Shown piece after piece: positions 1-64,000 of a stretch of DNA of 64,000 nt. Origin of the DNA: Methanosarcinales archaeon Met12. GTDB lineage: Archaea > Halobacteriota > UBA148 > JAJOKI01. The position numbers were made by a program, and so were the translations under genes. Below the pieces are notes generated by a model. The model ran no database searches, was not told the DNA's origin, and saw only the letters and a list, made by a program, of their open reading frames with translations. How positions within the stretch are numbered: the first letter of the stretch is position 1; every line of letters begins with the position of its first letter. The stretch covers positions 372,001-436,000 of the forward strand of contig CP017966.2 in the NCBI GenBank assembly GCA_002813105.2, read 5' to 3'.

Positions 1-395
1 TCTTTCAGTATTTTTCTTTCAGAATCCAAAATTCCCATTGTATTTTTTACCTCGCCTTTAAGAGCAGGGTATTCTTTAGGGGGGGCATAACTCGCATTTG
101 ACTCTTTGTTTATAATTTTAAATGCCGTAGAGAAGTTGTATGTACCTTTTGCTGCGATGTTGTGAAGCGCTTGAGAGATGCACCCGTATAAACTCTCACT
201 GTCCTCTGAAGATATTAGAATATGCCCCTCATTAAGTTCTATATTTGTCTCATCCTCAGAGAGTTCATTTATCTTACGTACTTCCTGAACAAGGGCAATT
301 AAACCGTTATTTACCCATGAGTTGTTGGTGGAATTTAAGATTAGTGTTTTATTCTGATTTCCAATATTTATTTCTAAGCTTATGTCGTCCCTCAT
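1..395 (-). CDS. Probable Cas8-like CRISPR large subunit, N-terminal part (cut by window edge)
   Basis: The frame is open from an ATG at 395 to the window edge, giving about 131 residues with no stop. The ATG follows a GGAGGTTGTG ribosome-binding site that lies inside a copy of the cas6 3' end. The N-terminus contains a W-V-N-N-G-L-I-A-L segment, resembling the W..N.G..gL pattern near the start of Cas8/Cst1-type large subunits of type I Cascade complexes. It is the gene after cas6 and its inserted cassettes on the same strand, a usual place for cas8. The similarity is weak and the rest of the gene is missing, so this is inference from position plus one motif; an unrelated cas-locus protein is possible. 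Confidence 0.4.
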   Translation of the reverse strand, partial: MRDDISLEINIGNQNKTLILNSTNNSWVNNGLIALVQEVRKINELSEDETNIELNEGHILISSEDSESLYGCISQALHNIAAKGTYNFSTAFKIINKESNASYAPPKEYPALKGEVKNTMGILDSERKILK

Positions 396-435
396 TCACA
401 ACCTCCACACATCCAAAGCCCATCGCATTCTTCAT
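393..435 (-). repeat. cas6 3'-end copy 1
   Basis: On the minus strand this reads M-K-N-A-M-G-F-G-C-V-E-V-V-N, matching the C-terminus of the intact Cas6 at 4126-4857. Its ATG overlaps the remnant of a nucleotidyltransferase gene end (E-G-I-E-I stop). It carries the GGAGGTTGTG ribosome-binding site used by the following Cas8-like ORF. No other part of cas6 is present here. Confidence 0.8.
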
Positions 436-474
436 ATCTCTATTCCTTCTTTTCAATTTTCTCCAATTGAATGT

Positions 475-660
475 TCATCTCTCTCGCTTCTTTTTGAGCT
501 CAATTAGCCAAACTCCCAAATCATTTGCACCAAACTTCAAGATAGCTTTATCCGTCTCCAGCGTAAAAATCTGATCCACGCTTTCTTCTATGGTGAACTT
601 CACGATCTTTTGCCCCACTATTTCATCGAAATACGATTATATATTCTTATCGCCTTCCAT
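475..660 (-). pseudogene. Small broken ORF after the HEPN gene
   Basis: A 62-codon frame starts at ATG 660, which overlaps the stop of the HEPN gene by one base. It has an in-frame TAA at codon 8, then runs about 53 more codons to TGA at 475. A GTG at 618 could start a 47-residue product (V-G-Q-K-I-V-K-F-T-I...). I do not recognise it. The coupling to the upstream gene suggests a former operon member. From 435 to 475 the sequence keeps only the last bases of an MNT-type gene. Confidence 0.3.
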
Positions 661-998
661 CATCTACATCCTCTCATCCCACTAATTACAGCATCGGCCA
701 GTTTCAATGCCCTCTCTGCGTCGATGATTTGCATACTGACATGCATATCATAATCCGATGAATTTCTGAGCCTCCTCAATGAATGCAGCTTATTCGCAAT
801 TAAGGGATTGGCACCATACAAACTCTCAATTAATTTACGGTGAACATCCGGGGCTCTCAACCTCAATCCAAGTTTATCCCTTGTGATGAGGAAAGACGCA
901 TAGTATGCCCTGCCTATAGAGGTCCTTATGCTCGCCTCATCCTCATTTATAAGCTCCTTAGCCAGATGAAAGAAATCAATGGGATCAAACATGCTCAA
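660..998 (-). CDS. HEPN-domain protein (COG1895-like), probable toxin
   Basis: 112 residues, all helical in character. It carries the R-A-Y-Y-A-S-F helix and an R-N-S-S-D-Y-D motif near residues 77-84, typical of compact HEPN proteins that act as RNases or partners of minimal nucleotidyltransferases. It overlaps the end of the preceding gene (985-1356) by 14 nt, so the two are translationally coupled. The canonical R-x4-6-H of HepT is not obvious; the R..(S)DY form is seen in the COG1895 branch. The partner is not a nucleotidyltransferase, which is unusual. Confidence 0.6.
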   Translation of the reverse strand: MSMFDPIDFFHLAKELINEDEASIRTSIGRAYYASFLITRDKLGLRLRAPDVHRKLIESLYGANPLIANKLHSLRRLRNSSDYDMHVSMQIIDAERALKLADAVISGMRGCR

Positions 999-1356
999 AC
1001 TCCAGTAGCACTTTTACAGCATCCTTCGAATCTACCTTTGAATATACATCCATGATAAGCAGATCACAAACCTCGCTGAAGAGCTCTTTTCTAACATCTA
1101 ACTTTATTTTAACCACAACGTACTTCCACGACTCGATCTCCGGGTCCTGTTCGATTTTTAGATCGACAAACTTAAACGGTATGGAGAGTTCTGTAAGCTT
1201 TTCAAGTAAACGCGAGATAATCTTTTTTGCTATCTCTTCGAAACCGTTTGCTCTGCTTACAAGATCGGCCAGCGTGGTCTTATAGAAGGGATAACTGATT
1301 ACCAATTCTCTATTTGGAATGAAGATGCTCGGCTCCTTAGACACGACGATCGACAA
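985..1356 (-). CDS. Unrecognised protein paired with HEPN, possible antitoxin
   Basis: 123 residues starting at TTG 1356 behind a GAGGAGAT ribosome-binding site inside the upstream small ORF. The first seven residues (M-S-I-V-V-S-K) are identical to those of the MntA-like protein at 3520-3960; after that the two are unrelated. I recognise no domain: it is a mixed alpha/beta protein with no G-S-x-D-x-D nucleotidyltransferase motif. The 14-nt overlap with the HEPN gene and its place in a run of toxin-antitoxin pairs suggest an antitoxin role. That is inference only. Confidence 0.45.
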   Translation of the reverse strand: MSIVVSKEPSIFIPNRELVISYPFYKTTLADLVSRANGFEEIAKKIISRLLEKLTELSIPFKFVDLKIEQDPEIESWKYVVVKIKLDVRKELFSEVCDLLIMDVYSKVDSKDAVKVLLEFEHV

Positions 1357-1521
1357 TCAAATCTCCTCGATTTTCTTTTTCAATGTGACCTTAATTTCCC
1401 CATTCTTATTGCAAACCCCTATCAACAAGCCCCTCTTCTCATCATAGATAAGACCGCATTCGTCTGGTTTTAGTGTTTTGATTTTTTCACTTTTCAAAAA
1501 CTCCTCTAGTTCTTTGTCCAC
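1357..1521 (-). CDS. Small leader ORF, intact copy
   Basis: 54 residues from GTG 1521, chosen because AGAGGTGAG lies four bases upstream; another GTG at 1539 would add six residues. The product is basic at its C-terminus (V-T-L-K-K-K-I-E-E-I). Its stop codon abuts the TTG start of the next gene, and its last codons hold that gene's ribosome-binding site. About 170 bp covering this ORF and the first codons of the next gene recur at 3937-4112 with only a few mismatches. I do not recognise the family. Confidence 0.45.
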   Translation of the reverse strand: MDKELEEFLKSEKIKTLKPDECGLIYDEKRGLLIGVCNKNGEIKVTLKKKIEEI

Positions 1522-1583
1522 ATTCTCACCTCTACACACAACTTTCGGCTCATTCGTTATTATCGTTTCTCCCGCCTCTATTT

Positions 1584-1624
1584 CCTACAACCCCCACATA
1601 TCCAAAACCCATCGCATTCTTCAT
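1584..1624 (-). repeat. cas6 3'-end copy 2
   Basis: Minus-strand reading is M-K-N-A-M-G-F-G-Y-V-G-V-V-G-N. The ATG overlaps the TGA stop of the nucleotidyltransferase gene 1621-1929. It is nearly identical to copy 1 over about 56 bp, including the preceding end of the MNT gene. Confidence 0.8.
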
Positions 1625-1929
1625 ATCTCTATTCCTTCTTTCACCGCCTCTCTCACGATCGTAATCTCTTTCTTCTTTTTCTCGAATTCTTCTGGAGTGT
1701 AGCAAAGGAAGTCCACAGGATAGCCGAGATCCCATTCAAGATAAAACGGCACAGGTCTTTTGAGAGCACTCTTTCCTTCAAACTCCTCGCTGACCAGAAT
1801 CACATCTAAGTCGCTGAACTCCCTTGACTCGCCTCTTGCAACAGAGCCAAAAAGTATCGCTTTTTTCACTCCATGTTTTTTTATGAAATCTTTGAGCCTG
1901 CTCAGAATCTCAGCTTTTTCTTTGTCCAT
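1621..1929 (-). CDS. Minimal nucleotidyltransferase (MNT), antitoxin type
   Basis: 102 residues. The active-site signature F-G-S-V-A-R-G-E followed by S-D-L-D-V is visible near residues 27-43, as in MntA/MJ0435-type minimal nucleotidyltransferases that neutralise HEPN toxins by AMPylation. A strong GGAGGTGCTGAA site precedes ATG 1929. It overlaps the HEPN gene upstream by 28 nt. Its C-terminal half (D-F-L-C-Y-T-P-E-E-F-E-K-K-K-K) is almost identical to that of the MNT at 2378-2695, so the two cassettes are recent relatives. Confidence 0.75.
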   Translation of the reverse strand: MDKEKAEILSRLKDFIKKHGVKKAILFGSVARGESREFSDLDVILVSEEFEGKSALKRPVPFYLEWDLGYPVDFLCYTPEEFEKKKKEITIVREAVKEGIEI

Positions 1930-2267
1930 TTCAGCACCTCCTTAGCCGAGTGGATGATTTCTTCTACTTCGCCTTTATCAAAATCTGAAGCTACATCAGG
2001 ATAGCGCGTGGCCGTGTAGGCAGGATTTATTTTGGCGCAGAGTTCTATTATTTTTGAAGGTGCATTAACTCTCCTAGACAGCTCTACAACGTCATGGATT
2101 CTGGGGAAGCTACCAATTTGCTGAATCATAAGTGCTTTCAATGCCTTTTCTACAGCCTGTTGGGAAAGAAATGCAGAGACATAATACTCACCGAGTTCCA
2201 TAATCTTCTCAGCACTTTCCATATCCTTTACTGCCTGCTTCCACCAATTCTCGGTTTCTTTTCTCAT
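1902..2267 (-). CDS. HEPN-domain toxin partner (COG2250-like)
   Basis: 121 residues. Features of the COG2250 HEPN branch are visible: N-W-W-K-Q-A near the start, the A-F-L-S-Q-Q-A-V-E-K-A-L-K-A-L helix near residues 31-45, then R-I-H-D and a T-R-Y-P-D motif. In this branch the gene usually comes before or after an MNT gene; here the MNT at 1621-1929 follows with a 28-nt overlap. The likely role is the toxin half of a two-gene system. Confidence 0.7.
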   Translation of the reverse strand: MRKETENWWKQAVKDMESAEKIMELGEYYVSAFLSQQAVEKALKALMIQQIGSFPRIHDVVELSRRVNAPSKIIELCAKINPAYTATRYPDVASDFDKGEVEEIIHSAKEVLKWTKKKLRF

Positions 2268-2348
2268 TGCATATCCTCATTAATTCTTCCTCAAGCCCAC
2301 TACCCATCCAGATTGAAATTTCAATTTTCATCTTCTGCGCTTCTTCCA

Positions 2349-2381
2349 TCTACCACCCCCTTATCCAAACCCAATCTTCAT
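2349..2381 (-). repeat. cas6 3'-end copy 3 (degraded)
   Basis: This copy keeps G-F-G and the GGGGGTGGTAG stretch of the cas6 tail but has lost about 11 bp covering N-A-M. As in copies 1 and 2 it begins at the end of an MNT gene (2378-2695). A 42-codon frame reading toward the next HEPN gene starts here but shows no recognisable content. Confidence 0.6.
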
Positions 2382-2695
2382 ATCTCTATTCCCTCTTCCA
2401 CCGCCTCTCTCACAATCGTGATCTGTTTCTTCTTTTTCTCAAACTCCTCTGGCGTGTAGCACAAGAAATCAACTGGATAATCTAAATCCCAGGAATCGTA
2501 AAGCAACAGAGGTCTTTTCCTAAACTTCAGCCCTTTGAACTTAGGTGATACGATGATCAGATCAATGTCGCTGTGTTTTTCATATTCTCCCTTGGCCCTA
2601 GAGCCGAAGAATATCATCCTTTCTATCGATGTGTGTTTAGAGGATTTCTTTCTAAAATCTCTCAAATCCTTGATCACGTCTTTTTTTCTATCCAT
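2378..2695 (-). CDS. Minimal nucleotidyltransferase (MNT), antitoxin type
   Basis: 105 residues with F-F-G-S-R-A-K-G-E and S-D-I-D-L near residues 29-46, the metal and nucleotide site of MNT proteins. It overlaps the upstream HEPN gene by 22 nt. The C-terminal 45 residues are near-identical to the MNT at 1621-1929, whereas the N-terminal regions differ. That pattern fits module duplication followed by divergence or exchange. Confidence 0.75.
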   Translation of the reverse strand: MDRKKDVIKDLRDFRKKSSKHTSIERMIFFGSRAKGEYEKHSDIDLIIVSPKFKGLKFRKRPLLLYDSWDLDYPVDFLCYTPEEFEKKKKQITIVREAVEEGIEI

Positions 2696-3048
2696 GTCAG
2701 CACCTTCTCGGCATCCTTTAAGTCGTTAGTCGCATCATCTTTGGAATATTCATACGCGGGCAACTTTCCACTGGCGTCTGGATATCTAGTTTCCGCGTAA
2801 ACTGGATTTAATCTTTTGCATGCAGCGATCAGATCATCTGGAAGACCAACTTTTTTTGCAAAGAAAACGATGTCGTGAATCCTCAACAGTTCATCGTATT
2901 TCTCGATGTATAAGGCCTTTAAAGCCTTCTCGACTGCCTGCTGAGAGAGAAAAGAGGACACGTAGTAGTCTTTATATCTCAGTGCGTTTTTGGCACTCTC
3001 TAAGTCTCTTAATGCCTGCTTCCACCAGTTCGATACTTCCTCTCTCAT
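2674..3048 (-). CDS. HEPN-domain toxin partner (COG2250-like)
   Basis: 124 residues from ATG 3048 (M-R-E-E-V-S-N-W-W-K-Q-A). A longer frame exists upstream, but it reads through a cas6-tail copy, and the ATG follows the GGAGGTTGTAGG site supplied by that copy. The S-F-L-S-Q-Q-A-V-E-K-A-L-K-A-L helix, R-I-H-D and T-R-Y-P-D motifs match the HEPN at 1902-2267. It is paired with the MNT at 2378-2695. Confidence 0.7.
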   Translation of the reverse strand: MREEVSNWWKQALRDLESAKNALRYKDYYVSSFLSQQAVEKALKALYIEKYDELLRIHDIVFFAKKVGLPDDLIAACKRLNPVYAETRYPDASGKLPAYEYSKDDATNDLKDAEKVLTWIEKKT

Positions 3049-3088
3049 CCTACAACCTCCTCCCATCCAAACCCCATCGCATTTGCAT
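3049..3088 (-). repeat. cas6 3'-end copy 4
   Basis: Reads N-A-N-A-M-G-F-G-W-E-E-V-V-G on the minus strand, directly after the stop of hepT (3089). Its GGAGGTTG element is the ribosome-binding site of the HEPN gene starting at 3048. This copy follows a hepT gene rather than an MNT gene, so the unit that moved is the tail itself and not the MNT end. Confidence 0.75.
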
Positions 3089-3511
3089 TTACTTTGACCT
3101 GATGTATTCAACCATGAACTTCGCAAACGTGTCAAAATCATCCAACTTGTTGTGCAGGAAGTCGTGGAGAATGCCCATATCAACCTCTTCATACATGTGA
3201 ACCAAGACATTTCTAAAGCCAGCCGCTAATGCGAATTCTTCGGCGAAATCCTCTGGCAAAATATCGTGCTTTCCGAGAATCAATATCACGCTCTTGTAAT
3301 CCTCGGGCTTTTCAAACCCCTCAACAGAGATGATGATCTCGCCTATATCAAGCGTTGATTCTATCGCCAACTGGAAGTTCCTTTCGATAGCACTTCTTAA
3401 CTCATAATTTCCTTCCAGTTCTTCCATTAACACGTTTCTTTTTGACGATAAAAAATTCACATACTTTTTCATCGATCGTAACTTGAGGGATATTTTTTCC
3501 TTTTCATCCAT
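3089..3511 (-). CDS. hepT: HepT-type HEPN RNase toxin
   Basis: 140 residues of the DUF86 family. The catalytic R-N-V-L-V-H-M-Y motif (R-x4-H-x-Y) is intact near residue 99, as in HepT toxins that cleave RNA and are modified on the tyrosine by MntA. A clear AGGTGAGCTT site precedes ATG 3511. It lies 8 nt after its partner at 3520-3960. Of the cassettes here this is the one that most closely fits the experimentally known HepT-MntA type. Confidence 0.8.
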   Translation of the reverse strand: MDEKEKISLKLRSMKKYVNFLSSKRNVLMEELEGNYELRSAIERNFQLAIESTLDIGEIIISVEGFEKPEDYKSVILILGKHDILPEDFAEEFALAAGFRNVLVHMYEEVDMGILHDFLHNKLDDFDTFAKFMVEYIRSK

Positions 3512-3519
3512 AAGCTCAC

Positions 3520-3960
3520 CTAATAAGTGATACCTTCCTCCATCACCTTTCTCAGGAATATGTCAGAGGCCATCTTTTCATGATATCTTCTGTCTAGATA
3601 TCTAGATAAAATCCTTTGCTCGACGTCAACCCTTTTTCCTTCGTCTCTCATGAAGATTGGGGCGTTGCATTTTATTATCTCGTAATTAAGGGAAATGGGT
3701 ACATCATTCATTACCACCATGTCTACTTTATCCGTTTTTAATAGCGAGATGATCTCGCTGATTATACTCAGCATCTCTTTCCCCCTCTCCTCTTTGGTCA
3801 AAGCATCATTGAGATATATTCCTACGTCTACATCGCTCAACTTTCCTCTTTTCTCATTAGCCATAGAGCCAAATAGATACGCAAGTTCAACGCATGAGTG
3901 AGCGTTAAAGAGCCCTTTAATTTTCTCTAATATGGCTCCCTTAGATACGACGATCGACAA
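3520..3960 (-). CDS. mntA: MntA-type nucleotidyltransferase antitoxin
   Basis: 146 residues. The site Y-L-F-G-S-M-A-N-E-K-R-G followed by S-D-V-D-V-G lies near residues 29-47. MntA proteins attach AMP groups to HepT and silence it. The start is TTG 3960 behind GAGGAGAT; the first seven residues (M-S-I-V-V-S-K) and the DNA upstream are the same as at 1356, so the 5' end was shared by recombination. The paired toxin follows at 3089-3511. Confidence 0.8.
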   Translation of the reverse strand: MSIVVSKGAILEKIKGLFNAHSCVELAYLFGSMANEKRGKLSDVDVGIYLNDALTKEERGKEMLSIISEIISLLKTDKVDMVVMNDVPISLNYEIIKCNAPIFMRDEGKRVDVEQRILSRYLDRRYHEKMASDIFLRKVMEEGITY

Positions 3961-4112
3961 TCAAATCTCCTCGATTTTCTTTTTCAATGTGACCTTAATT
4001 TCCCCATTCTTATTGCAGACCCCTATCAACAAGCCCCTCTTCTCATCATAGATGAGACCGCATTCGTCTGGTTTTAGTGTTTTGATTTTTTCACTTTTCA
4101 AAAACTCCTCTA
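3961..4112 (-). pseudogene. Second, 5'-truncated copy of the small leader ORF
   Basis: Same coding sequence as 1357-1521 with a few substitutions, but about 50 bp containing both possible GTG starts is missing. The remaining frame lies in phase after the cas6 stop codon (TGA 4128-4126) and has no normal start. Its end still supplies the ribosome-binding site for mntA at 3960, which may be why it is kept. Confidence 0.65.
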
Positions 4113-4125
4113 TCGTTTCTCCCGT

Positions 4126-4857
4126 TCATTCTCTTATAACCTCCACACATCCAAAGCCCATCGCATTCTTTTCCCCTATGCCAGCATCGTAAGCAAAGTC
4201 CAATAGCTCAGGGCTTGCTTCTAGGTCAAAAGTCATCAGACTGCATCTTCTGGGCGTGGCTTTTTCGCCGCTGCCTATTAGAATGCGCTTTCCCTTAAAA
4301 TCCCTTACGCTAGTAATGTGAAAGTGATCTTTTTTTGGCGGCGTGCCATGGTATTCCGTATAACGCTCAACAAGGTTTTTATGAACATTTTCATGAAATT
4401 TTCCATCAGTTGGATATAACTCCCATTCCTTGAGCTCACCACTCCCCTCTCGCAGTGTTTTCACGAATATTGGGCTTATCGTCCTAAACGTAGACTGATT
4501 TGTGAGCTTCTTCTGCTCTAAGATTTCGATCTTGGTCACGACGAATCTCTGATTATAAAGATTAAAATCTGGCGTCTGTAAAAGACCTTCAGCAAAACTC
4601 CTCACAAACTCGACGTCAGGCGAAGTCAGGATGAAATGGGCGTCCTCGAATGCCAATCCTTTGCGTGAAGGGCGACGATCTGGAATTATCAGATTTGAAA
4701 AATTGTAGAACTTGAAGCCCTGATGAGAATGAGATTCGTTTGCAAGCCTAATGTTTCCGAGCGCGAGCTTCCCATATAACATCGAAGCTAAGGCATACTG
4801 GTAATCGAATGGAAGCAGTCCTTTCGAGATTTTTCTTACAAATATTTTGGCACGCAT
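4126..4857 (-). CDS. cas6: Cas6 CRISPR pre-crRNA endoribonuclease
   Basis: 243 residues, a normal Cas6 length. The C-terminus carries the glycine-rich loop G-I-G-E-K-N-A-M-G-F-G-C-V-E-V, diagnostic of Cas6 RAMP proteins, which cut CRISPR transcripts into crRNAs. Histidines that could serve in catalysis occur in the N-terminal half (S-H-S-H near residue 43), but I cannot assign the catalytic one. It is the first gene of the minus-strand run that continues to the window start. No CRISPR repeats are visible here, so any array and the other cas genes must lie beyond the left edge or elsewhere. Confidence 0.85.
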   Translation of the reverse strand: MRAKIFVRKISKGLLPFDYQYALASMLYGKLALGNIRLANESHSHQGFKFYNFSNLIIPDRRPSRKGLAFEDAHFILTSPDVEFVRSFAEGLLQTPDFNLYNQRFVVTKIEILEQKKLTNQSTFRTISPIFVKTLREGSGELKEWELYPTDGKFHENVHKNLVERYTEYHGTPPKKDHFHITSVRDFKGKRILIGSGEKATPRRCSLMTFDLEASPELLDFAYDAGIGEKNAMGFGCVEVIRE

Positions 4858-5035
4858 ATAATTGGGATGGTATCATTCTATTACGAGTATCCTCGGTTTG
4901 ATATACATTTTTATATCGATGCACCATACCTATAATCTTTATGCCAAAACCCCAAATTTATTTTTCGACCATCATCATATTTAAACATATCAAGACGATA
5001 TAATAAAAAATAGTTTAACCTGCCTAAGGAATAGT
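4858..5035. promoter_or_regulatory. Divergent promoter region cas6 / argG
   Basis: A+T-rich 178-bp gap between divergent genes. For argG a TATA-like TTTAAACATAT lies around 4979-4990. For cas6 (minus strand) a TATATC/TATAAAAATG stretch lies about 40-55 bp upstream of its ATG. No Shine-Dalgarno site precedes cas6, so its mRNA may be leaderless or nearly so. Confidence 0.45.
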
Positions 5036-6208
5036 ATGAAAAAAGTAGTATTATCATATTCAGGGGGCCTGGATACCTCGGTCTGCATTCCCTTACTGAA
5101 AGAACACTATGGCTATGATGAAGTTATCACGGTCACCGTGGATGTGGGACAGCCAGACATAGAAAGAGCGGAGAAAAATGCAGCAAAGTTGAGCGACAGA
5201 CATTACACGATAGATGCGAGGGAAGAGTTTGTGCATGATTACATTTTTCCACTGATCAAGGCGAACGGCAATTATGAAGGTTATGTACTTGGAACAGCTA
5301 TAGCCCGCCCACTCATCGCCAAAAAAACGGTGGAGATTGCACACAAGGAAAAAGCGCATGCACTATCACATGGTTGCACTGGAAGGGGAAACGACCAGTT
5401 CCGCTTTGAGGCGGTATTCAGGACGACCGACCTCGATATAGTTGCGCCGATGCGAGATATGAATCTAACGCGAGACTGGGAGATAGAATATGCGAGGACG
5501 CATGGCATACCAGTTCCTGTCACAAAAGAGGAGCCGTGGAGCATCGACGAGAATCTGTGGAGTAGGAGTATCGAAGGGGGAAAACTCGAAGACCCGGCTT
5601 ATGTTCCACCAGAGAAAATATTTGAATGGACCGCCTCGCTCGAAAAAGCCCTGGATAAACCAGAAATAATCGAGATAGGATTTGACGAGGGCGTCCCCAC
5701 ATCCTTGAATGGTGAAAAAATGAAAGGAGTGGAGTTGATACAGAAGCTCAATGATACTGGAGGCAGACATGGAATAGGCCGCACCGACCTAATCGAAGAC
5801 AGAATTTTGGGTCTAAAGGCAAGGGAAAATTACGAACACCCTGCTGCTACCATATTGCTCACGGCTCACAGGGATTTGGAGCAACTGGTCCTGACGCGAA
5901 ACGAGTTGAGGTTCAAGGCGCTGGTGGATGATGCATGGGCTGAGCTGGTATATCACGGGCTGGTGGATGACCCATTGTTCGCTGATTTGAATGCGTTCAT
6001 CGACGAGACGCAAAAAAGGGTGAGCGGCTCTGTTACGATGCGATTGTTCAAGGGCGATGCGAAGGTAATTGCACGTGAATCCCCGAACACGTTATATTCA
6101 AAAGAGCTTGCGTCCTTCGACGACAAGTCGCTTGACCAAAAGTATGCAGAAGGATATGCGAAGTTTCATGGACTTCAGGCGAGGCTGTTCAAGAAGCTTG
6201 AGAGATGA
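5036..6208 (+). CDS. argG: Argininosuccinate synthase
   Basis: 390 residues, the usual length. It joins citrulline and aspartate with ATP in arginine synthesis. The N-terminal PP-loop [10 protein letters not shown] (residues 7-16) and the [11 protein letters not shown] segment near residue 118 are family signatures. It stands alone with its own promoter; argD is in another cluster at 37304. Good confidence from full-length match to known motifs. Confidence 0.95.
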
Positions 6209-6240
6209 TTTCGAGCAGAGGCGGACACGGGGACATATGA

Positions 6241-6822
6241 TTAGTCCACATCTTCCTTATAACCGTCACCGCCGACCATTGTGGCGCTTATCGAATCCAG
6301 TCCATCGACCCACTCGGCAACGCATCCTGGTGGCAATTCCCTGTTAAACTTGAATGATTGGCCTGCGAGTATCTTCGCTCCTGCCTGGCTGACCAGTTCC
6401 AACGCCGCCTCCGGGTCCCCTCCTTTCTCGGCTTCTATCGCCTGCACAATCACCTCATCGATTGAACCCGACCCATACCTATCCCCGATATAACACTGAC
6501 ATGAGCCGAACACACCGACCAGCGATGACTGAATCGATTGAATCATCATGTCTATGTCATCGTTGATGGGCTCAACCTTTGCGAGGGTTATCCTTTCGAT
6601 ATTCTTGATGTCCTCCCGGGCTTTGCTATTGGATATCTTCTTTTTACGAAACCTGTTTATGACTTTCAGGCAGGCTAATACCACGTCATCTTCCATGTTG
6701 ACGAAGATGGTAGTATCTGGCGCATTATCGGGGTCAGAGAGACTGAATCCACTCTCCTTCGCCCTGGCGATCCAGTTCTTCCAGCGCCCCTCGGTATAAT
6801 TTTCAGGATGTTGTTCGACCAT
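6241..6822 (-). CDS. DUF2150 family archaeal protein
   Basis: 193 residues from ATG 6822, chosen because GGGGGCAATT precedes it; an upstream start at 6834 lacks a site. The N-terminal E-G-R-W-K-N-W-I segment, the mainly helical middle, and the C-terminal P-P-G-C-V-A-E-W-V-D segment fit DUF2150, a family of unknown function in methanogenic archaea. Convergent with argG across a 32-bp gap. No function should be inferred. Confidence 0.6.
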   Translation of the reverse strand: MVEQHPENYTEGRWKNWIARAKESGFSLSDPDNAPDTTIFVNMEDDVVLACLKVINRFRKKKISNSKAREDIKNIERITLAKVEPINDDIDMMIQSIQSSLVGVFGSCQCYIGDRYGSGSIDEVIVQAIEAEKGGDPEAALELVSQAGAKILAGQSFKFNRELPPGCVAEWVDGLDSISATMVGGDGYKEDVD

Positions 6823-6967
6823 AATTGCCCCCATACTTCAAATTTGTCATCACTATGTTAAAACGTTTATGGTATGGATGGGATAAAAGGGTGCAATTGT
6901 AAGGTATATATCCCAAAAACTCCTATGATTTGGATGATGAATTTCCCGATGAAAAATTGGTGATTTT

Positions 6968-7882
6968 ATGAATGCTTATGACGCAATCATTATCGGAGCA
7001 GGTCCTGCTGGTTTGACGGCGGGGATATATGCCGTGCGAAGCGGTCTAAAGACGCTGATACTGGAAAAGGGTATGCCGGGCGGGAAGGCGAACGACGCGC
7101 CCCTTGTGGAGAACTACCCCTGCTTCGAGAGCATAAGCGGCAGGGAGCTCATGAATAAGATGGAGGCGCATGCATCCCGATATGCCGATATCAAGTTAGA
7201 AAATGTTTTGAGCATGGAGTTGAAAGAAAAAGTGGTAGTTGCCGCCAAAGAAGAATATGTGGCTGATGCGGTGATACTGGCCACCGGTGCGTTCCATAAA
7301 AAACTTGGCGTGCCTGGCGAAGAGGAATTCGCAGGTAGGGGGGTGTCTCAGTGCGTCATATGCGATGGTTTTTTCTTTAAGAAAAAGCACGTTCTCGTGG
7401 TTGGCGGTGGCAATACAGCGGTATTGAACGCGATTTATCTCAAAAACATTGGCTGTGACGTCACACTAATACATCGGCGGAATCGGCTCAGAGCAGACAG
7501 CCATTTGCAAAGTGAGCTGTTTAAACTGGGAATTAGGGTGCTTTGGAATTCCGTAGTGAAGGAAATAAGAGGGGGCGATTTCGTCAAAAGCGTAGCAGTT
7601 CACAACATAAAAGATGATGCCCTCGATGAGCTAAACGTAGAGGGTGTGTTCGTATCCGTTGGCGAGTCGCCTAACAATGAACTTGCCAAATCAATTGGGG
7701 TAAAATTGGACGGACGAGGATACATCATCACCGACAAAAACCAGCGAACGAACGTTCCAAGGGTTTATGCCGCTGGCGATGTGACGGGTGGCGCAAAACA
7801 AATCGTGATGGCGTGTGCCGAAGGTGCAACCGCTGCGCTGTCCGCATATATGGATTTAAAGAGTCCGTATTGGGCGGATTAG
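6968..7882 (+). CDS. trxB: Thioredoxin reductase-like flavoprotein
   Basis: 304 residues. The FAD-binding G-A-G-P-A-G starts at residue 10, the redox pair C-V-I-C-D-G is at residues 129-134, the pyridine nucleotide site V-G-G-G-N-T-A is near 146, and the second FAD motif A-G-D-V-T-G is near residue 274. It moves electrons from NAD(P)H or, in some methanogens, F420H2 to thioredoxin; which donor is used here cannot be told. A TTG-rich, A+T-rich leader precedes it. No thioredoxin gene is adjacent. Confidence 0.9.
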   Translation: MNAYDAIIIGAGPAGLTAGIYAVRSGLKTLILEKGMPGGKANDAPLVENYPCFESISGRELMNKMEAHASRYADIKLENVLSMELKEKVVVAAKEEYVADAVILATGAFHKKLGVPGEEEFAGRGVSQCVICDGFFFKKKHVLVVGGGNTAVLNAIYLKNIGCDVTLIHRRNRLRADSHLQSELFKLGIRVLWNSVVKEIRGGDFVKSVAVHNIKDDALDELNVEGVFVSVGESPNNELAKSIGVKLDGRGYIITDKNQRTNVPRVYAAGDVTGGAKQIVMACAEGATAALSAYMDLKSPYWAD

Positions 7883-7981
7883 TGAGATGTGCGAATCGAC
7901 ATTTATATCATAAAGTTATGCTTTACATATTAGAACAAAAGGTTTAATTCGATTCAGTGGTAATCTATATAGACCTAAATT

Positions 7982-8704
7982 ATGATGAACATAGACACGA
8001 TCTTCTTCGACGCATACGGAACCCTTATAGATGTAAGGGATTATTTCCATGGCCTCCCGGTGCAGGTGTTAAAAGACATCGAATGCGACCTGGACCCGCA
8101 CCAGTTCATGGAAGTATGGAATGAGGAATTCACAAATACGATGTTCGATGTAATTGAGGAAAAACGCCCGTTTCTGAACATCCGAGCGATATACGGAATA
8201 AGCTTGAAAGACGCTCTTCTAAAACATTCAATCCCGGTAAGCGATGTTCGATTGGACGGGCTCAATATGCTCTGCAAACAGCTTTTAGATGAGAAATGCG
8301 TCATATCGCCCTCGGCCAGGAATGTGATAAAAACGTTGAAAGACGATGGCATGAAGATGGGCATAATATCCAACGGGGACTGTGGAGAGCTTTTGCAACA
8401 TCTGGGAGATGTGGCCAAACTATTCGATGACATAATCATCTCGGAAAATCTCGGGGTATACAAGCCAGACCATCGAATATTCAAATTCGCGCTGGAGAGA
8501 TTGAAAACAAGACCAGAAAACGCCTTATTCGTAGGCGATAACATTAAAATCGATATAGCTGGGGCAAACAACGCTGGCATCTATTCAATATGGTACAACA
8601 AAAACGGAGAACAACCAGAGGATGGAATTAAACCCCATTTTACGATAACCGGCATAAACGAGGTGTTGGATATCATGAAGTTGATGTCCCCAGTGCCTCG
8701 ATGA
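7982..8704 (+). CDS. HAD-superfamily hydrolase
   Basis: 240 residues. The nucleophile motif is D-A-Y-G-T-L (Asp10), and motif IV is V-G-D-N-I-K-I-D-I-A-G near residue 180. The D-A-Y-G-T form is typical of haloacid-dehalogenase-type II-like members rather than D-x-D phosphatases, but substrate cannot be assigned. Its last 32 bp overlap the end of the convergent DUF166 gene. Confidence 0.8.
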   Translation: MMNIDTIFFDAYGTLIDVRDYFHGLPVQVLKDIECDLDPHQFMEVWNEEFTNTMFDVIEEKRPFLNIRAIYGISLKDALLKHSIPVSDVRLDGLNMLCKQLLDEKCVISPSARNVIKTLKDDGMKMGIISNGDCGELLQHLGDVAKLFDDIIISENLGVYKPDHRIFKFALERLKTRPENALFVGDNIKIDIAGANNAGIYSIWYNKNGEQPEDGIKPHFTITGINEVLDIMKLMSPVPR

Positions 8705-9323
8705 TGGCCTCTTTTTGAATCTCCGCCGCCTTATGGATATTTTCATTTCTGCACGGATAGTATTGAATCAAGAGGCTTGCCCTTATCGGTGCCTCACTGC
8801 TCGATGTGCCGACCAAATTTTCTGCCACAAACCAGCTGCCGCCACAGGGCGTTCCTGTGATCACGTCTACCTTTGTGATGATGCCATTGGATGTGGTGAC
8901 CTTGTATTTTGGGCGCCCGAGCTTAGACGTGAATTCGTTGATGATGTCGTTCTCACACGTTTCTAGCGTGCAGCAAATCTCATCGACTAAAATATGAATT
9001 TTATATCTTTGGGACAACTCGTCCAATCGCTTTTTTGTGCCGGCCCTGGCATATCCCCCTGGAACGATAACGGCGCGGGTGCCATATTTTCCAGCCAGTT
9101 TTATGACCTCTGGCGTCAGGTCCGGATGAAGCGAATAGGTGATCAGCATATCTACATTGAACACCGCCTCATCGATGCCCTTCAAAAAATGGGTGGCATC
9201 TTCTATAAACTCTGGCATATCTGATGGCAGGGTTGTCGATATCACAGACATATCGGTCTTGGACTCGATCGTCTCGACCATGTCCAATCCATGTTCTCCA
9301 CGAGTGATGACTCCTATGAGCAT
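8673..9323 (-). CDS. DUF166 family protein
   Basis: 216 residues from ATG 9323, which is preceded by AAGGATGAT; a longer frame to 9359 lacks a site and would overlap the upstream gene. The start M-L-I-G-V-I-T-R-G, the paired cysteines E-I-C-C-T-L-E and the G-T-P-C-G-G-S-W-F-V-A segment are typical of DUF166, an archaeal family sometimes annotated as thymidylate-synthase-like without proof. It is likely cotranscribed with the DUF1614 gene. Confidence 0.65.
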   Translation of the reverse strand: MLIGVITRGEHGLDMVETIESKTDMSVISTTLPSDMPEFIEDATHFLKGIDEAVFNVDMLITYSLHPDLTPEVIKLAGKYGTRAVIVPGGYARAGTKKRLDELSQRYKIHILVDEICCTLETCENDIINEFTSKLGRPKYKVTTSNGIITKVDVITGTPCGGSWFVAENLVGTSSSEAPIRASLLIQYYPCRNENIHKAAEIQKEAIIEALGTSTS

Positions 9324-9351
9324 CGTCGCATCATCCTTAGCCTTAACCATG

Positions 9352-10038
9352 TCAGGCAAAAAATGATAGCAATAGAGATAATACCACCGTTATACATATG
9401 GCCCTGAAACTGCCTACCCCGCCAAGATTGATGAAGGCACTGCCCTCCTCTATCGGATGGAGCCGCGTCATTAGCCCTATTAAAATACCGAGGACTCCAC
9501 CGATGAGTACTACCGATGCGATGCTCTCTGGCGCCAATATGAACGCAAATGGAATCGATGCCAACCCAATATAATTCGGCACTATTATGCCGATGCCTGC
9601 TTCCATTTTAGAGAGAAAATGCGTAGATACTGCTAAAATCATGGTGACCAGTACGGTTTCAAGGAAGGGGACGTTATATCTGGTGCCCAGTATAAGAAGC
9701 AATGGAATGATAAAACCACCCACATTGAGAGTTATCGTCGTATGGTAGACGCGTGGGGCTCCTGTGCTAAGTTCGTCTTCTACCGGCACGGAATACAGCC
9801 TGCCGAGTAGGCTGGCTTCGCCCCCCGTGTAACTGGGTTTCCTGGTCCTCATGCGATGTATAGGGATTTCAAAAACGCTGAAAAGCAACATTGCAGCAAC
9901 TGTTGCTAATATGAGATAAGAATCAAGACCGAGCACGGGTCCCAGTTTTCCCGTGTAGCGCAGATAGACCAGTGGCAATAATATGAAACCAAATAATGCA
10001 ACCGCCTTACAATCAGGTGTGTTTATGAGTCCTCTCAC
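9352..10038 (-). CDS. DUF1614 integral membrane protein
   Basis: 228 residues with about seven hydrophobic segments (for example around residues 12-28, 42-58, 108-125 and 210-226). GTG 10038 is preceded by GGTGATC, a perfect anti-Shine-Dalgarno match. The family is of unknown function in euryarchaea. It precedes DUF166 in a two-gene operon. Confidence 0.6.
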   Translation of the reverse strand: MRGLINTPDCKAVALFGFILLPLVYLRYTGKLGPVLGLDSYLILATVAAMLLFSVFEIPIHRMRTRKPSYTGGEASLLGRLYSVPVEDELSTGAPRVYHTTITLNVGGFIIPLLLILGTRYNVPFLETVLVTMILAVSTHFLSKMEAGIGIIVPNYIGLASIPFAFILAPESIASVVLIGGVLGILIGLMTRLHPIEEGSAFINLGGVGSFRAICITVVLSLLLSFFA

Positions 10039-10116
10039 ATGATCACCAAATAGAATGATTGTCCGCCTAGTTAATAACTGTTATGTATGGAGTGGCTAAA
10101 ATCCCGCACAGATACT

Positions 10117-10623
10117 CTACTCGCGCCTCTGCTTCTCCAGATACGAATATACCGCACCGTGTGGTGCGCCATCAATCAACATCCCGATCGCTCTTCGCGC
10201 AATCTCCACCCGCTCTATCGCTCCGATGATTCCTATGGTTTTTCCATACACAGAAATTTTCACATCACTTAAGTTCTCTATTACCTCCCGAGCCCTTCCA
10301 TCTTTCCCGATTATTCGTCCCTTGATGCGCATGATATCCTTCTGCGTCGTGAATATCTTGGATAGGTCGATGATATCAGATACAAGCGTTTCATCATCGA
10401 GCAATCGAAATGCATTTTCTTCGCTGAACCCACGACCAATTGCTTTAATTACCTCTCCGGCGTTCATCTCGCCAATAGGGTCCAATGACTCTATTTCGAT
10501 GCTGCCGCTTTCGCTGTCGATGCGAATGGTCGTACCGGAGCGCTCTTCAATCGTCTTCTTTGTGACTCCTTTGTTCCCGATGATCACGCCAACCCGCTCA
10601 GCCGGCACTTTGATGTGGATCAT
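10117..10623 (-). CDS. KH-domain RNA-binding protein (Pno1/Krr1-like)
   Basis: 168 residues with two KH domains: G-V-I-I-G-N-K-G-V (residues 12-20) and G-R-I-I-G-K-D-G-R-A near residues 107-116. The archaeal family is related to eukaryotic Pno1/Dim2, which acts in small ribosomal subunit maturation. It follows the RIO1 kinase gene with a 26-nt overlap; RIO kinases act in the same process, so the pairing supports a ribosome-assembly role. Confidence 0.85.
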   Translation of the reverse strand: MIHIKVPAERVGVIIGNKGVTKKTIEERSGTTIRIDSESGSIEIESLDPIGEMNAGEVIKAIGRGFSEENAFRLLDDETLVSDIIDLSKIFTTQKDIMRIKGRIIGKDGRAREVIENLSDVKISVYGKTIGIIGAIERVEIARRAIGMLIDGAPHGAVYSYLEKQRRE

Positions 10624-11372
10624 CTTTCCCTCCCCTCTTAATCTCTGCGATTAGCCCCTCTTCGGAACACTCTACGCCCAATTTTCTGAAAAATCTGACG
10701 ATGTTCCCTACATCGCGGACGAAAAACTCTTCGGCGTGGGGGTGGCTCAGAAGCACTGATTGTCCCATATCGATGAATATCGGTTCGCCGTAGTACATGA
10801 TGTTGTACTCACTCAAGTCTGCGTGGACCAGTCCTGCCTTATGATACAGTAGCCTCATATATTCTGTTATTTTCTCATAAGTCCCAACTGGATCCTCGAT
10901 CTCCGATGCAACTTCCTTCAGCAAGGGTGCATGGATGCCATCTTTCCCGATAAATTCCATCACCAGAACGTTACGCTCAGATATTATCGGCATGGGAACT
11001 CGAACGCCAGCATCGTGTGCCCTCATCAGATTTCGCAGTTCTTTTTTAGTCCATGCTATCACGATGTCCTTTTTGTCGTGCTTTATGCTCTTAAATCTGG
11101 GATCGCCAGTTATATATTCCTGCATTGCCCTGAAGTCACTGGTTGTAATACGGTATATCTTCACGGCTATCTCACCTTTTTCATCGAGAGCATGAAACAC
11201 GTTCGCCTCCTTCCCGGTGCTCATAACTCCTCCCAAAGAACGGATGAATTTCTTATTTGAAAGCCGATACAGGGCTTTCAGTGTCGGAACGTCAAATACT
11301 CCTTCCTCGACCTTTAGGTCATCTGAGTCCTTTATCCTGATTCGTAATCGTTCGGCCCTTCTTATTTGACAT
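10598..11372 (-). CDS. rio1: RIO1-type serine kinase (N-terminal frame problem)
   Basis: The kinase core is complete: S-T-G-K-E-A-N-V-F (flexible loop), A-V-K-I-Y-R, catalytic loop H-A-D-L-S-E-Y-N and metal loop F-I-D-M-G-Q. RIO1 acts in 30S/40S maturation. The expected N-terminus (...R-I-R-I-K-D-S-D-D-L-K-V-E-E-G-V-F-D...) is readable upstream of 11236, but that frame has no ATG, GTG or TTG. An ATG at 11372 becomes in-frame if one C of the CCC run at 11356-11358 is removed. The alternative is an ATA start at about 11366, spaced normally behind GGGGATG. The gene is otherwise intact. Confidence 0.8.
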
Positions 11373-11378
11373 CCCCGC

Positions 11379-11693
11379 CTATTCCTGCAAATAGCCCCTG
11401 CGCTGTAACCAGGATACTTGAGGTCCCGTATATCTCCAAATCACGTCCGCTTTGGCGTCCTGGAAGCTCCATGGTATGACTATCACGACGTCGTCTTCGC
11501 GTATCCAGCTCCGTTTTTTCATCTTGCCTGGTATTCGCGCCATCCTGGTTACTCCATCCATACATCTTACCCTTATCCGATTGGCGCCAAGCATGCTTTC
11601 CACGATGGCGAGAACTTCGCCATTTTGCTTGCGCGGGACGCGCACCCTGACTATTTCTTCTTGATTGTCCTTGTTGTTTTTATTATGTCTCAG
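11379..11693 (-). CDS. eif1A: Translation initiation factor 1A, probable CTG start
   Basis: 104 residues if translated from CTG 11693. The OB-fold protein binds the 30S A-site during initiation. The core [20 protein letters not shown] is clear. A GTG at 11645 would delete the basic N-terminal tail (R-H-N-K-N-N-K...E-E-I-V-R-V) common to archaeal aIF1A and has no ribosome-binding site. CTG is preceded by GGAAGGTG five bases upstream and overlaps the tyrS stop as CTGA. Operon order is tyrS, aIF1A, RIO1, KH. Confidence 0.85.
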
Positions 11694-12673
11694 CTTAGCA
11701 CCTTCCGAATCGGCTCTAAAATTTGATTTATGTGTTTCATCGCACCTTTCTTGGCATCCAGCGGATGTACTGCGCCAGAGATAAAATCTCTTTCTAACTC
11801 GATGAACTGGCGGTAGTGAATATCTCCTCCAAACTTGGCATCACGTTCGATGGTAACCCCGGCTAATTTTGGAAAGATATGGTACTTGAATATGTCAATC
11901 ACTGGATTGTTCTCTACCCGTCGAGGTGGACAAAATGCATTCATGAGCTTCTGGTCTACCTCTTCTGGTGAATCATCTACCGAGATATAGTTTTCCATAG
12001 ATGAGGACATTTTTGCGCCATCCATTCCCACCAGTATGGGTGTATGTATGCACACGGGTGCTTTAAAACCGAGTTTGGGCAGGGCTTCGCGTGCAAGCAT
12101 GTGTATCTTGCGTTGATCCATTCCCCCCACTGCAACATCTATGCCGAGCTCGAGCATATCTGCAACCTGCAGGATGGGATAGACTATATGAGAGGCTTTC
12201 ATGTTATCCGGGTCTCTGGCCAGCAGCCTCATGCTCCTTATGGCTCTTTTTTCGGGAATATGCTGCATCAATTTTTGCCACCGCATTTGATATTCGGGAG
12301 TCATTTGAAAGCCGTCTTTTTCTGAAAAGCCACGTTCGTCAGAGCCGCCAAGCACGAATGTCGTCTTATCTGGATTGAGCCCAAGAGCCCCAAATACCCT
12401 TTTGTTTTCCTGCGCCATTTCCCGAATTTTCTCAAGCTCCCCTTTTTCATTCAGATATGCATGCAGGTCAGCCAGAAGCACAATTATATCAAATCCGGCA
12501 TTTTGTAGGTCAACCAATTTGTTCACCGTGAGAAGATGCCCCATATGGATTTTTCCTGATGGCTCATAACCGACATATGCAGTTGGACGGTTCTTGGACT
12601 CGATTAACGCCTTCAACTCGTCCAGCGTCACGATTTCGTCGACGTTTCTGGTTATCAATGAGAGTTTGTCCAT
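11690..12673 (-). CDS. tyrS: Tyrosyl-tRNA synthetase
   Basis: 327 residues. The class I signatures are present: G-K-I-H-M-G-H near residue 40 (HIGH-type) and G-A-K-M-S-S-S near residue 211 (KMSKS-type). Archaeal-type TyrRS without the bacterial C-terminal S4 domain, charging tRNA-Tyr in the cytoplasm. It is the first gene of a minus-strand translation and ribosome-assembly operon and its stop overlaps the proposed CTG start of aIF1A. Confidence 0.95.
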
Positions 12674-12900
12674 TTGAATCTACGTAAAAGAGGCTGGCAA
12701 TCGTTTAATAGTTTTGGATTAAATAATGGTTCCGGTGGTCAAATTCTATCGATATATATAATAATGGTCTTTTTTGGAGGGGTTCGCATATAAGATAAGT
12801 AGTTATACGCCACTTGGTCGCCTGGACGCGAACCTTTATAAATTCAAAAGGGCTTATCATGAATAGGAAAGGTGCATGCAAATCCTGAGATAGGTATAAA
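12674..12900. promoter_or_regulatory. Divergent promoter region tyrS / MNT
   Basis: 227 bp. For tyrS a run of TATATATAATAATG lies near 12752-12767. For the plus-strand MNT gene CCTTTATAAATTC at 12832-12844 is a good TATA box. A GGTTCGC / GCGAACC inverted repeat (about 12782-12788 and 12830-12836) brackets the space before that TATA box and could be an operator. Confidence 0.4.
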
Positions 12901-13236
12901 ATGAAAGAAGAAGTAAAAACGATATTATATGAAGTTGTTGAGAAACTAAAGAATGAATATAAGCCCCTGAAGATTATTTTATTTGGCTCTTATGCTTACG
13001 GCAATCCTAAGGAAGATAGCGACATAGATCTCTTAATTTTGAAAAATACTGATAAAAGAAGGGTTGATAGGTTTGTATGGGTTAAAAGAATAATCTATAA
13101 TCCTAATTACAAAATACCTGTCTCTCCTCTGGTATATACTCCCAATGAGTTGGAGGAGCGCCTTAGGATGGGTGATGATTTTATAAAAGAAATAATCCAA
13201 AAAGGAGTTATCTTGTATGAAGGAGCAAGTAGTTAA
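12901..13236 (+). CDS. Minimal nucleotidyltransferase (MNT), antitoxin type
   Basis: 111 residues with I-L-F-G-S-Y-A-Y-G and S-D-I-D-L-L near residues 25-43. It overlaps the following HEPN gene by 20 nt. It is more A+T-rich than the housekeeping genes to its left and opens an accessory segment that continues to about 16.0 kb. It likely neutralises the HEPN partner. Confidence 0.75.
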   Translation: MKEEVKTILYEVVEKLKNEYKPLKIILFGSYAYGNPKEDSDIDLLILKNTDKRRVDRFVWVKRIIYNPNYKIPVSPLVYTPNELEERLRMGDDFIKEIIQKGVILYEGASS

Positions 13237-13600
13237 AGAGTGGATTGAGAGAGGAAAACATGACTTAGAAGTCGCAAAAATTCTTCTCGCAGAGGAAGGA
13301 TATTTTGATGTAGTGCTCTTTCATCTTCATCAGGCCGTTGAAAAATACCTGAAGGGATTTCTTATCCATAAAGGTTGGGAATTAAAGAAGATTCACGATC
13401 TTGAACTGCTTGTAACAGAAGCGATGAGTTTTGATGATGTGTTTCAAAAATATCTTGATTTTGGCAGGAAATTAACCGCATTCTATTATGAAGGACGGTA
13501 TCCTCCAGGACCTATCACTCCTTATTCAAAAGAAGAGGTAGAAAAAATGATAGAAACAGCAGAGGAGATTATCAACAAGCTAAAAGAAGGAATAGAATGA
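13217..13600 (+). CDS. HEPN-domain toxin partner (COG2250-like)
   Basis: 127 residues. H-Q-A-V-E-K-Y-L-K-G-F-L near residue 37, K-I-H-D-L-E-L-L and a G-R-Y-P-P-G motif mark the COG2250 HEPN branch. Here the MNT gene comes first and the HEPN second, the reverse of the COG2250-type pairs in the cas region. Confidence 0.7.
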   Translation: MKEQVVKEWIERGKHDLEVAKILLAEEGYFDVVLFHLHQAVEKYLKGFLIHKGWELKKIHDLELLVTEAMSFDDVFQKYLDFGRKLTAFYYEGRYPPGPITPYSKEEVEKMIETAEEIINKLKEGIE

Positions 13601-13815
13601 TAAGAGTGACCAACAGCAGATAACAGAGCATAAAAGGTTCGTGCCTAAAGGCACTCACCCAAATTTTTGCCTCAAAAACATTTTGAAAAAATGTTTCTTC
13701 TAAAAAATTCCTATGGAATTTTTGTTCACAAAAACTTCTTTTATACTGGAGTCGTTATATGAAATTCCGCTTGGCGGTTTAACAAAGAATTTAAAAACTA
13801 ATAAAGTCTATTATA
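13601..13815. other. Non-coding gap with short hairpins
   Basis: Contains three small perfect or near-perfect hairpins: GTGCC-TAAA-GGCAC (about 13641-13654), CATTTT-GAAA-AAATG (about 13679-13692) and AAAAATTCC-TAT-GGAATTTTT (about 13705-13725). Transcription of the methyltransferase gene probably starts near its right end. No coding signal seen. Confidence 0.35.
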
Positions 13816-14703
13816 ATGAGGAAGGTAAAAATGGTGAAAAAAATAGGCATTAATTTCAGAAAAACCTGCTCTTGCTCTGATAGCCATATAAATTGCCTTA
13901 CCGCGAAGGAGTGGGTTAAAGGGCAAGTTGCTATTTGGGAACTATATTATGAAAAGAGGGATATTAGAGATAAAGACATACATCCAGCCGTATTTCCAAT
14001 CGCTTTACCCAAAAAGTGTATAGAACTTTTTACCCATAAAGGAGAATTGGTTCTTGACCCTTTTGTAGGTATTGGAACCACTCTTGTTGCGGCACGAGAT
14101 ACAGGAAGGAACGCGGTAGGGTTTGATCTTAACCAAGAATATATTGATTTTGCTAATAAAAGATTTACTCAGGCACAATTAGACTTTGGGGAGAATACAA
14201 AACAGATTGCCATTTGTGATGATGCAATCAATATTCTAGAATACTTTGATAAAGAAACGGTATCATTATGCGTTACTTCACCTCCTTATGCCAACATGTT
14301 AAATCACAAAAGATTAAACAAGAGTCTCCGTAGTGATCTTCGTAAGAATAAACACTATAAAGAGGTTCAGCAGTATTCAAATAATCCACGAGATCTCGGC
14401 ACAATGATGCTTAAAGAATACATAGGTGCACTTGCTGAGATTTACAAAGGAATTTTGCCACTTTTGAAGCCAAGGGCTCACTGTGTAATTAATGTTAATG
14501 ATTTGTGGGAAAATAACCACAGATATCCAACGCATAGTTATATTATTGAATCTATGGAAAAAGTAGGCTATGAACTCAGAAATATAATCATCTGGGACAA
14601 AAGAAATTTAGTAAACAAGGTAGGTATTTTTGGATGGCCAAGCAATTACATTACTCTTAGTACAACCTTTGAATATATACTTGATTTCTGGAGAAAACCA
14701 TGA
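13816..14703 (+). CDS. DNA methyltransferase of a type II R-M system (probably N4-cytosine)
   Basis: 295 residues. SAM-binding motif I is F-V-G-I-G-T-T-L-V-A-A-R and the catalytic motif IV is T-S-P-P-Y (near residue 155); motif I precedes the hydrophobic G-F-D-L motif II. The S-P-P-Y form favours N4-cytosine or N6-adenine methylation. Because the partner is MvaI/BcnI-like, for which N4C enzymes are known, cytosine N4 is the better guess. It overlaps the restriction gene by 4 nt (ATGA). A+T-rich and probably acquired. Confidence 0.85.
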   Translation: MRKVKMVKKIGINFRKTCSCSDSHINCLTAKEWVKGQVAIWELYYEKRDIRDKDIHPAVFPIALPKKCIELFTHKGELVLDPFVGIGTTLVAARDTGRNAVGFDLNQEYIDFANKRFTQAQLDFGENTKQIAICDDAINILEYFDKETVSLCVTSPPYANMLNHKRLNKSLRSDLRKNKHYKEVQQYSNNPRDLGTMMLKEYIGALAEIYKGILPLLKPRAHCVINVNDLWENNHRYPTHSYIIESMEKVGYELRNIIIWDKRNLVNKVGIFGWPSNYITLSTTFEYILDFWRKP

Positions 14704-15401
14704 TCACCTATCCCAAATTGATAAAAAAATTGAAGAAAATAAAAGACATGGGTTATATTAAAACCCATAGAGCAGGAAATACAGGCATTGGGAAAACACT
14801 GGAAGACCTTTTAGAAATAACCGAAAATAATGTTCCCGGCCCAAACGCTGTAATGATTGAGTTGAAATCTGCAAGGAAAAATGTTTCAAGTATGCTTACC
14901 CTGTTTACAAAATCGCCTCTTCCACCTGGGGCAAATTCTATTTTATTGGAAAGATTTGGGTATGAAGGTAGACATGGTAGAAAAAGATTAGAAACAACGG
15001 TAAATGCTGTGAAATATAATCAATTGAAAGGAAAAATCGGTTTTAAAATTGATATCCAAAAAGATAGAGTAAATCTCATAACTGCTGAAAACGAGATTAC
15101 GGCTTATTGGGATAAAGAAACGCTCAAGAATTATTTTGAAAGGAAGCTTCCAAAATTATTGTATGTGAAAGCAGGAACGAAGGGTAGTGGTTCTAATGAG
15201 GAGTTTTGGTTTAGTGAAGCCTGGTTATTAAGTGGTTTTGATTTTGATAGTTTTGTTCAGTTGTTGAAAGAGGGGACAATTCTTGTTGACATAAGAATTG
15301 GACAGTATCCTGATGGCAGAACGCATGACCACGGTACAGGGTTTAGGGTTTTTCCAGATAAATTGGATTTATGTTTCAGCCATAGAGAGAGGATAATGTG
15401 A
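14700..15401 (+). CDS. MvaI/BcnI-family restriction endonuclease
   Basis: 233 residues. The N-terminal segment T-H-R-A-G-N-T-G-I-G-K-T-L-E-D-L-L and the catalytic E-L-K-S-A-R core with L-T-L-F-T-K following are hallmarks of the MvaI/BcnI family, monomeric nucleases that nick each strand of CC(W/S)GG-like sites. The target here cannot be read from sequence. ATGA coupling to the methyltransferase makes a standard type II pair. Confidence 0.8.
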   Translation: MITYPKLIKKLKKIKDMGYIKTHRAGNTGIGKTLEDLLEITENNVPGPNAVMIELKSARKNVSSMLTLFTKSPLPPGANSILLERFGYEGRHGRKRLETTVNAVKYNQLKGKIGFKIDIQKDRVNLITAENEITAYWDKETLKNYFERKLPKLLYVKAGTKGSGSNEEFWFSEAWLLSGFDFDSFVQLLKEGTILVDIRIGQYPDGRTHDHGTGFRVFPDKLDLCFSHRERIM

Positions 15402-15567
15402 TGCGAAAGGCAATGAGAAAAATATCCGCCAAGCCGAACTCTGCGGAAACTTTCGGTTTCCTTGCCTCGCCTTCGGCTCGGTCATATAACAGAGCGTATC
15501 TGGCTCCGCTACGCTTCCCCCAAATTTATTTCTGGCAACCGAATAGAGAATATTAAATATACCTAAG
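15402..15567. other. Non-coding gap with palindromes
   Basis: Holds G+C-rich imperfect hairpins (for example CGGAAACTTTCGGTTTCC near 15440 and GCCTCGCCTTCGGCTCGG near 15464). This style of CTCGC-TTCG-CTCGG loop also occurs in the tRNA-Gly region. The last 20 bases are A+T-rich and probably hold the TATA box (ATATTAAATATA, 15549-15560) of the next gene. Confidence 0.35.
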
Positions 15568-15581
15568 TATACTATAGTATA
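15568..15581. promoter_or_regulatory. 14-bp perfect palindrome, probable autoregulatory operator
   Basis: TATACTATAGTATA is a perfect palindrome that ends 12 bp before the ATG of the ribbon-helix-helix-like antitoxin gene and just after its TATA-like sequence. Antitoxins of this kind usually repress their own promoter through such sites. The operator role is inferred. Confidence 0.5.
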
Positions 15582-15593
15582 TGGTGGTATATA

Positions 15594-15833
15594 ATGAAGG
15601 CAACGACAATAAAAATCTATGAAGACACTAAAAGTAGATTAGATGCCTTTAGAGAATATAAAAACGAAAGTTATGATGAAGTTATAAAAAAAGTAATTTA
15701 TATTGCAAAAAATGTTAAAGCAGAGCCAGAACTTAGTATAGAAACACTCGAAGCAATCAAGAAAGCGAGGGAAAGAATCAAAAGAGGGCGCTTCTTAACC
15801 GAAGAAGAAGCTAGAAAGCGGCTAGGGTTGTAA
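15594..15833 (+). CDS. RHH/RelB-like antitoxin
   Basis: 79 residues. The N-terminal M-K-A-T-T-I-K-I-Y-E-D-T-K strand followed by helices S-R-L-D-A-F-R and S-Y-D-E-V-I-K-K-V is the pattern of small archaeal ribbon-helix-helix antitoxins; the C-terminal tail (L-T-E-E-E-A-R-K-R-L-G) is RelB-like. It overlaps the shortened RelE gene by one base. Confidence 0.65.
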   Translation: MKATTIKIYEDTKSRLDAFREYKNESYDEVIKKVIYIAKNVKAEPELSIETLEAIKKARERIKRGRFLTEEEARKRLGL

Positions 15834-15985
15834 TGTACACAATCACTTTTGAACGATTAACAGGAAGAACAGACTACAAATTAAGAGTGGGTGATTATAG
15901 GGCAATAGCAGACATATCACAGAAAAATAAAACAATCCAAGTCACATTAATAGGACATAGGAAAAACATATACAGGAATCTATGA
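15833..15985 (+). pseudogene. RelE-family toxin with internal deletion
   Basis: 50 residues. The C-terminal RelE core is clear: D-Y-K-L-R-V-G-D-Y-R-A-I-A-D-I, then I-G-H-R-K-N-I-Y. The N-terminal helical half that should separate M-Y-T-I-T-F-E-R from T-G-R-T-D-Y (about 30 residues) is missing without loss of frame. It is probably inactive as an RNase, leaving the antitoxin alone functional. Confidence 0.65.
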
Positions 15986-16098
15986 TATGTTAGAAATCAA
16001 CTCTCCGCCCGCATCTTGATCATCAGATTTGTTCCAATACTGATAATTCCAACAGATACTTTTTAACTAAATGCAGATGAATAGTATTGGAGATTGAT

Positions 16099-17427
16099 AT
16101 GGCAATTCATCCAATTGAATACCGATATGGCACGCCTGAGATGAAAAGAATCTGGACCGAAGAGGCGAAGCTCAGGAAGCTGTTGGAGGTAGAGAGAGCG
16201 CTGGCAAAGGCAGAGGCAGATGTGGGATTGATTTCGAAAAAAGCCGCAGAGGCGATTGCTGCCGGCATCAAAAAAGTCACCGTGGACAGGGTCAAAGAGA
16301 TCGAGGAGGACATTCATCACGACATGATGGCGGTGGTACTTGCACTGGCTGAACAATGCGGAGACGCTGGTGGATGGGTTCATTTCGGCGCCACTTCCAA
16401 TGACATTCTGGATACGGGGCTGGCACTCCAGTTGAGGGATGCCGTAGAACTTTTAGAGGCGAAACTGGATAAGCTGAATAATGCATTGCTCAATCAAGCG
16501 GAAGCGCATAAACACACCGTCTGTGCTGGCAGAACGCACGGCCAGATCGGAGTCCCGACTACATATGGGCTCCGCTTTGCAATATGGGCATCCGAAGTGG
16601 ACAGGCATCTCCAGCGGCTGGACCAATTGAGGCCCAGGATTCTCGTCGGTCAGATGAGCGGTGCGGTGGGCACTGGAGCCGCTTTTGGCCCTGATGCAAT
16701 TAAAATCAAGGATAAAACGATGAAACTATTGGGATTAGACGCAGTCGATGTCTCCAATCAGCTCATCCAGCGCGATAGACATGCAGAGTTCATAATGTTC
16801 CTGGCGAATGTCGCAACGACACTTGACAAGGTCTGCATCGAGATTCGAAACCTCCAGCGCAGTGAGATTGCCGAGGTAGAAGAAGGCTTTGGCACCAAAC
16901 AGGTGGGTTCGTCCACCATGCCGCACAAACGCAATCCGATAAAATCTGAACAGGTATGCGGACTGGCTAGAGTTATTAGGGCATATGTGGAGCCTGCCTT
17001 ATTGAACAACACGCTCTGGGATGAGCGCGACCTGACCAATTCCTCGTGTGAGCGGATTATCATCCCTGAAGCGGTAATCCTCACCGACCACATCATCAAT
17101 CTGACGGCGGACATCATCAAAAACCTTCGATTCAACCCCGAAAACATCCGCCGCAATTTAGAGCTCTTGCGTGGAGTGAACATGGCCGAAGCGGTGATGA
17201 TAGCGCTGGCAAAGAAGGTTGGAAGACAGGAGGCACACAGGGTCGTCAGAAAATGCGCGATGGAGGCGCATACATCAGGTGAGCACATGAGAGATGTCCT
17301 TCTTAAAGAGGCAATTGTCACCAAACATCTCACGCCTGACGAGATCGAGCATCTGATGGACCCAAACAATTACATCGGCACGGCCGTCGAACAGGTGGAG
17401 AGCGTCGTGAAGAAATTGAGGAGATAA
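16099..17427 (+). CDS. purB: Adenylosuccinate lyase
   Basis: 442 residues from ATG 16099, placed 6 nt after GGAG; a TTG at 16087 is in frame but badly spaced. It carries the superfamily signature G-S-S-T-M-P-H-K-R-N-P near residue 273. It acts twice in purine synthesis, on SAICAR and on adenylosuccinate, releasing fumarate. It is followed at 18 nt by the asparagine-synthetase-like gene, with which it may be cotranscribed. Confidence 0.95.
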   Translation: MAIHPIEYRYGTPEMKRIWTEEAKLRKLLEVERALAKAEADVGLISKKAAEAIAAGIKKVTVDRVKEIEEDIHHDMMAVVLALAEQCGDAGGWVHFGATSNDILDTGLALQLRDAVELLEAKLDKLNNALLNQAEAHKHTVCAGRTHGQIGVPTTYGLRFAIWASEVDRHLQRLDQLRPRILVGQMSGAVGTGAAFGPDAIKIKDKTMKLLGLDAVDVSNQLIQRDRHAEFIMFLANVATTLDKVCIEIRNLQRSEIAEVEEGFGTKQVGSSTMPHKRNPIKSEQVCGLARVIRAYVEPALLNNTLWDERDLTNSSCERIIIPEAVILTDHIINLTADIIKNLRFNPENIRRNLELLRGVNMAEAVMIALAKKVGRQEAHRVVRKCAMEAHTSGEHMRDVLLKEAIVTKHLTPDEIEHLMDPNNYIGTAVEQVESVVKKLRR

Positions 17428-17445
17428 CCAAAGGATACCCCCGAC

Positions 17446-18315
17446 ATGATAAGCGACGAAGGAACTGTCGTCAAGCTCCTCGGTGATGCGTTGCAAAAAG
17501 CGGTTGCTGAAAGACTTGCTCCAAAAACAGGGCTCGCGTTTTCTGGCGGAGTGGACAGTTCGCTGATAAGTGCAATGGCTCGAAGTGATATAAGTGATAT
17601 GAATCTATATTCCGTTGGATTTGAAGGGTCTCACGACCTTCGACATGCCCAGTATGCTGCTGAATTGCTGGAACTGGATGGCAACCTGCACACCAAAATC
17701 ATCACCCAGAAAGAGATAGAGGAGCATATACTGGATGTCATACGGTCGGTCAAGAGCTCTGACCTGATGGCGATCGAAATAGGACTTCCGCTGTTCATCA
17801 CGGCCAGAGAAGCGCACAAGGACGGCATGAAGGTAATGCTCTCTGGGCAGGGCGCGGACGAATTATTTGCAGGGTATCAGCGCTATATACGAAGTGTTGA
17901 ATTTCCGAAGGAAATACAACTCCGCCATTTCTTCAAAATGGCGCACTTGCATCTTGCAGATGAGATAGAAAAAGATGTCAAGAATCTTGTCGAGATCGGC
18001 GTTAAAAGAGACCACGCGGTGGCATCTGCAAACTCCATTGAACTGAGAACGCCATATCTCGATCGGAATGTCATCGAAATAGGTTTGCAGATAGCTCCAG
18101 AATTGAAAATCCGTAAAAAAGATAGAACTTATATGAGGAAGTACATTCTGAGAAGGGTAGCCGAAAACATCATACCACATGAACTCGCTTGGATGGAAAA
18201 GAAGGCAATGCAATACGGCACTGGTGTGCACAGAGAGCTTGGCAAGCTTGCCATATCCCGTGGATTTGAGAGCACCAAGTGCTACCTCACCTCACTTGCG
18301 CAAGAAGTAATTTAG
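17446..18315 (+). CDS. Asparagine-synthetase-like PP-loop protein lacking the glutaminase domain
   Basis: 289 residues covering only the ATP-PPase domain of AsnB: F-S-G-G-V-D-S-S near residue 32, L-S-G-Q-G-A-D-E-L-F-A-G-Y near 134 and S-I-E-L-R-T-P-Y-L-D-R near residue 191. The N-terminal Cys-dependent glutamine amidotransferase domain is absent, so it would need free ammonia or another donor. It sits directly before gatCAB, whose product amidates Asp-tRNA-Asn and Glu-tRNA-Gln. Its reaction is not established. Confidence 0.75.
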   Translation: MISDEGTVVKLLGDALQKAVAERLAPKTGLAFSGGVDSSLISAMARSDISDMNLYSVGFEGSHDLRHAQYAAELLELDGNLHTKIITQKEIEEHILDVIRSVKSSDLMAIEIGLPLFITAREAHKDGMKVMLSGQGADELFAGYQRYIRSVEFPKEIQLRHFFKMAHLHLADEIEKDVKNLVEIGVKRDHAVASANSIELRTPYLDRNVIEIGLQIAPELKIRKKDRTYMRKYILRRVAENIIPHELAWMEKKAMQYGTGVHRELGKLAISRGFESTKCYLTSLAQEVI

Positions 18316-18323
18316 TGATAGAT

Positions 18324-18602
18324 ATGATTACCAAAAGAGATGTAGAACACATCGGATGGCTGGCAAGGATAAAACTGACAGAAGAAGAAAAGAGTAAGTT
18401 TACGGAGCAGTTTAACTCCATATTGGACTATTTTGAGAGACTGGATGAAGTGGACCCGGATGTGCCTCCCGCCCATAATATATCTGGACTTGTGAACGTT
18501 TTTCGGGCTGATGTCGTGAGAGGTTCCATGAGTCGGGATGATGCCCTCGACAATGCGCCCAAGAAGGAGGGGGAATTTTTCAAAGGTCCGAGGGTCGTGT
18601 AG
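18324..18602 (+). CDS. gatC: Asp/Glu-tRNA amidotransferase subunit C
   Basis: 92 residues from ATG 18324 (M-I-T-K-R-D-V-E-H-I-G-W-L-A-R-I-K-L). A longer frame to 18279 overlaps the upstream gene and is not needed. GatC bridges and stabilises GatA-GatB. Two bases separate it from gatA. Confidence 0.9.
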   Translation: MITKRDVEHIGWLARIKLTEEEKSKFTEQFNSILDYFERLDEVDPDVPPAHNISGLVNVFRADVVRGSMSRDDALDNAPKKEGEFFKGPRVV

Positions 18603-18604
18603 AC

Positions 18605-20005
18605 ATGAACGTCAGCGAGGCAAAAAAGAGGGCAGAGGATGAATCCGTGGAAGAAGTAGTCACATCCCTATTTGACAATATCGAAAAAAGCGAGCTAAAC
18701 GCATTCATAACCCTTGCAAAGGAGAGCGCATTGAAGGAGGCGAGGAAGGTAGACAGAAACGGTGCGAAAGGGGCACTGGGAGGGATTCCAATTGCGCTCA
18801 AGGACTGTATCTCTACCAAGGGCATAGAGACTACGTGTGGCTCCAGAATTCTAAAGGGATATGTACCGCCCTATGATGCTCATGTCGTCGAACGATTGCG
18901 GGCAGAGGGTGCAATCATAATCGGAAAAACGAACATGGACGAATTTGCGATGGGGCCATCCACGGAAACCAGTTATTTTGGCCCCACCAAGAATCCGCAT
19001 GATTTGAGCCGCGTGGCAGGTGGCTCTTCTGGCGGAAGTGCAGCAGCCGTGGCAGGAGAGGGTGTTCCAATTGCGCTGGGCTCGGATACTGGCGGGTCGG
19101 TCCGCTGTCCTGCATCATTCTGCGGCATAGTGGGATTAAAGCCAACCTACGGACTGGTATCCAGATATGGATTGATCGCATATGCCAATTCGTTAGAGCA
19201 AATCGGCCCTTTTGCTTGCAACGTAGAGGATGTTGCGCTCCTCCTGAATGTGATCGCAGGCTATGACCCAAGAGATTCGACCTCTATGGATAAAAAATGT
19301 GAATACACGAAAGAGCTCAGGGACGATGTATCCGATGTAAAAATAGGCGTGCCAAAGGAGTTCTTCGGCGAAGGTATCGATGAAGATGTGGAAAAAGCGG
19401 TATGGGATGGCATCAAAATTCTGGAAGACGTGGGCGCATCCTACACAGAAATCAGCTTGCCGCACACCAAATACTCCCTGGCAGCTTACTATATCATCGC
19501 GATGTCGGAAGCCAGCTCCAATCTAGCGCGATTTGATGGGCTTAGATATGGTCTTCGTTTGGGAAAGGATGAGGATTGGCATACCACGTTTTCAGAGATA
19601 AGGGCACAGGGTTTTGGGGAGGAAGTGAAACGAAGGGTCCTCTTGGGCACATATGCGCTCTCAGCTGGGTATTATGGAAAATATTATCTAAAAGCGCTAA
19701 AGGTGCGCACGCTGGTCAAGCGTAATTTTGATGCTGCGCTGAAAGATGTAGACGTCCTTATCACGCCGACCATGCCGTTCCCAGCGTTCAAGATAGGCGA
19801 AAAGACCGATGACCCGCTGGCTCTGTACTTGGCAGATGTGAACACCGTTCCGATTAACCTGGCAGGCGTGCCCTCCATATCGGTCCCATGTGGATTCTCG
19901 GGAAAACTGCCGATCGGCATGCAAATCATCGGGCGCCACTTCGATGAGGGCAAAATCCTAAGGATGGCATATACCTTCGAACGACATGCAGGGGTGAGAT
20001 GTTGA
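18605..20005 (+). CDS. gatA: Asp/Glu-tRNA amidotransferase subunit A
   Basis: 466 residues. The amidase signature G-G-S-S-G-G-S-A-A-A-V-A (near residue 141) supplies the catalytic serines, and the lysine of the Ser-cisSer-Lys triad is in A-L-K-D-C near residue 67. It releases ammonia from glutamine or asparagine and passes it to GatB. It overlaps gatB by 7 nt. Confidence 0.95.
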   Translation: MNVSEAKKRAEDESVEEVVTSLFDNIEKSELNAFITLAKESALKEARKVDRNGAKGALGGIPIALKDCISTKGIETTCGSRILKGYVPPYDAHVVERLRAEGAIIIGKTNMDEFAMGPSTETSYFGPTKNPHDLSRVAGGSSGGSAAAVAGEGVPIALGSDTGGSVRCPASFCGIVGLKPTYGLVSRYGLIAYANSLEQIGPFACNVEDVALLLNVIAGYDPRDSTSMDKKCEYTKELRDDVSDVKIGVPKEFFGEGIDEDVEKAVWDGIKILEDVGASYTEISLPHTKYSLAAYYIIAMSEASSNLARFDGLRYGLRLGKDEDWHTTFSEIRAQGFGEEVKRRVLLGTYALSAGYYGKYYLKALKVRTLVKRNFDAALKDVDVLITPTMPFPAFKIGEKTDDPLALYLADVNTVPINLAGVPSISVPCGFSGKLPIGMQIIGRHFDEGKILRMAYTFERHAGVRC

Positions 20006-21432
20006 AGAGCCGTAAAGAGCCTGGGGACGTTATCATTGGTCTAGAAGTCCACGTGCAGCTGAACAAACTCAACTCAAAGCTGTTCTGCGGTTGTTCACCT
20101 AAATACCACGATGCCGAGCCAAACACGCATACGTGCCCGGTCTGCCTTGGGCTGCCTGGCGCATTGCCTGTCCTGAACGAGGGTGCCGTAGTGGATGCCG
20201 TCAAGGTAGCGCTAGCGTTGAACTGCAAGATCGAGGAGCGGACGCTATTTTATCGAAAGAACTACTACTATCTTGATCTGCCGAAGGGCTTTCAGATTTC
20301 ACAATACGATTATCCGATTGCTATAGATGGAAAAATCAGCGTTAATGGGACAGGAGGGGGCGAGCGCCATATCAGGATCAGAAGGGTGCATATAGAGGAG
20401 GACCCGGCACGACTGGTGCATAAAGGTCCCATCGAATGCTCGCGATATTCATTAATCGACTATAACAGATCTGGCGTGGCGTTGATCGAGGTGGTGACAG
20501 AACCAGACCTGCGATCGCCAAAAGAGGCGAGGGAGTTCCTGAATGTGTTGAGGAACATACTGGAGTATTTGGATGTCTTTGACGAGTCTCTGGAGGGTGC
20601 CCTAAGGGTCGATGCAAACATATCACTGGCAGGCGGAACCAGAACCGAAGTGAAAAACATATCCTCCTACAGAGGCGTGGAAAAGGCGCTGTTGTTCGAG
20701 ATTGTACGCCAGAAAAACCTGGTGCGGAGGGGCATCAAAATCACGCAGGAGACGCGCCATTACGATGAGAAAAGGGGAGTCACGATCTCGCTCAGGACTA
20801 AAGAAGAGGAGCAGGACTACAGGTATTTCCCGGAACCTGACCTGGTGCCGCTTGGAGTGTGCAACAGGATTGATGATATCAGAGAGAGTTTGCCAGAGCT
20901 GCCAGATACTAAGCGCCAGCGATTCGTCCAACAGTATGGCATATCAGAGTATCATGCAAAAGTGCTCACCTCTGAACTAAGGCTATCTAACTTTTTTGAA
21001 ACCGTCGCATCTGAAATAGACCCCATTTTAAGCGCCACATGGATTGCAGACGTTTTGAAGGGCGAGTTGAATTATCGCGGCTTGGGCATCAGCGCATTTC
21101 CACCCAAACACATGATACAAATTTTGCAAATACTGAGGGGGAAAAATATCACGGAAAAGAGCGCAGTGCAGGTCATACGAACGATACTGGACAGGGGCGG
21201 TGAGCCGGCCGATATCATCAAACAAAAGGGCCTTATAAAAGTAGAGGAAAGTACAATTGCCAAGGCAGTCGCCGAGGCCATCAAAGAGAACCCTGCTGCA
21301 GTTCAAGATTGCCGCAATGGAAAAAATGAGGCGCTGCATTTTCTTATGGGACAAGTGATGAAGAAGACGCACGGAAGGGCAGACCCAAACATAGTTAATA
21401 AATTGCTAAAGGAGAAGTTACAATGCACCTGA
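19999..21432 (+). CDS. gatB: Asp/Glu-tRNA amidotransferase subunit B
   Basis: 477 residues. I-I-G-L-E-V-H-V-Q-L near the start, the zinc-binding cysteines C-G-C-S and C-P-V-C-L (residues 31-50), and the Y-Y-Y-L-D-L-P-K-G-F-Q-I-S-Q segment identify GatB, which phosphorylates and amidates the mischarged tRNA. The C-terminal YqeY-like helical domain is complete. It overlaps topA by 10 nt. Confidence 0.95.
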   Translation: MLKSRKEPGDVIIGLEVHVQLNKLNSKLFCGCSPKYHDAEPNTHTCPVCLGLPGALPVLNEGAVVDAVKVALALNCKIEERTLFYRKNYYYLDLPKGFQISQYDYPIAIDGKISVNGTGGGERHIRIRRVHIEEDPARLVHKGPIECSRYSLIDYNRSGVALIEVVTEPDLRSPKEAREFLNVLRNILEYLDVFDESLEGALRVDANISLAGGTRTEVKNISSYRGVEKALLFEIVRQKNLVRRGIKITQETRHYDEKRGVTISLRTKEEEQDYRYFPEPDLVPLGVCNRIDDIRESLPELPDTKRQRFVQQYGISEYHAKVLTSELRLSNFFETVASEIDPILSATWIADVLKGELNYRGLGISAFPPKHMIQILQILRGKNITEKSAVQVIRTILDRGGEPADIIKQKGLIKVEESTIAKAVAEAIKENPAAVQDCRNGKNEALHFLMGQVMKKTHGRADPNIVNKLLKEKLQCT

Positions 21433-23426
21433 TAATCACCGAGAAAAACAATACGGCAAAGAGAATTGCGCAAATTCTATCAAAGGGGTCGGTAGAGCAG
21501 AAGAAGATTGACGGAGTAAACATATATGAATACGATGACAGTACGATTGTTGGATTGAGCGGTCACATCGTCACCATCGATTTTCCAGATAGATATAATA
21601 ACTGGTCAGAGGTGGAGCCGCACGAATTGATAGAGGCCGAAATCATCTCAATTCCGGTCCAAAAAAAGATCGTCAACGTGCTCAAAAAACTGGCGAAAAA
21701 GGCAGACAGAATCACGATTGCTACCGATTACGATCGAGAGGGGGAGTTGATTGGCGTGGAGGCGCTGCGGTTGACCCTGTCAACCGTTCCAGTGGACAGG
21801 GTGCGGTATTCAGCAATTACGCCATCCGAGATCGCCAATGCGTTTTTAAACCCATCTAATATCGATTTGAACCTGGCATCAGCAGGCGAGGCGCGCCAGA
21901 AGATCGACCTGGTGTGGGGTGCTGCGCTGACCAGATTTATCTCGCTGTCATCGCGCCGCCTCGGCAAGAATTTTCTTTCGGTCGGACGTGTACAGAGTCC
22001 ACTGCTTGCTCTGCTGGTCAACAGAGAAAAAGAGATAGAGGCATTTAAGACGACGCCATACTGGGAGATTCATGCGCTGTGTCGAAACGGCGGCGAATTC
22101 ACCGCAAAGCATGAAAAGGGGCGCTTTCTGGAGAAGGGCGAAGCCGAATCTATCATATCACGACTGGGTAGAGAGGGAATTATCTCCAAGTTGGAACAGG
22201 AAGAACAGATTGAGAACCCCCCCATACCGTTTAACACAACCGAATTTTTAAGGGCATCCAGTGCGATAGGCCTCTCGCCTGCAAATGCAATGAGAATCGC
22301 CGAAGGGCTATATATCGATGGATGGATCAGTTACCCGCGCACGGATAACACGGTCTACCCAAAGAGCCTTGATACGAGAGAGATTATCAGGTCATTATCC
22401 AAACACGACGAATTTAAAGAACATGCTGATGCCCTGCTTAAAAAAGATGTGTTAAAACCCACCAGGGGCAAAAAGGAGACGACCGACCATCCTCCCATAT
22501 ATCCAGTCACAGCTGCGAAAAAGAGCGCTCTGGGAGTGGACGAGTGGAAGATTTATGAACTCGTCGTGCGGAGGTTCTTTGCGACATTTGCAGACCCTGC
22601 CATATGGGAGAATACCAAAGTTTCGGTCGATATCGGCGGCGAGACTTTCAAAGCAGACGGACTGCGGTTACTCGACGCTGGTTGGCGCTGGCATTATCCA
22701 TATAATACTCCTAAAGAGACAATCTTGCCCTCACTGAGAAACGACGAGCAATTGGATATCGTAAAAGTCGATTTGATTGAGAGAGAAACTAAACCGCCGA
22801 AACGATATGGACAGGGTACCCTGATCAAGAAGATGGAAGATCTGGGACTCGGCACTAAATCCACGCGACATGAGATGCTGAGCAAGTTATATGCACGTGG
22901 ATATGTGTATGGAAACCCGGTAAGGCCCACGAAAACAGCGATGGTAGTAGTCGATACGCTGGAGAGGTATGCAGAAATAATCACCCAACCAGATATGAGC
23001 AGGACGCTCGAAGAGGACATGGATGGGATTGCAGAAGGGCGAATTAGCGAGGAGGCGGTGGTACAAGAATCAAAGGATATGCTGAACTCGGTATTCGGGG
23101 TTTTAAACGAGAGACGCGAGCATATAAGCGATTCGCTCAGGAAAGGATTGCGCGAGGAGAACATCATCGGTGCCTGCCCAGAATGCAGTTCGGACCTGAC
23201 CGTACGTAGATCCAAGAGAGGAGGGCGCTTTATAGGATGCACAGGATACCCAGATTGTACTTTCACGCTGCCCCTCCCGAAAAGCGGGCGTCTGATCGTC
23301 ACCCAGAATAGCTGCGAGATTCACGGACTGCATATGGTTAAAATCATAAGCAAGGGGCGCAGGGCGTGGGACCTCGGATGCCCATATTGTAATTATATTG
23401 AATGGCAAAAATCGAAGAAGGAGTGA
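21423..23426 (+). CDS. topA: DNA topoisomerase I (type IA)
   Basis: 667 residues. An N-terminal Toprim domain (I-T-E-K-N-N-T-A, A-T-D-Y-D-R-E-G-E-L) is followed by the catalytic tyrosine in W-I-S-Y-P-R-T-D-N near residue 306, and a C-terminal zinc ribbon (C-P-E-C...C-T-G-Y-P-D-C) with a second degenerate one. It relaxes negative supercoils. It is the last gene of the gatCAB run. Confidence 0.95.
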   Translation: MHLIITEKNNTAKRIAQILSKGSVEQKKIDGVNIYEYDDSTIVGLSGHIVTIDFPDRYNNWSEVEPHELIEAEIISIPVQKKIVNVLKKLAKKADRITIATDYDREGELIGVEALRLTLSTVPVDRVRYSAITPSEIANAFLNPSNIDLNLASAGEARQKIDLVWGAALTRFISLSSRRLGKNFLSVGRVQSPLLALLVNREKEIEAFKTTPYWEIHALCRNGGEFTAKHEKGRFLEKGEAESIISRLGREGIISKLEQEEQIENPPIPFNTTEFLRASSAIGLSPANAMRIAEGLYIDGWISYPRTDNTVYPKSLDTREIIRSLSKHDEFKEHADALLKKDVLKPTRGKKETTDHPPIYPVTAAKKSALGVDEWKIYELVVRRFFATFADPAIWENTKVSVDIGGETFKADGLRLLDAGWRWHYPYNTPKETILPSLRNDEQLDIVKVDLIERETKPPKRYGQGTLIKKMEDLGLGTKSTRHEMLSKLYARGYVYGNPVRPTKTAMVVVDTLERYAEIITQPDMSRTLEEDMDGIAEGRISEEAVVQESKDMLNSVFGVLNERREHISDSLRKGLREENIIGACPECSSDLTVRRSKRGGRFIGCTGYPDCTFTLPLPKSGRLIVTQNSCEIHGLHMVKIISKGRRAWDLGCPYCNYIEWQKSKKE

Positions 23427-23581
23427 GAATTGGATTAAAAGATTGTTAAGTGGAATTTTGCTTGGCGATTATAGAAGGAAGCATAAATATGAATAAAATA
23501 GAGTTGAAATCTATAAAAATCTATAATATAAAGAATCAAATAAGATAAGATTAAATATATTAACTTTTAGACATCATTATC

Positions 23582-23665
23582 ATGAAGTATAAGGTTATTA
23601 TCCACTCTCTGCGAGAGATGTGATAAAGGCTCTCTCAAAAGCTGGTTTTTAAGTCCATCATGTTT
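23582..23665 (+). pseudogene. HicBA remnant
   Basis: The frame from 23599 reads Y-P-L-S-A-R-D-V-I-K-A-L-S-K-A-G-F and then TAA, the N-terminus of a HicA mRNA interferase. The preceding ATG at 23582 opens M-K-Y-K-V-I-I in another frame, which resembles the N-terminus of HicB. This looks like a hicBA pair collapsed by deletion. The rest of the gap 23427-23707 is A+T-rich with no coding signal. Confidence 0.5.
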
Positions 23666-23707
23666 GACGCGAAACCTATATATTATATGATGCACGTGTA
23701 CTAAAAT

Positions 23708-24289
23708 ATGATACAATTGTATCAAAAAATTACACAACTGAAAGTACTACATCATTTCCTGGAAAATCCATATGAGTCCTTTTATTTAAGGGAGATTGCT
23801 CGTCTGTTAAATATGAGTCCTATGACCGTAAAAAGAACGCTGGATTTGGTAGTAAATCAAAGATTTTTGACAAAAAAGAAAGTGAAGAATCAGATACTTT
23901 ACAGAGCCAACATGGACAGCGCTGCCTTCAAACATTTTAAAATCGCATACAATCTTGCGTGGCTTGAAGAGAGGAGAGCTGTGAAGATCATCAGAACAAC
24001 GATGAAAAATGTGAGGGCAATTCTTTTATTCGGGAGCTACGCAAAAGGAGAAAATGATGCGAAAAGTGATGTGGATTTATTGGTAGTTTCAAGAGACAGA
24101 CAAACTCCAGATCTCGCTGAGCGTCTTGAACATCGTGGTAGAGATTGGTTGGACATCGGTAGAGAAGTAAATTTACTTAACTTTTCTATCACTGAGTGGT
24201 CAAGACAGGCCAAAGAGAATAGAGCGTTGTATCTAGACGTAATCACGGAAGGTATCGTGCTCTACGGGACGAGGCCGGTGGTAGAATGA
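23708..24289 (+). CDS. Winged-helix DNA-binding protein fused to a minimal nucleotidyltransferase
   Basis: 193 residues. Residues 1-70 form a winged helix (S-F-Y-L-R-E-I-A-R-L-L-N-M-S), and residues 95-190 hold an MNT domain with L-F-G-S-Y-A-K-G and S-D-V-D-L-L. Such fusions are antitoxins that also bind their promoter. TATATATTATATG lies 20-35 bp upstream of its ATG. It overlaps the next HEPN gene by 4 nt. Confidence 0.75.
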   Translation: MIQLYQKITQLKVLHHFLENPYESFYLREIARLLNMSPMTVKRTLDLVVNQRFLTKKKVKNQILYRANMDSAAFKHFKIAYNLAWLEERRAVKIIRTTMKNVRAILLFGSYAKGENDAKSDVDLLVVSRDRQTPDLAERLEHRGRDWLDIGREVNLLNFSITEWSRQAKENRALYLDVITEGIVLYGTRPVVE

Positions 24290-24615
24290 GTCTAGACGAG
24301 TGTTACAGGAAACGATTGCTGAGGAAAGGTAGGCCAGACAAACTTAAAGCCAAAAAGGCTATTGAAATCGCTGAGCAAAAACTATACAGGGCTACGGAAT
24401 TGTTTGACCATAATTTTCCGGATGAGGCGATGGTTGCGAGCTATACTGCGATGCTCCAATCTGCCAGGGCGTTATTGTTCAAGGACGGCGTATTTGAGAG
24501 GAGTCACTGGTGCGTCATCGAATATCTCAGAGAAAATTATGTCAAAAAGAGGTTGTTAGAGCCAAGCCATGTAAATTGGTTGGATATTTATAGACAAGAC
24601 GCGCAAATTTATTAA
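24286..24615 (+). pseudogene. HEPN toxin truncated at the C-terminus
   Basis: 109 residues of a HEPN protein (E-A-M-V-A-S-Y-T-A-M-L-Q-S-A-R-A-L-L near residues 47-64). It ends at Y-R-Q-D-A-Q-I-Y, just where the family normally has the YR..RH...Y catalytic segment, and the final helix is missing. It is probably inactive, with the antitoxin upstream intact. An alternative is a shortened but structured partner. Confidence 0.55.
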
Positions 24616-24650
24616 AGCGATTAAAAAATTAGTGTGATTGGTAATTATAT

Positions 24651-25391
24651 TTACTTTTTGATCGCCCTAACGATCTCCTCAATCTTAGACCGCACGTCGC
24701 CCCTTTCCACAGCCGTTCCAGTTACGATGACGTCTGCGCCTGCCTTAACACATTGTCCTGCAGTCACGCCGTCCCTGACCCCACCGCCAACGATGAGTTT
24801 GGTATCGCCAATGGCCTCCTTGACCGCCTTGATCATAATGGGCGGAACTGATTTATCTGCGCCTGACCCTGCTTCAAGATAAACCCAGCGCATTCCAAGA
24901 TATTTTGCTGCAAGCGCGTAGGCTGCCGCCAGTTCTGGCTTTTCCCTTGGAATCAACTTGGCATCTCCCACCCAGCCAACCGTTCCGCCAGGTGCGATGA
25001 CGATGTACGCCATTGGAATGGGCTCGATGCCGTATTTTTTGATGAGAGGCGCCCCGAGAGCCTGGTGAGTGATGAGGTATGTCACGTCTCTGGAATTCAG
25101 TAAGGTCATGAAGAACACCGCATCCGCATGTTTGTTCAGCCCACCCGCATCGCTTGGAAACAGAATCGTCGGCAGGTCCACTTGTTCTTTGACCGCCAAT
25201 ATGGTCTGGTCGAGTTTTGTGCCACCTGCCCCTGTAGAGCCACCGACCATGATGGCATCGGTTCCACCTGTGGATGCTTCAGCCGCTATCTTTGCTGCTA
25301 CCTCGGGGCTCTGTGAATCCGGGTCTATTAACGTCAGGTGTGCGGCTCCATCCCGTCGAATGACCTCATTGAGGTGTGCTTCTACCGTCAC
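24651..25391 (-). CDS. Geranylgeranylglyceryl phosphate synthase
   Basis: 246 residues from GTG 25391, just after the L40e stop. The TIM-barrel phosphate site G-G-G-V-R-D-G near residue 199 and V-G-G-S-T-G near residue 51 are visible. It forms the first ether bond of archaeal membrane lipids from sn-glycerol-1-phosphate and GGPP. A longer frame to 25460 exists but overlaps L40e. Confidence 0.9.
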   Translation of the reverse strand: MTVEAHLNEVIRRDGAAHLTLIDPDSQSPEVAAKIAAEASTGGTDAIMVGGSTGAGGTKLDQTILAVKEQVDLPTILFPSDAGGLNKHADAVFFMTLLNSRDVTYLITHQALGAPLIKKYGIEPIPMAYIVIAPGGTVGWVGDAKLIPREKPELAAAYALAAKYLGMRWVYLEAGSGADKSVPPIMIKAVKEAIGDTKLIVGGGVRDGVTAGQCVKAGADVIVTGTAVERGDVRSKIEEIVRAIKK

Positions 25392-25393
25392 GC

Positions 25394-25549
25394 TTATCCC
25401 TTTCCTGCCTTGCTCATCTTGGATTTCATTCGCAATCCTGTATAACCGCATTTTCTGCATCTGTCAGCCCGTACCGAATTGCGCGCTTTACATTTCATGC
25501 ATATTTTAACATTGAGTAATTTTTTCTCTGCCTCTGGAAATCGTGCCAT
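25394..25549 (-). CDS. rpl40e: Ribosomal protein L40e
   Basis: 51 residues from ATG 25549. The zinc ribbon C-M-K-C-K-A-R-N...C-R-K-C-G-Y is intact, with a basic C-terminal tail. Large-subunit protein, cotranscribed with GGGP synthase two bases downstream. Confidence 0.95.
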
Positions 25550-25743
25550 GATATCATCTCCATTCGTATGACGTTTAACAGTCAATATAGCATTTAATAT
25601 TAACCTTAATCTTAACAAATTCTACAGTATTCTATAGTATTATAGTATGGTTATGCTCTTTAATATAACCAATATACCAGAACACCCAAAGGCAAAAAGA
25701 GTATATATAAGAAAAACAATCACTATATCATAAAGCACAAGAG

Positions 25744-25950
25744 GTGAACTTTATAATAGGTTCTACAGAATTACTGTTGCTAATATTGTTGTTATTTATT
25801 GGTGGATTGTTCTCTCTTTCCTTTAAACCAATTAGAAAAGCAACTGGGGCAGTTTTAATTGTCGCTGGAATAATTTTTAGTCTTACTGGAATTGGCATGA
25901 TTATTGGGTTGCCACTAATCTTTTTTGGAGTAATATTAGTCGTAATTTAA
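25744..25950 (+). CDS. Small hydrophobic membrane protein
   Basis: 68 residues with two or three membrane segments (about 8-26, 34-51 and 52-68). The start is unsure: the frame's only start is GTG 25744, which lies inside the GAGGTGA that would be its own ribosome-binding site. Unrecognised family. The 190-bp gap on its left is A+T-rich and probably carries divergent promoters for it and for L40e. Confidence 0.4.
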   Translation: MNFIIGSTELLLLILLLFIGGLFSLSFKPIRKATGAVLIVAGIIFSLTGIGMIIGLPLIFFGVILVVI

Positions 25951-26098
25951 GACGTGTACACTCCGACGGTGGAAAGGGCAAGAGTATGGCAGACCCTCAG
26001 ATGATATAGCTATTGTCTATCCCAATCATAGTAGCTATAAAATCTTCCTTGGTATTTCAGTTCCAAACTTTGTAAAAACTATGGAAAACCATTATAAA

Positions 26099-26617
26099 TC
26101 ACATATACCCCTCCTGAATTTCAATCACTTCCTTGCTATCCTTTGCCCCCGAATACTCTTCCAGTGGCGCCCTGTTGAGTTCTAAAAATTCCAATCCCCA
26201 CTTGAATTTAGCGAGAATTTGTTCTGCCCGTTCCCTTTGTCCAAGAATATATAATGCTGCCGCCAGCGCCTCGACACTGCTCAGCTTGAACGGTTTGCCA
26301 TAGTTAACGGGATTTGCGGCAAGCAAGAACGGCAACGCTCTATGCACCATCCGTTTTTCCCTGAGCAAAGAAAAAACCCGTTCAACCTCTTCCCACGAAC
26401 AATCAAGCACGATGATGCCCTTCTGTGCCCATTTCCCGTCGACAGGAGAAAATGCCCTTTCCGCGGTGGGGTCGAGCAATATCGCGCCAGAAGGTAGCCT
26501 TTTTATAGCATTGTACAATCTAACCATGCCGAGCCGCACCAATTTTTTAGCAGTGCATTTCTTGGGCGCGCATTGGTGCGCGTGATATACATATAAGGGG
26601 ACATCCATCATCGACAT
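26099..26617 (-). CDS. tsr3: DUF367 / Tsr3-type rRNA aminocarboxypropyltransferase
   Basis: 172 residues. The segments [17 protein letters not shown], and [18 protein letters not shown] match the Tsr3 family, which transfers the aminocarboxypropyl group of SAM to a pseudouridine derivative of small-subunit rRNA. Its transcript is divergent from the tRNA-Gly gene. Confidence 0.85.
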
Positions 26618-26689
26618 TTATTTACGTCCAAAGCATATTAACCCTTAAGAATGCGCCGATAGTCTAGTGGCCATGACATGGGCCTTCCA

Positions 26690-27055
26690 ACAACCTTTTA
26701 AAAAAGGGTGGTTCCTGCTTCGCGGAAACACCTTCACTCTGCGTAGCAGAGGTGAAGGTTGATCAAAAAATGTGCTGCACTCGCTAACGCTCGGCAGCAC
26801 TAAGGAAATTCTCACAATAATCAACTACAAGAACGATCAACCTGCTCACTGCTCCGTGTGGCAGATGGAACATCTGCCACTCCGTCTAAATCTCCGGATT
26901 TAGTCGGCAGTGAGAGGGCCTCTACGAAGTAGCGGCTCCTGTTTGCAGGTTGGTTTGCAGGTTGGAACAGCGCGACCCCATGACCTATTGAGCGAAGCGA
27001 GATAGGTCGTCGAAATGATCAACCTGTTTGCAGGTTGGTTTGCAGGTTGGAAGAT
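26690..27055 (+). other. tRNA-Gly(UCC) intron, structured
   Basis: 366 nt with several hairpins. GGTGGTTCC...GGAAACACC (26708-26733) is followed by CCTTCAC-TCTGC-GTA-GCAGA-GTGAAGG (about 26732-26760); both are shared with the intron of tRNA-Gly(CCC). Further on are GTGCTGC...GCAGCAC (about 26771-26799), CCTATTGAG...GAGATAGG (about 26984-27005), and two copies of a GTTTGCAGGTTG doublet. No ORF is convincing. Confidence 0.75.
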
Positions 27056-27066
27056 AGCCCATGACC
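26938..27066 (+). repeat. Duplicated 3' splice-site region with 12-bp tandem doublets
   Basis: The segment CCTGTTTGCAGGTTG-GTTTGCAGGTTG-GAA occurs at 26938-26967 and again at 27023-27052. Each copy consists of two tandem GTTTGCAGGTTG units and is followed by a sequence ending in CCATGACC. Only the second copy has GAAG-ATA-GCCC and can form the splicing motif; the first reads GAAC and cannot pair with CUUC. Confidence 0.75.
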
Positions 27067-27106
27067 CGGGTTCAAATCCCGGTCGGCGCATTAAAGAGGA
27101 GTCCAA

Positions 27107-27418
27107 GTGAAGCAGAAAAGCTGGATACGCGACATGGCGAAACAGCGCATAGAAAGGCTGTTTGAACTTGCCGAACAGGAATTCAGGGAGCATCCAGAAA
27201 GGAGCGACATATATATCCACCTGGCAAGGCGAATCGGAATGCGCCACAACGTCAGGATTCCGAGAGAACTGAAGAGACGGATGTGCAGGCACTGTTACTC
27301 TTATCTCGTGCCAGGTGGCAACGCGCGTGTGCGACTGCGGGGAGAATACGTGGCAGTAACCTGCCTATCATGTAAAAAATTGATGAGATATCCATATGGA
27401 CAAAAAAAGGCTATATAA
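27107..27418 (+). CDS. rnp4: RNase P protein component 4 (Rpp21-like)
   Basis: 103 residues from GTG 27107 behind GAGGAG. The zinc-binding cysteines C-R-H-C and C-L-S-C-K are visible near residues 59-62 and 86-89. With the RNase P RNA it trims tRNA 5' leaders. It lies directly behind a tRNA gene and before yhbY, at the head of the long translation operon. Confidence 0.9.
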   Translation: MKQKSWIRDMAKQRIERLFELAEQEFREHPERSDIYIHLARRIGMRHNVRIPRELKRRMCRHCYSYLVPGGNARVRLRGEYVAVTCLSCKKLMRYPYGQKKAI

Positions 27419-27659
27419 ACTCAAGTCAGATGCGGCATTGCTCGACCCGGTTATGCAGGTTGGCAAAAACGGCGTTACGGAAATGCTTGCAGATGAGTTG
27501 AAAGGGCAATTGAAGAAGATGCGCCTTGTCAAGGTCAAATTCCTTAGGTCTGCTACGGATGGCGCAGGGATAGAGCAAGTTGCACAACAGCTCTCTCAAG
27601 CGACAAAATCCGAGTTAATCGAGATAAGGGGGAGAACTGCAGTATATTTTAAAAGATGA
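27396..27659 (+). CDS. YhbY/CRM-domain RNA-binding protein
   Basis: 87 residues in one CRM fold: V-G-K-N-G-V-T (residues 23-29) is the G-x-x-G-type loop. YhbY proteins bind pre-ribosomal RNA. The gene overlaps rnp4 by 23 nt, a common archaeal arrangement. Confidence 0.85.
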   Translation: MDKKRLYKLKSDAALLDPVMQVGKNGVTEMLADELKGQLKKMRLVKVKFLRSATDGAGIEQVAQQLSQATKSELIEIRGRTAVYFKR

Positions 27660-27740
27660 GCGATAGATTAATCAACTATCATATTTCCTTAGTAGGACGA
27701 ATATTATAAGTAGGTTCACGTTATTGAATGGAGGTTGAAT

Positions 27741-28163
27741 ATGACGACGGTTTATGATGTGCCAGCACATGAGCTCATAATTAAAGTAGCAGAGCACTTA
27801 AAGAAGAATGAAAAATGTACGCCACCTGAGTGGGCGGCTTACGTAAAAACAGGTGTGCACAAAGAGCTGTCACCGTTGAATTCTGATTGGTGGCATATCA
27901 GGTGTGCATCAATCCTCAGGCGAATATACATAGATGGCCCAGTAGGAGTGGAGCGGCTCAGATCATTCTATGGCGGGAGGAAAAACAGAGGGTCACGGCC
28001 CGAGCGATTCTTCAAAGGAAGCGGTTCAATTGCACGCAAAGCGCTCAGGCAATTAGAAGATATAGAGTACGTTCGCACCATGAAAAACGGCCGGGTCATC
28101 TCGCCACAAGGTAGGTCATTTCTGGATAAAATCGCAAATGAAGTTAAATCTAAATCTGCGTGA
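27741..28163 (+). CDS. rps19e: Ribosomal protein S19e
   Basis: 140 residues from ATG 27741, behind GGAGGTTG; an in-frame TTG at 27735 lies inside that site. P-P-E-W-A-A-Y-V-K-T-G-V-H-K-E near residues 34-48 and the D-W-W-H-I-R-C-A-S-I-L-R-R motif are S19e signatures. Small-subunit protein. Confidence 0.95.
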   Translation: MTTVYDVPAHELIIKVAEHLKKNEKCTPPEWAAYVKTGVHKELSPLNSDWWHIRCASILRRIYIDGPVGVERLRSFYGGRKNRGSRPERFFKGSGSIARKALRQLEDIEYVRTMKNGRVISPQGRSFLDKIANEVKSKSA

Positions 28164-28179
28164 AGAAGATTTCGCCCTG

Positions 28180-28231
28180 TGCCAGTTCGAAGAACTGGTA
28201 GAGTTGTAATCCCGAAGGGATTTCAACATCG
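28180..28231 (+). repeat. Two-hairpin palindromic element, copy A
   Basis: Hairpin 1 is CCAGTTC-GAA-GAACTGG (28182-28198). A linker follows, then hairpin 2 GTTG-T-AATCCC-GAA-GGGATT-T-CAAC (28203-28227). It lies between S19e and PDCD5 genes. A sister copy with compensating base changes is in the DUF99 gene, and a partial one lies before serA. Confidence 0.75.
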
Positions 28232-28252
28232 TAAAATATTGAGCGTGATATA

Positions 28253-28579
28253 ATGGTCGACGAAATCGAAGATATCAGGAGAAGAAAACTAGAAGAATTG
28301 AGGCGGACACAGATGCAGGCGGCACAAGAAGATGCAGTACATGCAGAGGTACTTGCCAAAAAGCAGGCAATTCTCCGCCAGATACTGACGCCAAGTGCGA
28401 GGGAGAGGCTCACAAATATACGAATGACGCGCCCCGAATTTGCCAGTCAAATAGAGGGGCAGTTAATAATGCTGGCTCAGAGCGGACGGTTGCAGGCGAT
28501 GATCGACGATGGCCAACTCAGGCAGATATTATTGCGGATTCAGCCAAAGAAGAGAGATATAAATATTCGACGAGGTTGA
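28253..28579 (+). CDS. PDCD5-family DNA-binding protein
   Basis: 108 residues. A helical bundle with R-R-K-L-E-E-L near the start and the conserved I-L-T-P-S-A-R-E-R-L-T-N-I segment near residues 43-55. The archaeal family (TFAR19-like) regularly stands between S19e and L39e, as here. Its biochemical role is not settled. Confidence 0.85.
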   Translation: MVDEIEDIRRRKLEELRRTQMQAAQEDAVHAEVLAKKQAILRQILTPSARERLTNIRMTRPEFASQIEGQLIMLAQSGRLQAMIDDGQLRQILLRIQPKKRDINIRRG

Positions 28580-28590
28580 AGGGGTGAATG

Positions 28591-28743
28591 ATGAGTAAGA
28601 AGACAAAGGGTAAAAAGATGAAATTGGCAAAGGCTACTGCCCAGAATCGACGCGTTCCTGTCTGGGTGATAATGAAGACCAACAGGACAGTGACGACACA
28701 TCCAAAAAGACGAAGCTGGAGACGCAACGATTTAGACATATAG
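28591..28743 (+). CDS. rpl39e: Ribosomal protein L39e
   Basis: 50 residues, basic, beginning M-S-K-K-T-K-G-K-K and containing [12 protein letters not shown] and [12 protein letters not shown]; this is the complete L39e. It lines the exit tunnel of the large subunit. GGGGTGAATG precedes it. Confidence 0.95.
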
Positions 28744-28756
28744 TGCTGGTGATAAC

Positions 28757-29020
28757 ATGGCAGATGGAAAAGAACAGATTTATACGATCCCATTGAAAGA
28801 TACAAAAAAGGTGCCGAGATGGCGGAGAAGTAAAAGAGCGATGAAGGAGATTAGAGAATATTTAATAAGGCATATGAAGGTCGACCCGGAAAAGCTCCAC
28901 TTGGACGAAAGCATAAATAAAAAAATCTGGGAGCGCGGAAGTGAAGCTCCGCCCTCCAAAATTCGAATTAAAGCGATGAAATTCGAGGACGGGGTCGTCG
29001 AAACGGAAGTTGTGAAGTGA
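28757..29020 (+). CDS. rpl31e: Ribosomal protein L31e
   Basis: 87 residues with R-S-K-R-A-M-K-E-I-R-E and I-W-E-R-G motifs. Large-subunit protein near the tunnel exit. 13 nt after L39e and 9 nt before aIF6. Confidence 0.95.
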   Translation: MADGKEQIYTIPLKDTKKVPRWRRSKRAMKEIREYLIRHMKVDPEKLHLDESINKKIWERGSEAPPSKIRIKAMKFEDGVVETEVVK

Positions 29021-29029
29021 TTGGTATAA

Positions 29030-29689
29030 ATGCCAGATAAGTTGTATATTAATGGAAGTCCATACATCGGCGTATTTGGCACAAGCACCGAGGATGTCGT
29101 GGTCCTACCGACAAACATTCAAGAGCACGTATTCAAGGAAATATGTAAGGCATTGGATGTCCAGGGCGTAAAGACGCTTATCGGGGGCAGTTCTGTGCTG
29201 GGTGCGCTGATATGTGGAAATTCTTCTGGTTTTATTGTGCCACAATATGCACTGGATGACGAAATTGCAAAACTCGAAAAACATGTGCAAGTTTCAAGAT
29301 TGCAGGGCAAGATGACCGCGGTCGGAAATTTAGTCCTATCAAACGATAGCACTGCAATGGTACACCCGGACATGTCTAAAAAAGCGATCAGGGCAATCAA
29401 GGATACCCTAAACGTGGAAGCATATAAAGGAACAATAGGCGGATTGAAAACTCCTGGGGCGGCAGGAGTGGCAACCAACAAAGGTGTGCTGGTCCATCCC
29501 AATGCTACCAGTGCAGAACTGAAGTTTCTGGAGGATATATTTAACCTGCCGGTGAACGTCAGCACTATAAACTATGGGCATAAGTTGATCGGTTCTGCAC
29601 TGCTGGTAAACTCGAAGGGATATGTAGCCGGAGGAGATACAACTGGGCCCGAACTGGGAAGAATCGAAGAGACTCTTGGCTTTATATGA
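29030..29689 (+). CDS. eif6: Translation initiation factor 6
   Basis: 219 residues of five-fold pseudo-symmetric repeats (for example G-S-S-V-L-G-A-L-I-C-G-N-S and G-V-L-V-H-P-N-A-T). aIF6 binds the large subunit and prevents joining. It lies in the standard L31e-aIF6-LX order. Confidence 0.95.
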   Translation: MPDKLYINGSPYIGVFGTSTEDVVVLPTNIQEHVFKEICKALDVQGVKTLIGGSSVLGALICGNSSGFIVPQYALDDEIAKLEKHVQVSRLQGKMTAVGNLVLSNDSTAMVHPDMSKKAIRAIKDTLNVEAYKGTIGGLKTPGAAGVATNKGVLVHPNATSAELKFLEDIFNLPVNVSTINYGHKLIGSALLVNSKGYVAGGDTTGPELGRIEETLGFI

Positions 29690-29699
29690 GGTGATATTT

Positions 29700-29882
29700 A
29701 TGAAGAAATACATCGTACAGGGAGAATTCAGGGCAGGAACGGAATGGGAAAAATTTACGAAGATGATTTCAAGCCAGAATGAAAAGACAGTAGTTGAAAA
29801 AACATACTCCTTGATGGGCAGCGAACATGGCCTAAAAAGGAATTTTGTTAGAATTCATTCGGTAAAAGAAAGAATTCGTTAG
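29700..29882 (+). CDS. rplX: Ribosomal protein L18a / LX
   Basis: 60 residues from ATG 29700 (M-K-K-Y-I-V-Q-G-E-F-R-A-G). The core S-E-H-G-L-K-R is normal, but the last residues (V-R-I-H-S-V-K-E-R-I-R) are encoded by the first copies of a 31-bp tandem repeat, and the stop lies in the second copy. The C-terminus has therefore been rewritten by repeat growth. Confidence 0.85.
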   Translation: MKKYIVQGEFRAGTEWEKFTKMISSQNEKTVVEKTYSLMGSEHGLKRNFVRIHSVKERIR

Positions 29883-29961
29883 AATTCATTCGGTAAAAGA
29901 AAGAATTCGTTAGAATTCATTCGGTAAAAGAAAGAATTCGTTAGAATTCATTCGGTAAAAG
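29847..29961 (+). repeat. 31-bp tandem repeat, three full copies and one partial
   Basis: Full units start at 29847, 29878 and 29909, with a partial unit from 29940. The unit begins GTTAGAATTCATTCGG and ends GAAAGAATTC, so each holds two GAATTC sites. The first copies form the 3' end of rplX; the last ends in AAAAGAGGAATG, giving the ribosome-binding site of the prefoldin gene. Thirty-one is not a multiple of three, so a copy-number change would alter the rplX tail. Confidence 0.95.
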
Positions 29962-29965
29962 AGGA

Positions 29966-30373
29966 ATGAAAATGGACAAAGATGAGCTTCAAGATATCGT
30001 CGCCATGACACAAGAATATCAAGCCAGGGCGGGAATATATCAGCAGCAGCTCGCGCTAATCGACGTCTCGCTGGGTGAGTGCGAGAGTGCCATAAAGACG
30101 CTTGAAGAATTGGAGAATAAAAAAGCAGGTGAAGAGCTCCTGGTTCCAATTGGTGCAGGGGTGTACATGCATGCTACAATAACCCGGGCCGATGATGTCT
30201 TGATGGAGCTCGGCGCCAGCATAAGTGCAGAGAAGAATATAACCGAGGCAAAAGACGCACTGGTAAAGAGAAAAACTCAACTGGGCAAAACGCACGAGCA
30301 TTTGGGCAAAAGTTTGCGCGAAATATACGACGAGATGCAAAAATTGCAGATGAAAGCAGCGCAATACAGGTGA
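29966..30373 (+). CDS. pfdA: Prefoldin alpha subunit
   Basis: 135 residues. Two long coiled-coil helices flank a beta-hairpin region with V-P-I-G-A-G-V-Y-M-H near residues 55-64, as in archaeal prefoldin alpha, which captures unfolded proteins. ATG 29966 or the ATG at 29972 could be the start. Confidence 0.9.
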   Translation: MKMDKDELQDIVAMTQEYQARAGIYQQQLALIDVSLGECESAIKTLEELENKKAGEELLVPIGAGVYMHATITRADDVLMELGASISAEKNITEAKDALVKRKTQLGKTHEHLGKSLREIYDEMQKLQMKAAQYR

Positions 30374-30377
30374 GTCG

Positions 30378-31292
30378 ATGTTCAATGACCTGAAGAAGAC
30401 GTTCGGTGCTTTTATAGAGGAAACGAAAGTGTTCCTTATCGAACGTGAATTCATAATAGATGAAAAGAGCCTGGAAACGCCATTATGGAGCCTCGAACTG
30501 GCGCTTCTCGAAGGTGATGTCGCACTGCCGGTGGCAGAAGATATCGTCCAATCCGTGAGAACTGAACTACTCGGCACGACAAGAAAATGGCGCACCGATC
30601 TCGACGAAATTCTGAAGGATGCGCTGCGCAAAGCAATAGCAGATGTATTTACTGCTAATTGTTTCGATTTTGATGAATATATAGAAAAAGTCGAAAAACC
30701 AGAGAACATCGTTTTTGTAGGAGTCAATGGAACTGGAAAAACGACCACGATTGCAAAAATCGCTCACCATCTGGCAAACAGAGGATACTCGGTCGTCATG
30801 GCATCCGGCGACACGTTTCGCGCTGGAGCGACCGAACAAATAGATAAACATGCCGAACGGCTGGGGATTAAGCTGATCAAACATCAGCCTGGAGCAGACC
30901 CCGCTGCAGTGATATATGATGCAATTCAATACGCAAAAGCGCGACAAAAGGATATCGTCCTCTCGGATACTGCTGGGCGCATGCACACGAATATAAATCT
31001 GATGGATCAACTCAAGAAGATATGCAGGGTGACCGACCCGGGTCTGGTCATATTCGTCGACGAAGCCACGGCTGGCAACGACGCTGTCGAGCGGGCGAAA
31101 CAGTTCAATGATTCCATCGGCATCAATGGATCGATTCTGACGAAAGTGGATGTGGATGCAAAGGGTGGAGCTGCGCTTTCAATCGCATTTATCACGGGAA
31201 AACCGATATTATTTCTTGGAACTGGTCAAAAATATGACGACCTGTCTAAATTCAAACCAGATTGGCTATTAAATCGATTATTTGAGGGATAG
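30378..31292 (+). CDS. ftsY: Signal recognition particle receptor FtsY
   Basis: 304 residues. The SRP GTPase NG domain is complete: [10 protein letters not shown] near residue 115, D-T-A-G-R near residue 200 and T-K-V-D. It lacks a long acidic A domain, as usual in archaea. It docks SRP at the membrane. It lies 4 nt after pfdA and 2 nt before srp54. Confidence 0.95.
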
Positions 31293-31294
31293 GA

Positions 31295-32599
31295 ATGATT
31301 GGTGATCTTGGTAGTTCGCTGCGCGATGTGATTAAAAGGGTCGCCAGGGCCAATAGAATAGATAAGCGCACAATAGATGAAATTGTCAAGGACATCCAGC
31401 GGGCGCTGTTGCAGGCAGATGTCAATGTCAAACTTGTCATGCAACTCTCATCCAGAATTAGAGAGAGGTCTCTCGAGGAGAAACCTGTGGCAGGAGCAGA
31501 TCCAAGAGAACATGTCATAAAGATAGTCTACGAAGAGCTTGTCAAAATCATCGGCGAAGGCGCAGACATGCCACTGGGCGAACAGACTATATTGATGGTG
31601 GGCTTGCAGGGCAGTGGAAAGACCTCCACCACGGCAAAGCTAGCCAGATTTTTCCAGCGGAAAAGGCTAAAGCCGGGCGTAATATGCGCCGACACATACA
31701 GGCCTGGCGCTTACGAGCAGTTGAAACAGCTGTGTGAACGAATCGATGTCCCATTTTACGGCGAAAGAGACAATTCAAATCCGATTTCAATCATAAAGAA
31801 AGGGATGAAAGAACTGGAAAGATGTGAGATTAAAATCGTCGATACCGCTGGGCGCCATGCACTTGAAAGGGATTTGATCGAGGAGATGAAGGATATCCAT
31901 GAACTTATAAGGCCAAATCAAAAACTGCTCGTCCTCGATGCCTCAATCGGCCAGGCCGCGAGCGAGCAGGCAAAAGCGTTCAACGATGCAATCGGGGTCA
32001 CAGGCGTCATAATAACCAAGATGGATGGTACTGCCAAGGGAGGTGGCGCACTGTCAGCGGTTTCTGAAACCAATTCGCCCATTGCGTTTATAGGAATGGG
32101 GGAAGCCGTCGATGACCTGGAGCGATTTGACCCAGACGGTTTCATCTCCAGACTGCTCGGAATGGGAGATATCAAAAGTCTAATCGAGCGTGCTGAAGAG
32201 ATAGTATCTCCCGCAGACGTGGACGTAAAGTCGATGATTCGGGGGCGCTTTACGTTAAAAGACATGTATAAACAATTGGAGGCCATCGACAAGTTTGGTC
32301 CTTTAAAGCATATAATGCAGATGCTGCCCTTTGGAGCGGAGCTCTCTGACGATTCGTGCCAGGTCACAAAGGACAAACTTGCCCGTTACAGGGTAATGAT
32401 GGATTCAATGACAAACGAAGAGCTCGAAGACCCGAAGATTGTCGGAAGTTCGCGAATGAAAAGGATTGCACGCGGATCCGGCACTTCTCTCGAGGATGTG
32501 AGGGAATTGTTGAAGTACCACAAGATAATGCAGAAGACGATGAAGGGTCTGCGGGGCGGCAGGTCACCGATGCAAAAACTGATGAAGAAGTTTAGGTAG
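31295..32599 (+). CDS. srp54: Signal recognition particle protein SRP54
   Basis: 434 residues. N domain, then GTPase [11 protein letters not shown] near residue 104, D-T-A-G-R, T-K-M-D-G, then a methionine-rich M domain (residues about 295-434; for example M-Y-K-Q and M-Q-M-L-P-F-G) that binds signal sequences and SRP RNA. Confidence 0.95.
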
Positions 32600-32608
32600 A
32601 GGTAATCT

Positions 32609-33334
32609 ATGAAGCCTAAATATAGTATTATAATTGCAACAAAAAATGAAGAAGAAGCCATAGCCAAGGTGCTTTGTTCTATCCCAGAAGAGGTTGCCAA
32701 ATATTCAGAAACAATAGTTGTTGACTCCTCCACAGATTATACACCGATAATAGCAGAGAGATTGGGAGCAAAAGTAATTAAAGAAAGTAGAAAGGGAAAG
32801 GGCAGGGCAATGAAGAAAGGAGTGAAATCAAGCAAAGGGGATGTATTGATATTCTTAGATGGCGATGGTACTGACCCGCCTGAGTATACCCCAAAATTAA
32901 TAAAAAAGTTGAATAATTCTGATCTCGTTCTGGGTTGTAGAAGTATGGAATGCTTTGAAACAGATGACAAAATGATGAGGCAGATATTCAGAGTTTATGG
33001 GTTTTTTGTTAGGCCCCTATTTTATCTTGTGGGCTTTAAAGTCTCAGACCCATTAGCAGGATTTAGAGTAATCAGAAGAAAAGATTGGGATAAACTTGAT
33101 CTAAAAAGTAATGATTTTGAAATAGAGGCAGAAATGAACGTAAAAGCAACAAACGAAGGATTTGTGGTAAAAGAATTGGCAATACCACATTTGAAAAGGG
33201 GAGGAGGTCTCAGAAAAAGTAAGCTTATTACCAATCCAAAAATGTGGTTTAGAATTATGAACGTAGTTTTAAAGTACATCAAAGATGAAAAGTTGAAAGT
33301 AAGACTAGAAGACCTTAGAGAAAAGTTAAAGTAA
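32609..33334 (+). CDS. Family 2 glycosyltransferase (dolichol-phosphate mannosyltransferase-like)
   Basis: 241 residues. GT-A fold with I-I-I-A-T-K-N-E-E near the start, L-D-G-D-G-T-D-P-P (D-x-D site) near residue 86, and no C-terminal membrane helices. It probably moves a sugar from a nucleotide to a polyprenyl phosphate. It is more A+T-rich than the SRP genes before it. Confidence 0.75.
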   Translation: MKPKYSIIIATKNEEEAIAKVLCSIPEEVAKYSETIVVDSSTDYTPIIAERLGAKVIKESRKGKGRAMKKGVKSSKGDVLIFLDGDGTDPPEYTPKLIKKLNNSDLVLGCRSMECFETDDKMMRQIFRVYGFFVRPLFYLVGFKVSDPLAGFRVIRRKDWDKLDLKSNDFEIEAEMNVKATNEGFVVKELAIPHLKRGGGLRKSKLITNPKMWFRIMNVVLKYIKDEKLKVRLEDLREKLK

Positions 33335-33346
33335 ATTGGGGGAAAT

Positions 33347-33862
33347 GTGCTAGATGCTATCCGTGACAGGAGGAGCGTTCGTGAGTTTACGGATGAGACG
33401 GTTGACGACCAAACCATCACCGCCGTCCTGGATGCTGGCAGATGGGCACCCTCTGGGCTGAACAACCAGCCATGGCGATTCATCGTGATCAGGGATGTTG
33501 GCACCATTGACAGGATCTCTCAGTGCACCAAATACAGCGATGTTGTTAGAAGTGCCCCATTGCTAATAGCTATTTTCATAGACACAAATGCGATGTATGA
33601 TCGAACCAAAGATGTACAAGCGATTGGTGCATGCATACAAAATATGCTCATAGCCATCCACAGCATGAGCTTGGGAGCGGTATGGCTCGGGGAAATACTA
33701 AGCCAAAAGGAAAAAGTCAATGAAATATTGGACGCTCCTGACTCCCTGGAATTGATGGCGGTGCTCGCTATCGGTCATCCAACAGGCGAGAGGAGGGCCT
33801 CTACGAGAAAAGCCATCAGAGAGACCGCATACAAGGAGCGGTATGATAGTCCATGGGAATAA
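33347..33862 (+). CDS. Nitroreductase-family flavoprotein
   Basis: 171 residues from GTG 33347. FMN site R-D-R-R-S-V-R-E-F (residues 6-14) and A-P-S-G-L-N-N-Q-P-W near residues 34-43 are typical. Electron donor and substrate are unknown. It is short, as in single-domain archaeal members. Confidence 0.8.
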   Translation: MLDAIRDRRSVREFTDETVDDQTITAVLDAGRWAPSGLNNQPWRFIVIRDVGTIDRISQCTKYSDVVRSAPLLIAIFIDTNAMYDRTKDVQAIGACIQNMLIAIHSMSLGAVWLGEILSQKEKVNEILDAPDSLELMAVLAIGHPTGERRASTRKAIRETAYKERYDSPWE

Positions 33863-33984
33863 CCCTGTCAGCTTATATTTTGTTTTGAATTTCATAGTTG
33901 TATGCCCCTAAAAATGATCGACTTTAACTGATGGATATATTAAAGATGTGATATCTTATATCAGAATAGGACAGGGTGATCGAC

Positions 33985-34164
33985 ATGAAAAGAGAATTAA
34001 TGGACATCCTTGCTTGCCCGATGTGTAAAGGCGATCTAAAATTAGAGGTCGAAGAAGGTGATGGAGAAGTGATAACTGGAACGCTTTGCTGCACGAAATG
34101 CGATGAACACTATCCAATAGAAGACGGCATTCCGAATCTTTTGCCGCCAGACCTGCGAGATTGA
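33985..34164 (+). CDS. Trm112-like zinc-ribbon protein
   Basis: 59 residues from ATG 33985, behind GGGTGATC. M-K-R-E-L-M-D-I-L-A-C-P-M-C-K-G-D-L...C-C-T-K-C...Y-P-I-E-D-G-I-P is the Trm112/UPF0434 pattern. In archaea and eukaryotes Trm112 stabilises SAM methyltransferases acting on tRNA, rRNA and release factor. The in-frame GTG at 33976 lies within the ribosome-binding site. Confidence 0.8.
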   Translation: MKRELMDILACPMCKGDLKLEVEEGDGEVITGTLCCTKCDEHYPIEDGIPNLLPPDLRD

Positions 34165-34171
34165 TGCCGAT

Positions 34172-34783
34172 ATGACTGGGCAATTGCACCAAGGGATACA
34201 TATCAATCGTAGAGAGGCCAATTCGATCGAGTTCGATGTTCAAGAGCTGATAATTCCACTGAACCCTGGTGAGGAGACCAGTTTTAATATCAAGGTTATC
34301 AACTACGGAATGCCGACACATGTGCATCTATCAGCTACTGGAGATATTCGAGATAAGATAACATTTCAGAGCCATAACCCATACGTGCGATATGAAGAAG
34401 ACGTGCCGATTATAGCGAAGATTCCACGAGGTGAAACTGAGTTCTACACTGGTGAGATTGTCGTGACTACTGGATATGGCTCAAAAAAGAACGGTTTTAT
34501 CACGAAACTGGGGAAAGAGCCAAGAGAAGATGATGTGCACTTGGTCAATGTGGATAAAAGACTGGGCAGACGCCGGATGGCTAGAATTAAACGAGCGGGC
34601 ATGCTCCCGGAGCTGCCGCCGGCGCTGCCGATAGCTCTAATCCTCGCCATATTCATCCTACTGTTGACCTTTGTGTTTAAATTCATACCAGAAACAGAAA
34701 TCGTTGGCGCTATGGCTTTCTCGATTTTGACTGTATTCGTCATTTTATATACCATCACTAAACTCATTAAAGGCATAAAGTAA
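34172..34783 (+). CDS. Unrecognised membrane-anchored protein
   Basis: 203 residues. The first 110 residues look like a beta-sandwich (L-I-I-P-L-N-P-G-E-E-T-S-F-N-I-K). A basic stretch (R-L-G-R-R-R-M-A-R-I-K-R) follows, then two membrane helices (about 149-168 and 176-194). No signal peptide. I do not recognise the family. It is 12 nt upstream of pyrG and may be cotranscribed. Confidence 0.55.
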   Translation: MTGQLHQGIHINRREANSIEFDVQELIIPLNPGEETSFNIKVINYGMPTHVHLSATGDIRDKITFQSHNPYVRYEEDVPIIAKIPRGETEFYTGEIVVTTGYGSKKNGFITKLGKEPREDDVHLVNVDKRLGRRRMARIKRAGMLPELPPALPIALILAIFILLLTFVFKFIPETEIVGAMAFSILTVFVILYTITKLIKGIK

Positions 34784-36376
<1,593 letters not shown>

Positions 36377-36378
36377 TT

Positions 36379-37293
36379 ATGGTCAACGTCGAACGGTTCA
36401 TAGAACAAAGTATCAAAGAGATTAAAAGAGAAGTCAGGGGCAAAGCCATCATCGCGCTATCCGGTGGTGTCGACAGCTCTGTATGTGCGGCCATGGCGCA
36501 CAGGGCTATCGGCGATAGGCTGGTCCCCATATTCGTGGACACAGGCCTGATGCGAAAAGGAGAGGTCGAGCGAATTCGAAGTGCGTTTGGACATATGAAT
36601 CCCTGCGTCATAGATGCAAGTAAACGGTTTCTCGACGCACTTAAAGGAGTGGTAGACCCTGAAGAAAAGCGCAAGATCATAGGAGAGACGTTCATCCGTG
36701 TTTTTGAGGAGGTTGGTAGGGAAGTGGGTGCGAGCTATTTGATTCAGGGTACGATTTATCCTGATCGAATCGAATCGGAAGGCGGCATCAAATCACACCA
36801 TAATGTAGGCGGACTTCCCACCGAGATAAAGTTCGATAAAATCATAGAGCCACTGCGCGATTTGTACAAGGATGAGGTGAGAAGGGTTGCGCGTGCGCTC
36901 GGGTTGGCCCCCGAAATTTGCGAACGAATGCCATTCCCTGGCCCGGGACTGGCGGTGCGCATCATCGGAGAGGTGACCAAAGAAAAATTGGAAGTAGTCA
37001 GCGAGGCAAATGCAATAGTAGAAGAGGAGTTAGTAGAAGAATTCCGTCCCTGGCAGACATTTGCCGCATTGCTCGAAAAAGGGACTGGTGTGAAAGGAGA
37101 CCAGCGGATTCATGGGTGGATAATTGCGGTGCGCGCGGTTGAATCCAGAGATGGCATGACCGCCACAGCCATCGAATTGCCCTGGGAGAAGTTGAAAAAA
37201 ATAGAGACCAGAATCACCAGCGAAATCCCAAACGTCTCCAGAGTGGTATATGACATAACTCCCAAACCGCCCGCAACCATTGAGTTTGAATAG
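36379..37293 (+). CDS. guaAB: GMP synthase, ATP-pyrophosphatase subunit
   Basis: 304 residues from ATG 36379, spaced 6 nt after GGAGGG; an in-frame TTG at 36373 overlaps that site. The PP-loop is A-L-S-G-G-V-D-S-S near residue 28, and the C-terminal dimerisation domain ends in K-P-P-A-T-I-E-F-E. As in many archaea the glutaminase is a separate protein, not in this window. Confidence 0.93.
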
Positions 37294-37303
37294 GGGGAAG
37301 CTC

Positions 37304-38443
37304 TTGAAAGACCTGATTGAGATGACGGAAAAATATGTATTCCAAACATATGCTCGCCAACCCATCGTGATCGTCGGAGGTAGAGGAGCCGTTGTAAGGG
37401 ATATAGATGGCAGAGAATACATCGACTGCGTAGCAGGGATTGCGGTCAATAACGTCGGTCACTGTCATCCAAAAGTCGTTTCTGCCATTAAAAAGCAGGC
37501 AGAGCTATTAATTCATACGTCCAATATGTACCACACTGAACCGCAGGCTCTGCTTGCGGAAAAAATAGTAGAGATAACGCCGATGGACCGTGTGTTCTTC
37601 TGCAATTCAGGTACCGAAGCAGTTGAGGCGGCGTTAAAACTCGCCAGAAGAGCATCGGGCAAAACGGATTTCATAGCAACCCATGGTTCTTTTCACGGCA
37701 GAAGTCTGGGCGCATTGAGCGTTACATTCAACGAGAAATACCGAAAGCCGTTCGAGCCGTTGATGCCAGGTGTTACGTTTGTACCATATGATGATGCAGA
37801 TGCAATTGGGGATGCGATTACGCCAAAAACCGCTGCAGTCATCCTGGAGTCGATTCAAGGGGAGAGCGGTGTGCGAGTTCCATCGGATAATTATCTCAAA
37901 ACAGTGAGGGACGTCTGCGATGATAGGAACACGTTGCTCATCATAGACGAGGTGCAAACCGGATTCGGCAGGACCGGAAAGTGGTTTGGATTCGAACATT
38001 GGGGGATGGAACCGGACATAATGGCCATGGCAAAGGCGCTTGGCGGTGGATTTCCCATTGGAGCAATGGCAGCGCGAGAAGAGATAGCTCAAAAGTTTCA
38101 GAGAGGCGACCATGCATCTACGTTTGGCGGAAGTCCCTTAGCATGCGCGGCAGCGCTGGGGACGATTAGCGCACTGGAAGATGGGCTGGTCAAACAATCG
38201 GAGAAGCTTGGGGGCTACTTCATTAAAAGGCTTAAAGAGCTGAAGCACGATTACATCAGGGAAGTACGTGGAAAAGGGCTGATGATTGGAATGGAGCTGA
38301 ATATGAATGGGGACATAATCGTCGATAAAGCCAGAGGAGATGGAGTATTGCTTAACTGCATCTCCGATACGGTGCTCAGATTTGTGCCGCCGCTGGTCAT
38401 CACCAGAGAACAGATCGATAGGGTGGTGGAAGTGCTTGGTTGA
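37304..38443 (+). CDS. argD: Acetylornithine aminotransferase
   Basis: 379 residues from TTG 37304, behind AGGGGGAA (M-K-D-L-I-E-M...K-Y-V-F-Q-T-Y). Class III aminotransferase with G-T-E-A-V-E-A-A-L-K-L-A-R and the PLP lysine in A-M-A-K-A-L-G-G-G-F-P. Acts in arginine (and possibly lysine) synthesis. hisC follows after one base. Confidence 0.92.
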   Translation: MKDLIEMTEKYVFQTYARQPIVIVGGRGAVVRDIDGREYIDCVAGIAVNNVGHCHPKVVSAIKKQAELLIHTSNMYHTEPQALLAEKIVEITPMDRVFFCNSGTEAVEAALKLARRASGKTDFIATHGSFHGRSLGALSVTFNEKYRKPFEPLMPGVTFVPYDDADAIGDAITPKTAAVILESIQGESGVRVPSDNYLKTVRDVCDDRNTLLIIDEVQTGFGRTGKWFGFEHWGMEPDIMAMAKALGGGFPIGAMAAREEIAQKFQRGDHASTFGGSPLACAAALGTISALEDGLVKQSEKLGGYFIKRLKELKHDYIREVRGKGLMIGMELNMNGDIIVDKARGDGVLLNCISDTVLRFVPPLVITREQIDRVVEVLG

Positions 38444-38444
38444 G

Positions 38445-39524
38445 ATGCGGAAATCCATACGAGATATGGACAAATACGTGCCGAGCAAAACGATAGAAGA
38501 AGTGGCAAAACAATACGGTTTTCTCCCAGAAGAGGTCATCAAACTGGGGTCGAACGAAAATCCCTTAGGGCCCAGCCCAAAGGCAGTACAGGCGGTAAAG
38601 GATTATGCCGATGCCATCAGCTCGTATCCATCTGTGGATGCTGCGGAACTAAGAACTGCACTGGCCCAGTATATCGGTTGTCCCGTGGACCGGATAGTGA
38701 CAGGAAATGGGGCGGACGGAGTTCTTGACGTCTTGACACGGATTTTTGTAGAAAAGGGTGATGAAACTATCATCTCGATGCCAACGTTTTCCTATTACGA
38801 ACTTTTCACACGATTGTGCGACGGGGTTCCTAAATTCGTGCCCAGAGATTCAAACTTTGACGTCGATATCGATGCGCTTATTAAATCCATCAGCAGTAAG
38901 ACCAAAATAGTCTTCCTATGCTCGCCCAATAACCCTACTGGAAACCAGATTTGCGAAGAGGATTTGAGGAAGGTGTTGAATGCCGCCGATGCAATGGTCG
39001 TAGTGGATGAGGCGTATGCGGAATTCGCGGATTCATCGGCGATTGGCCTCGTCGGGGAGCATAAGAATCTCGTCGTCATGCGCACGATGTCAAAGGCATT
39101 TGGATTGGCAGGATTGAGGGTTGGGTATGGTGTTGTCCCCTCCTGGATTTTCAAGGAATATATGAAGGTATTACCTGCTTTTAGCGTCAATAAGCTCGGG
39201 ATAGTCGCCGCAATAGCTGCATTGGACGATAGAGAGCACCTTCGGCGGACGATTCGGACGGTAAAAAATGGCAGGACGTTTCTCATTGAGAATATTCCGT
39301 TTAAGACGTATCCATCGCAGGCTAATTTCGTCTTGGTCGACGTTTCGCCGTTGAGCGCCGAGGAGGTGTGCGAAGCGCTATTGCGAAGGGGAATAATCGT
39401 GCGGGATTGGAAGTCATTCAGGGGCGCTGGAGATTCGCTGATAAGGATAAGCGTGGGCACGATGGAACAGAATAAGCGCGTAGTCGAGGAGCTGAGTAGC
39501 GTCAAGAAAGAAGTTCAAGATTAA
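38445..39524 (+). CDS. hisC: Histidinol-phosphate aminotransferase
   Basis: 359 residues from ATG 38445; a longer frame into argD is spurious. S-N-E-N-P-L-G-P-S-P near residue 32 and the PLP lysine motif M-S-K-A-F-G-L-A-G-L-R-V-G-Y mark the HisC branch of class I/II aminotransferases. Pairs with argD in an amino-acid operon. Confidence 0.92.
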   Translation: MRKSIRDMDKYVPSKTIEEVAKQYGFLPEEVIKLGSNENPLGPSPKAVQAVKDYADAISSYPSVDAAELRTALAQYIGCPVDRIVTGNGADGVLDVLTRIFVEKGDETIISMPTFSYYELFTRLCDGVPKFVPRDSNFDVDIDALIKSISSKTKIVFLCSPNNPTGNQICEEDLRKVLNAADAMVVVDEAYAEFADSSAIGLVGEHKNLVVMRTMSKAFGLAGLRVGYGVVPSWIFKEYMKVLPAFSVNKLGIVAAIAALDDREHLRRTIRTVKNGRTFLIENIPFKTYPSQANFVLVDVSPLSAEEVCEALLRRGIIVRDWKSFRGAGDSLIRISVGTMEQNKRVVEELSSVKKEVQD

Positions 39525-39533
39525 GGGTTAAAA

Positions 39534-40163
39534 ATGATTGACATATTTGGATGGGTTATGGCTGTAGCCAATGTGATTCTAATTTGTCTTATATATGCGC
39601 AATATAGGGAGCAAAAGAAACCAATAATAACGACCAAAATAGTCCCGGATGAAAAGAGGATTAAAAACGGTGCGAAAGCAATACCACGAACCTTAGAGAA
39701 GGGAGATATTGCTCTATATCTCATCGTCAGTAACATTTCTAACAATTTAGCATCTAATGTGAAGATAAATTATGAATTCCTCTTAAATGGTGAGAAGTTG
39801 GCTGAAGTATCAAAGGAATTAGATTATTTAAATCCATGTGAAGCAACTGACATGATTATTATGTTGGGAGATATCATAGATAAGCGCCCCGATCTTTTCG
39901 AGAGGATTGAACACCCTAATATAAAAACATTGATAACACATACGATTCCCAAAGAAACAATGACATTGTTATTAAATATCCATATTTCATGTAATCCGTT
40001 TTTAGGTAAATTTTTGTTGTACGAAATAAAAGATTCATATTACATAGTATGGAGCTCCTTAGAAGGAGTACCAGAACTTAAAGACCATCCTAACATACGT
40101 TGTTGGAGCAAAAGAAACGGTCTTTACATCAAAAAAATTGAGAGCCGTGAATTGAAGAGGTAA
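39534..40163 (+). CDS. Unrecognised protein with an N-terminal membrane helix
   Basis: 209 residues. One hydrophobic segment at residues 5-22 is followed by a soluble, probably beta-rich domain (A-L-Y-L-I-V-S-N-I-S-N-N-L-A-S-N-V-K-I). Clearly more A+T-rich than argD/hisC, and possibly a late insertion between hisC and the kinase gene. No function proposed. Confidence 0.5.
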   Translation: MIDIFGWVMAVANVILICLIYAQYREQKKPIITTKIVPDEKRIKNGAKAIPRTLEKGDIALYLIVSNISNNLASNVKINYEFLLNGEKLAEVSKELDYLNPCEATDMIIMLGDIIDKRPDLFERIEHPNIKTLITHTIPKETMTLLLNIHISCNPFLGKFLLYEIKDSYYIVWSSLEGVPELKDHPNIRCWSKRNGLYIKKIESRELKR

Positions 40164-40170
40164 ACAGACC

Positions 40171-40686
40171 TTGAAAGTAGCCATCACTGGAACGCCTGGC
40201 ACAGGCAAAAGTTCTGTCTGCGAAATTCTTAAAGAGCGCTACAACATAATCCACTTAAACCAGCTGATAGATGAAAAGAAATTATATACGGGCATAGATA
40301 GCAAGCGCAATGCCCTAAATGTAGACATCGATGCGCTTGTTGATTATGTAAAACATGTGCCTATAAAAGGCACCACCATATTCGAGGGACACCTGGCGCA
40401 TCATCTGCCCGTGGATACCGTCATCGTGCTCAGGGCGTCGCCATCCAAACTGCGCAAAAGGCTCGCAAGCAAGGGATTTGGCGCATTGAAAATACAGGAG
40501 AACGTCGAGGCAGAGGCATTGGACGTTATATTAGTCGAAGCAGTGGAGATGAATGACAGGGTGCATGAGATAGATACCTCTGAAAGAAGTATAGAAGAGG
40601 TTGCAAAGTGCGTCATAGAAATCATAGAGGGCACGGACAAATACAAACCGGGGTCCCTCGATTGGAGCGAAGAGGTGTTTAGATAA
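40171..40686 (+). CDS. AK6/Fap7-type adenylate kinase
   Basis: 171 residues from TTG 40171. P-loop G-T-P-G-T-G-K-S-S (residues 7-15) and E-G-H-L-A-H-H-L-P near residue 71 are typical of Fap7, which acts with S11 in small-subunit maturation and has adenylate kinase activity. Confidence 0.88.
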   Translation: MKVAITGTPGTGKSSVCEILKERYNIIHLNQLIDEKKLYTGIDSKRNALNVDIDALVDYVKHVPIKGTTIFEGHLAHHLPVDTVIVLRASPSKLRKRLASKGFGALKIQENVEAEALDVILVEAVEMNDRVHEIDTSERSIEEVAKCVIEIIEGTDKYKPGSLDWSEEVFR

Positions 40687-40700
40687 AACCTTTCTTTTTG

Positions 40701-40883
40701 TTATCGCCACAGCCAATATCTACTTTTACTTTTCCCATAAAAACACCTCTTATTTCTACCAACATTCTCTAATATATGTCTTATCTTCAGAGGTATTTTA
40801 ACTATTATGGGGTTGTCATCTGATAAAATTAATTCCTTTTCTAACACTTTTGCGAAATGATCATAAAACGGGAAGTTCATCAT
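40701..40883 (-). CDS. Short hypothetical ORF
   Basis: 60 residues from ATG 40883 (M-M-N-F-P-F-Y-D-H-F-A-K-V-L-E-K-E), overlapping the end of the methyltransferase gene by a few bases. A+T-rich, no recognised domain. It may be real because of the coupling, but short ORFs in this composition also occur by chance. Confidence 0.3.
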   Translation of the reverse strand: MMNFPFYDHFAKVLEKELILSDDNPIIVKIPLKIRHILENVGRNKRCFYGKSKSRYWLWR

Positions 40884-41719
40884 GATTTCACCCAATATAT
40901 ACCTGTCCAATCAATTACCTTAATTTCATCATTTATTTGATTTTTAGCCCGATAATCATCAACCGCTTCCTTACAATTTTTTAAACATCCATAATCATCG
41001 ATTATACAAAATCCTCCTTGTGACAGTTTTGGATAAAGATTGTTTAACGCATCCATTGTAGACTCATACATATCTCCATCAAGACGTAGAATTGAAAGTT
41101 TTTCAATTGGTGCGGTTGGTAAGGTATCTTTAAACCAGCCCTTTAGAAATACAACTTGTTTGTCTAAAAGCCCATACTTTTCAAAATTCTTTTCCACCTC
41201 TTCTTTTGAAACGGAAAGAAATTGGAATTTATAATGCGAATCGCCTTTATCGCTGGGACACTTAACTGCATCTGGTTTTGGCAGCCCCTCAAAAGAATCT
41301 GCAACGAAAACTCGTCGATCTTCTATCTTGTATGCAGCTAATACTCCGCGCATAAAAATGCACGCCCCCCCCCGCCAAACGCCGGTCTCGATTAGATCGC
41401 CTTCGACACCATTCTTTATTACGGTTTCAATACAAAACTGTAGATTGTCCAGACGCTTAGTACCAATCATAGTATGAGCATAGCCCGGCCATATCATCCC
41501 CTCTATTCTTTCGTTTTCCGAGACTTCTCTATTTTGAACAATTTGCAGTCTTTTAGTAGCTAAAATCTTTGAAACAATAGCAATTAAAATACTCTTAAGA
41601 GTGAATATACGGGTATAGTTTGTGATTGGGTATGGCGGCTCATCCCACAGAGTAAAAGTTAAAGCTTTTTTTAGTAAATCAATATAAAGTATTTCAGGTT
41701 TAGTTATCATATTCATCAT
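40880..41719 (-). CDS. TylF/macrocin O-methyltransferase-family protein
   Basis: 279 residues. G-D-L-I-E-T-G-V-W-R-G-G-A near residue 94, F-V-A-D-S-F-E-G-L-P-K-P near residue 133 and L-R-L-D-G-D-M-Y-E-S-T near residue 210 are family motifs of SAM methyltransferases that modify sugars or antibiotics. A+T-rich. In archaea this group is found in surface-glycan loci; the target here is unknown. A CATCTCCTTTCATCTGCGTA-like 18-bp unit is repeated in tandem just upstream (41717-41755). Confidence 0.7.
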   Translation of the reverse strand: MMNMITKPEILYIDLLKKALTFTLWDEPPYPITNYTRIFTLKSILIAIVSKILATKRLQIVQNREVSENERIEGMIWPGYAHTMIGTKRLDNLQFCIETVIKNGVEGDLIETGVWRGGACIFMRGVLAAYKIEDRRVFVADSFEGLPKPDAVKCPSDKGDSHYKFQFLSVSKEEVEKNFEKYGLLDKQVVFLKGWFKDTLPTAPIEKLSILRLDGDMYESTMDALNNLYPKLSQGGFCIIDDYGCLKNCKEAVDDYRAKNQINDEIKVIDWTGIYWVKS

Positions 41720-41772
41720 CTCCTTTCATCTGCGTATCTCCTTTCATCTGCGTGTTTATTTCACATAAACAC

Positions 41773-43011
41773 TCAAGCAAACATCATGCCAGAATCAAGT
41801 GACGCTTCCGTCCTCTGGGCGCTCGTCATCACCTTCTTCACCGCACTGTCGAAATCAGCCACCGTGATTGAGTCCCGTTCATCCCTGATTGCAAACATGC
41901 CAGCCTCCATTGTTATCGCCTTTATATCTGCACCACTTGTACCGCTTGTAACAGAGGCAAGGTACTCAAAATCAATTTCATCTGCAAGACTCATATCCCT
42001 GCTATGAATTTTAAATATCTCTACTCTCGTCTTAAAATCTGGCAACGGCACTTCCACTACCCGGTCAAATCGGCCATGTCTGAGCAGTGCCGGGTCGAGA
42101 ATATCAATGCGGTTGGTCGCCGCAAGGATCTTGACATCTCCTCTCGCATCAAAACCATCCATCTCGGCTAACAACTGCATGAGCGTTCGCTGTACCTCTC
42201 GGTCGCCCGAGGTTGCGCTCTCAATGCGCCTTGCCCCGATCGCATCAAGTTCATCCACAAAAATAATGCTCGGCGCCTTCTCTCTCGCCATCTTGAATAA
42301 TTCACGAACCAACCGTGCACCCTCTCCGATATACTTTTGTACCAGCTCGGAGCCGACCACCTTGATGAACGTTGCGTTTGTGCGTCTGGCAACGGCCTTT
42401 CCCAGCATCGTTTTCCCTGACCCGGGTGGGCCATGCAATAATACCCCACTGGGGGGCTCTATCCCTACTTTGGCAAATATCTCTGGTTTTGTCAACGGAA
42501 GCTCCACGGTCTCTCTTAATTCGTTGATTTGTTCCATAAGCCCCCCTATGTCTTCATAGTCCACCGATGGAGATTCGATGATTTCCATGCTACCGACCAA
42601 TGGGTCCTTGGGAGAGGGCAGCACGCCGATGACCGCCAGAGTCTGCTGATTCAATGCAACTCTTGCTCCGGGTTGCAAATACAGTCCATCGATAAATTGT
42701 GACGCGTTTACCACAAATTGGGGGCCAGTGCTGCTCTTGATGACGACCTTCCCGGTTTCCAATACGTCCAGGACCGTCCCAATTATCAATGGCAACGTTT
42801 TAAGCCTCTCGAGCTCGCTTCTGAGTTTTCGTATTTCTTGCTCGTATTTTTGTTTTTCAGCCTCTATGGAGCGCTTTTCATACTCCATTTGGTGGTACTC
42901 GCCCCTGAGTATGCTGTTTCGTTCCTCTAGTTGGCGGATCTTGTCGAGCGAGTATTTCAAAAAGTCATCTGAATTCATATTATGTGTGCCATTGGTTGAC
43001 GGGGCGACCAT
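41773..43011 (-). CDS. pan: Proteasome-activating nucleotidase PAN
   Basis: 412 residues from ATG 43011, behind GGAGGTC; the frame continues upstream but without a site. N-terminal coiled coil (about 20-75), OB domain, then AAA ATPase with G-P-P-G-S-G-K-T and [13 protein letters not shown] unfolds substrates for the 20S proteasome. The C-terminus is M-M-F-A, so the usual hydrophobic-Tyr-x docking motif has Phe in place of Tyr. Confidence 0.93.
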
Positions 43012-43122
43012 CTCAGACCTCCGAATGTTATTTAAGTCATTCTCATATATATGTTTTACATATAGAAACAAACTTAGTTTATATGTTTGTTTATTAAAGA
43101 AGTGTTTTGGTGGCGATTCAAC
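43012..43122. promoter_or_regulatory. Divergent promoter region pan / mbf1 with inverted repeat
   Basis: AAACAAAC (43066-43073) and GTTTGTTT (43085-43092) form an inverted repeat centred on A+T-rich sequence between two divergent genes. ATATATATG and TTTATATG stretches could serve as TATA boxes on either side. The repeat may bind a regulator, possibly MBF1 itself, but that is a guess. Confidence 0.4.
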
Positions 43123-43593
43123 ATGAACTGCGAGGTATGCGGTGCGGAGATAAAAGGCGAATCTCACAGGGTTCTGATAGAGCGGTCTGACCTAAACGTA
43201 TGTGATAGTTGCGCGCAGTACGGAGAGGGCACCAACAAGCCCAAAAGGATTGCACCTGCTCCCAGAATAAAAATCAAAACGAGAAGACAGGGAGACGTAT
43301 ACTCTCAAATAAAAGATGACATCGCACAAGACTATCACGAGATCGTTCGTGAGGCGCGCCAGGCTCACGGCTGGACGCATGAAGAGCTGGCAGATAAGAT
43401 CAACGAGAAAGCATCATTGATAAGAAGAATAGAGAGAAGGGAAATGCTGCCCGATGAGAAGGTTCGAAAGAAGTTAGAACATATCCTCGATATTCGGCTG
43501 GTCGAGAACGTAGAAAAAGTAAAACCAGATACACACAATTCCCTTAAGAGCGCCACACTTGGAGATGTGGTCGTGATCAAACGGAAGGGTTAA
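43123..43593 (+). CDS. mbf1: Multiprotein bridging factor 1 (MBF1)
   Basis: 156 residues from ATG 43123. N-terminal zinc ribbon C-E-V-C-G...C-D-S-C and a C-terminal helix-turn-helix with [18 protein letters not shown]1 is a conserved archaeal/eukaryotic transcription or translation-associated factor. The frame extends upstream to 43087, but the cysteine ribbon begins at this ATG. Confidence 0.92.
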
Positions 43594-43653
43594 TCGACGG
43601 TTCTTGTAAACGCCCCATCGCAGAAAGCTCACGCAGATATGTGCTGCTGCCAC

Positions 43654-44205
43654 TCACAATATGAATATGGCAGTGGCTATCACAGTCGTCCATAACCCTT
43701 TTTTATCCCCAATCGCAGATTGAACCACATTAGTCGTTCTGACTATCTTGTCGCTGATTTTCCATACATTTTTTCGTGCATCATAGCTCATATCAGGGTC
43801 AAAATCGACGCCCAACGTTGAAGCCAGCATCGACGCGGCCAAATCCTCTGCGTAGTCGCCGGCCTTCTGCTCTGTCTCACCAAAGGAATGGTGCTCGCTC
43901 AGATAGCCGTAGGCGTTTTTATCGGCTGGGATTGCGCATCCAACAGATGCGGCAATTAGTCTGTTTGGTTCATTTGTGGCATTTTTTGCCATGACGCAAA
44001 ATGCGATCTGACCTGGTTTTAACTCATTTAAACCCCGGCGTCTTGAGACCACCTTACAGCCAGGCGGGTAGATGCTTGAAACGAGAACGAGATTATACTT
44101 TTCTATCTCGGCATCCCTCAATGCAAGCTCAAATGAGCTAAGCATTTCTTTATGCCTTCCGACACCTCTTGTAAAAAACATCTTTTTTGGCACTAGCGAA
44201 TTCAT
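43654..44205 (-). CDS. pdaD: Pyruvoyl-dependent arginine decarboxylase
   Basis: 183 residues. The self-cleavage site is in [10 protein letters not shown] near residue 43, and G-V-G-R-H-K-E and G-Y-L-S-E-H-H are family segments. It makes agmatine from arginine for polyamine synthesis. Convergent with mbf1 and divergent from the MTAP gene. Confidence 0.92.
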
Positions 44206-44266
44206 CAGAACATATAATAGAGATAGAGAATATAAACATTTTTGTCAGAAAAAGATGCGGGTGTAG

Positions 44267-45061
44267 ATGATGAGAACTGCAATCATAGGTGGAAGTGGCG
44301 TCTATGACCTCGATATATTGACCGACCCAAAAGAGGAGGTCATCGATACCGGATACGGTGCCGCGAAGGTTAAGATAGGATTATACGGGGATATGGAAAT
44401 CGTCTTCCTGTCCAGGCATGGAAAAGGACATGCATTACCGCCGCACAAGATCAACTATCGTGCAAACATTGCCGCATTAAAGAATTTGGGTGTCGAAAGG
44501 ATCATCGGGACGACTGCCGTTGGAAGCATAAACGCTGACTTTAAACCAGGCGATTTTGTCTTGTTGGACCAGTTCATTGACTTCACGAAGAATCGAATCC
44601 ATACATTCTATGACGACGCCGCGGTACACGTCGATATGACGAATCCATATTGCCCTGAGATTCGGGAGAGCGTCATAAATGCGGCAAAGACGTTAAAAAT
44701 CGACCTGCATGAAAAAGGAACGTATGTTTGTGTTGAGGGTCCACGATTTGAAACTAGTGCAGAGATACGGATGTTTGCACTTTTGGGCGGAGATGTCGTT
44801 GGGATGACGAACATTCCAGAATGCGTTCTGGCAAGAGAGGTGGAAATCTGCTACAACACAATAGCACTGGTCACGAATCAAGCAGCTGGCATCTCAAGTG
44901 GGAAACTATCCCATAGCCAGATGATCGATGAGATGAAGTCCAAGCAGGAAGAGCTAAAGGCGCTCATCATGAAGAGCGCGACACTTGTTCCCGAGGGGCG
45001 AAAGTGTTTATGCAAAGATGTATTAAAAGGCGCCGACATCGGAGAGCTTTTGACCAAATGA
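44267..45061 (+). CDS. mtnP: 5'-methylthioadenosine/methylthioinosine phosphorylase
   Basis: 264 residues. I-I-G-G-S-G-V-Y-D near the start, L-S-R-H-G-K-G-H, and the G-T-T-A-V-G-S-I loop near residue 85 are family features. Salvages the methylthio nucleoside left by polyamine and SAM reactions, consistent with pdaD next door. Whether MTA or MTI is preferred cannot be told. Confidence 0.88.
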   Translation: MMRTAIIGGSGVYDLDILTDPKEEVIDTGYGAAKVKIGLYGDMEIVFLSRHGKGHALPPHKINYRANIAALKNLGVERIIGTTAVGSINADFKPGDFVLLDQFIDFTKNRIHTFYDDAAVHVDMTNPYCPEIRESVINAAKTLKIDLHEKGTYVCVEGPRFETSAEIRMFALLGGDVVGMTNIPECVLAREVEICYNTIALVTNQAAGISSGKLSHSQMIDEMKSKQEELKALIMKSATLVPEGRKCLCKDVLKGADIGELLTK

Positions 45062-45071
45062 TGCCAAAAAG

Positions 45072-45110
45072 TGCGGCTGCCGGGATTCGAACTGAAGGGT
45101 TACACCCTTT
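45072..45110 (-). pseudogene. tRNA-Gly 3'-end fragment
   Basis: The minus strand reads TTCGAAT-CCCGG-CAGCCGC-A, the 3' part of a T-arm and acceptor strand identical to tRNA-Gly(CCC) at 45197. The 5' side of the T-stem is wrong (TTCAG instead of CCGGG), and no matching 5' half lies upstream. It is a dead duplicate immediately downstream of the functional gene. Confidence 0.65.
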
Positions 45111-45196
45111 CAAAACCCGTGTCCTACACTCGCTTCGTTCGGAAGACCAAGACACTCTTTTAAAGTTGTGTTAAATGCTGCTTTGGCAAATCTAAA

Positions 45197-45378
45197 TGCG
45201 GCTGCCGGGAGTCGAACCCGGGCTTCAAGCTATTTCCGCAACCCTTAAAGTTTCCTTGTGTTTTTGATGAAACTTTACCTCTGCTACGCAGAGTAAAGTT
45301 GTTCCCGCAAAGGGGGAACCAACTTTTTTCTAAAAGTTTCTTGGGAAGCTTAAGTCCTAACCACTAGACTACAGCCGC
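45197..45378 (-). tRNA. tRNA-Gly(CCC) with a 110-nt intron
   Basis: Exon 1 is 45342-45378 and exon 2 is 45197-45231. Acceptor GCGGCTG/CAGCCGC, anticodon stem UAAGC/GCUUG, loop UUCCCAA with anticodon CCC, T-arm CCGGG-TTCGACT-CCCGG, discriminator A. The splice motif has UUCC:GGAA between bulges CAA and AUA; the inner helix has a mismatch. The intron (45232-45341) holds two hairpins homologous to those of the tRNA-Gly(UCC) intron. Confidence 0.9.
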
Positions 45379-45567
45379 TGACCGATATACTTACTCCTTT
45401 TACTGAAACGCTTAACACTATTTGCGACGAACATCCCATATTAAACTTACAATGATATATGCTCTGCTACTCCCTTGCTCGTGATTGGGTTATTTAATTA
45501 GTGACAGGTATGTTTTGGCAACGGCTTTGATTAACCAAACTTCACGACTTCGACGTTGGCCCGTTTC

Positions 45568-45794
45568 TTACAACAATTCAACGAACTCCTTCAACGCTTA
45601 ACCCAGCATCCCTTAGAATACCTCTTAACGTGCCCTTCCTCAGTTCTTTATGATTTGGCACTACAATTCTGTTGTGGGGGGGCGTCTCCTTCTTGAGATG
45701 TATGTGGCTACCCCTTCTGGTGATGTATACGGTAGCCAATTTTTGAAGGGGCTTTGATGACATCTCTATCAGAAACAACTGGTAATTTACTCAT
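45568..45794 (-). pseudogene. hicA: HicA toxin with two frameshifts
   Basis: Starts at ATG 45794, overlapping the hicB stop, and reads K-L-P-V-V-S-D-R-D-V-I-K in frame. After a frame change near 45720 it continues R-R-G-S-H-I-H-L-K-K...V-V-P-N-H-K-E-L-R-K-G-T-L-R-G-I-L-R-D-A-G-L-S-V-E, and a second change near 45585 leads to the normal end E-F-V-E-L-L. Every piece of HicA is present but it cannot be made as one protein. Confidence 0.8.
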
Positions 45795-46003
45795 ACAGCC
45801 ACCGTGACGATGTCAATTTTGGGAAGGGATTCAAGAGATTTCTTATCCTTCTCCAAACCCTCCAAGTAGCATTCGATGGCTTCTTTCGCGTTCATCAAAG
45901 CCTCTTCTCTATTATCTCCCTGGGTATGACAACCAGGAAGGGCTGGAACGTGCACTGAATAACCACCGTCCTCTTCTTTTTCCAAAACAACCTTAAACCT
46001 CAT
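45791..46003 (-). CDS. hicB: HicB antitoxin
   Basis: 70 residues from ATG 46003 (M-R-F-K-V-V-L-E-K-E-E-D-G-G-Y-S-V-H-V-P-A-L-P-G-C-H), the standard small HicB fold with G-C-H-T-Q-G-D-N. GAGG precedes it by six bases. Its toxin partner is frameshifted, so hicB may be a leftover. Confidence 0.85.
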   Translation of the reverse strand: MRFKVVLEKEEDGGYSVHVPALPGCHTQGDNREEALMNAKEAIECYLEGLEKDKKSLESLPKIDIVTVAV

Positions 46004-46277
46004 GATATCCCTCATTTCTCTTCGTCCATCTCAATGATTATGGGCAGATGTAATTTTTCATTTTTGATACCTTCAATTAGGTATATAAGTCTCGTATATT
46101 AAAGCCGTTTCGCCAAACTTCTTATATGCGACCCTCCTATAAAAGATTCTTACTATAAAAGCTAAACTTGTCTTACTACTCAATCATCGACTTGGTTGGT
46201 AGAATTTGATGCTTAGAAGGTACTGAAGATATCAAAGCCTTTAAGTTTCATACAAGATTAAAATTGACAGATAGAAC

Positions 46278-46610
46278 ATGACCGTTTATTCCCATTCCAG
46301 GCTCTCCACCTATGAAAACTGCCCCTTACAGTACAAGCACAACCATATTGACAAGATCAGGTTAGAGCCAGAAATAACGGGCATCGAGGCCTTCATGGGT
46401 ATCAGGGTTCACGAAGCCCTGGAGAAGTTGTACAGGGATTTGAACGTTTCTAAGGAAAATAACTCTCACAAGGGATTCCGATCAGGGTCCGCAGCAAAAA
46501 ATACTTAGTCTCAAAGTTTCAATGGGCTAGTGTCGAAAGTTGAAGATTGGGGAAGAAGAGCCACCTGCGCCCAGTCCGAATTGTGCATTCTGCAAGTTTA
46601 GAGGAGATTA
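46278..46610 (+). pseudogene. PD-(D/E)XK (RecB/Cas4-like) nuclease remnant
   Basis: The frame from ATG 46278 reads Y-S-H-S-R-L-S-T-Y-E-N-C-P-L-Q-Y-K and A-F-M-G-I-R-V-H-E-A-L-E-K-L-Y-R, the N-terminus of a PD-(D/E)XK nuclease, and stops at 46508. Another frame near 46562-46610 has P-P-A-P-S-P-N-C-A-F-C-K-F, resembling the C-terminal cysteine pair. The catalytic middle is deleted. Confidence 0.6.
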
Positions 46611-46628
46611 AAGCCTTCAAAATATATT

Positions 46629-47228
46629 TTATTTTCCTTTTCGGCGCGATATAAGTGAACTTAGATAATTTCTTTCGTAACGGGGTTTTTTTAATGGGAA
46701 TACCTCTTCGCTTACAGATTTGATATCTACTATTGTGTAAAATGCCGTAGGATTAAACCTTCTAATGATTTCAACGACATTTTGAAGGTCACCGCGTTTT
46801 ATGGTAATGTAGATGATGTGTGCTTGCTCAACATTGCTTTGAGCAGCGACGCTCGTAACACCATAACCTGCGGATTCAAGAAAATCTATCAGCTCAGATG
46901 CATCTTTTTTGGTGATAATTCGAACGAGCAATACGCCCATTGCCAATTTCTCTTCTATGTAAATTCCAACAAAAGTCCCCATGGCAAAGCCTCCAGCATA
47001 AGCGACAATCACGATATTGGTTAGATCTTGCATAATCTGTCCAAGTGCAAGAAGCCAAATAATTATCTCAAAAAAACCAACAACTGGAGCTAGATATTTC
47101 ATGCCCCTTGAAATAAATATGATACGAATCGTTCCCAAGCTTACATCACAAACTCGCGCAATAAAAATGAGCAGTGGCAAGATAACCCATGTGTATACAT
47201 CTGAACTGAAGATTGATAGATAGTCCAT
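46629..47228 (-). CDS. UPF0316/DUF2179-family membrane protein
   Basis: 199 residues. Three membrane helices (about 14-32, 46-64 and 68-88) precede a C-terminal cytoplasmic DUF2179-like domain (V-L-L-V-R-I-I-T-K-K-D-A-S-E-L-I). Function unknown. It appears intact, unlike its neighbours. Confidence 0.7.
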   Translation of the reverse strand: MDYLSIFSSDVYTWVILPLLIFIARVCDVSLGTIRIIFISRGMKYLAPVVGFFEIIIWLLALGQIMQDLTNIVIVAYAGGFAMGTFVGIYIEEKLAMGVLLVRIITKKDASELIDFLESAGYGVTSVAAQSNVEQAHIIYITIKRGDLQNVVEIIRRFNPTAFYTIVDIKSVSEEVFPLKKPRYERNYLSSLISRRKGK

Positions 47229-47404
47229 AGTTTATATCCCTAAATTTTGACATATGATGATGATTTCCGTTCGGAACACATTACACAGCACAGATATAGA
47301 CTTTTCCATCCGTAATTAAGATACTGTTAACTCAAGGGTTTTTATGAAGGGAAGAACGCCCCTCGCAGAAACACGGAAGCGGTCTCAGAGCGAGATTATA
47401 TCTG

Positions 47405-47575
47405 GATAACGGCGATATCACTCCAGATTCCGTCTTTTCGATCCCTGCACATGCTTCTCTTTGCCAACATCTTCGGTCCTTTCTCCCAGCAATTCCATCA
47501 GCCGTCCGCAACAAACAAGTTGTCTTACTCAGCATGCAACACCTCAACAGTGTTTCCACAGACATTGCATCTGTA
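47405..47575 (-). pseudogene. Desulfoferrodoxin-like (superoxide reductase) remnant
   Basis: The minus strand from 47575 reads Y-R-C-N-V-C-G-N-T-V-E-V-L-H-A-E, stop; then in another frame V-C-C-G-R-L-M-E-L-L-G-E-R-T-E-D-V-G-K-E-K-H-V; then, after a further shift, G-I-E-K-T-E-S-G-V. This is the order of the rubredoxin-like N-terminal domain and the start of the catalytic domain of desulfoferrodoxin. At least one stop and two frameshifts make it inactive. Confidence 0.65.
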
Positions 47576-47762
47576 GATTTGTATTTGTTCCTTCCTCCAA
47601 TTCTTTTTCTTGTTCCTCGTCTTCCTCTAACAATAAAGCTTGGAATTCTCCTATATGTATCTTTTCTTCTTTTGCTAGGTCCAAGAGAATTTTCTTAATA
47701 TTTTTGTTTTCAGTCAGAGCTGCCATTTGCTCATAAAGATTTATGGGTATTTCTGATAGCAT
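47544..47762 (-). pseudogene. Rubrerythrin-like ferritin-fold protein with internal deletion
   Basis: Starts at ATG 47762 behind a perfect GGAGGTGA. The N-terminus M-L-S-E-I-P-I-N is joined directly to L-Y-E-Q-M-A-A-L-T-E-N-K...E-E-K-I-H-I-G-E-F-Q-A-L-L-L, so the first metal-binding helix is gone. The 72-residue product then runs out of frame into the desulfoferrodoxin remnant. In related archaea both families protect against oxygen. Confidence 0.6.
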
Positions 47763-48109
47763 ATTTTCACCTCCAATTGTGAGGTTATGGATCGACCTGG
47801 CAGATACCATAATTACACAACACACAAGAGATATACGAATAAAGTTCGATTGCGCCCAACGCATCACGGCCAAACACACCAAATCACATCTGGATGAATG
47901 ACAAAAATCCTGCTGGTGTTTTATGATGATATCATCAAATCGTGCATATGTGGCCTATCGCCCAGCTGCCTGATAAACAGGGGCACATCTAAAAGTGCAA
48001 CCAAAACAATGCATAGGTATTGCCGTTCCTTGATTTATGCATGCCTGATAATAGAAGATTAGGCGGATAATTACTTATTTTCTAAGAAAGTTCGGGATGC
48101 CGATGATTT
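47763..48109. other. Gap with no visible gene
   Basis: About 350 bp between the rubrerythrin-like remnant and the iron-transport promoter. I see no ORF with family features, no RNA gene and no repeat. Confidence 0.4.
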
Positions 48110-48184
48110 CCTAATTTTTTTAGGGTAACCGCAACCTTTTTATAGTATTAATTAGGAATACCTAAATCAAAAGGAGGCAATATT
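48110..48184 (+). promoter_or_regulatory. Iron-responsive-looking promoter of the fbp operon
   Basis: TATA-like TTTTTATAG at 48137-48145. Two inverted repeats of the TTAGG/CCTAA type flank it: CCTAA-N5-TTAGG (48110-48124) and TTAGG-AATA-CCTAA (48152-48165), the latter where transcription should start. These half-sites match the DtxR/IdeR-type iron-box pattern. AAGGAGG (48171-48177) is the ribosome-binding site of the next gene. Confidence 0.65.
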
Positions 48185-49222
48185 ATGGAAGGAAGTCAAA
48201 AAATTTTAGTAGTTGTGATATTAGGTTTGTTGGTTGGGGGGACCGCATGGGCTATGCTAAGACCAGCAGAAGTCGTCGAGAAGACCGTGGAAGCTCAAAT
48301 AGTCAATATCTACTCCGCTCGACACTATGGGATAGAACGCGCGTTTGACCAGTTCACCGAAGAGACCGGTATCGAGGTGCGATTCACTCATGCCACAGAT
48401 CCTGCGCTTCGAGCGCGTCTAAAGGCTGAAGGGCGTTTTACGCCAGCCGATGTCTTCATGGCGATCGATGCCGGCAATCTCTGGCTGGCAGCTGAGGAAG
48501 GTCTTTTGCAGCCCATAGAGAGTGAGGTGCTGGAGCGTAATATCCCCGCCCACCTGCGAGATCCTGATGGCCACTGGTTCGCCCTGACCATGCGGGTACG
48601 CACCATCCTGTACCATCCCGACCGTGTCGATCCGGCCGAGCTTTCCACTTATGCGGCACTCGCTGACCCCAAATGGCGCGGACGTTTGGTCCTGAGGCCG
48701 GCTACCCATGTCTACACGCAGTCTCTGGTGGCCAGCCTGATCGCCGCCTACGGTGAAGCCCGGGCGGAGGAGATTGTGCGCGGATGGGTTGCTAACGACC
48801 CCATCTTAATCGACAGTGACACCCGCATCCTGGAGACCTTAGCCGCCGGTGGGGGCGATGTCGCCATCACCAACCACTACTACCTGGGGCGGCTCCTGAA
48901 CGCTACTCCCGGGTTTCCGGTCCGCGTCTTCTGGGCACACCAGGGCGACCGGGGCGTTCATGCCAATATCGTCGGGGCCGGGGTCACCGCTCACGCCCCC
49001 AACAGGGAGAACGCGATCAAGTTGCTGGAGTGGTTAAGCAGCCCATCAGGGCAGAGGGCGTTTGCCGATGGGAACTTTGAGTTCCCGGTGAACCCTGCGG
49101 TGGAACCACATCCCCTCATCGCTGGCTTCGGCGCCTTCAGGGTAGACCCCATTAGCATAGCGGAGTTCGGTCGTCTGCAGCCTGCTGCCGTTCGCCTGCT
49201 TGATCGAGCAGGGTACAGGTAA
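48185..49222 (+). CDS. fbpA: Fe(III) ABC transporter substrate-binding protein
   Basis: 345 residues. A single N-terminal membrane helix (residues 7-25) with no lipobox cysteine suggests an anchored protein. The rest (V-N-I-Y-S-A-R-H-Y-G near residue 39, G-D-V-A-I-T-N-H-Y-Y-L-G near residue 229) follows the FbpA/SfuA family of periplasmic iron-binding proteins. From about 48300 the DNA is much richer in G+C than the surroundings, and the codon choice looks bacterial. Confidence 0.85.
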   Translation: MEGSQKILVVVILGLLVGGTAWAMLRPAEVVEKTVEAQIVNIYSARHYGIERAFDQFTEETGIEVRFTHATDPALRARLKAEGRFTPADVFMAIDAGNLWLAAEEGLLQPIESEVLERNIPAHLRDPDGHWFALTMRVRTILYHPDRVDPAELSTYAALADPKWRGRLVLRPATHVYTQSLVASLIAAYGEARAEEIVRGWVANDPILIDSDTRILETLAAGGGDVAITNHYYLGRLLNATPGFPVRVFWAHQGDRGVHANIVGAGVTAHAPNRENAIKLLEWLSSPSGQRAFADGNFEFPVNPAVEPHPLIAGFGAFRVDPISIAEFGRLQPAAVRLLDRAGYR

Positions 49223-49312
49223 ATAAGGGTAAGGGCGCCGTTAAGACATTGCCAAAATCGCTAACGCCAATATTAACGTTTTGGTACAGGTAAATAAGGG
49301 CGCCGTTAAGAC
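49212..49312 (+). repeat. Duplicated fbpA 3' end
   Basis: GGTACAGGTAAATAAGGG...GGCGCCGTTAAGAC occurs at 49212-49247 and again at 49283-49312; the first copy has six additional bases. The first contains the last codons and stop of fbpA. The duplication lies in the fbpA-fbpB gap. Confidence 0.85.
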
Positions 49313-49323
49313 CCAGGACTTTT

Positions 49324-49364
49324 CCACACCTCCCCTCACTGCACTGAGGGGGGGTGTGGGGAGG
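49324..49364 (+). promoter_or_regulatory. Strong hairpin overlapping the fbpB ribosome-binding site
   Basis: CCACACC (49324-49330) pairs with GGTGTGG (49353-49359), with CCCCTCA/TGAGGGG inside. Alternatively CCTCCCC (49329-49335) can pair with GGGGAGG (49358-49364), which is the fbpB ribosome-binding site. The two pairings exclude each other. It could be a translation control hairpin or an attenuator; no experiment supports either. Confidence 0.45.
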
Positions 49365-49371
49365 CACTTTC

Positions 49372-51066
49372 ATGGTAACGAATACATTGGATAACCGAGA
49401 GCACATTTATACGCCGCGCGCGCTACGGCGCCTGGTGCGGGACCAGCCCGCTCTCCCCTTATTGATCGCCGGTCTGGTGATCTTGCCGGTGGCAGTGGTG
49501 CTCTGGGCATTGCTCACCCCCACACCAGCGGTCTGGGAACATCTCTGGGCCACTCTGCTGCCGGAGCTAACGCGCAACACCATAGTGCTGCTGATAGGTG
49601 TAGGGGTGGGCACCCTGATATTGGGTACCGGATTGGCCTGGCTGACGGTCGCCTATCGCTTCCCCGGACAGGCGGTCTTTGACTGGATGTTCATGTTGCC
49701 CCTGGCCGTGCCGGCTTATATCATGGGCTTTGTCTACATGGCTATCTTCGACTTTGCCGGCCCGGTGCAATCGGCTCTCAGGGGATGGCTTGGCAGTGAT
49801 ATCTGGTTTCCCGAGATCCGCTCTGGCAGCGGGGCGGTGCTGGTCATGACCATGGTTCTCTACCCTTATGTCTACCTGCTGGCACGGGCGGCGTTCCACG
49901 AGCAGTCAGGCAGCACCTTTGAGGCAGCGCGCGCCATGGGCTACAGCCGGTTGCAATCCTTTCTCCGCCTCGCCCTTCCGATGGCGCGCCCCTCGATTGC
50001 CGCCGGACTGACCCTGGCGTTGATGGCGGCGCTGACCGACTTCGCCACGGTGCGCTGGTTCAACTTCCCCACCCTTTCTGACGGTGTCATCCGCGTCTGG
50101 CTCGGGATGATGGATCTGAGGGCGGCAACAGAACTGGCCGGGGTGCTGCTGCTCTTTGCCCTGATGGTGATCCTTATGGAACGATGGTTGCGGGGACGGG
50201 CGCGCTATTCTCAAACCGCAGGGAGGTCCCACGGCATCGTGCAGGTGAAGCTCTCCGGCTGGAAAGGATGGGCCGCGACCGGGTTCTCCGCTCTGGTGCT
50301 ATCGGTTGCCTTCATTCTACCCGTGGCACAACTGGCCCACTGGGCGCTCAGCGAAGTTGCCCATATGTCGCCAGGAGCCCTGGCCATGTACTGGGAATTG
50401 GCTGGCAACAGCCTGATGCTATCCGGGTTGGCGGCCGGGGCTGCTATCACCCTGGCCGTGGTAGTGGCCAACGGCGTGCGCATGGGCGGTGGCCGGCTGA
50501 CCCGATTCACCGCGCGCCTGGCCACTATGGGCTACGCCGTCCCCGGGGCAGTCATCGCCGTCGGGATACTGGTACCGCTCTCGGCCTTCGACCACGCGCT
50601 GAATGACCTGGTCGAGGGGTGGCACGGCGTGACGATTGGCCTGCTGCTCACCGGCTCGGTGGTCGGGCTCATCTATGCCTATGTGGTGCAGTTCATGGCG
50701 GCGGCCTACAACAGCGTGGAGTCGAGCCTGGATAAGGTCACCCCCAATATCACCATGGCCGCCAGGACCTTGGGAGCCACGCCGAGGAGGCTCTTGTGGC
50801 GCATTCATCTCCCGCTGATTGCTCCCGGCCTGTTGGCCGGCACAACCCTGGTCTTTGTGTGCGTGATGAGAGAACTGCCTATCACCATGATGCTGCGGCC
50901 CTTCGGCTATGACACCCTTGCTATCTGGGTCTTCCAGATGGCGGCTGAGCACCTGTGGGCTGGCGCCGCCCTGCCGGCGCTCACCATCGTAGCGGTGGGC
51001 ATTCTTCCGGTGATATTGCTGATGCGGGTAGCCACGCCGAAAAGAATCCAACAGATGAGGAGGTGA
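49372..51066 (+). CDS. fbpB: Fe(III) ABC transporter permease
   Basis: 564 residues from ATG 49372, behind GGGGAGG. Two fused permease halves, each with an EAA loop for ATPase contact: E-A-A-R-A-M-G-Y-S near residue 185 and M-A-A-R-T-L-G-A-T near residue 462. About twelve membrane helices. G+C-rich, bacterial-looking DNA. Confidence 0.9.
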   Translation: MVTNTLDNREHIYTPRALRRLVRDQPALPLLIAGLVILPVAVVLWALLTPTPAVWEHLWATLLPELTRNTIVLLIGVGVGTLILGTGLAWLTVAYRFPGQAVFDWMFMLPLAVPAYIMGFVYMAIFDFAGPVQSALRGWLGSDIWFPEIRSGSGAVLVMTMVLYPYVYLLARAAFHEQSGSTFEAARAMGYSRLQSFLRLALPMARPSIAAGLTLALMAALTDFATVRWFNFPTLSDGVIRVWLGMMDLRAATELAGVLLLFALMVILMERWLRGRARYSQTAGRSHGIVQVKLSGWKGWAATGFSALVLSVAFILPVAQLAHWALSEVAHMSPGALAMYWELAGNSLMLSGLAAGAAITLAVVVANGVRMGGGRLTRFTARLATMGYAVPGAVIAVGILVPLSAFDHALNDLVEGWHGVTIGLLLTGSVVGLIYAYVVQFMAAAYNSVESSLDKVTPNITMAARTLGATPRRLLWRIHLPLIAPGLLAGTTLVFVCVMRELPITMMLRPFGYDTLAIWVFQMAAEHLWAGAALPALTIVAVGILPVILLMRVATPKRIQQMRR

Positions 51067-52130
51067 GCAAGATAAAGAGAATTGAGAGACCACACGTTTC
51101 GTTGTGGCAGGTGTCCAAATATTTTGGCAAGGTAGCGGCCATCGTTAACCTGACCATTGAAGTGAACAAGGGAGAGTTCTTCTCATTGCTCGGGCCGTCG
51201 GGGTGCGGCAAGACTACGCTGCTAAGGCTTATCGCCGGGCTGGAGGAGCCTGATTCAGGAACTATAACCATAGGCGAGGATATCGTTGCTGGAGGGAGAT
51301 GGATTGCGCCTGAAAAAAGAGGGGTGGGGATTGTCTTTCAGGACTATGCCCTCTTTCCTCACATGACGGTCTTCAAGAACATTGCCTTTGGCTTAAAAGG
51401 ATGTAGTCGGCAGGAACTCAAACAAAAGGTGCTGGAATCACTGGAGCTGGTAGGCTTATGCGGCATGGCATCGAGGTACCCCCATGAACTCTCGGGAGGG
51501 CAGCAGCAGCGGGTCGCTCTGGCGCGCGCCCTGGCCCCCGGGCCGGAAGTGATCTTGCTGGATGAGCCTTTCTCCAACCTGGATGCAGACCTGCGGACTC
51601 GGATAAGGGCTGAGGTCAAGGGCATACTATCTCACGTCGGGGCTACCGTCATCTTCGTCACCCATGACCAGGAGGAAGCTTTCTCCATGGCTGATCGCGT
51701 AGCAGTGATGAATGAAGGGCGGATAGAGCAGATAGGTTCCCCGGAAGAGATTTATCATTTCCCATCTACACGATTTGTTGCGGACTTCGTGGGACAGGCG
51801 GATTTCATAGACGGTGTCGTGGAGGAGAGGGGAATCGTAACGGAAATCGGGATATTCCCGAATAACACGGCACTGGCGAGGGGTACAAAAATTCAGCTCA
51901 TGATTAGGCCAGATGACATAACTTTCACCTTGGATGGAAAGGGCGGTGCGGTGGTAGAAAGCCAGGAGTTCAGGGGTTCTGAGAATTTCTATACCCTTAG
52001 ACTGGCCTCTGGGAAGCTGATGCACAGCAGCCGTCCCTCCACTCTATTGGTCGAGCATGGCACCAGAGTTAGAGTGACAGCAACCCCCACACACATCGTT
52101 GCCTTCATAGGGGATGAGGTGATGAGATAG
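51063..52130 (+). CDS. fbpC: Fe(III) ABC transporter ATPase
   Basis: 355 residues from GTG 51063, overlapping the fbpB stop (GTGA). Walker A G-P-S-G-C-G-K-T-T, signature L-S-G-G-Q-Q-Q-R, Walker B I-L-L-D-E-P and the H-loop V-T-H-D-Q-E-E are intact; a C-terminal TOBE domain follows. It powers the FbpAB importer. A longer frame to 50955 is a shadow of fbpB. Confidence 0.92.
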   Translation: MSKIKRIERPHVSLWQVSKYFGKVAAIVNLTIEVNKGEFFSLLGPSGCGKTTLLRLIAGLEEPDSGTITIGEDIVAGGRWIAPEKRGVGIVFQDYALFPHMTVFKNIAFGLKGCSRQELKQKVLESLELVGLCGMASRYPHELSGGQQQRVALARALAPGPEVILLDEPFSNLDADLRTRIRAEVKGILSHVGATVIFVTHDQEEAFSMADRVAVMNEGRIEQIGSPEEIYHFPSTRFVADFVGQADFIDGVVEERGIVTEIGIFPNNTALARGTKIQLMIRPDDITFTLDGKGGAVVESQEFRGSENFYTLRLASGKLMHSSRPSTLLVEHGTRVRVTATPTHIVAFIGDEVMR

Positions 52131-52155
52131 TTTTGGATTATGCGAGGTATCGAAT

Positions 52156-52568
<413 letters not shown>

Positions 52569-52583
52569 GGAGATACGCCATAT

Positions 52584-53210
52584 TTAAACTTTAGATATAT
52601 CTGCCCCTTTGGAGAATATCCTGCTGGCAATCAGATGTGCGACCCTCAGTGGCTCCGGGATTCTGCTGTGTATTGAGGTGAGTTGCACAAGTTCGGTGGC
52701 ACTCGAAAGATCGATTCCACAACATTGAACGAAAACAGACCCATACGAAGTTGTGACCTCATGAATATCCCCTGCATTTTGAGCCAGGTTCCATCGCTCT
52801 TCCGAACGGTCCAGGTTCTTTAGCGCTTCTTTTACCTTTTTAAGATTTGGCGGCGACCGCATAACCGCGATAATCGGCAGTCCTGTTTGTCTGTGCAATG
52901 CGTTGAGATCTACGATATTAAAACCGGCATATGTGATGCCGTCCAGCATGATCGCCCGTATCTGTTCATAACGGTTGCTGCTCCTGACCAATTCGACCAT
53001 TTTTTCCGTGTGCACCAGATGGGGCATCTGGTGGAGTTGTAGTCCTGAAAGGACTTCAACAACGTCAAAACCGTCCCGTTCGATCTCCGACCGAAGCGCA
53101 TCATCTAACCAGTAAGCGCCCCTGAAAACAGCCCCTATTAACACCACGTTAGCAGATATTATCGGCCCATCATCGATGCCAAGTATTCGAACCTCATGTT
53201 TGATGGGCAT
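52584..53210 (-). CDS. DUF99 family protein carrying a palindromic-element insertion
   Basis: 208 residues. I-L-G-I-D-D-G-P near the start, I-R-A-I-M-L-D-G-I-T-Y-A-G-F-N-I-V-D-L and L-P-I-I-A-V-M-R are DUF99 features. The family normally reads D-G-x-D-A-T-E-K-I; here D-G-F-D-V and T-E-K-M are separated by about 17 residues encoded by the two-hairpin element. The frame stays open. Function of the family is unknown (endonuclease V-like fold has been proposed). Confidence 0.75.
   Translation of the reverse strand: MPIKHEVRILGIDDGPIISANVVLIGAVFRGAYWLDDALRSEIERDGFDVVEVLSGLQLHQMPHLVHTEKMVELVRSSNRYEQIRAIMLDGITYAGFNIVDLNALHRQTGLPIIAVMRSPPNLKKVKEALKNLDRSEERWNLAQNAGDIHEVTTSYGSVFVQCCGIDLSSATELVQLTSIHSRIPEPLRVAHLIASRIFSKGADISKV
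53011..53063 (+). repeat. Two-hairpin palindromic element, copy B (inside DUF99 gene)
   Basis: Hairpin 1 is CACCAGATG-GGG-CATCTGGTG. Linker GAGTTGTA follows, then hairpin 2 GTTG-T-AGTCCT-GAA-AGGACT-T-CAAC. Compared with copy A (28180-28231) both stems keep pairing while their bases change. It runs opposite to the DUF99 coding strand and adds 51 bp in frame. Confidence 0.8.
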
Positions 53211-53213
53211 ATC

Positions 53214-53489
53214 CTATTTTACTTTATTCTTAAACTTTCTCTTAAACGTATCGCATTGCTTGCCCAACAGGGTTGCCGCATCCTTTAATGCCATAATTGG
53301 GTCTACGTCCTTCGTTCGTATATGCAATACTGGATAGCTGATGCCAGGATGCTTGATGTCGTAGGATGCAATTTTTACCCGCTCATCCTGGAGAAGTATC
53401 GACCTTAGCGCATTTAAGAGTGTGTGGTCCTCTCCCCCAATTTCCAGCCTGACCTCGTCGTCGGTTTTCTCGAAAATCTTTATGTCCAT
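53214..53489 (-). CDS. rpoL: RNA polymerase subunit L (Rpb11-like)
   Basis: 91 residues. H-T-L-L-N-A-L-R-S-I-L-L near residues 22-33 and I-S-Y-P-V-L-H-I-R-T near residue 49 are diagnostic. Partner of RpoD in the polymerase assembly platform. Two to fifteen bases separate it from DUF99 and csl4 genes, an archaeal standard order. Confidence 0.93.
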   Translation of the reverse strand: MDIKIFEKTDDEVRLEIGGEDHTLLNALRSILLQDERVKIASYDIKHPGISYPVLHIRTKDVDPIMALKDAATLLGKQCDTFKRKFKNKVK

Positions 53490-53502
53490 TTTAATCCAAC
53501 AC

Positions 53503-54072
53503 CTAAATCACACCGGTTCCATAGCCTTCCGCAATCTTCCTGGTTTCGATATGTTCGCATTCCGGACACTTGAGCATATCGTCCTCTCTTTTCAACACGG
53601 TTCTGCACCTGGAACAAATGGCTTTTATGACTCCCAGATCCCTGCCATCGGTACTGAGTCTCAACGTCTTGGCATCGATGACCTTCCCCAGTACGATGTC
53701 CATGAAACCAAATTCATGGCTTAGCTCTTTTACGTATGCATTTTTTATGTTTGAGATATGAATCGCGCCACGATCCGAGGTCGCTAGTTCTCTGTCCTCA
53801 CGCCCTTTTATGCGTGCAATATCCACGAGGACGACTGAACTCTTAAGATCTGAGACCCTCCCTATGACGATATCCCCAACTTTTGGAACGGGTGGCGTGT
53901 CCGTCCGAGGTATTACAGATGCGCTCCTCTCCTTCGTATCGATCTCGATAATCCCGATGTTCGCCGCATAAATGTTGCCTGCCTCTTCATAGGTTCCAAC
54001 ACCATTTAGAAATTCTTCGGAGGTTCCGATAAAATCGCCAGGTATGACGAAATCACTTTTTGTTTTTTGCAT
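53503..54072 (-). CDS. csl4: Exosome RNA-binding protein Csl4
   Basis: 189 residues. N-terminal beta domain, central S1 domain (G-D-I-V-I-G-R-V near residue 66), and C-terminal zinc ribbon C-S-R-C...C-P-E-C. Forms the cap of the archaeal exosome. Confidence 0.93.
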   Translation of the reverse strand: MQKTKSDFVIPGDFIGTSEEFLNGVGTYEEAGNIYAANIGIIEIDTKERSASVIPRTDTPPVPKVGDIVIGRVSDLKSSVVLVDIARIKGREDRELATSDRGAIHISNIKNAYVKELSHEFGFMDIVLGKVIDAKTLRLSTDGRDLGVIKAICSRCRTVLKREDDMLKCPECEHIETRKIAEGYGTGVI

Positions 54073-54160
54073 TTTTTTTATCTCCCTTTCGACATCTAAC
54101 TATTCGTTCATTCCTATAATCTTTTCTACCCCAATCAACTTTGCTCCAACTGTAAACGTT

Positions 54161-54559
54161 TCACAGGCTTGTAAGCGTCTCTATCCCCTCTATCTCAGAA
54201 CAATGTTCATCATCTGTGAAAATATATCTTGTCTCCAAGAACTTGGCTGTAGCTGCTATTACGGCATCAGCTATTGGTATGGGATACTTTGTTTTTATCT
54301 CACCAGCTATTTTAGCCACATCCACGCCAACAGGCACTTTTTCCAAAACAGACGCAACTAGATAATCATATCTTTCTTCAGCTCTCTTTTTGCTCTTTCT
54401 TGCAAGAATATAATAGACCTCAATAAGCATAATCGTGGATATCGCACCGATAATCTCTCCTCTCTCAATTTTTTCCATAGCATCTAATGTCCTCTTTGCA
54501 CCCCGCTCTCCTTTAAAGAATTTCAGCAACATCATTGTGTCGAAAACTATCGTCTTCAT
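54161..54559 (-). CDS. vapC: VapC-like PIN-domain RNase toxin
   Basis: 132 residues. The PIN acidic residues can be seen: F-D-T near the start, E in I-E-V-Y-Y near residue 47, D in I-A-D-A-V-I-A near residue 99, and T-D-D-E-H near residue 115. It overlaps the antitoxin by 4 nt. It probably cleaves tRNA or rRNA when freed. Confidence 0.85.
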   Translation of the reverse strand: MKTIVFDTMMLLKFFKGERGAKRTLDAMEKIERGEIIGAISTIMLIEVYYILARKSKKRAEERYDYLVASVLEKVPVGVDVAKIAGEIKTKYPIPIADAVIAATAKFLETRYIFTDDEHCSEIEGIETLTSL

Positions 54560-54804
54560 TCTAATTTCTCCAGCCTTCTATCCCATGCTCTTCGTAGCTC
54601 CTCGACCTCTTTATCCACATCTACGCCCATGAGAATGTCTGAATCAACACCAAACAACTCCGTAAGTCTTGGGGTTTTTTTCAAGATTACCTCGTCCTTT
54701 TGCTCCCCTATCATAATTCTCATACCTGCCTCAAACCCTTGTTTTCTCCTTATGCCCCTTGGGATTGTTATTCTTCCTCTTTTGTCTATCAGTGCAACTT
54801 CCAT
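54556..54804 (-). CDS. vapB: VapB-like AbrB/MazE-fold antitoxin
   Basis: 82 residues from ATG 54804. V-A-L-I-D-K-R-G-R-I-T-I-P-R-G-I-R is the swapped-hairpin AbrB motif; the C-terminal helix (E-E-L-R-R-A-W-D-R-R-L) should contact VapC. An upstream in-frame start at 54840 has no good site. Confidence 0.85.
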   Translation of the reverse strand: MEVALIDKRGRITIPRGIRRKQGFEAGMRIMIGEQKDEVILKKTPRLTELFGVDSDILMGVDVDKEVEELRRAWDRRLEKLE

Positions 54805-54951
54805 CTTACCCACCAATACAATTAAATTTTTAATTCCCACTATTTAAATCTTACCCATAATAAACTACACACAGAATAGAGAGGTAATTCTTCTGAGCAG
54901 ATATGCGACTGTTGCTACGTCGACATGTTCACGGGCGAAATCGTCCCTAAG

Positions 54952-55947
54952 TCATCGAGTCGAAATAAAAAGGCAGCCGCCCAGAATCTCATCGAACTCG
55001 ATTTCATCCCAGCCCCGCTCGCCCAATACGACCTCGAACTCTATGGGTGTCAGCATTGGCACTTTAAACATCGCGACGTCATCGATGGCTATGCGCGGAC
55101 ATCCCGTATTTACAAACGCATCGGCTTTAAAGGAGTTTAAGCGTTCGGGCGTTATCTCGTCCATCGAGATCAGATATGCGACAAGGCCTTTTTTTCTGGC
55201 TTTCTTCCATAATTTATCTGCCAGATCCACCCTCATCTGGCCACTCTTAGTGCAAATTATGATGCCAAATGTCTCTGCATCCAGTGCTCTTGCGATAATT
55301 GCGTGTCGCTGTCGAAGGATCGGCTCTGGATTAGTCTCCCGTACTTCATTTGACATCGGGTCTGCTATGATGACACGCTTGGAGGTAGCAAGAGTAACAC
55401 CCAATGGGTGGAAGTTCCCACTTCCGATGTAGATGAATTCGTCCGCATTCACTTGTGCGGCAGAAAAATTACATCCGAGTACCTGCCCTTTGTATTTCAA
55501 TCGCGAATCGACCCTTCCGATGATGCACGTCTTTCCATGTCGTGATAAAATATCATGTGCCTCTTCCAATTTGTGAACGTGTTGAACTGTAGTAATCAGC
55601 CCGATCACATCTCCTTTTAGAATTTTTACGGCCTGTTCCATCACTGGGCGTATATCGACATCTGATCGTGTTTCGATAAAGATGACATCATCGACGCTTC
55701 GATGTGCATGCCCGAAATGAAATAAGACGTCAACATGAGTCTGCAGTATAACGTCCACATCACAGGCACCGTAGCAGGGATTCCCTGAAATATACGAAAT
55801 AGCGCCTGTTCGCTCCTGAATCTCCTTGGCTATTGCAGGTCCAAACCGCTTGAGCCCTTCTGGAAATTGTAGCCCGACCTTTTTTGCACCCCTTTTTTCT
55901 ATGGCATCTATTACCCACTCTAAATCAAAGTCAAAAGTAGCGCTCAG
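54952..55947 (-). CDS. dph2: Diphthamide synthase Dph2, probable CTG start
   Basis: 331 residues from CTG 55947. The three cluster cysteines are in N-P-C-Y-G-A-C-D near residue 59, L-G-C-N-F near residue 163 and N-T-G-C-P near residue 287. It is the radical [4Fe-4S] enzyme for the first step of diphthamide on EF2. The N-terminal region L-S-A-T-F-D-F-D-L...[10 protein letters not shown] lies before the first GTG at 55758. CTG follows GGAGGG by six bases and overlaps the hpt stop as CTGA. Confidence 0.88.
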
Positions 55948-56531
55948 TTGAAACCCTCCTGAGTTTCGGTATCTGCACTATCTTTGATGATGATTCCATC
56001 CTCAGAAACATCGAGAGCAAGCAGTACCTTCGGCAGATAACCCATCTCTTTAATATCCTCGATGCCACTGCCCCTGGTGAACACGACGACGATGTCTTTT
56101 ATCTCTGCACCTGCCATTTCAAGGGCTTTGGTCGCCGCTTTCATCGTGCCCCCCGTGCTTATGACATCATCAACGATGATTACGCGGTCCCCTTTATGAA
56201 TTCCGTTTAGATACAGCTCGCCCTTTGAGTAACCTGTAACCTGATGCACAGCGATCTCGCCTGATACCCCATACCTCTTCTTTCTGATGATCACAAGAGG
56301 AATGTGAGTAAGCAGCGAAAGAGCGGTTCCGATGTGAATTCCCATAGCCTCGACCGTAACGATCTTGTCAACGTCCATATCCGCGATCTTGGCAATATGT
56401 GCCGCCACCTCCAGGATAAGTTCTGGCTTCAACTCAGGTATGCCATCGGTTATCGGATGGATGAAGTAACTGTAATCTCCACGCTTAACGATGGGCACGC
56501 CGCTTAATGACTTTTTTAATACGTTTAGCAG
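55944..56531 (-). CDS. hpt: Hypoxanthine/guanine phosphoribosyltransferase, probable CTG start
   Basis: 195 residues from CTG 56531. PRPP-binding motif [13 protein letters not shown] near residue 120; purine salvage enzyme of archaeal type. A GTG at 56498 would drop eleven residues ([11 protein letters not shown]) that match the usual N-terminus and has no ribosome-binding site, whereas CTG is preceded by GGGGGTGA at five bases. dph2 follows with a CTGA overlap. Confidence 0.88.
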
Positions 56532-56573
56532 TTAATTCACCCCCTGCTCCTTCTCCACTTCTCCGTCTCTTCT

Positions 56574-57701
56574 CTACTTTTCTATCACATCACCCAGGTC
56601 AGCAAGAAAGATATTCAAGGTCTCCTCAGTCATATGGGGCATCATCACCAACCTTAGCCCCTTGGGTTTTGGCGTAGTGGATACATACCAATTTCGCTCT
56701 TCGAGCATGGGGACAACAGTATCTACAGATGGTATTCGGAGCACAACTATGTTGGTAACTGGCTTGATGAACGTCTCGATTCCAAATTTTTCTGCCCATT
56801 TCTCGACCGTCGAGGTCAAATTCATGCAGTGTTTTACGATGCGCCGATATCCTTCGTACCCAAAATGCTTGAATATCGCATATGTAGCTGCTATAGAGGC
56901 ACCAGTTCTGGTCCCAGTTAGCGAGTGCTGTTTTTTGGATACGAGATATGGCGTCGATGTTGCAAGCTTTTCCATATGCGATTCGTGCCTGAAGAGTAAT
57001 CCGCTAGATGGTATCGTCCCGGCGCCCATTTTGTGCGGGTCCACCATAATAGAAGATACTCCCTCAACGCCAAAGTCAAACGGATGTTTTTTGTCCAGGA
57101 ACGGAATTACTAGACCACCAAATGCCGCATCCACGTGCAGATACACATTGCTGGACAGTGCAAGCTCTGCCAGTTCGTCAATGGGGTCTATCTGCCCAAA
57201 TTCAGTCGTACCTGCTATTCCGACAAGAGCCACGGTGCTCTCATCAATCAAATCTTCCACAGATGCTGGGCACACCCTATAATGTTCGTCTAGCGACGCT
57301 TTTTTAAGTTCCAACCCGAGCACGTCAGCTGCTTTATCGAACGAAAAGTGCGCGGATTCAGGGATGATTATATTCGGATTTGGTGTGCGTCTGAGATTCC
57401 TCGCCACTCTAAGCGCCTGAATATTTGATTCGGTACCACCTGTCGTGATGTATCCCGAAGCACACGGTGCGCCCAGCAATTTGCCGAGCATGCCCACTAC
57501 GTTGTTTTCAACTTCCTTGGTGCCAGGAAATAAATATGGGTCGCCAAGGTTCGTTTCTATGTACTGCATGTGCGCCTTGATTGCCAGAGGATGCGGCCTT
57601 GTACACATTGAGCTGAGTACGCGGCCGAATGGCACGTCCCTTTTTCTGTGCTCCTTCATCAATTGCAGTACAGTTCTCTCAGCAACCCCTTTCTCGTCCA
57701 T
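56574..57701 (-). CDS. mfnA: Tyrosine/aspartate decarboxylase MfnA
   Basis: 375 residues. PLP-dependent group II decarboxylase with G-G-T-E-S-N near residue 87, H-V-D-A-A-F-G-G and the PLP lysine in V-D-P-H-K-M-G near residue 223. In methanogens it makes tyramine for methanofuran; some homologues act on aspartate to give beta-alanine for CoA. Either is possible. Confidence 0.9.
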   Translation of the reverse strand: MDEKGVAERTVLQLMKEHRKRDVPFGRVLSSMCTRPHPLAIKAHMQYIETNLGDPYLFPGTKEVENNVVGMLGKLLGAPCASGYITTGGTESNIQALRVARNLRRTPNPNIIIPESAHFSFDKAADVLGLELKKASLDEHYRVCPASVEDLIDESTVALVGIAGTTEFGQIDPIDELAELALSSNVYLHVDAAFGGLVIPFLDKKHPFDFGVEGVSSIMVDPHKMGAGTIPSSGLLFRHESHMEKLATSTPYLVSKKQHSLTGTRTGASIAATYAIFKHFGYEGYRRIVKHCMNLTSTVEKWAEKFGIETFIKPVTNIVVLRIPSVDTVVPMLEERNWYVSTTPKPKGLRLVMMPHMTEETLNIFLADLGDVIEK

Positions 57702-57724
57702 CGCTTAGACCCAAACCAACACCA

Positions 57725-59986
57725 CTATAGAGACTTCCTTGCAGCTTCGAGAAGTATCTGTTTCTCTGTTCTGGCGACCATTTCCCTGACCGATTCGACT
57801 GCATCAATATTGGCAGAGATGCTCGTAATGCCCAGTTCTACCAACTTTCGCGCCATCTCTGGAGACGAGCCTGCCTGCCCGCATATAGAGGACTTAACGC
57901 CTGCCCTGTTGCATTCCCGAATTACGTGCTCAATCAGCTTCAGAACCGCTGGATGTTGCTCATCATATAGATACGCCACGTTCTCGTTATTCCTGTCAAC
58001 CGCAAGCGTATATTGCGTCAGGTCGTTGGTGCCAAACGAGACGAAGTCAAGTCCCTCTTCTATAAACTGATCGATAATCAAAGCGGATGCAGGAGTCTCG
58101 ACCATTATGCCAAGTTCGATCTTGTCAAGATTCAGTCCGACTTCGACCATAATCTCCTTTGCCCTGCGTAATTCCATCGGATGCTGAACCAGTGGGAGCA
58201 TTATCCCGATGTTGTTGTATCCCAGTTCATATAACTTCCTGAACGCTTGTAGCTCGAGTTTGAAATGTTCGACGTCGCCTAAATCCCGCCGAATACCGCG
58301 CCACCCCATCATCGGATTGTGCTCCTTGGGTTCATCCTCTCCGCCCTGCATGCTCCTGAATTCGTCAGTCGGTGCATCAATCGTCCTGACCCATACGGGG
58401 TTGGGATAAAACGCATCGGCGACCGTTTGTATTCCCTTTACCAGCTGGGCAACATACTCCTCTGATTTGCCTTCTTTGATATACAATTGTGGGTGCTTAT
58501 TTAGCCCGAGGAGCATATGTTCGATTCGCAATAATCCCACGCCATCCGCACCAGTTGCCGATGCTTTTTGGGCTGCTTCTGGGATGGATATGTTTACTTT
58601 TACCTCGGTTACTGTAACCTGTTTTGTCGTTACCATGGGAGCGGTGACTACTTGTTCGTCCCGTACGGTTCGACCAACCTTTCCTTTGTATACGTGCCCT
58701 TTCTCGCCGTCTATCGTTACGACCATGCCATCTTTCAACACGTTCGTGCCTTCCTTAGTTCCAACAACAGCAGGCGTGCCGAGTTCGCGCGATACGATAG
58801 CAGCATGACATGTTAATCCTCCTTCGTCGGTGATGATGCCTGCTGCCCTCTTCATGGCAGGAACCATGTCCGGCATGGTCATGGTGGTGACCAAAATATC
58901 GCCTTCATTCACCCTGTCCATCTCATCGAGCTTCATCACGACCTTGACCGTCCCGTATGCAATGCCCGGTGATGCGCCAAGTCCTTCCAGTATCAGCTTA
59001 TCAATGGTCTTTTCTGGCCCCTTCTCCTTTTTCTGAATCGTCGTTACCGGCCTGGATTGCAGCATATAAATTTTATCATCTTTTATGGCCCATTCGACGT
59101 CCTGCGGGTAATCATAATGTGTTTCTACAAGTTCCCCGAGTTCACTTAGCTTCATCACTTCGTCGTCTCTCAGCACAGCTTTGTCCACCAGACCTGTGGG
59201 AACTTGTTTACTGATGGTCTTTCCGGTCTTAGGGTCTCTGATATGCATGATTTTCTTACTTCCAATATCGCGTTGTGCGATCCTCCCAGTCCTCCGATCT
59301 ACCACATAGCTGTCCGGTGACACGGATCCTGCAACCACGGTTTCTCCCAGGCCCCAGTTTGCCTCGATGACTGTCAGCGGCTCACCCGACATCGGATGTG
59401 ATGTGAACATGACGCCTGCCCTATCTGCATCAACCATCGTCTGCACAATCACGGAGATGTTTACCTGCTCATGTTTAAATCCCTGCTTTACCCGATAGAA
59501 TATCGCCCTTGCACCATACAGGGATGCCCAACATCGCTTCACCGTATTCACAACGGCCTCGCCCCCCTTGATATTTAAGAATGAGTCCTGCTGGCCTGCA
59601 AAGGATGCGTCGGGCAGGTCTTCCGCAGTTGCACTGGACCTGACAGCGACGAAAACCTCCCCGCCCTCTCTTTTGCACAATTCATCATACGCGGCAAGAA
59701 TTTCCTTCTCGATTTTTTTGGGCATCTCTGTCTCGATGACTAATTTTTTGGCTGTCTTTTCCGCCTGTTTCAGCTCTTCTGTATCGTTCACGTCTACTTT
59801 TAGCGATTCAAATATCTTGTCGGCGATTTTGGCGTCGTCTATGAATTGTCTGAATGCCTGCGCAGTCACCGCAAAACCTCTCGGCACAGGCAATTCCTCT
59901 TTTATCATTTCCCCCAAACTCGCCCCTTTGCCGCCCACAACTGCTATGTCCTTTGACCCTACTTCTTCTAACCATACTATTATCAT
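57725..59986 (-). CDS. ppsA: Phosphoenolpyruvate synthase
   Basis: 753 residues. N-terminal ATP-binding domain (G-G-K-G-A-S-L-G-E-M), phosphohistidine in G-G-L-T-C-H-A-A-I near residue 394, and C-terminal TIM barrel with C-G-Q-A-G-S-S near residue 709. Converts pyruvate to PEP for gluconeogenesis. The XRE regulator gene ends 2 nt upstream. Confidence 0.95.
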   Translation of the reverse strand: MIIVWLEEVGSKDIAVVGGKGASLGEMIKEELPVPRGFAVTAQAFRQFIDDAKIADKIFESLKVDVNDTEELKQAEKTAKKLVIETEMPKKIEKEILAAYDELCKREGGEVFVAVRSSATAEDLPDASFAGQQDSFLNIKGGEAVVNTVKRCWASLYGARAIFYRVKQGFKHEQVNISVIVQTMVDADRAGVMFTSHPMSGEPLTVIEANWGLGETVVAGSVSPDSYVVDRRTGRIAQRDIGSKKIMHIRDPKTGKTISKQVPTGLVDKAVLRDDEVMKLSELGELVETHYDYPQDVEWAIKDDKIYMLQSRPVTTIQKKEKGPEKTIDKLILEGLGASPGIAYGTVKVVMKLDEMDRVNEGDILVTTMTMPDMVPAMKRAAGIITDEGGLTCHAAIVSRELGTPAVVGTKEGTNVLKDGMVVTIDGEKGHVYKGKVGRTVRDEQVVTAPMVTTKQVTVTEVKVNISIPEAAQKASATGADGVGLLRIEHMLLGLNKHPQLYIKEGKSEEYVAQLVKGIQTVADAFYPNPVWVRTIDAPTDEFRSMQGGEDEPKEHNPMMGWRGIRRDLGDVEHFKLELQAFRKLYELGYNNIGIMLPLVQHPMELRRAKEIMVEVGLNLDKIELGIMVETPASALIIDQFIEEGLDFVSFGTNDLTQYTLAVDRNNENVAYLYDEQHPAVLKLIEHVIRECNRAGVKSSICGQAGSSPEMARKLVELGITSISANIDAVESVREMVARTEKQILLEAARKSL

Positions 59987-59988
59987 GT

Positions 59989-60375
59989 TTAAACCTCCTC
60001 ACGATCGAGGGTTCTCGATTTGAGTGCAATATTTAATATCATATCGACTTTCTCGGGTTGAATCCCAAATTCCCTTGCAATTCGCTTGAGAAGGGGAAAT
60101 TCAATTTCATGACCATGTGCTCTGGACGCCCGTATCACCTCTATCATAGTCAGAACACCAGTTAAATTTTGAACGAAATGAATGGTAGGATTCGTCATGC
60201 CTCTCTCGATGCGAGATATGGTCTCACGACGTAAGTTTAATAAATTGGCTACCTGTCTCTGAGCCATTCCATATTTTTTTCGGTACATCTTAATTGTGGC
60301 TCCAACTTCCGATGATATCACGATGGTGCCTGCAATGTGCTGCGCAAACTTGACCAACCAGTCAGGCGTGTACAT
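59989..60375 (-). CDS. XRE-type transcription regulator upstream of ppsA
   Basis: 128 residues with a helix-turn-helix (Q-R-Q-V-A-N-L-L-N-L-R-R-E-T-I-S-R-I-E-R-G) near residues 39-59. It is coupled to ppsA and has a perfect palindrome at 60390-60410 just before its start, so it probably controls ppsA and itself. Confidence 0.8.
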   Translation of the reverse strand: MYTPDWLVKFAQHIAGTIVISSEVGATIKMYRKKYGMAQRQVANLLNLRRETISRIERGMTNPTIHFVQNLTGVLTMIEVIRASRAHGHEIEFPLLKRIAREFGIQPEKVDMILNIALKSRTLDREEV

Positions 60376-60389
60376 GGTTTTCCCCCATT

Positions 60390-60410
60390 ATGTTACATAT
60401 CACGTAACAT
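60390..60410. promoter_or_regulatory. Palindrome before the XRE gene
   Basis: ATGTTAC-N7-GTAACAT, 7-bp perfect arms, ending 15 bp upstream of the XRE start codon and therefore near its transcription start. A likely operator. Confidence 0.55.
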
Positions 60411-60462
60411 AAATTCTACCAAGGTCAATAAGAAGTAGGAACTATTTAAGTTTTTTGATTAT

Positions 60463-60481
60463 TGTGGCATATTATGTCACA
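60463..60481. promoter_or_regulatory. Palindrome in the XRE/serA gap
   Basis: TGTG-G-CATATTATG-T-CACA, an imperfect 19-bp palindrome about 70 bp from the first one. It lies on the serA side of the divergent gap and overlaps an A+T-rich stretch that could be a TATA region. It may bind the same regulator, though the half-sites differ. Confidence 0.4.
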
Positions 60482-60496
60482 GATTGGATATGTGGT

Positions 60497-60537
60497 AGAT
60501 GCACCAGACCTGAAACTCTAAAGGAGTTTCGACATGC
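60497..60537 (+). repeat. Two-hairpin palindromic element, partial copy C
   Basis: Contains GCACCAGA (as in copy B) followed by GAAACTC-TAAA-GGAGTTTC and CGACATGCG, comparable with the second hairpin and end of copy A. Hairpin 1 is largely missing. It lies in the serA leader, 54 bp before the proposed start. Confidence 0.5.
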
Positions 60538-60590
60538 GCTCAGAACGAAAAGATGAAAAGGTAGTAATTCAATGGTTATTGGGGATTAAA

Positions 60591-62165
60591 TTGAAAGTTC
60601 TCATCACCGACTCCCTCTCTAAAGACGGGACTGAACTACTAAAAAAGGAGGCAGACGTAGATGTGGCAACCGACCTCTCCGAGAAGGAGCTTGTTATGCG
60701 CATCAAAGACTATGATGCCCTTATCGTCAGGAGCGGAACACAGGTAACACGAGACGTCATAAACGCTGGACGGAGGTTAAAAGTCATCGGGCGCGCAGGA
60801 GTGGGCGTGGATAACATCGATGTGGGGGCTGCTACCGAACGCGGCATCATCGTCCTAAACGCCCCAGAAGGAAATACGGTATCGGCAGCAGAACACGCCA
60901 TTGCGATGATGATGTCCCTCTCCAAGAATATCCCCCCTGCCGATGAATCCGTAAAGAGGGGAGAATGGACTAGAAGCAAGTTCGTGGGAGTGGAGGTTCG
61001 CAATAAGGTTCTCGGAATTATCGGACTTGGACGTGTCGGCGCCGAGGTCGCAAAAATAGCGCATGGACTTGGGATGCATATTTTGGCGTATGATCCGTTT
61101 ATATCCGTAGAGAGGGCTGAGGAACTGGGAGTTCGACTCGCTAAAATAGACGATGTCGTCAGCAAAGCGGATTTCATAACGATTCACGCACCGCTGACCA
61201 AAGAGAGTCATCATTCAATCGGTAAAAAAGAATTTGAAAGGATGAAGGGCGGCGTCAGAATCATAAACTGCGCCAGAGGCGGCATAATCGATGAGAAGGC
61301 ATTATATGGGGCGATTAAAAGCGGGAAAGTTGCTGGTGCAGCGCTGGATGTATTCGAGCAGGAACCCCCTGTAGATAGCCCCTTATTAGAATTGGATAGC
61401 GTCATCATGACGCCGCATCTGGGAGCTTCGACACGAGAGGCGCAGATTAACGTTGCGGTCAGCGTCGCAGAGGGCGTGATAGATGCATTGAAGGAAAAAC
61501 CTGTTAGAAACGCAGTTAATATGCCAGCCATCAAGCCAGATGTCCTCGCCCTCATTAAACCCTATTTGACGTTAGCAGAAAAACTTGGGCGCCTGTCCGT
61601 CCAGTTGATTGATGGTCGCATAAACACCGTAGAGGCCATGTACAGCGGAGAGGTCGCAGAACGCGACACCGGCCCGCTCACGACCACGATATTGAAGGGG
61701 ATACTCGACCCCATACTTTCTGAGCCAGTAAACTTCGTTAACGCACCCGTTATTGCCAAAAACAGAGGGATAAAGGTCATAGAACGCAAGGTCGGAGCAA
61801 GTGAAGACTTCACGGGATTGATCACGGTCGTGGTTAGAACTGCAGACGATGAAAAGGGCGTTGCAGGAACATTATTTGGAAAGAATGATGCCAGAATCGT
61901 GCGGATAGATAATTACCACATAGATGCGCTGCCATCTGGATATATGTTAATATCCAAACATATCGATAAACCAGGCATTATCGGACATGTCGGAATGATA
62001 CTGGGCAAAAATAACATCAACATAGCCGGGATGCAGGTGGGACGTGAATCGATCGGCGGCGAAGCGGTGATGGTGTTAAACATCGATGGCCCGGTCTCAG
62101 ATGGCATACTGAAGCAAATCGAGGCAGTGGATGGTATTCAAAATATTAAACTCGTCGTGCTTTAA
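60591..62165 (+). CDS. serA: D-3-phosphoglycerate dehydrogenase
   Basis: 524 residues from TTG 60591, behind GGGGAT; an ATG at 60534 would add 19 residues that fall in the repeat element and have no family match. NAD site G-I-I-G-L-G-R-V-G near residue 144, substrate-binding and ACT domains at the C-terminus (D-K-P-G-I-I-G-H-V-G near residue 460). First step of serine synthesis. Confidence 0.93.
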   Translation: MKVLITDSLSKDGTELLKKEADVDVATDLSEKELVMRIKDYDALIVRSGTQVTRDVINAGRRLKVIGRAGVGVDNIDVGAATERGIIVLNAPEGNTVSAAEHAIAMMMSLSKNIPPADESVKRGEWTRSKFVGVEVRNKVLGIIGLGRVGAEVAKIAHGLGMHILAYDPFISVERAEELGVRLAKIDDVVSKADFITIHAPLTKESHHSIGKKEFERMKGGVRIINCARGGIIDEKALYGAIKSGKVAGAALDVFEQEPPVDSPLLELDSVIMTPHLGASTREAQINVAVSVAEGVIDALKEKPVRNAVNMPAIKPDVLALIKPYLTLAEKLGRLSVQLIDGRINTVEAMYSGEVAERDTGPLTTTILKGILDPILSEPVNFVNAPVIAKNRGIKVIERKVGASEDFTGLITVVVRTADDEKGVAGTLFGKNDARIVRIDNYHIDALPSGYMLISKHIDKPGIIGHVGMILGKNNINIAGMQVGRESIGGEAVMVLNIDGPVSDGILKQIEAVDGIQNIKLVVL

Positions 62166-62179
62166 ATAACGGCTTTAGA

Positions 62180-62292
62180 CGTCCCAGCCGGGACTTGAAC
62201 CCGGGTCTTAGGCTATCTGCAAGTTTTCCATCAACGCTTTTTGCGAAAAGGGTTGCCGCAGGCCTAAAGGATATCCGCTACCCTACTGGGAC
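62180..62292 (-). tRNA. tRNA-Arg(GCG) with a 41-nt intron
   Basis: Exon 1 is 62256-62292 and exon 2 is 62180-62214. Acceptor GTCCCAG/CTGGGAC, anticodon stem UAGGC/GCCUA, loop CUGCGGA with anticodon GCG, T-arm CCGGG-TTCAAGT-CCCGG, discriminator G. The splice motif has CUGC:GCAG between bulges GGC and AUA; the inner helix is weak. Its first ten bases overlap the 3' end and stop codon of ppa. Confidence 0.9.
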
Positions 62293-62822
62293 TTTTTATA
62301 TTCTTCTTTATATAACTTTATTGATTTCTCAATCGACCTCTTTGCCTCTTCCGCACCTTTCCATCCCACCAATTCTACTTTTTTCCCTTCGAGCTCTTTA
62401 TACACCTGGAAGAAGTGCGCTATTTCCCTTAAGTTCTGATGCGGTATATCTTCCATATCTCTTGCCTCTCCAAATCTTGGGTCATGTTTTGGCACGCAGA
62501 GTAGCTTATCGTCTTGCTTGCCCACATCCATGAGTCTCAGCATGGCTATAGGTCTACATTCTATCAATATCCCTGGATGTGTCGGATTTGTCACAAGCAC
62601 CAGTGCGTCGAGTGCATCTCCATCCTCTGCCAATGTCTGTGGCATTATCCCATAGTCCCCTGGATAATGGAAGGGAGAGAATAACACCCTATCCAGCTTG
62701 AATATGTTGCGCTTCTTGTCATATTCGTATTTGTTCTGGGAGCCTTTCGGTATCTCCACTATCACGTTAATTATGTGCGGTGGCCTTTCTCCTGGCTCTA
62801 TATCATGCCACATATTCCCCAT
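62283..62822 (-). CDS. ppa: Inorganic pyrophosphatase (soluble, class I)
   Basis: 179 residues. D-G-D-A-L-D-A-L-V near residues 66-74 holds the metal-binding aspartates, and Y-P-G-D-Y-G and E-I-P-K-G-S are family motifs. Hydrolyses PPi in the cytoplasm. The stop codon lies inside the tRNA-Arg gene, so mRNA and tRNA are probably cut from one transcript. Confidence 0.93.
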   Translation of the reverse strand: MGNMWHDIEPGERPPHIINVIVEIPKGSQNKYEYDKKRNIFKLDRVLFSPFHYPGDYGIMPQTLAEDGDALDALVLVTNPTHPGILIECRPIAMLRLMDVGKQDDKLLCVPKHDPRFGEARDMEDIPHQNLREIAHFFQVYKELEGKKVELVGWKGAEEAKRSIEKSIKLYKEEYKKSQ

Positions 62823-62837
62823 TTCACTTCACCTCTC

Positions 62838-63965
62838 TTAAGCTTCCCTTATGATCCTTGCGATGTTGTCACCAACATCCGAAGTACTGGATGACCCGCC
62901 CATGTCGCGTGTCTTTACCTTTCCTTCTTTGGTGTTTCGTTCTATGGCATTCACCACCGTATCCGCCGCCTCCTTCTCACCCAAGTGTTCCAGTAGCATG
63001 GAGCCAGCCCATATCGTCGCGATGGGATTTGCCGTGTTCATTCCCTTGTATTTCGGAGCGGAGCCGTGAATTGGCTCGAACATGCTTGTTCCTTCTGGAT
63101 TGATGTTTCCGCCTGGTGCAAATCCAAGACCGCCCTGGATCATGGCTCCCAGATCGGTGATGATATCTCCGAACATATTGGGCGTAACAACTATATCAAA
63201 CCACTCTGGATTCTTGACGAACCACATCGTTATGGCATCTACGTAGTTGAAGTCGGTTTTAACATCGATGTAGTCTGCTGCGACTTCCTCGAATATTCGC
63301 CTCCAGAGCCCATATATATCTGTCAGCACGTTTGCCTTGTCCACAGAAGAAAGATGTCCTTTACTATTCTGAGCAAGTTCAAACGCATATCGAATCACGC
63401 GTTCGGTGCCTTCTCTGCTGATCATGCCGATCTGGTATGCGATCTCGCCGCTGTCTGAATCGATGTCAAGGTCAAATTTGACCTTGTATAATTTCCGGAT
63501 GACGTCCAGTTCATGCGCAGATACTCTTTTATTCGTGGAACCCCCGATTCCAATATAGAAATCCTCGGTGTTCTCCCTCACGACCGTGAAGTCTATGTCC
63601 TTTGTTCCCTTGTCTCTCAATGGCGTCCAGACGCCCTTCAATAATTTTACGGGGCGGAGATTGATGTACTGGTCAAAGTAGAATCGCATCGCCAGCAGAA
63701 TTCCCTTTTCCAGTATACCCGGTTTTACTCTATCATCTCCCACTGCGCCCAGATATATCGCCTTGTACTGCTCCAGTTCGCGCAAAACGTCCTCTGATAT
63801 CAACTCGCCGGTCGCCAGATAATGGTCGGCTCCATGTGGATAATCGATCCACTCTATATCAAAACCGTGTACCTCGGCAACTGTCTCGAGGACTTTTTTG
63901 CCCTGAGCGATGACCTCGGGGCCGATTCCATCGCCTGCTATAACTGGAATTTTGTATAAGGTCAT
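62838..63965 (-). CDS. leuB: 3-isopropylmalate dehydrogenase (isocitrate/isopropylmalate family)
   Basis: 375 residues. I-A-G-D-G-I-G-P-E near residue 9, R-E-N-T-E-D-F-Y near residue 130 and the metal/NAD segment N-M-F-G-D-I-I-T-D near residue 253. The family also contains homoisocitrate and methylmalate-type enzymes; leucine synthesis is the best guess but not certain. It precedes ppa by 15 nt. Confidence 0.85.
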
Positions 63966-64000
63966 CTGGTTTTCTCTCCCTGAGTCGTAGTTATTTATAC

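Follow-up and report, generated by a model that had tools for sequence, protein, structure and literature searches.

The closest described systems are the archaeal bulge-helix-bulge (BHB) tRNA introns, which are processed by EndA and RtcB and whose lengths are given as 11-129 nt in a review (PMC4090602). The tRNA-Gly(UCC) gene of Methanosarcinales archaeon Met12 shares with them the intron position 37/38, the canonical splice motif and the presence of the splicing genes in the genome, whereas its intron measures 366 nt, roughly three times the upper end of that range, and consists of repeats common to many tRNA loci; intron length is, for this class, a descriptive and not a defining property. 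A long archaeal tRNA-Trp intron is known to contain a box C/D guide RNA (PMC4090602), and the two cases are alike as long archaeal tRNA introns holding structured RNA. They differ in that the Gly(UCC) intron has neither box, and its structure is that of the repeats.

Whole-intron transposition of the Thermoproteales type offers another comparison. In the 2010 study, as described in PMC4033280, similar sequences occur in the introns of different tRNAs of one lineage, and whole introns have apparently moved, with a gain of new ones. In Met12, homologous intron contents are found in different tRNAs as well; most of the intron sites that we compared are common to relatives. These sites are old, and their contents have expanded by hairpin modules, which also lie at tRNA 3' flanks. 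Palindromic elements of Rickettsia, finally, are small palindromes which invade genes and RNA genes. The likeness to them, drawn by description alone, is that a 28-nt palindrome of the Gly(UCC) intron also sits elsewhere in the genome, whereas the main element keeps to tRNA loci.

The tRNA-Gly(UCC) gene contains a canonical BHB intron of 366 nt
We analysed a window of 64,000 nucleotides (the whole stretch of DNA considered here, to which the positions below refer), taken from a genome that consists of a single contig of 1,067,436 bases and is 97% complete. The genome was surveyed through searches and tRNA-centred stretches. The gene and its splice motif are laid out as follows:

26653-27090, plus strand: whole tRNA-Gly(UCC) gene, 438 nt
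26653..26689, plus strand: 5' exon, positions 1-37
26690..27055, plus strand: intron, 366 nt, canonical position 37/38 (BHB, spliced tRNA, ARAGORN -i800)
27056..27090, plus strand: 3' exon
26680..26695, plus strand: 5' half of the BHB, GGGC-CTTC-CA^A-CAACC
27045..27060, plus strand: 3' half of the BHB, GGTTG-GAAG-AT^A-GCCC

An earlier note on this DNA had claimed a BHB intron at 37/38, a perfect spliced tRNA, an exceptional length and a highly structured intron without an ORF, and all of these points held. The coordinates proved exact, and the canonical motif forms 13/13 pairs across the stem, central and inner helices. The spliced product, GCGCCGATAGTCTAGTGGCCATGACATGGGCCTTCCAAGCCCATGACCCGGGTTCAAATCCCGGTCGGCGCA, is recognised by ARAGORN as Gly(tcc), and this mature tRNA is letter-identical to the spliced product in a genome of the same genus (G001). 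The fold of the transcript has an MFE of -190.9 kcal/mol (z = -9.95 in comparison to shuffles), and the intron contains no coding frame of note, the longest open stretch being 65 codons in antisense orientation. ARAGORN detects the gene with its 366-nt intron under the -i800 setting, while it was overlooked by default ARAGORN and by the Rfam tRNA model at gathering score.

The earlier note had also named an intact intronless tRNA-Gly(UCC) as a rival for the role of this gene. Searches of the 1.07-Mb genome with the gene itself, the tRNA covariance model and a T-arm pattern as queries yielded neither such a copy nor any other further gene for Gly(UCC). Since GGA codons are common (49 across seven window genes) and no other gene of this specificity turned up, the gene is needed. 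The genome encodes a splicing endonuclease EndA (a 385-aa frame with two domains) and one RtcB. Because of the BHB motif and the presence of both genes, we infer that the intron is excised by EndA at both bulges and that the exons are joined by RtcB. It can be concluded that the observation of the earlier note is confirmed and its interpretation partly supported; the genome-wide pattern described below had been missed.

A GTG-start ORF lies 17 nt past the tRNA and presumably resembles the RNase P subunit Rpp21; putative YhbY and S19e genes follow (window 26653-28163 for the tRNA and these ORFs), and because of this arrangement tRNA-Gly(UCC) may head an operon. The first gene downstream is kept in several relatives.

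All intron nucleotides match other tRNA loci of the genome
Each of the 366 intron nucleotides has a match at other tRNA loci in this genome. The intron is composed of these modules:

26691..26769, plus strand: H1 hairpin module with nested hairpins, ending GGTTGATCAAAAA
26772..26800, plus strand: H2 hairpin module, GTGCTGC...GCAGCAC
26835..26966, plus strand: nested-palindrome module, 97% identity to the intron of tRNA-Gln(UUG) along 133 nt
26880..26907, plus strand: small palindrome of 28 nt, CTCCGTCTAAATC-TCCG-GATTTAGTCGG
26982..27008, plus strand: H3 hairpin module, GACCTATT...GATAGGTC
27016..27049, plus strand: H4 repeated hairpin, TGATCAACCTG...CAGGTTG, which provides the inner BHB helix

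H1 is common to the His, Thr(UGU), Arg(UCU), Leu(GAG), Leu(CAG), Gly(CCC) and Ile introns, and complete H1-H2-H3-H4 copies are present in other introns of this genome, as well as in genomes from two further families within the order. An inverted repeat, AGGTTGATCA/TGATCAACCT, flanks the inner part of the Gly(UCC) intron. The small palindrome has seven genomic copies, four of them away from tRNA genes; one copy (G000:C1:329204-329231) apparently lies inside a protein-coding region, and the others appear to be intergenic.

Oversized introns occur at many tRNA genes and are mostly shorter in relatives
Of the 31 matches that a genome search with the tRNA-Gly(UCC) gene returned, almost every one was located at another tRNA gene. 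Rebuilding pre-tRNAs around these matches and other T-arm hits revealed at least 11 tRNA genes with introns of 130-366 nt in this 1.07-Mb genome; the splice registers of the CAU, Ile and Gln(UUG) tRNAs were set by hand at 37/38. The introns found besides that of Gly(UCC) are given here with the lengths at the same sites in relatives:

His: 310 nt, 37/38
Arg(UCU): 303 nt, 37/38 (66 nt in a relative)
Lys(CUU): 295 nt, 37/38 (27 nt in G005)
CAU tRNA: 290 nt, 37/38
Gln(CUG): 227 nt, 37/38
Leu(GAG): 216 nt, D loop
Gln(UUG): 199 nt, 37/38
Ile(GAU): 197 nt, 37/38 (Ile intron of 21 nt in a relative)
Tyr: 141 nt, 37/38 (25 and 30 nt in relatives)
Ala(UGC): 130 nt, 37/38 (Ala intron of 15 nt in a relative)
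Initiator-like Met: 128 nt, 37/38
Thr(UGU): 120 nt, 37/38
Gly(CCC), window 45197..45378, minus strand: 110 nt, 37/38, with an H1 homologous to that of Gly(UCC)
Lys(UUU): 96 nt, 37/38 (132 nt in G001, ARAGORN reading)

In the window, Gly(CCC) is the second tRNA that bears an intron. How well the listed introns fit the canonical motif varies, with a short inner helix in several, and those of Tyr, Ala and Lys(UUU) contain hairpins other than the H1-H4 element. tRNA-Ser(GGA) seemingly has a D-loop intron as well as a second one at 37/38 (L037 1490-1632). Such non-canonical introns, in Ser(GGA) and in the D loop of Leu(GAG), coexist with the two-domain endonuclease.

At the tRNA-Leu(CAG) locus (G000:C1:701300-702600), which contains an intron in the D loop, the 3' end belongs to tRNA-Thr, and this leaves the acceptor stem unpaired. 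In G001 (G001:C15:1-800) the genes for Leu(CAG), Leu(UAA) and Thr(GGU) stand in a row. The anomaly could be a real deletion, a matter of unseen copies or a misassembly.

The earlier note had suggested scanning relatives for the same intron. The site was indeed found again, but the length mostly was not: the Gly(UCC) intron measures 55 nt in G001, 59 nt in G005 (another family) and 41 nt in G002, with a longer one of 161 nt in G008. The gene that follows downstream is the same one in those relatives that were checked. Shorter introns at the same sites, with exceptions such as Lys(UUU), indicate that the sites are old and that their contents mostly grew here, a length contrast that may be partly overstated since G001 is fragmented (120 contigs, one of which starts within an element copy) and repeat-rich introns were perhaps lost at contig ends.

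The repeat is a structured multi-hairpin element associated with tRNA loci
We assessed the structure of the element in an alignment of eight copies, in which the Gly(UCC) and His rows were joined from pieces and the nested insertion was omitted. In this alignment 92% of cells pair, and 8 of the 25 pairs changed on both sides in comparison to 3.5 +/- 1.4 in shuffles, a control which can be inflated by relatedness. When partners were slid, at most 2 pairs had two-sided changes; this control retains relatedness, but favours a structure derived from these very sequences. The element is thus a structured multi-hairpin unit, supported by covariation.

A covariance model of the element, built partly from the Gly(UCC) intron itself, was then searched against 196 relatives. 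Its match in this intron is:

26755..27037, plus strand: covariance-model match, 68.3 bits (the model being partly built from it)

The element was found in 7 of the 11 genomes of the order, and the same search, whose filters may lose weak copies, gave no match in the 185 genomes of other orders. Among 30 matches, 29 fall within a tRNA intron or close to a tRNA 3' end (16/16 in the own genome and 13/14 elsewhere); the thirtieth, where a contig of G001 begins, lies directly upstream of a gene for tRNA-Leu. The Gly(UCC) intron of another family within the phylum has an H1-like hairpin, AAACTTTTT..AAAAAGTTTGATCAAAAA, and a similar sequence occurs just 3' of the gene. No report of the element was present in the literature searched, a coverage that mostly leaves out subscription papers.

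Element copies look homogenised within each genome
In the Gly(UCC), Gly(CCC), His, Arg and two Leu introns of this genome, the apex of H1 takes the form ACTCTGC...GCAGAGGT, which recurs with one change in the Thr intron. In G009 the form is CTTCTGC...GCAGAAG and in G003 it is GTCTGC...GCAGAC. Orthologous Thr and Gly(CCC) introns differ between genomes, whereas different tRNAs within one genome agree, the exception being the own Ile(GAU) H1, which resembles the G009 form. A tree of ten H1 copies has modest support values. From these sequences, the copies look homogenised within each genome, and genome-specific forms of this kind are the mark of within-genome copying or conversion. In the initiator-like Met intron (G000:C1:333843-334045, complement), which has about 2.5 tandem copies of a 38-nt H1 unit, tandem growth is visible too.

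Several tRNA 3' ends are duplicated 3' of the gene, with hairpin modules mostly between the copies:

Ser(GCU): L042, complement 380-640
Gln(UUG): L039, 560-645
Gly(CCC): window 45070-45200, minus strand
Thr(GGU), in G001: L153 (G001:C15:1-800), 470-640

These duplications resemble the scar of an insertion or of a tandem duplication.

An old short intron was probably enlarged by a tRNA-associated repeat
In our opinion these results are best explained by an old, short 37/38 intron that was enlarged to 366 nt through insertion and duplication of the tRNA-associated multi-hairpin repeat, and we consider this probable. The ancestor of the single tRNA-Gly(UCC) gene would have had a short BHB intron at 37/38, as most relatives do (8-60 nt), into which the element was later inserted and then duplicated. 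Given the motif and the two splicing genes, EndA would still cut at both bulges and RtcB would ligate the exons. The splice helix would remain undisturbed because each inserted unit is a self-contained hairpin. Copying between tRNA loci would most simply proceed by recombination or gene conversion among introns with common ends, and the element may persist where RNA processing strips it from the mature tRNA, that is, in an intron or a 3' trailer. The simplest view is a passive one, in which self-contained intron hairpins are tolerated because they are cut out.

Folding calculations bear on the splicing step. An uninterrupted 8-bp helix, CTTCCAAC/GTTGGAAG, is thermodynamically favoured over the BHB by 5.5 kcal/mol. 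Since the BHB is also disfavoured by 2.3-5.6 kcal/mol in short-intron orthologues, the enlargement does not seem to hamper splicing by this measure. A comparison of BHB base-pair probabilities with those of shuffled intron interiors gave mixed results.

The repeats could also be miniature transposable elements, moved by a transposase or integrase that prefers tRNA genes. This overlaps with the enlargement just described; the route of spread is the sole point of difference. The inverted repeat which bounds the inner part of the intron and the several tRNA 3' ends duplicated around inserted modules fit such elements. However, a genome search for a mobilising enzyme of the Y1 (IS200/REP-type) transposase family (PF01797) found none, the intron copies have no consistent target duplication, and the two conserved module patterns have no exact match in IMG/VR viral contigs, so that we regard transposition as doubtful. 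A REP/RAYT-type palindromic element was rejected on the same search for the Y1 transposase.

Another reading of the confinement to tRNA processing sites is that of a selfish structured RNA element, spreading via the excised RNA, its reinsertion and its copying into DNA. Its removal from the mature tRNA by EndA and RNase Z would make it harmless. To us this seems unlikely.

The excised intron might instead be a functional RNA, such as a stable circle closed by RtcB, whose hairpins are conserved since the RNA works. A stable RNA of this kind had been proposed in the earlier note. The strong structure and the compensatory changes across element copies from three families speak for it, but palindromes that simply evolve as such give rise to paired changes too, and the intron is built from hairpins shared among tRNA loci, so that structure alone does not mark a dedicated stable RNA. 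Moreover, the presence of the element is erratic, with the same-site Gly(UCC) intron ranging from 41 to 366 nt among relatives, and modules are missing, duplicated or differently nested copy by copy. The intron matched no Rfam family, either at gathering score in the scan of the window or with E up to 5 at the locus, and the 366 nt contain neither box C (RUGAUGA) nor box D (CUGA). We hence hold a functional RNA to be quite improbable.

Three other intron types were considered and rejected: a group I/II self-splicing intron on these Rfam covariance-model searches of the window and the locus, a homing-endonuclease intron on the 65-codon antisense stretch, and a box C/D guide RNA intron on the box search.

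An assembly artefact with misjoined repeats is very unlikely to account for the intron length. In its favour, modules are up to 97% identical between loci, the 3' end at the tRNA-Leu(CAG) locus is that of a Thr tRNA, and the searches found neither Leu(UAA) nor Thr(GGU) in a genome that uses UUA and ACC codons. Against it, both Gly(UCC) halves come from one tRNA whose product is identical to that of a relative, the remaining large-intron tRNAs have matching halves, and in independent genomes of the order there are introns of 140-161 nt, the majority of which contain these modules.

Significance
Archaeal tRNA introns are described as short, and here a small genome has at least 11 of 130-366 nt. 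Most of these oversized introns are built from one repeat family that is found only at tRNA genes and looks homogenised per genome. Genes of this kind can be missed by tRNA finders, as Gly(UCC) was both by default ARAGORN and at the Rfam gathering cut-off. The Gly(UCC) site, with introns from 41 to 366 nt, provides a natural series in which intron growth and the tolerance of the endonuclease can be studied, and the system lets one ask how a repeat stays confined to sites that are cleared by RNA processing.

Follow-up and report, generated by a model that had tools for sequence, protein, structure and literature searches.

Adjacent hairpins recur, with paired base changes, in the introns of two tRNA-Gly genes of the archaeon Met12, which raised the question of whether these introns hold an RNA that is preserved by selection or a piece of DNA that has been copied. 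Met12 is a Methanocellales archaeon from The Cedars springs with a circular genome, which was circularised with mate pairs (PMC11176372). The stretch analysed here, referred to as the window, comprised 64,000 nucleotides of its one contig of 1,067,436 bp (G000:C1:372001-436000). Genomes were labelled G000 for Met12 and G001 to G010 for its relatives, giving 11 genomes of the same order; G001, which was 76% complete, belonged to the same genus as Met12. By argG, the closest relatives were Methanosarcinales/Methanocellales MAGs. The sample of the phylum comprised 295 genomes, these 11 and 284 others.

Analysis with ARAGORN, with introns allowed, identified the first gene as tRNA-Gly(tcc) with an intron of 366 nt at the canonical 37/38 position. 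The Rfam gathering scan of the window did not pick up this gene, presumably because the intron was so long. The intron was longer than the preliminary description had claimed, whereas the limits given there for the Gly(CCC) intron were correct. The features of the two genes were as follows.

26653..27090, plus strand: tRNA-Gly(UCC) gene, with the 5' exon at 26653-26689 and the 3' exon starting at 27056
26690..27055, plus strand: modular intron of tRNA-Gly(UCC), 366 nt, from the sequence and ARAGORN
26692..26709, plus strand: host (first-level) hairpin AACCTTTTAAAAAAGGGT, which folds separately and is present in the orthologous introns of G005 without the insert
26710..26759, plus strand: double-hairpin element with two hairpins, 50 nt long with the duplicated right-end arm AAGGT counted in
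26760..26769, plus strand: conserved tail TGATCAAAAA, which belongs to the host hairpin element, is kept across copies and is also found in empty-site introns
26772..26800, plus strand: hairpin module GTGCTGC..GCAGCAC
26838..26952, plus strand: nested palindromic module CAACCTG..CAGGTTG, from blastn in the own genome
27020..27049, plus strand: terminal module CAACCTGTTTGCAGGTTGGTTTGCAGGTTG, which supplies the 3' strand of the intron end
45197..45378, minus strand: tRNA-Gly(CCC) gene (Rfam RF00005, 48.8 bits; identified as tRNA-Gly(ccc) by ARAGORN once spliced)
45232..45341, minus strand: intron of tRNA-Gly(CCC), 110 nt
45321..45339, minus strand: host hairpin AAACTTTTAGAAAAAAGTT of this intron
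45271..45320, minus strand: copy of the double-hairpin element
45261..45270, minus strand: conserved tail TCATCAAAAA

Near the 5' end, both Gly introns showed the same order of host hairpin, two adjacent hairpins and tail (GATCAAAAA/CATCAAAAA); in Gly(UCC), the core of the element with its host hairpin and tail spanned 26692-26769. Both pairs of hairpins that had been described as shared between the introns were confirmed, and the structured element that they formed was homologous in the two introns. The host hairpin was a third one, located at the 5' end (AACCUUUU..AAAAGGGU or AACUUUU..AAAAAGUU). The second stem in Gly(UCC) was also present, but its true reading was GCAGA-GGTGAAGG, and the version first noted was short of one G, a bulge. 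The G+C content of the element was 50-56%, compared with 46% for the window.

The 3' part of the Gly(UCC) intron consisted of modules with equivalents elsewhere in Met12. Base-changed equivalents of the GTGCTGC..GCAGCAC hairpin were found in other introns (GTCCTAC..GTAGGAC and GTGCTAC..GTAGCAC). The CAACCTG..CAGGTTG module was common to the introns of tRNA-Gln(UUG), His, Arg(UCU) and Met and to the 3' flank of tRNA-Thr, and it matched G000:C1:966582 with 97% identity over 133 nt in a blastn search of the own genome. Other hairpins and repeats were linked to tRNA genes as well. The intron of the initiator tRNA-Met (G000:C1:333.8-334.0 kb) contained tandem copies of a minimal host hairpin, CCAAACTTTTTAATAAAAAGTTTGAACAAAAA, and that of tRNA-Lys(CUU), about 295 nt long (G000:C1:1026.2-1026.6 kb), contained a tandem host-type hairpin with very different stem letters (AAGCGTTC..GAACGCTT). 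The 41-nt intron of tRNA-Arg(GCG) (window 62180-62292, minus strand) held a related hairpin type (CAACCCTTTTCGCAAAAAGCGTTGATGGAAAA), examples of which occurred elsewhere among the introns and in the Met12 RNase P RNA. At window 45072-45092 (minus strand), after tRNA-Gln(UUG) (L041) and after tRNA-Glu (L163), a copy of the 3' end of the tRNA gene lay shortly downstream of that gene; the sequence between gene and copy was hairpin-rich and resembled an attachment-site or arm duplication. At G000:C1:701.7-702.2 kb, the 3' end of a tRNA-Leu gene (CAAATCTCGCCCGGGGCTTTTATGACC...) was a copy of the 3' end of tRNA-Thr together with the module downstream of it, which was itself repeated, and this tRNA-Leu gene is possibly a pseudogene or a recombination junction.

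The termini CAACC..GGTTG of the Gly(UCC) intron could pair as the h' helix in a bulge-helix-bulge motif, with CTTC:GAAG as the central helix. A bulge-helix-bulge could be drawn for both Gly genes from their CAACC:GGTTG-like intron ends, with one inner-helix mismatch in Gly(CCC). Isolated junction folds gave alternative pairings, and the toy fold of Gly(UCC) preferred a variant without the 5' bulge. The joined exons of Gly(CCC) were read by ARAGORN as a normal tRNA, and the tRNA endonuclease domain (PF01974) was found in every genome examined as two matches in one ORF. Splicing of these introns probably proceeds.

To find where else the element occurred, the 13-mer loop motif TCTGCGTAGCAGA was searched in the Met12 genome, with tRNA isotypes also taken by eye from the anticodon loop because ARAGORN mislabelled some long-intron genes (e.g. 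His). The motif had 7 exact matches and 8 with up to one mismatch, and the backward-read control gave 2. All seven exact sites were located in tRNA introns, namely those of Gly(UCC), Gly(CCC), Thr, His, Arg(UCU) and two tRNA-Leu genes, in which the introns were located in the D-loop. The one-mismatch match at 345110 was dropped as the surrounding sequence did not contain the element. An eighth, diverged copy was identified in tRNA-Ile, and all eight Met12 copies were in tRNA introns. A covariance model built from these eight revealed 24 distinct copies in 7 of the 11 genomes of the order (Met12, G003, G004, G006, G008, G009 and G010), each palindromic place being counted once since reverse-strand matches there reflected the palindrome and not extra copies. 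The same model found no copies in G005, G007 or the incomplete G001, and it gave no match at E<=1e-5 among the 284 genomes of the phylum sample outside the order; a weak match in G024 (E 6e-4) was left out of the count. The exact core pattern had no match in other genome contigs, with records resembling its own excluded. Further copies, which the preliminary description had proposed to seek by such a search, were thus found, and with 24 of them an element limited to two paralogous introns was ruled out. A virus or plasmid origin was rejected, since two exact patterns were unmatched in viral contigs and the intron had no blastn match in phages or plasmids. Assembly error was an unlikely source because the same element appeared in independent assemblies and Met12 had been circularised with mate pairs (PMC11176372).

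The claim that the element was specific to paralogous tRNA introns was not supported. Twenty of the 24 copies were in tRNA introns, two were intergenic, one was within the RNase P RNA gene and one was within hisD. In G003, the hisD copy was in frame and the ORF was open throughout, so that the gene had 450 codons compared with 433 in the congeners G005 and G007, a difference of 17 codons or 51 nt. At this spot, G005 and G007 had the small host hairpin only, the family-f2 genome G002 had neither, and the element was found in none of the other relatives read there. In G008, the element was located within the archaeal RNase P RNA gene, and the RNA was 420 nt long compared with 294 nt in three relatives. 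The G008 RNA was enlarged at the 5' loop, which was CAACC-GAA-GGTTG in those three relatives, and at one other place; no direct repeats flanking this copy were found. The RNase P RNA of G005 (312 nt) had a host-type hairpin only, and those of Met12 (401 nt) and G003 (432 nt) were also enlarged, mainly in the same loop, by other hairpins. This loop, probably P3, was an insertion hotspot in the order, with gene lengths from 294 to 432 nt and hairpins that differed by genome. Both intergenic copies lay within about 15 bases of tRNA genes. Further palindromes were nested in the element loops of three G003 copies, including the G003 copy beside tRNA genes, which had a second palindrome in the element's own loop. 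A separate palindrome, ACTCCGTCTAAATCT..AGATTTAGTCGG, which also occurred in Met12 tRNA introns, encoded TPSKSSDL(I/V)GVE, shared by in-frame insertions of about 25-40 residues in guaB (IMP dehydrogenase; G000:C1:329203) and the family-B DNA polymerase (189947) of Met12; these insertions were absent from the best PDB homologues.

Comparison of orthologous introns revealed empty and filled states of the same site. In tRNA-Thr(UGU), the intron of G005 was empty (AAACTTTTACAAAAAGTTTGATCAAAA) and G009 had the same intron with about 51 nt more, the downstream TCGGGTCAAAAATGCAAGATATCACTAGG being the same in both. The Gly(CCC) and His introns were empty in G005, the Arg(UCU) intron was empty in G003, and the Glu(UUC) intron was empty in Met12 and filled in G003 and G009. 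The insert lay within the 3' arm of a hairpin that was already there, and direct repeats of this arm usually flanked it. In 13 of 21 copies, the 5-nt arms to the left and right of the insert were identical, and in 19 of 21 they shared at least four of five bases, so the two arms look like a single target arm present twice. The copy in the G003 Met intron was set in a different hairpin, with the 11-nt repeat GGTGGGTCGTT flanking it on both sides. Apparent truncated remnants in the Lys(UUU) introns of G003, G005 and G009 suggested that losses happen too. The direction of change was clear, as a gain, only for hisD and RNase P, where one genome was filled and several relatives were empty. Since the Thr, Ile and Gly(CCC) introns were filled in both Met12 and G009, some of the empty sites may be precise deletions between direct repeats.

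The observed dispersal, the copies outside tRNA genes, the empty and filled sites, the direct repeats and the pairing are best explained by a mobile palindromic DNA element, a double hairpin about 50 bp long, in the order of Methanocellales-like archaea to which Met12 belongs, and a probability of about 0.72 was assigned to this explanation. Copies would have been inserted repeatedly in the 3' arm of an older hairpin, CAAMCUUUU-loop-AAAAGNUUGAYCAAAA, which is common in tRNA introns, and each insertion would leave short direct repeats of the host arm on either side. The movement would take place at the DNA level. The introns may serve as a safe haven, as the tRNA splicing endonuclease would cut them out, and a few copies may have settled in other tolerant sites, namely the RNase P RNA gene, the in-frame spot of hisD and the spacers beside tRNA genes. 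Being a palindrome, the element would stay paired, and its outer stem would pair with the host arm that had been duplicated. Within Met12, the copying of entire intron blocks from one tRNA gene to another probably contributes to the spread. RNA-mediated copying by a resident reverse transcriptase was rejected, as none was found in any of the 11 genomes of the order, and an element of the IS200/IS605 or REP type was rejected because the Y1 (HUH) transposase PF01797 was absent from Met12 and from the copy-rich G003 and G009.

The alternatives to a mobile element are not mutually exclusive, and the first of them concerns the pairing itself. The two Gly copies folded with z-scores of -3.6 and -4.5 against dinucleotide shuffles, with 0-1 of 200 shuffles folding equally well. 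Across 21 copies, 91% of the pairs in the two-hairpin structure were standard and 10 pairs were changed on both sides; 31 cells were changed on both sides compared with 9.7 +/- 2.4 in the shuffled and slid controls, although the tool warns that related copies inflate such counts. The paired differences noted earlier between the Gly copies were thus real and stood above chance, but the conclusion drawn from them, that paired changes alone indicate selection on an RNA, was not supported, given the copies in hisD, the RNase P RNA gene and spacers, the presence and absence of the element at the same site in close relatives and the partial origin of the outer-stem change in the duplicated arm. An alternative structure built with the left arm scored about equally. 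The C/A and G/T differences in the outer stem between the two Gly copies were those of the target arm, and much of the outer-stem paired change follows the duplicated target arm. Where the target arm was AAGC (Glu and hisD), the internal arm stayed ACCTT and was mismatched, as expected of a constant element in varying targets; the His copy was mixed. The inner-stem changes (e.g. columns 52-67: UA, CG and GC) were independent of the duplication, and these could also result from palindrome correction during replication. Templated correction of quasi-palindromes is a mechanism known from other organisms, and it would keep a neutral element paired with no selection on RNA. The pairing was also kept in the protein-coding hisD copy and alongside the nested palindromes, and the changes of the outer arm tracked the duplicated arm. 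This account leaves the dispersal unexplained; it is compatible with a mobile element and is held here as a tentative possibility, somewhat on the unlikely side.

Against a mobile element stood the negative searches for a reverse transcriptase and a Y1 transposase that might move it. The constancy of the insertion point also argued against it, since most inserts shared one position within the same host hairpin, and gene conversion between introns could mimic transposition in this way. Whole intron blocks might be copied between tRNA genes, by ectopic gene conversion or by intron transposition of the Thermoproteales type, with the double hairpin as a passenger. The modules 3' of the element were shared in blocks and reshuffled among the Met12 introns, the Leu introns at 139k and 701k were alike over the entire 5' part, and Thermoproteales are known to have introns that are alike in different tRNAs (PMC4033280, PMC4090602). 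However, in G005 and G009 the Thr and Gly(CCC) introns kept their own flanks and differed mainly by about 50 nt at the insertion point, the G003 Met copy was in another hairpin, and hisD and RNase P are not tRNA introns. Block copying is unlikely to replace the mobile element as the explanation, but gene conversion or intron transposition is a serious partner to it. A more specific version of the mobile element is quite doubtful, namely that a hairpin element with no transposase copies itself into the 3' arms of other hairpins, duplicating the arm and pairing it with a complementary arm inside the element, and needs neither a reverse transcriptase nor a Y1 transposase; its record would be preserved in the tRNA introns, the RNase P RNA and the protein genes of a single order of archaea. 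It is improbable that the hairpins are a conserved functional RNA of the excised introns, binding a protein or acting after splicing with the pairing kept by selection, because the both-side changes at 10 pairs above both controls, the fold z-scores and the retention of the element by two families in their orthologous Thr, Ile and Gly(CCC) introns, which favour it, are set against orthologous introns of close relatives lacking the element (none in G005 and G007), in-frame and RNase P RNA copies, nested palindromes that break up the loops of either hairpin in G003 copies, and Rfam matches in the window to no known functional RNA family except tRNA.

How archaea acquire tRNA introns, and why unrelated tRNAs carry introns that are alike, has long been asked, but a mechanism is lacking. 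The introns of the 1.07-Mb Met12 genome can be read as layers of palindromic insertions, and since close relatives show both the empty and the filled state, gain, copying and loss become traceable event by event. They also give a caution, as paired base changes in paralogous introns need not imply RNA function. The literature searched contained no report of an archaeal element of this kind, and a double-hairpin element of archaea living mainly in tRNA introns is a new variant among the known systems. It resembles the GC clusters of yeast mitochondria (GC42 and others), which are palindromes of about 42-50 nt with no gene of their own, with sporadic presence and absence at homologous sites, short direct repeats, and merger and shuffling of units (PMC4478555). 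Those clusters are mitochondrial, mostly intergenic and flanked by AG or ACT duplications (PMC4478555), whereas the element of Met12 is in an archaeal chromosome, mostly in tRNA introns, and duplicates a hairpin arm. The double-hairpin elements of Allomyces and the repetitive hairpin elements of sponge mtDNA likewise consist of adjacent hairpins, have copies in RNA genes and spacers and differ in copy number between close species (PMC2800124). The Allomyces elements are without flanking duplications (PMC2800124), and the archaeal element, from another domain of life, has direct repeats. Because it is located in an archaeal chromosome and not in mitochondrial DNA, it only works like GC clusters and double-hairpin elements and is not classed as a member of either. 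The Rickettsia palindromic elements are palindromes inserted in frame in protein genes (PMC10969869), as is one archaeal copy (G003 hisD). They are about 150 bp long, encode a conserved peptide in many proteins and are known mainly from protein genes (PMC10969869), whereas the present element is about 50 bp long and mainly in tRNA introns, with one protein gene, and the likeness drawn here is one of description; the palindrome family of the Met12 guaB and family-B DNA polymerase genes is closer to them than the double hairpin. The mobile-element model for Caldiarchaeum is also similar (PMC3293823). In Thermoproteales, nearly the same introns occur in different tRNA genes of one genome at canonical and non-canonical positions, and the introns themselves are reported to move (PMC4033280, PMC4090602), whereas a sub-intron palindrome is the unit here and is also found outside introns. 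The element of Met12 thereby joins three phenomena that are usually kept separate: transposition of tRNA introns, mitochondrial hairpin elements and in-frame palindromes of protein genes.
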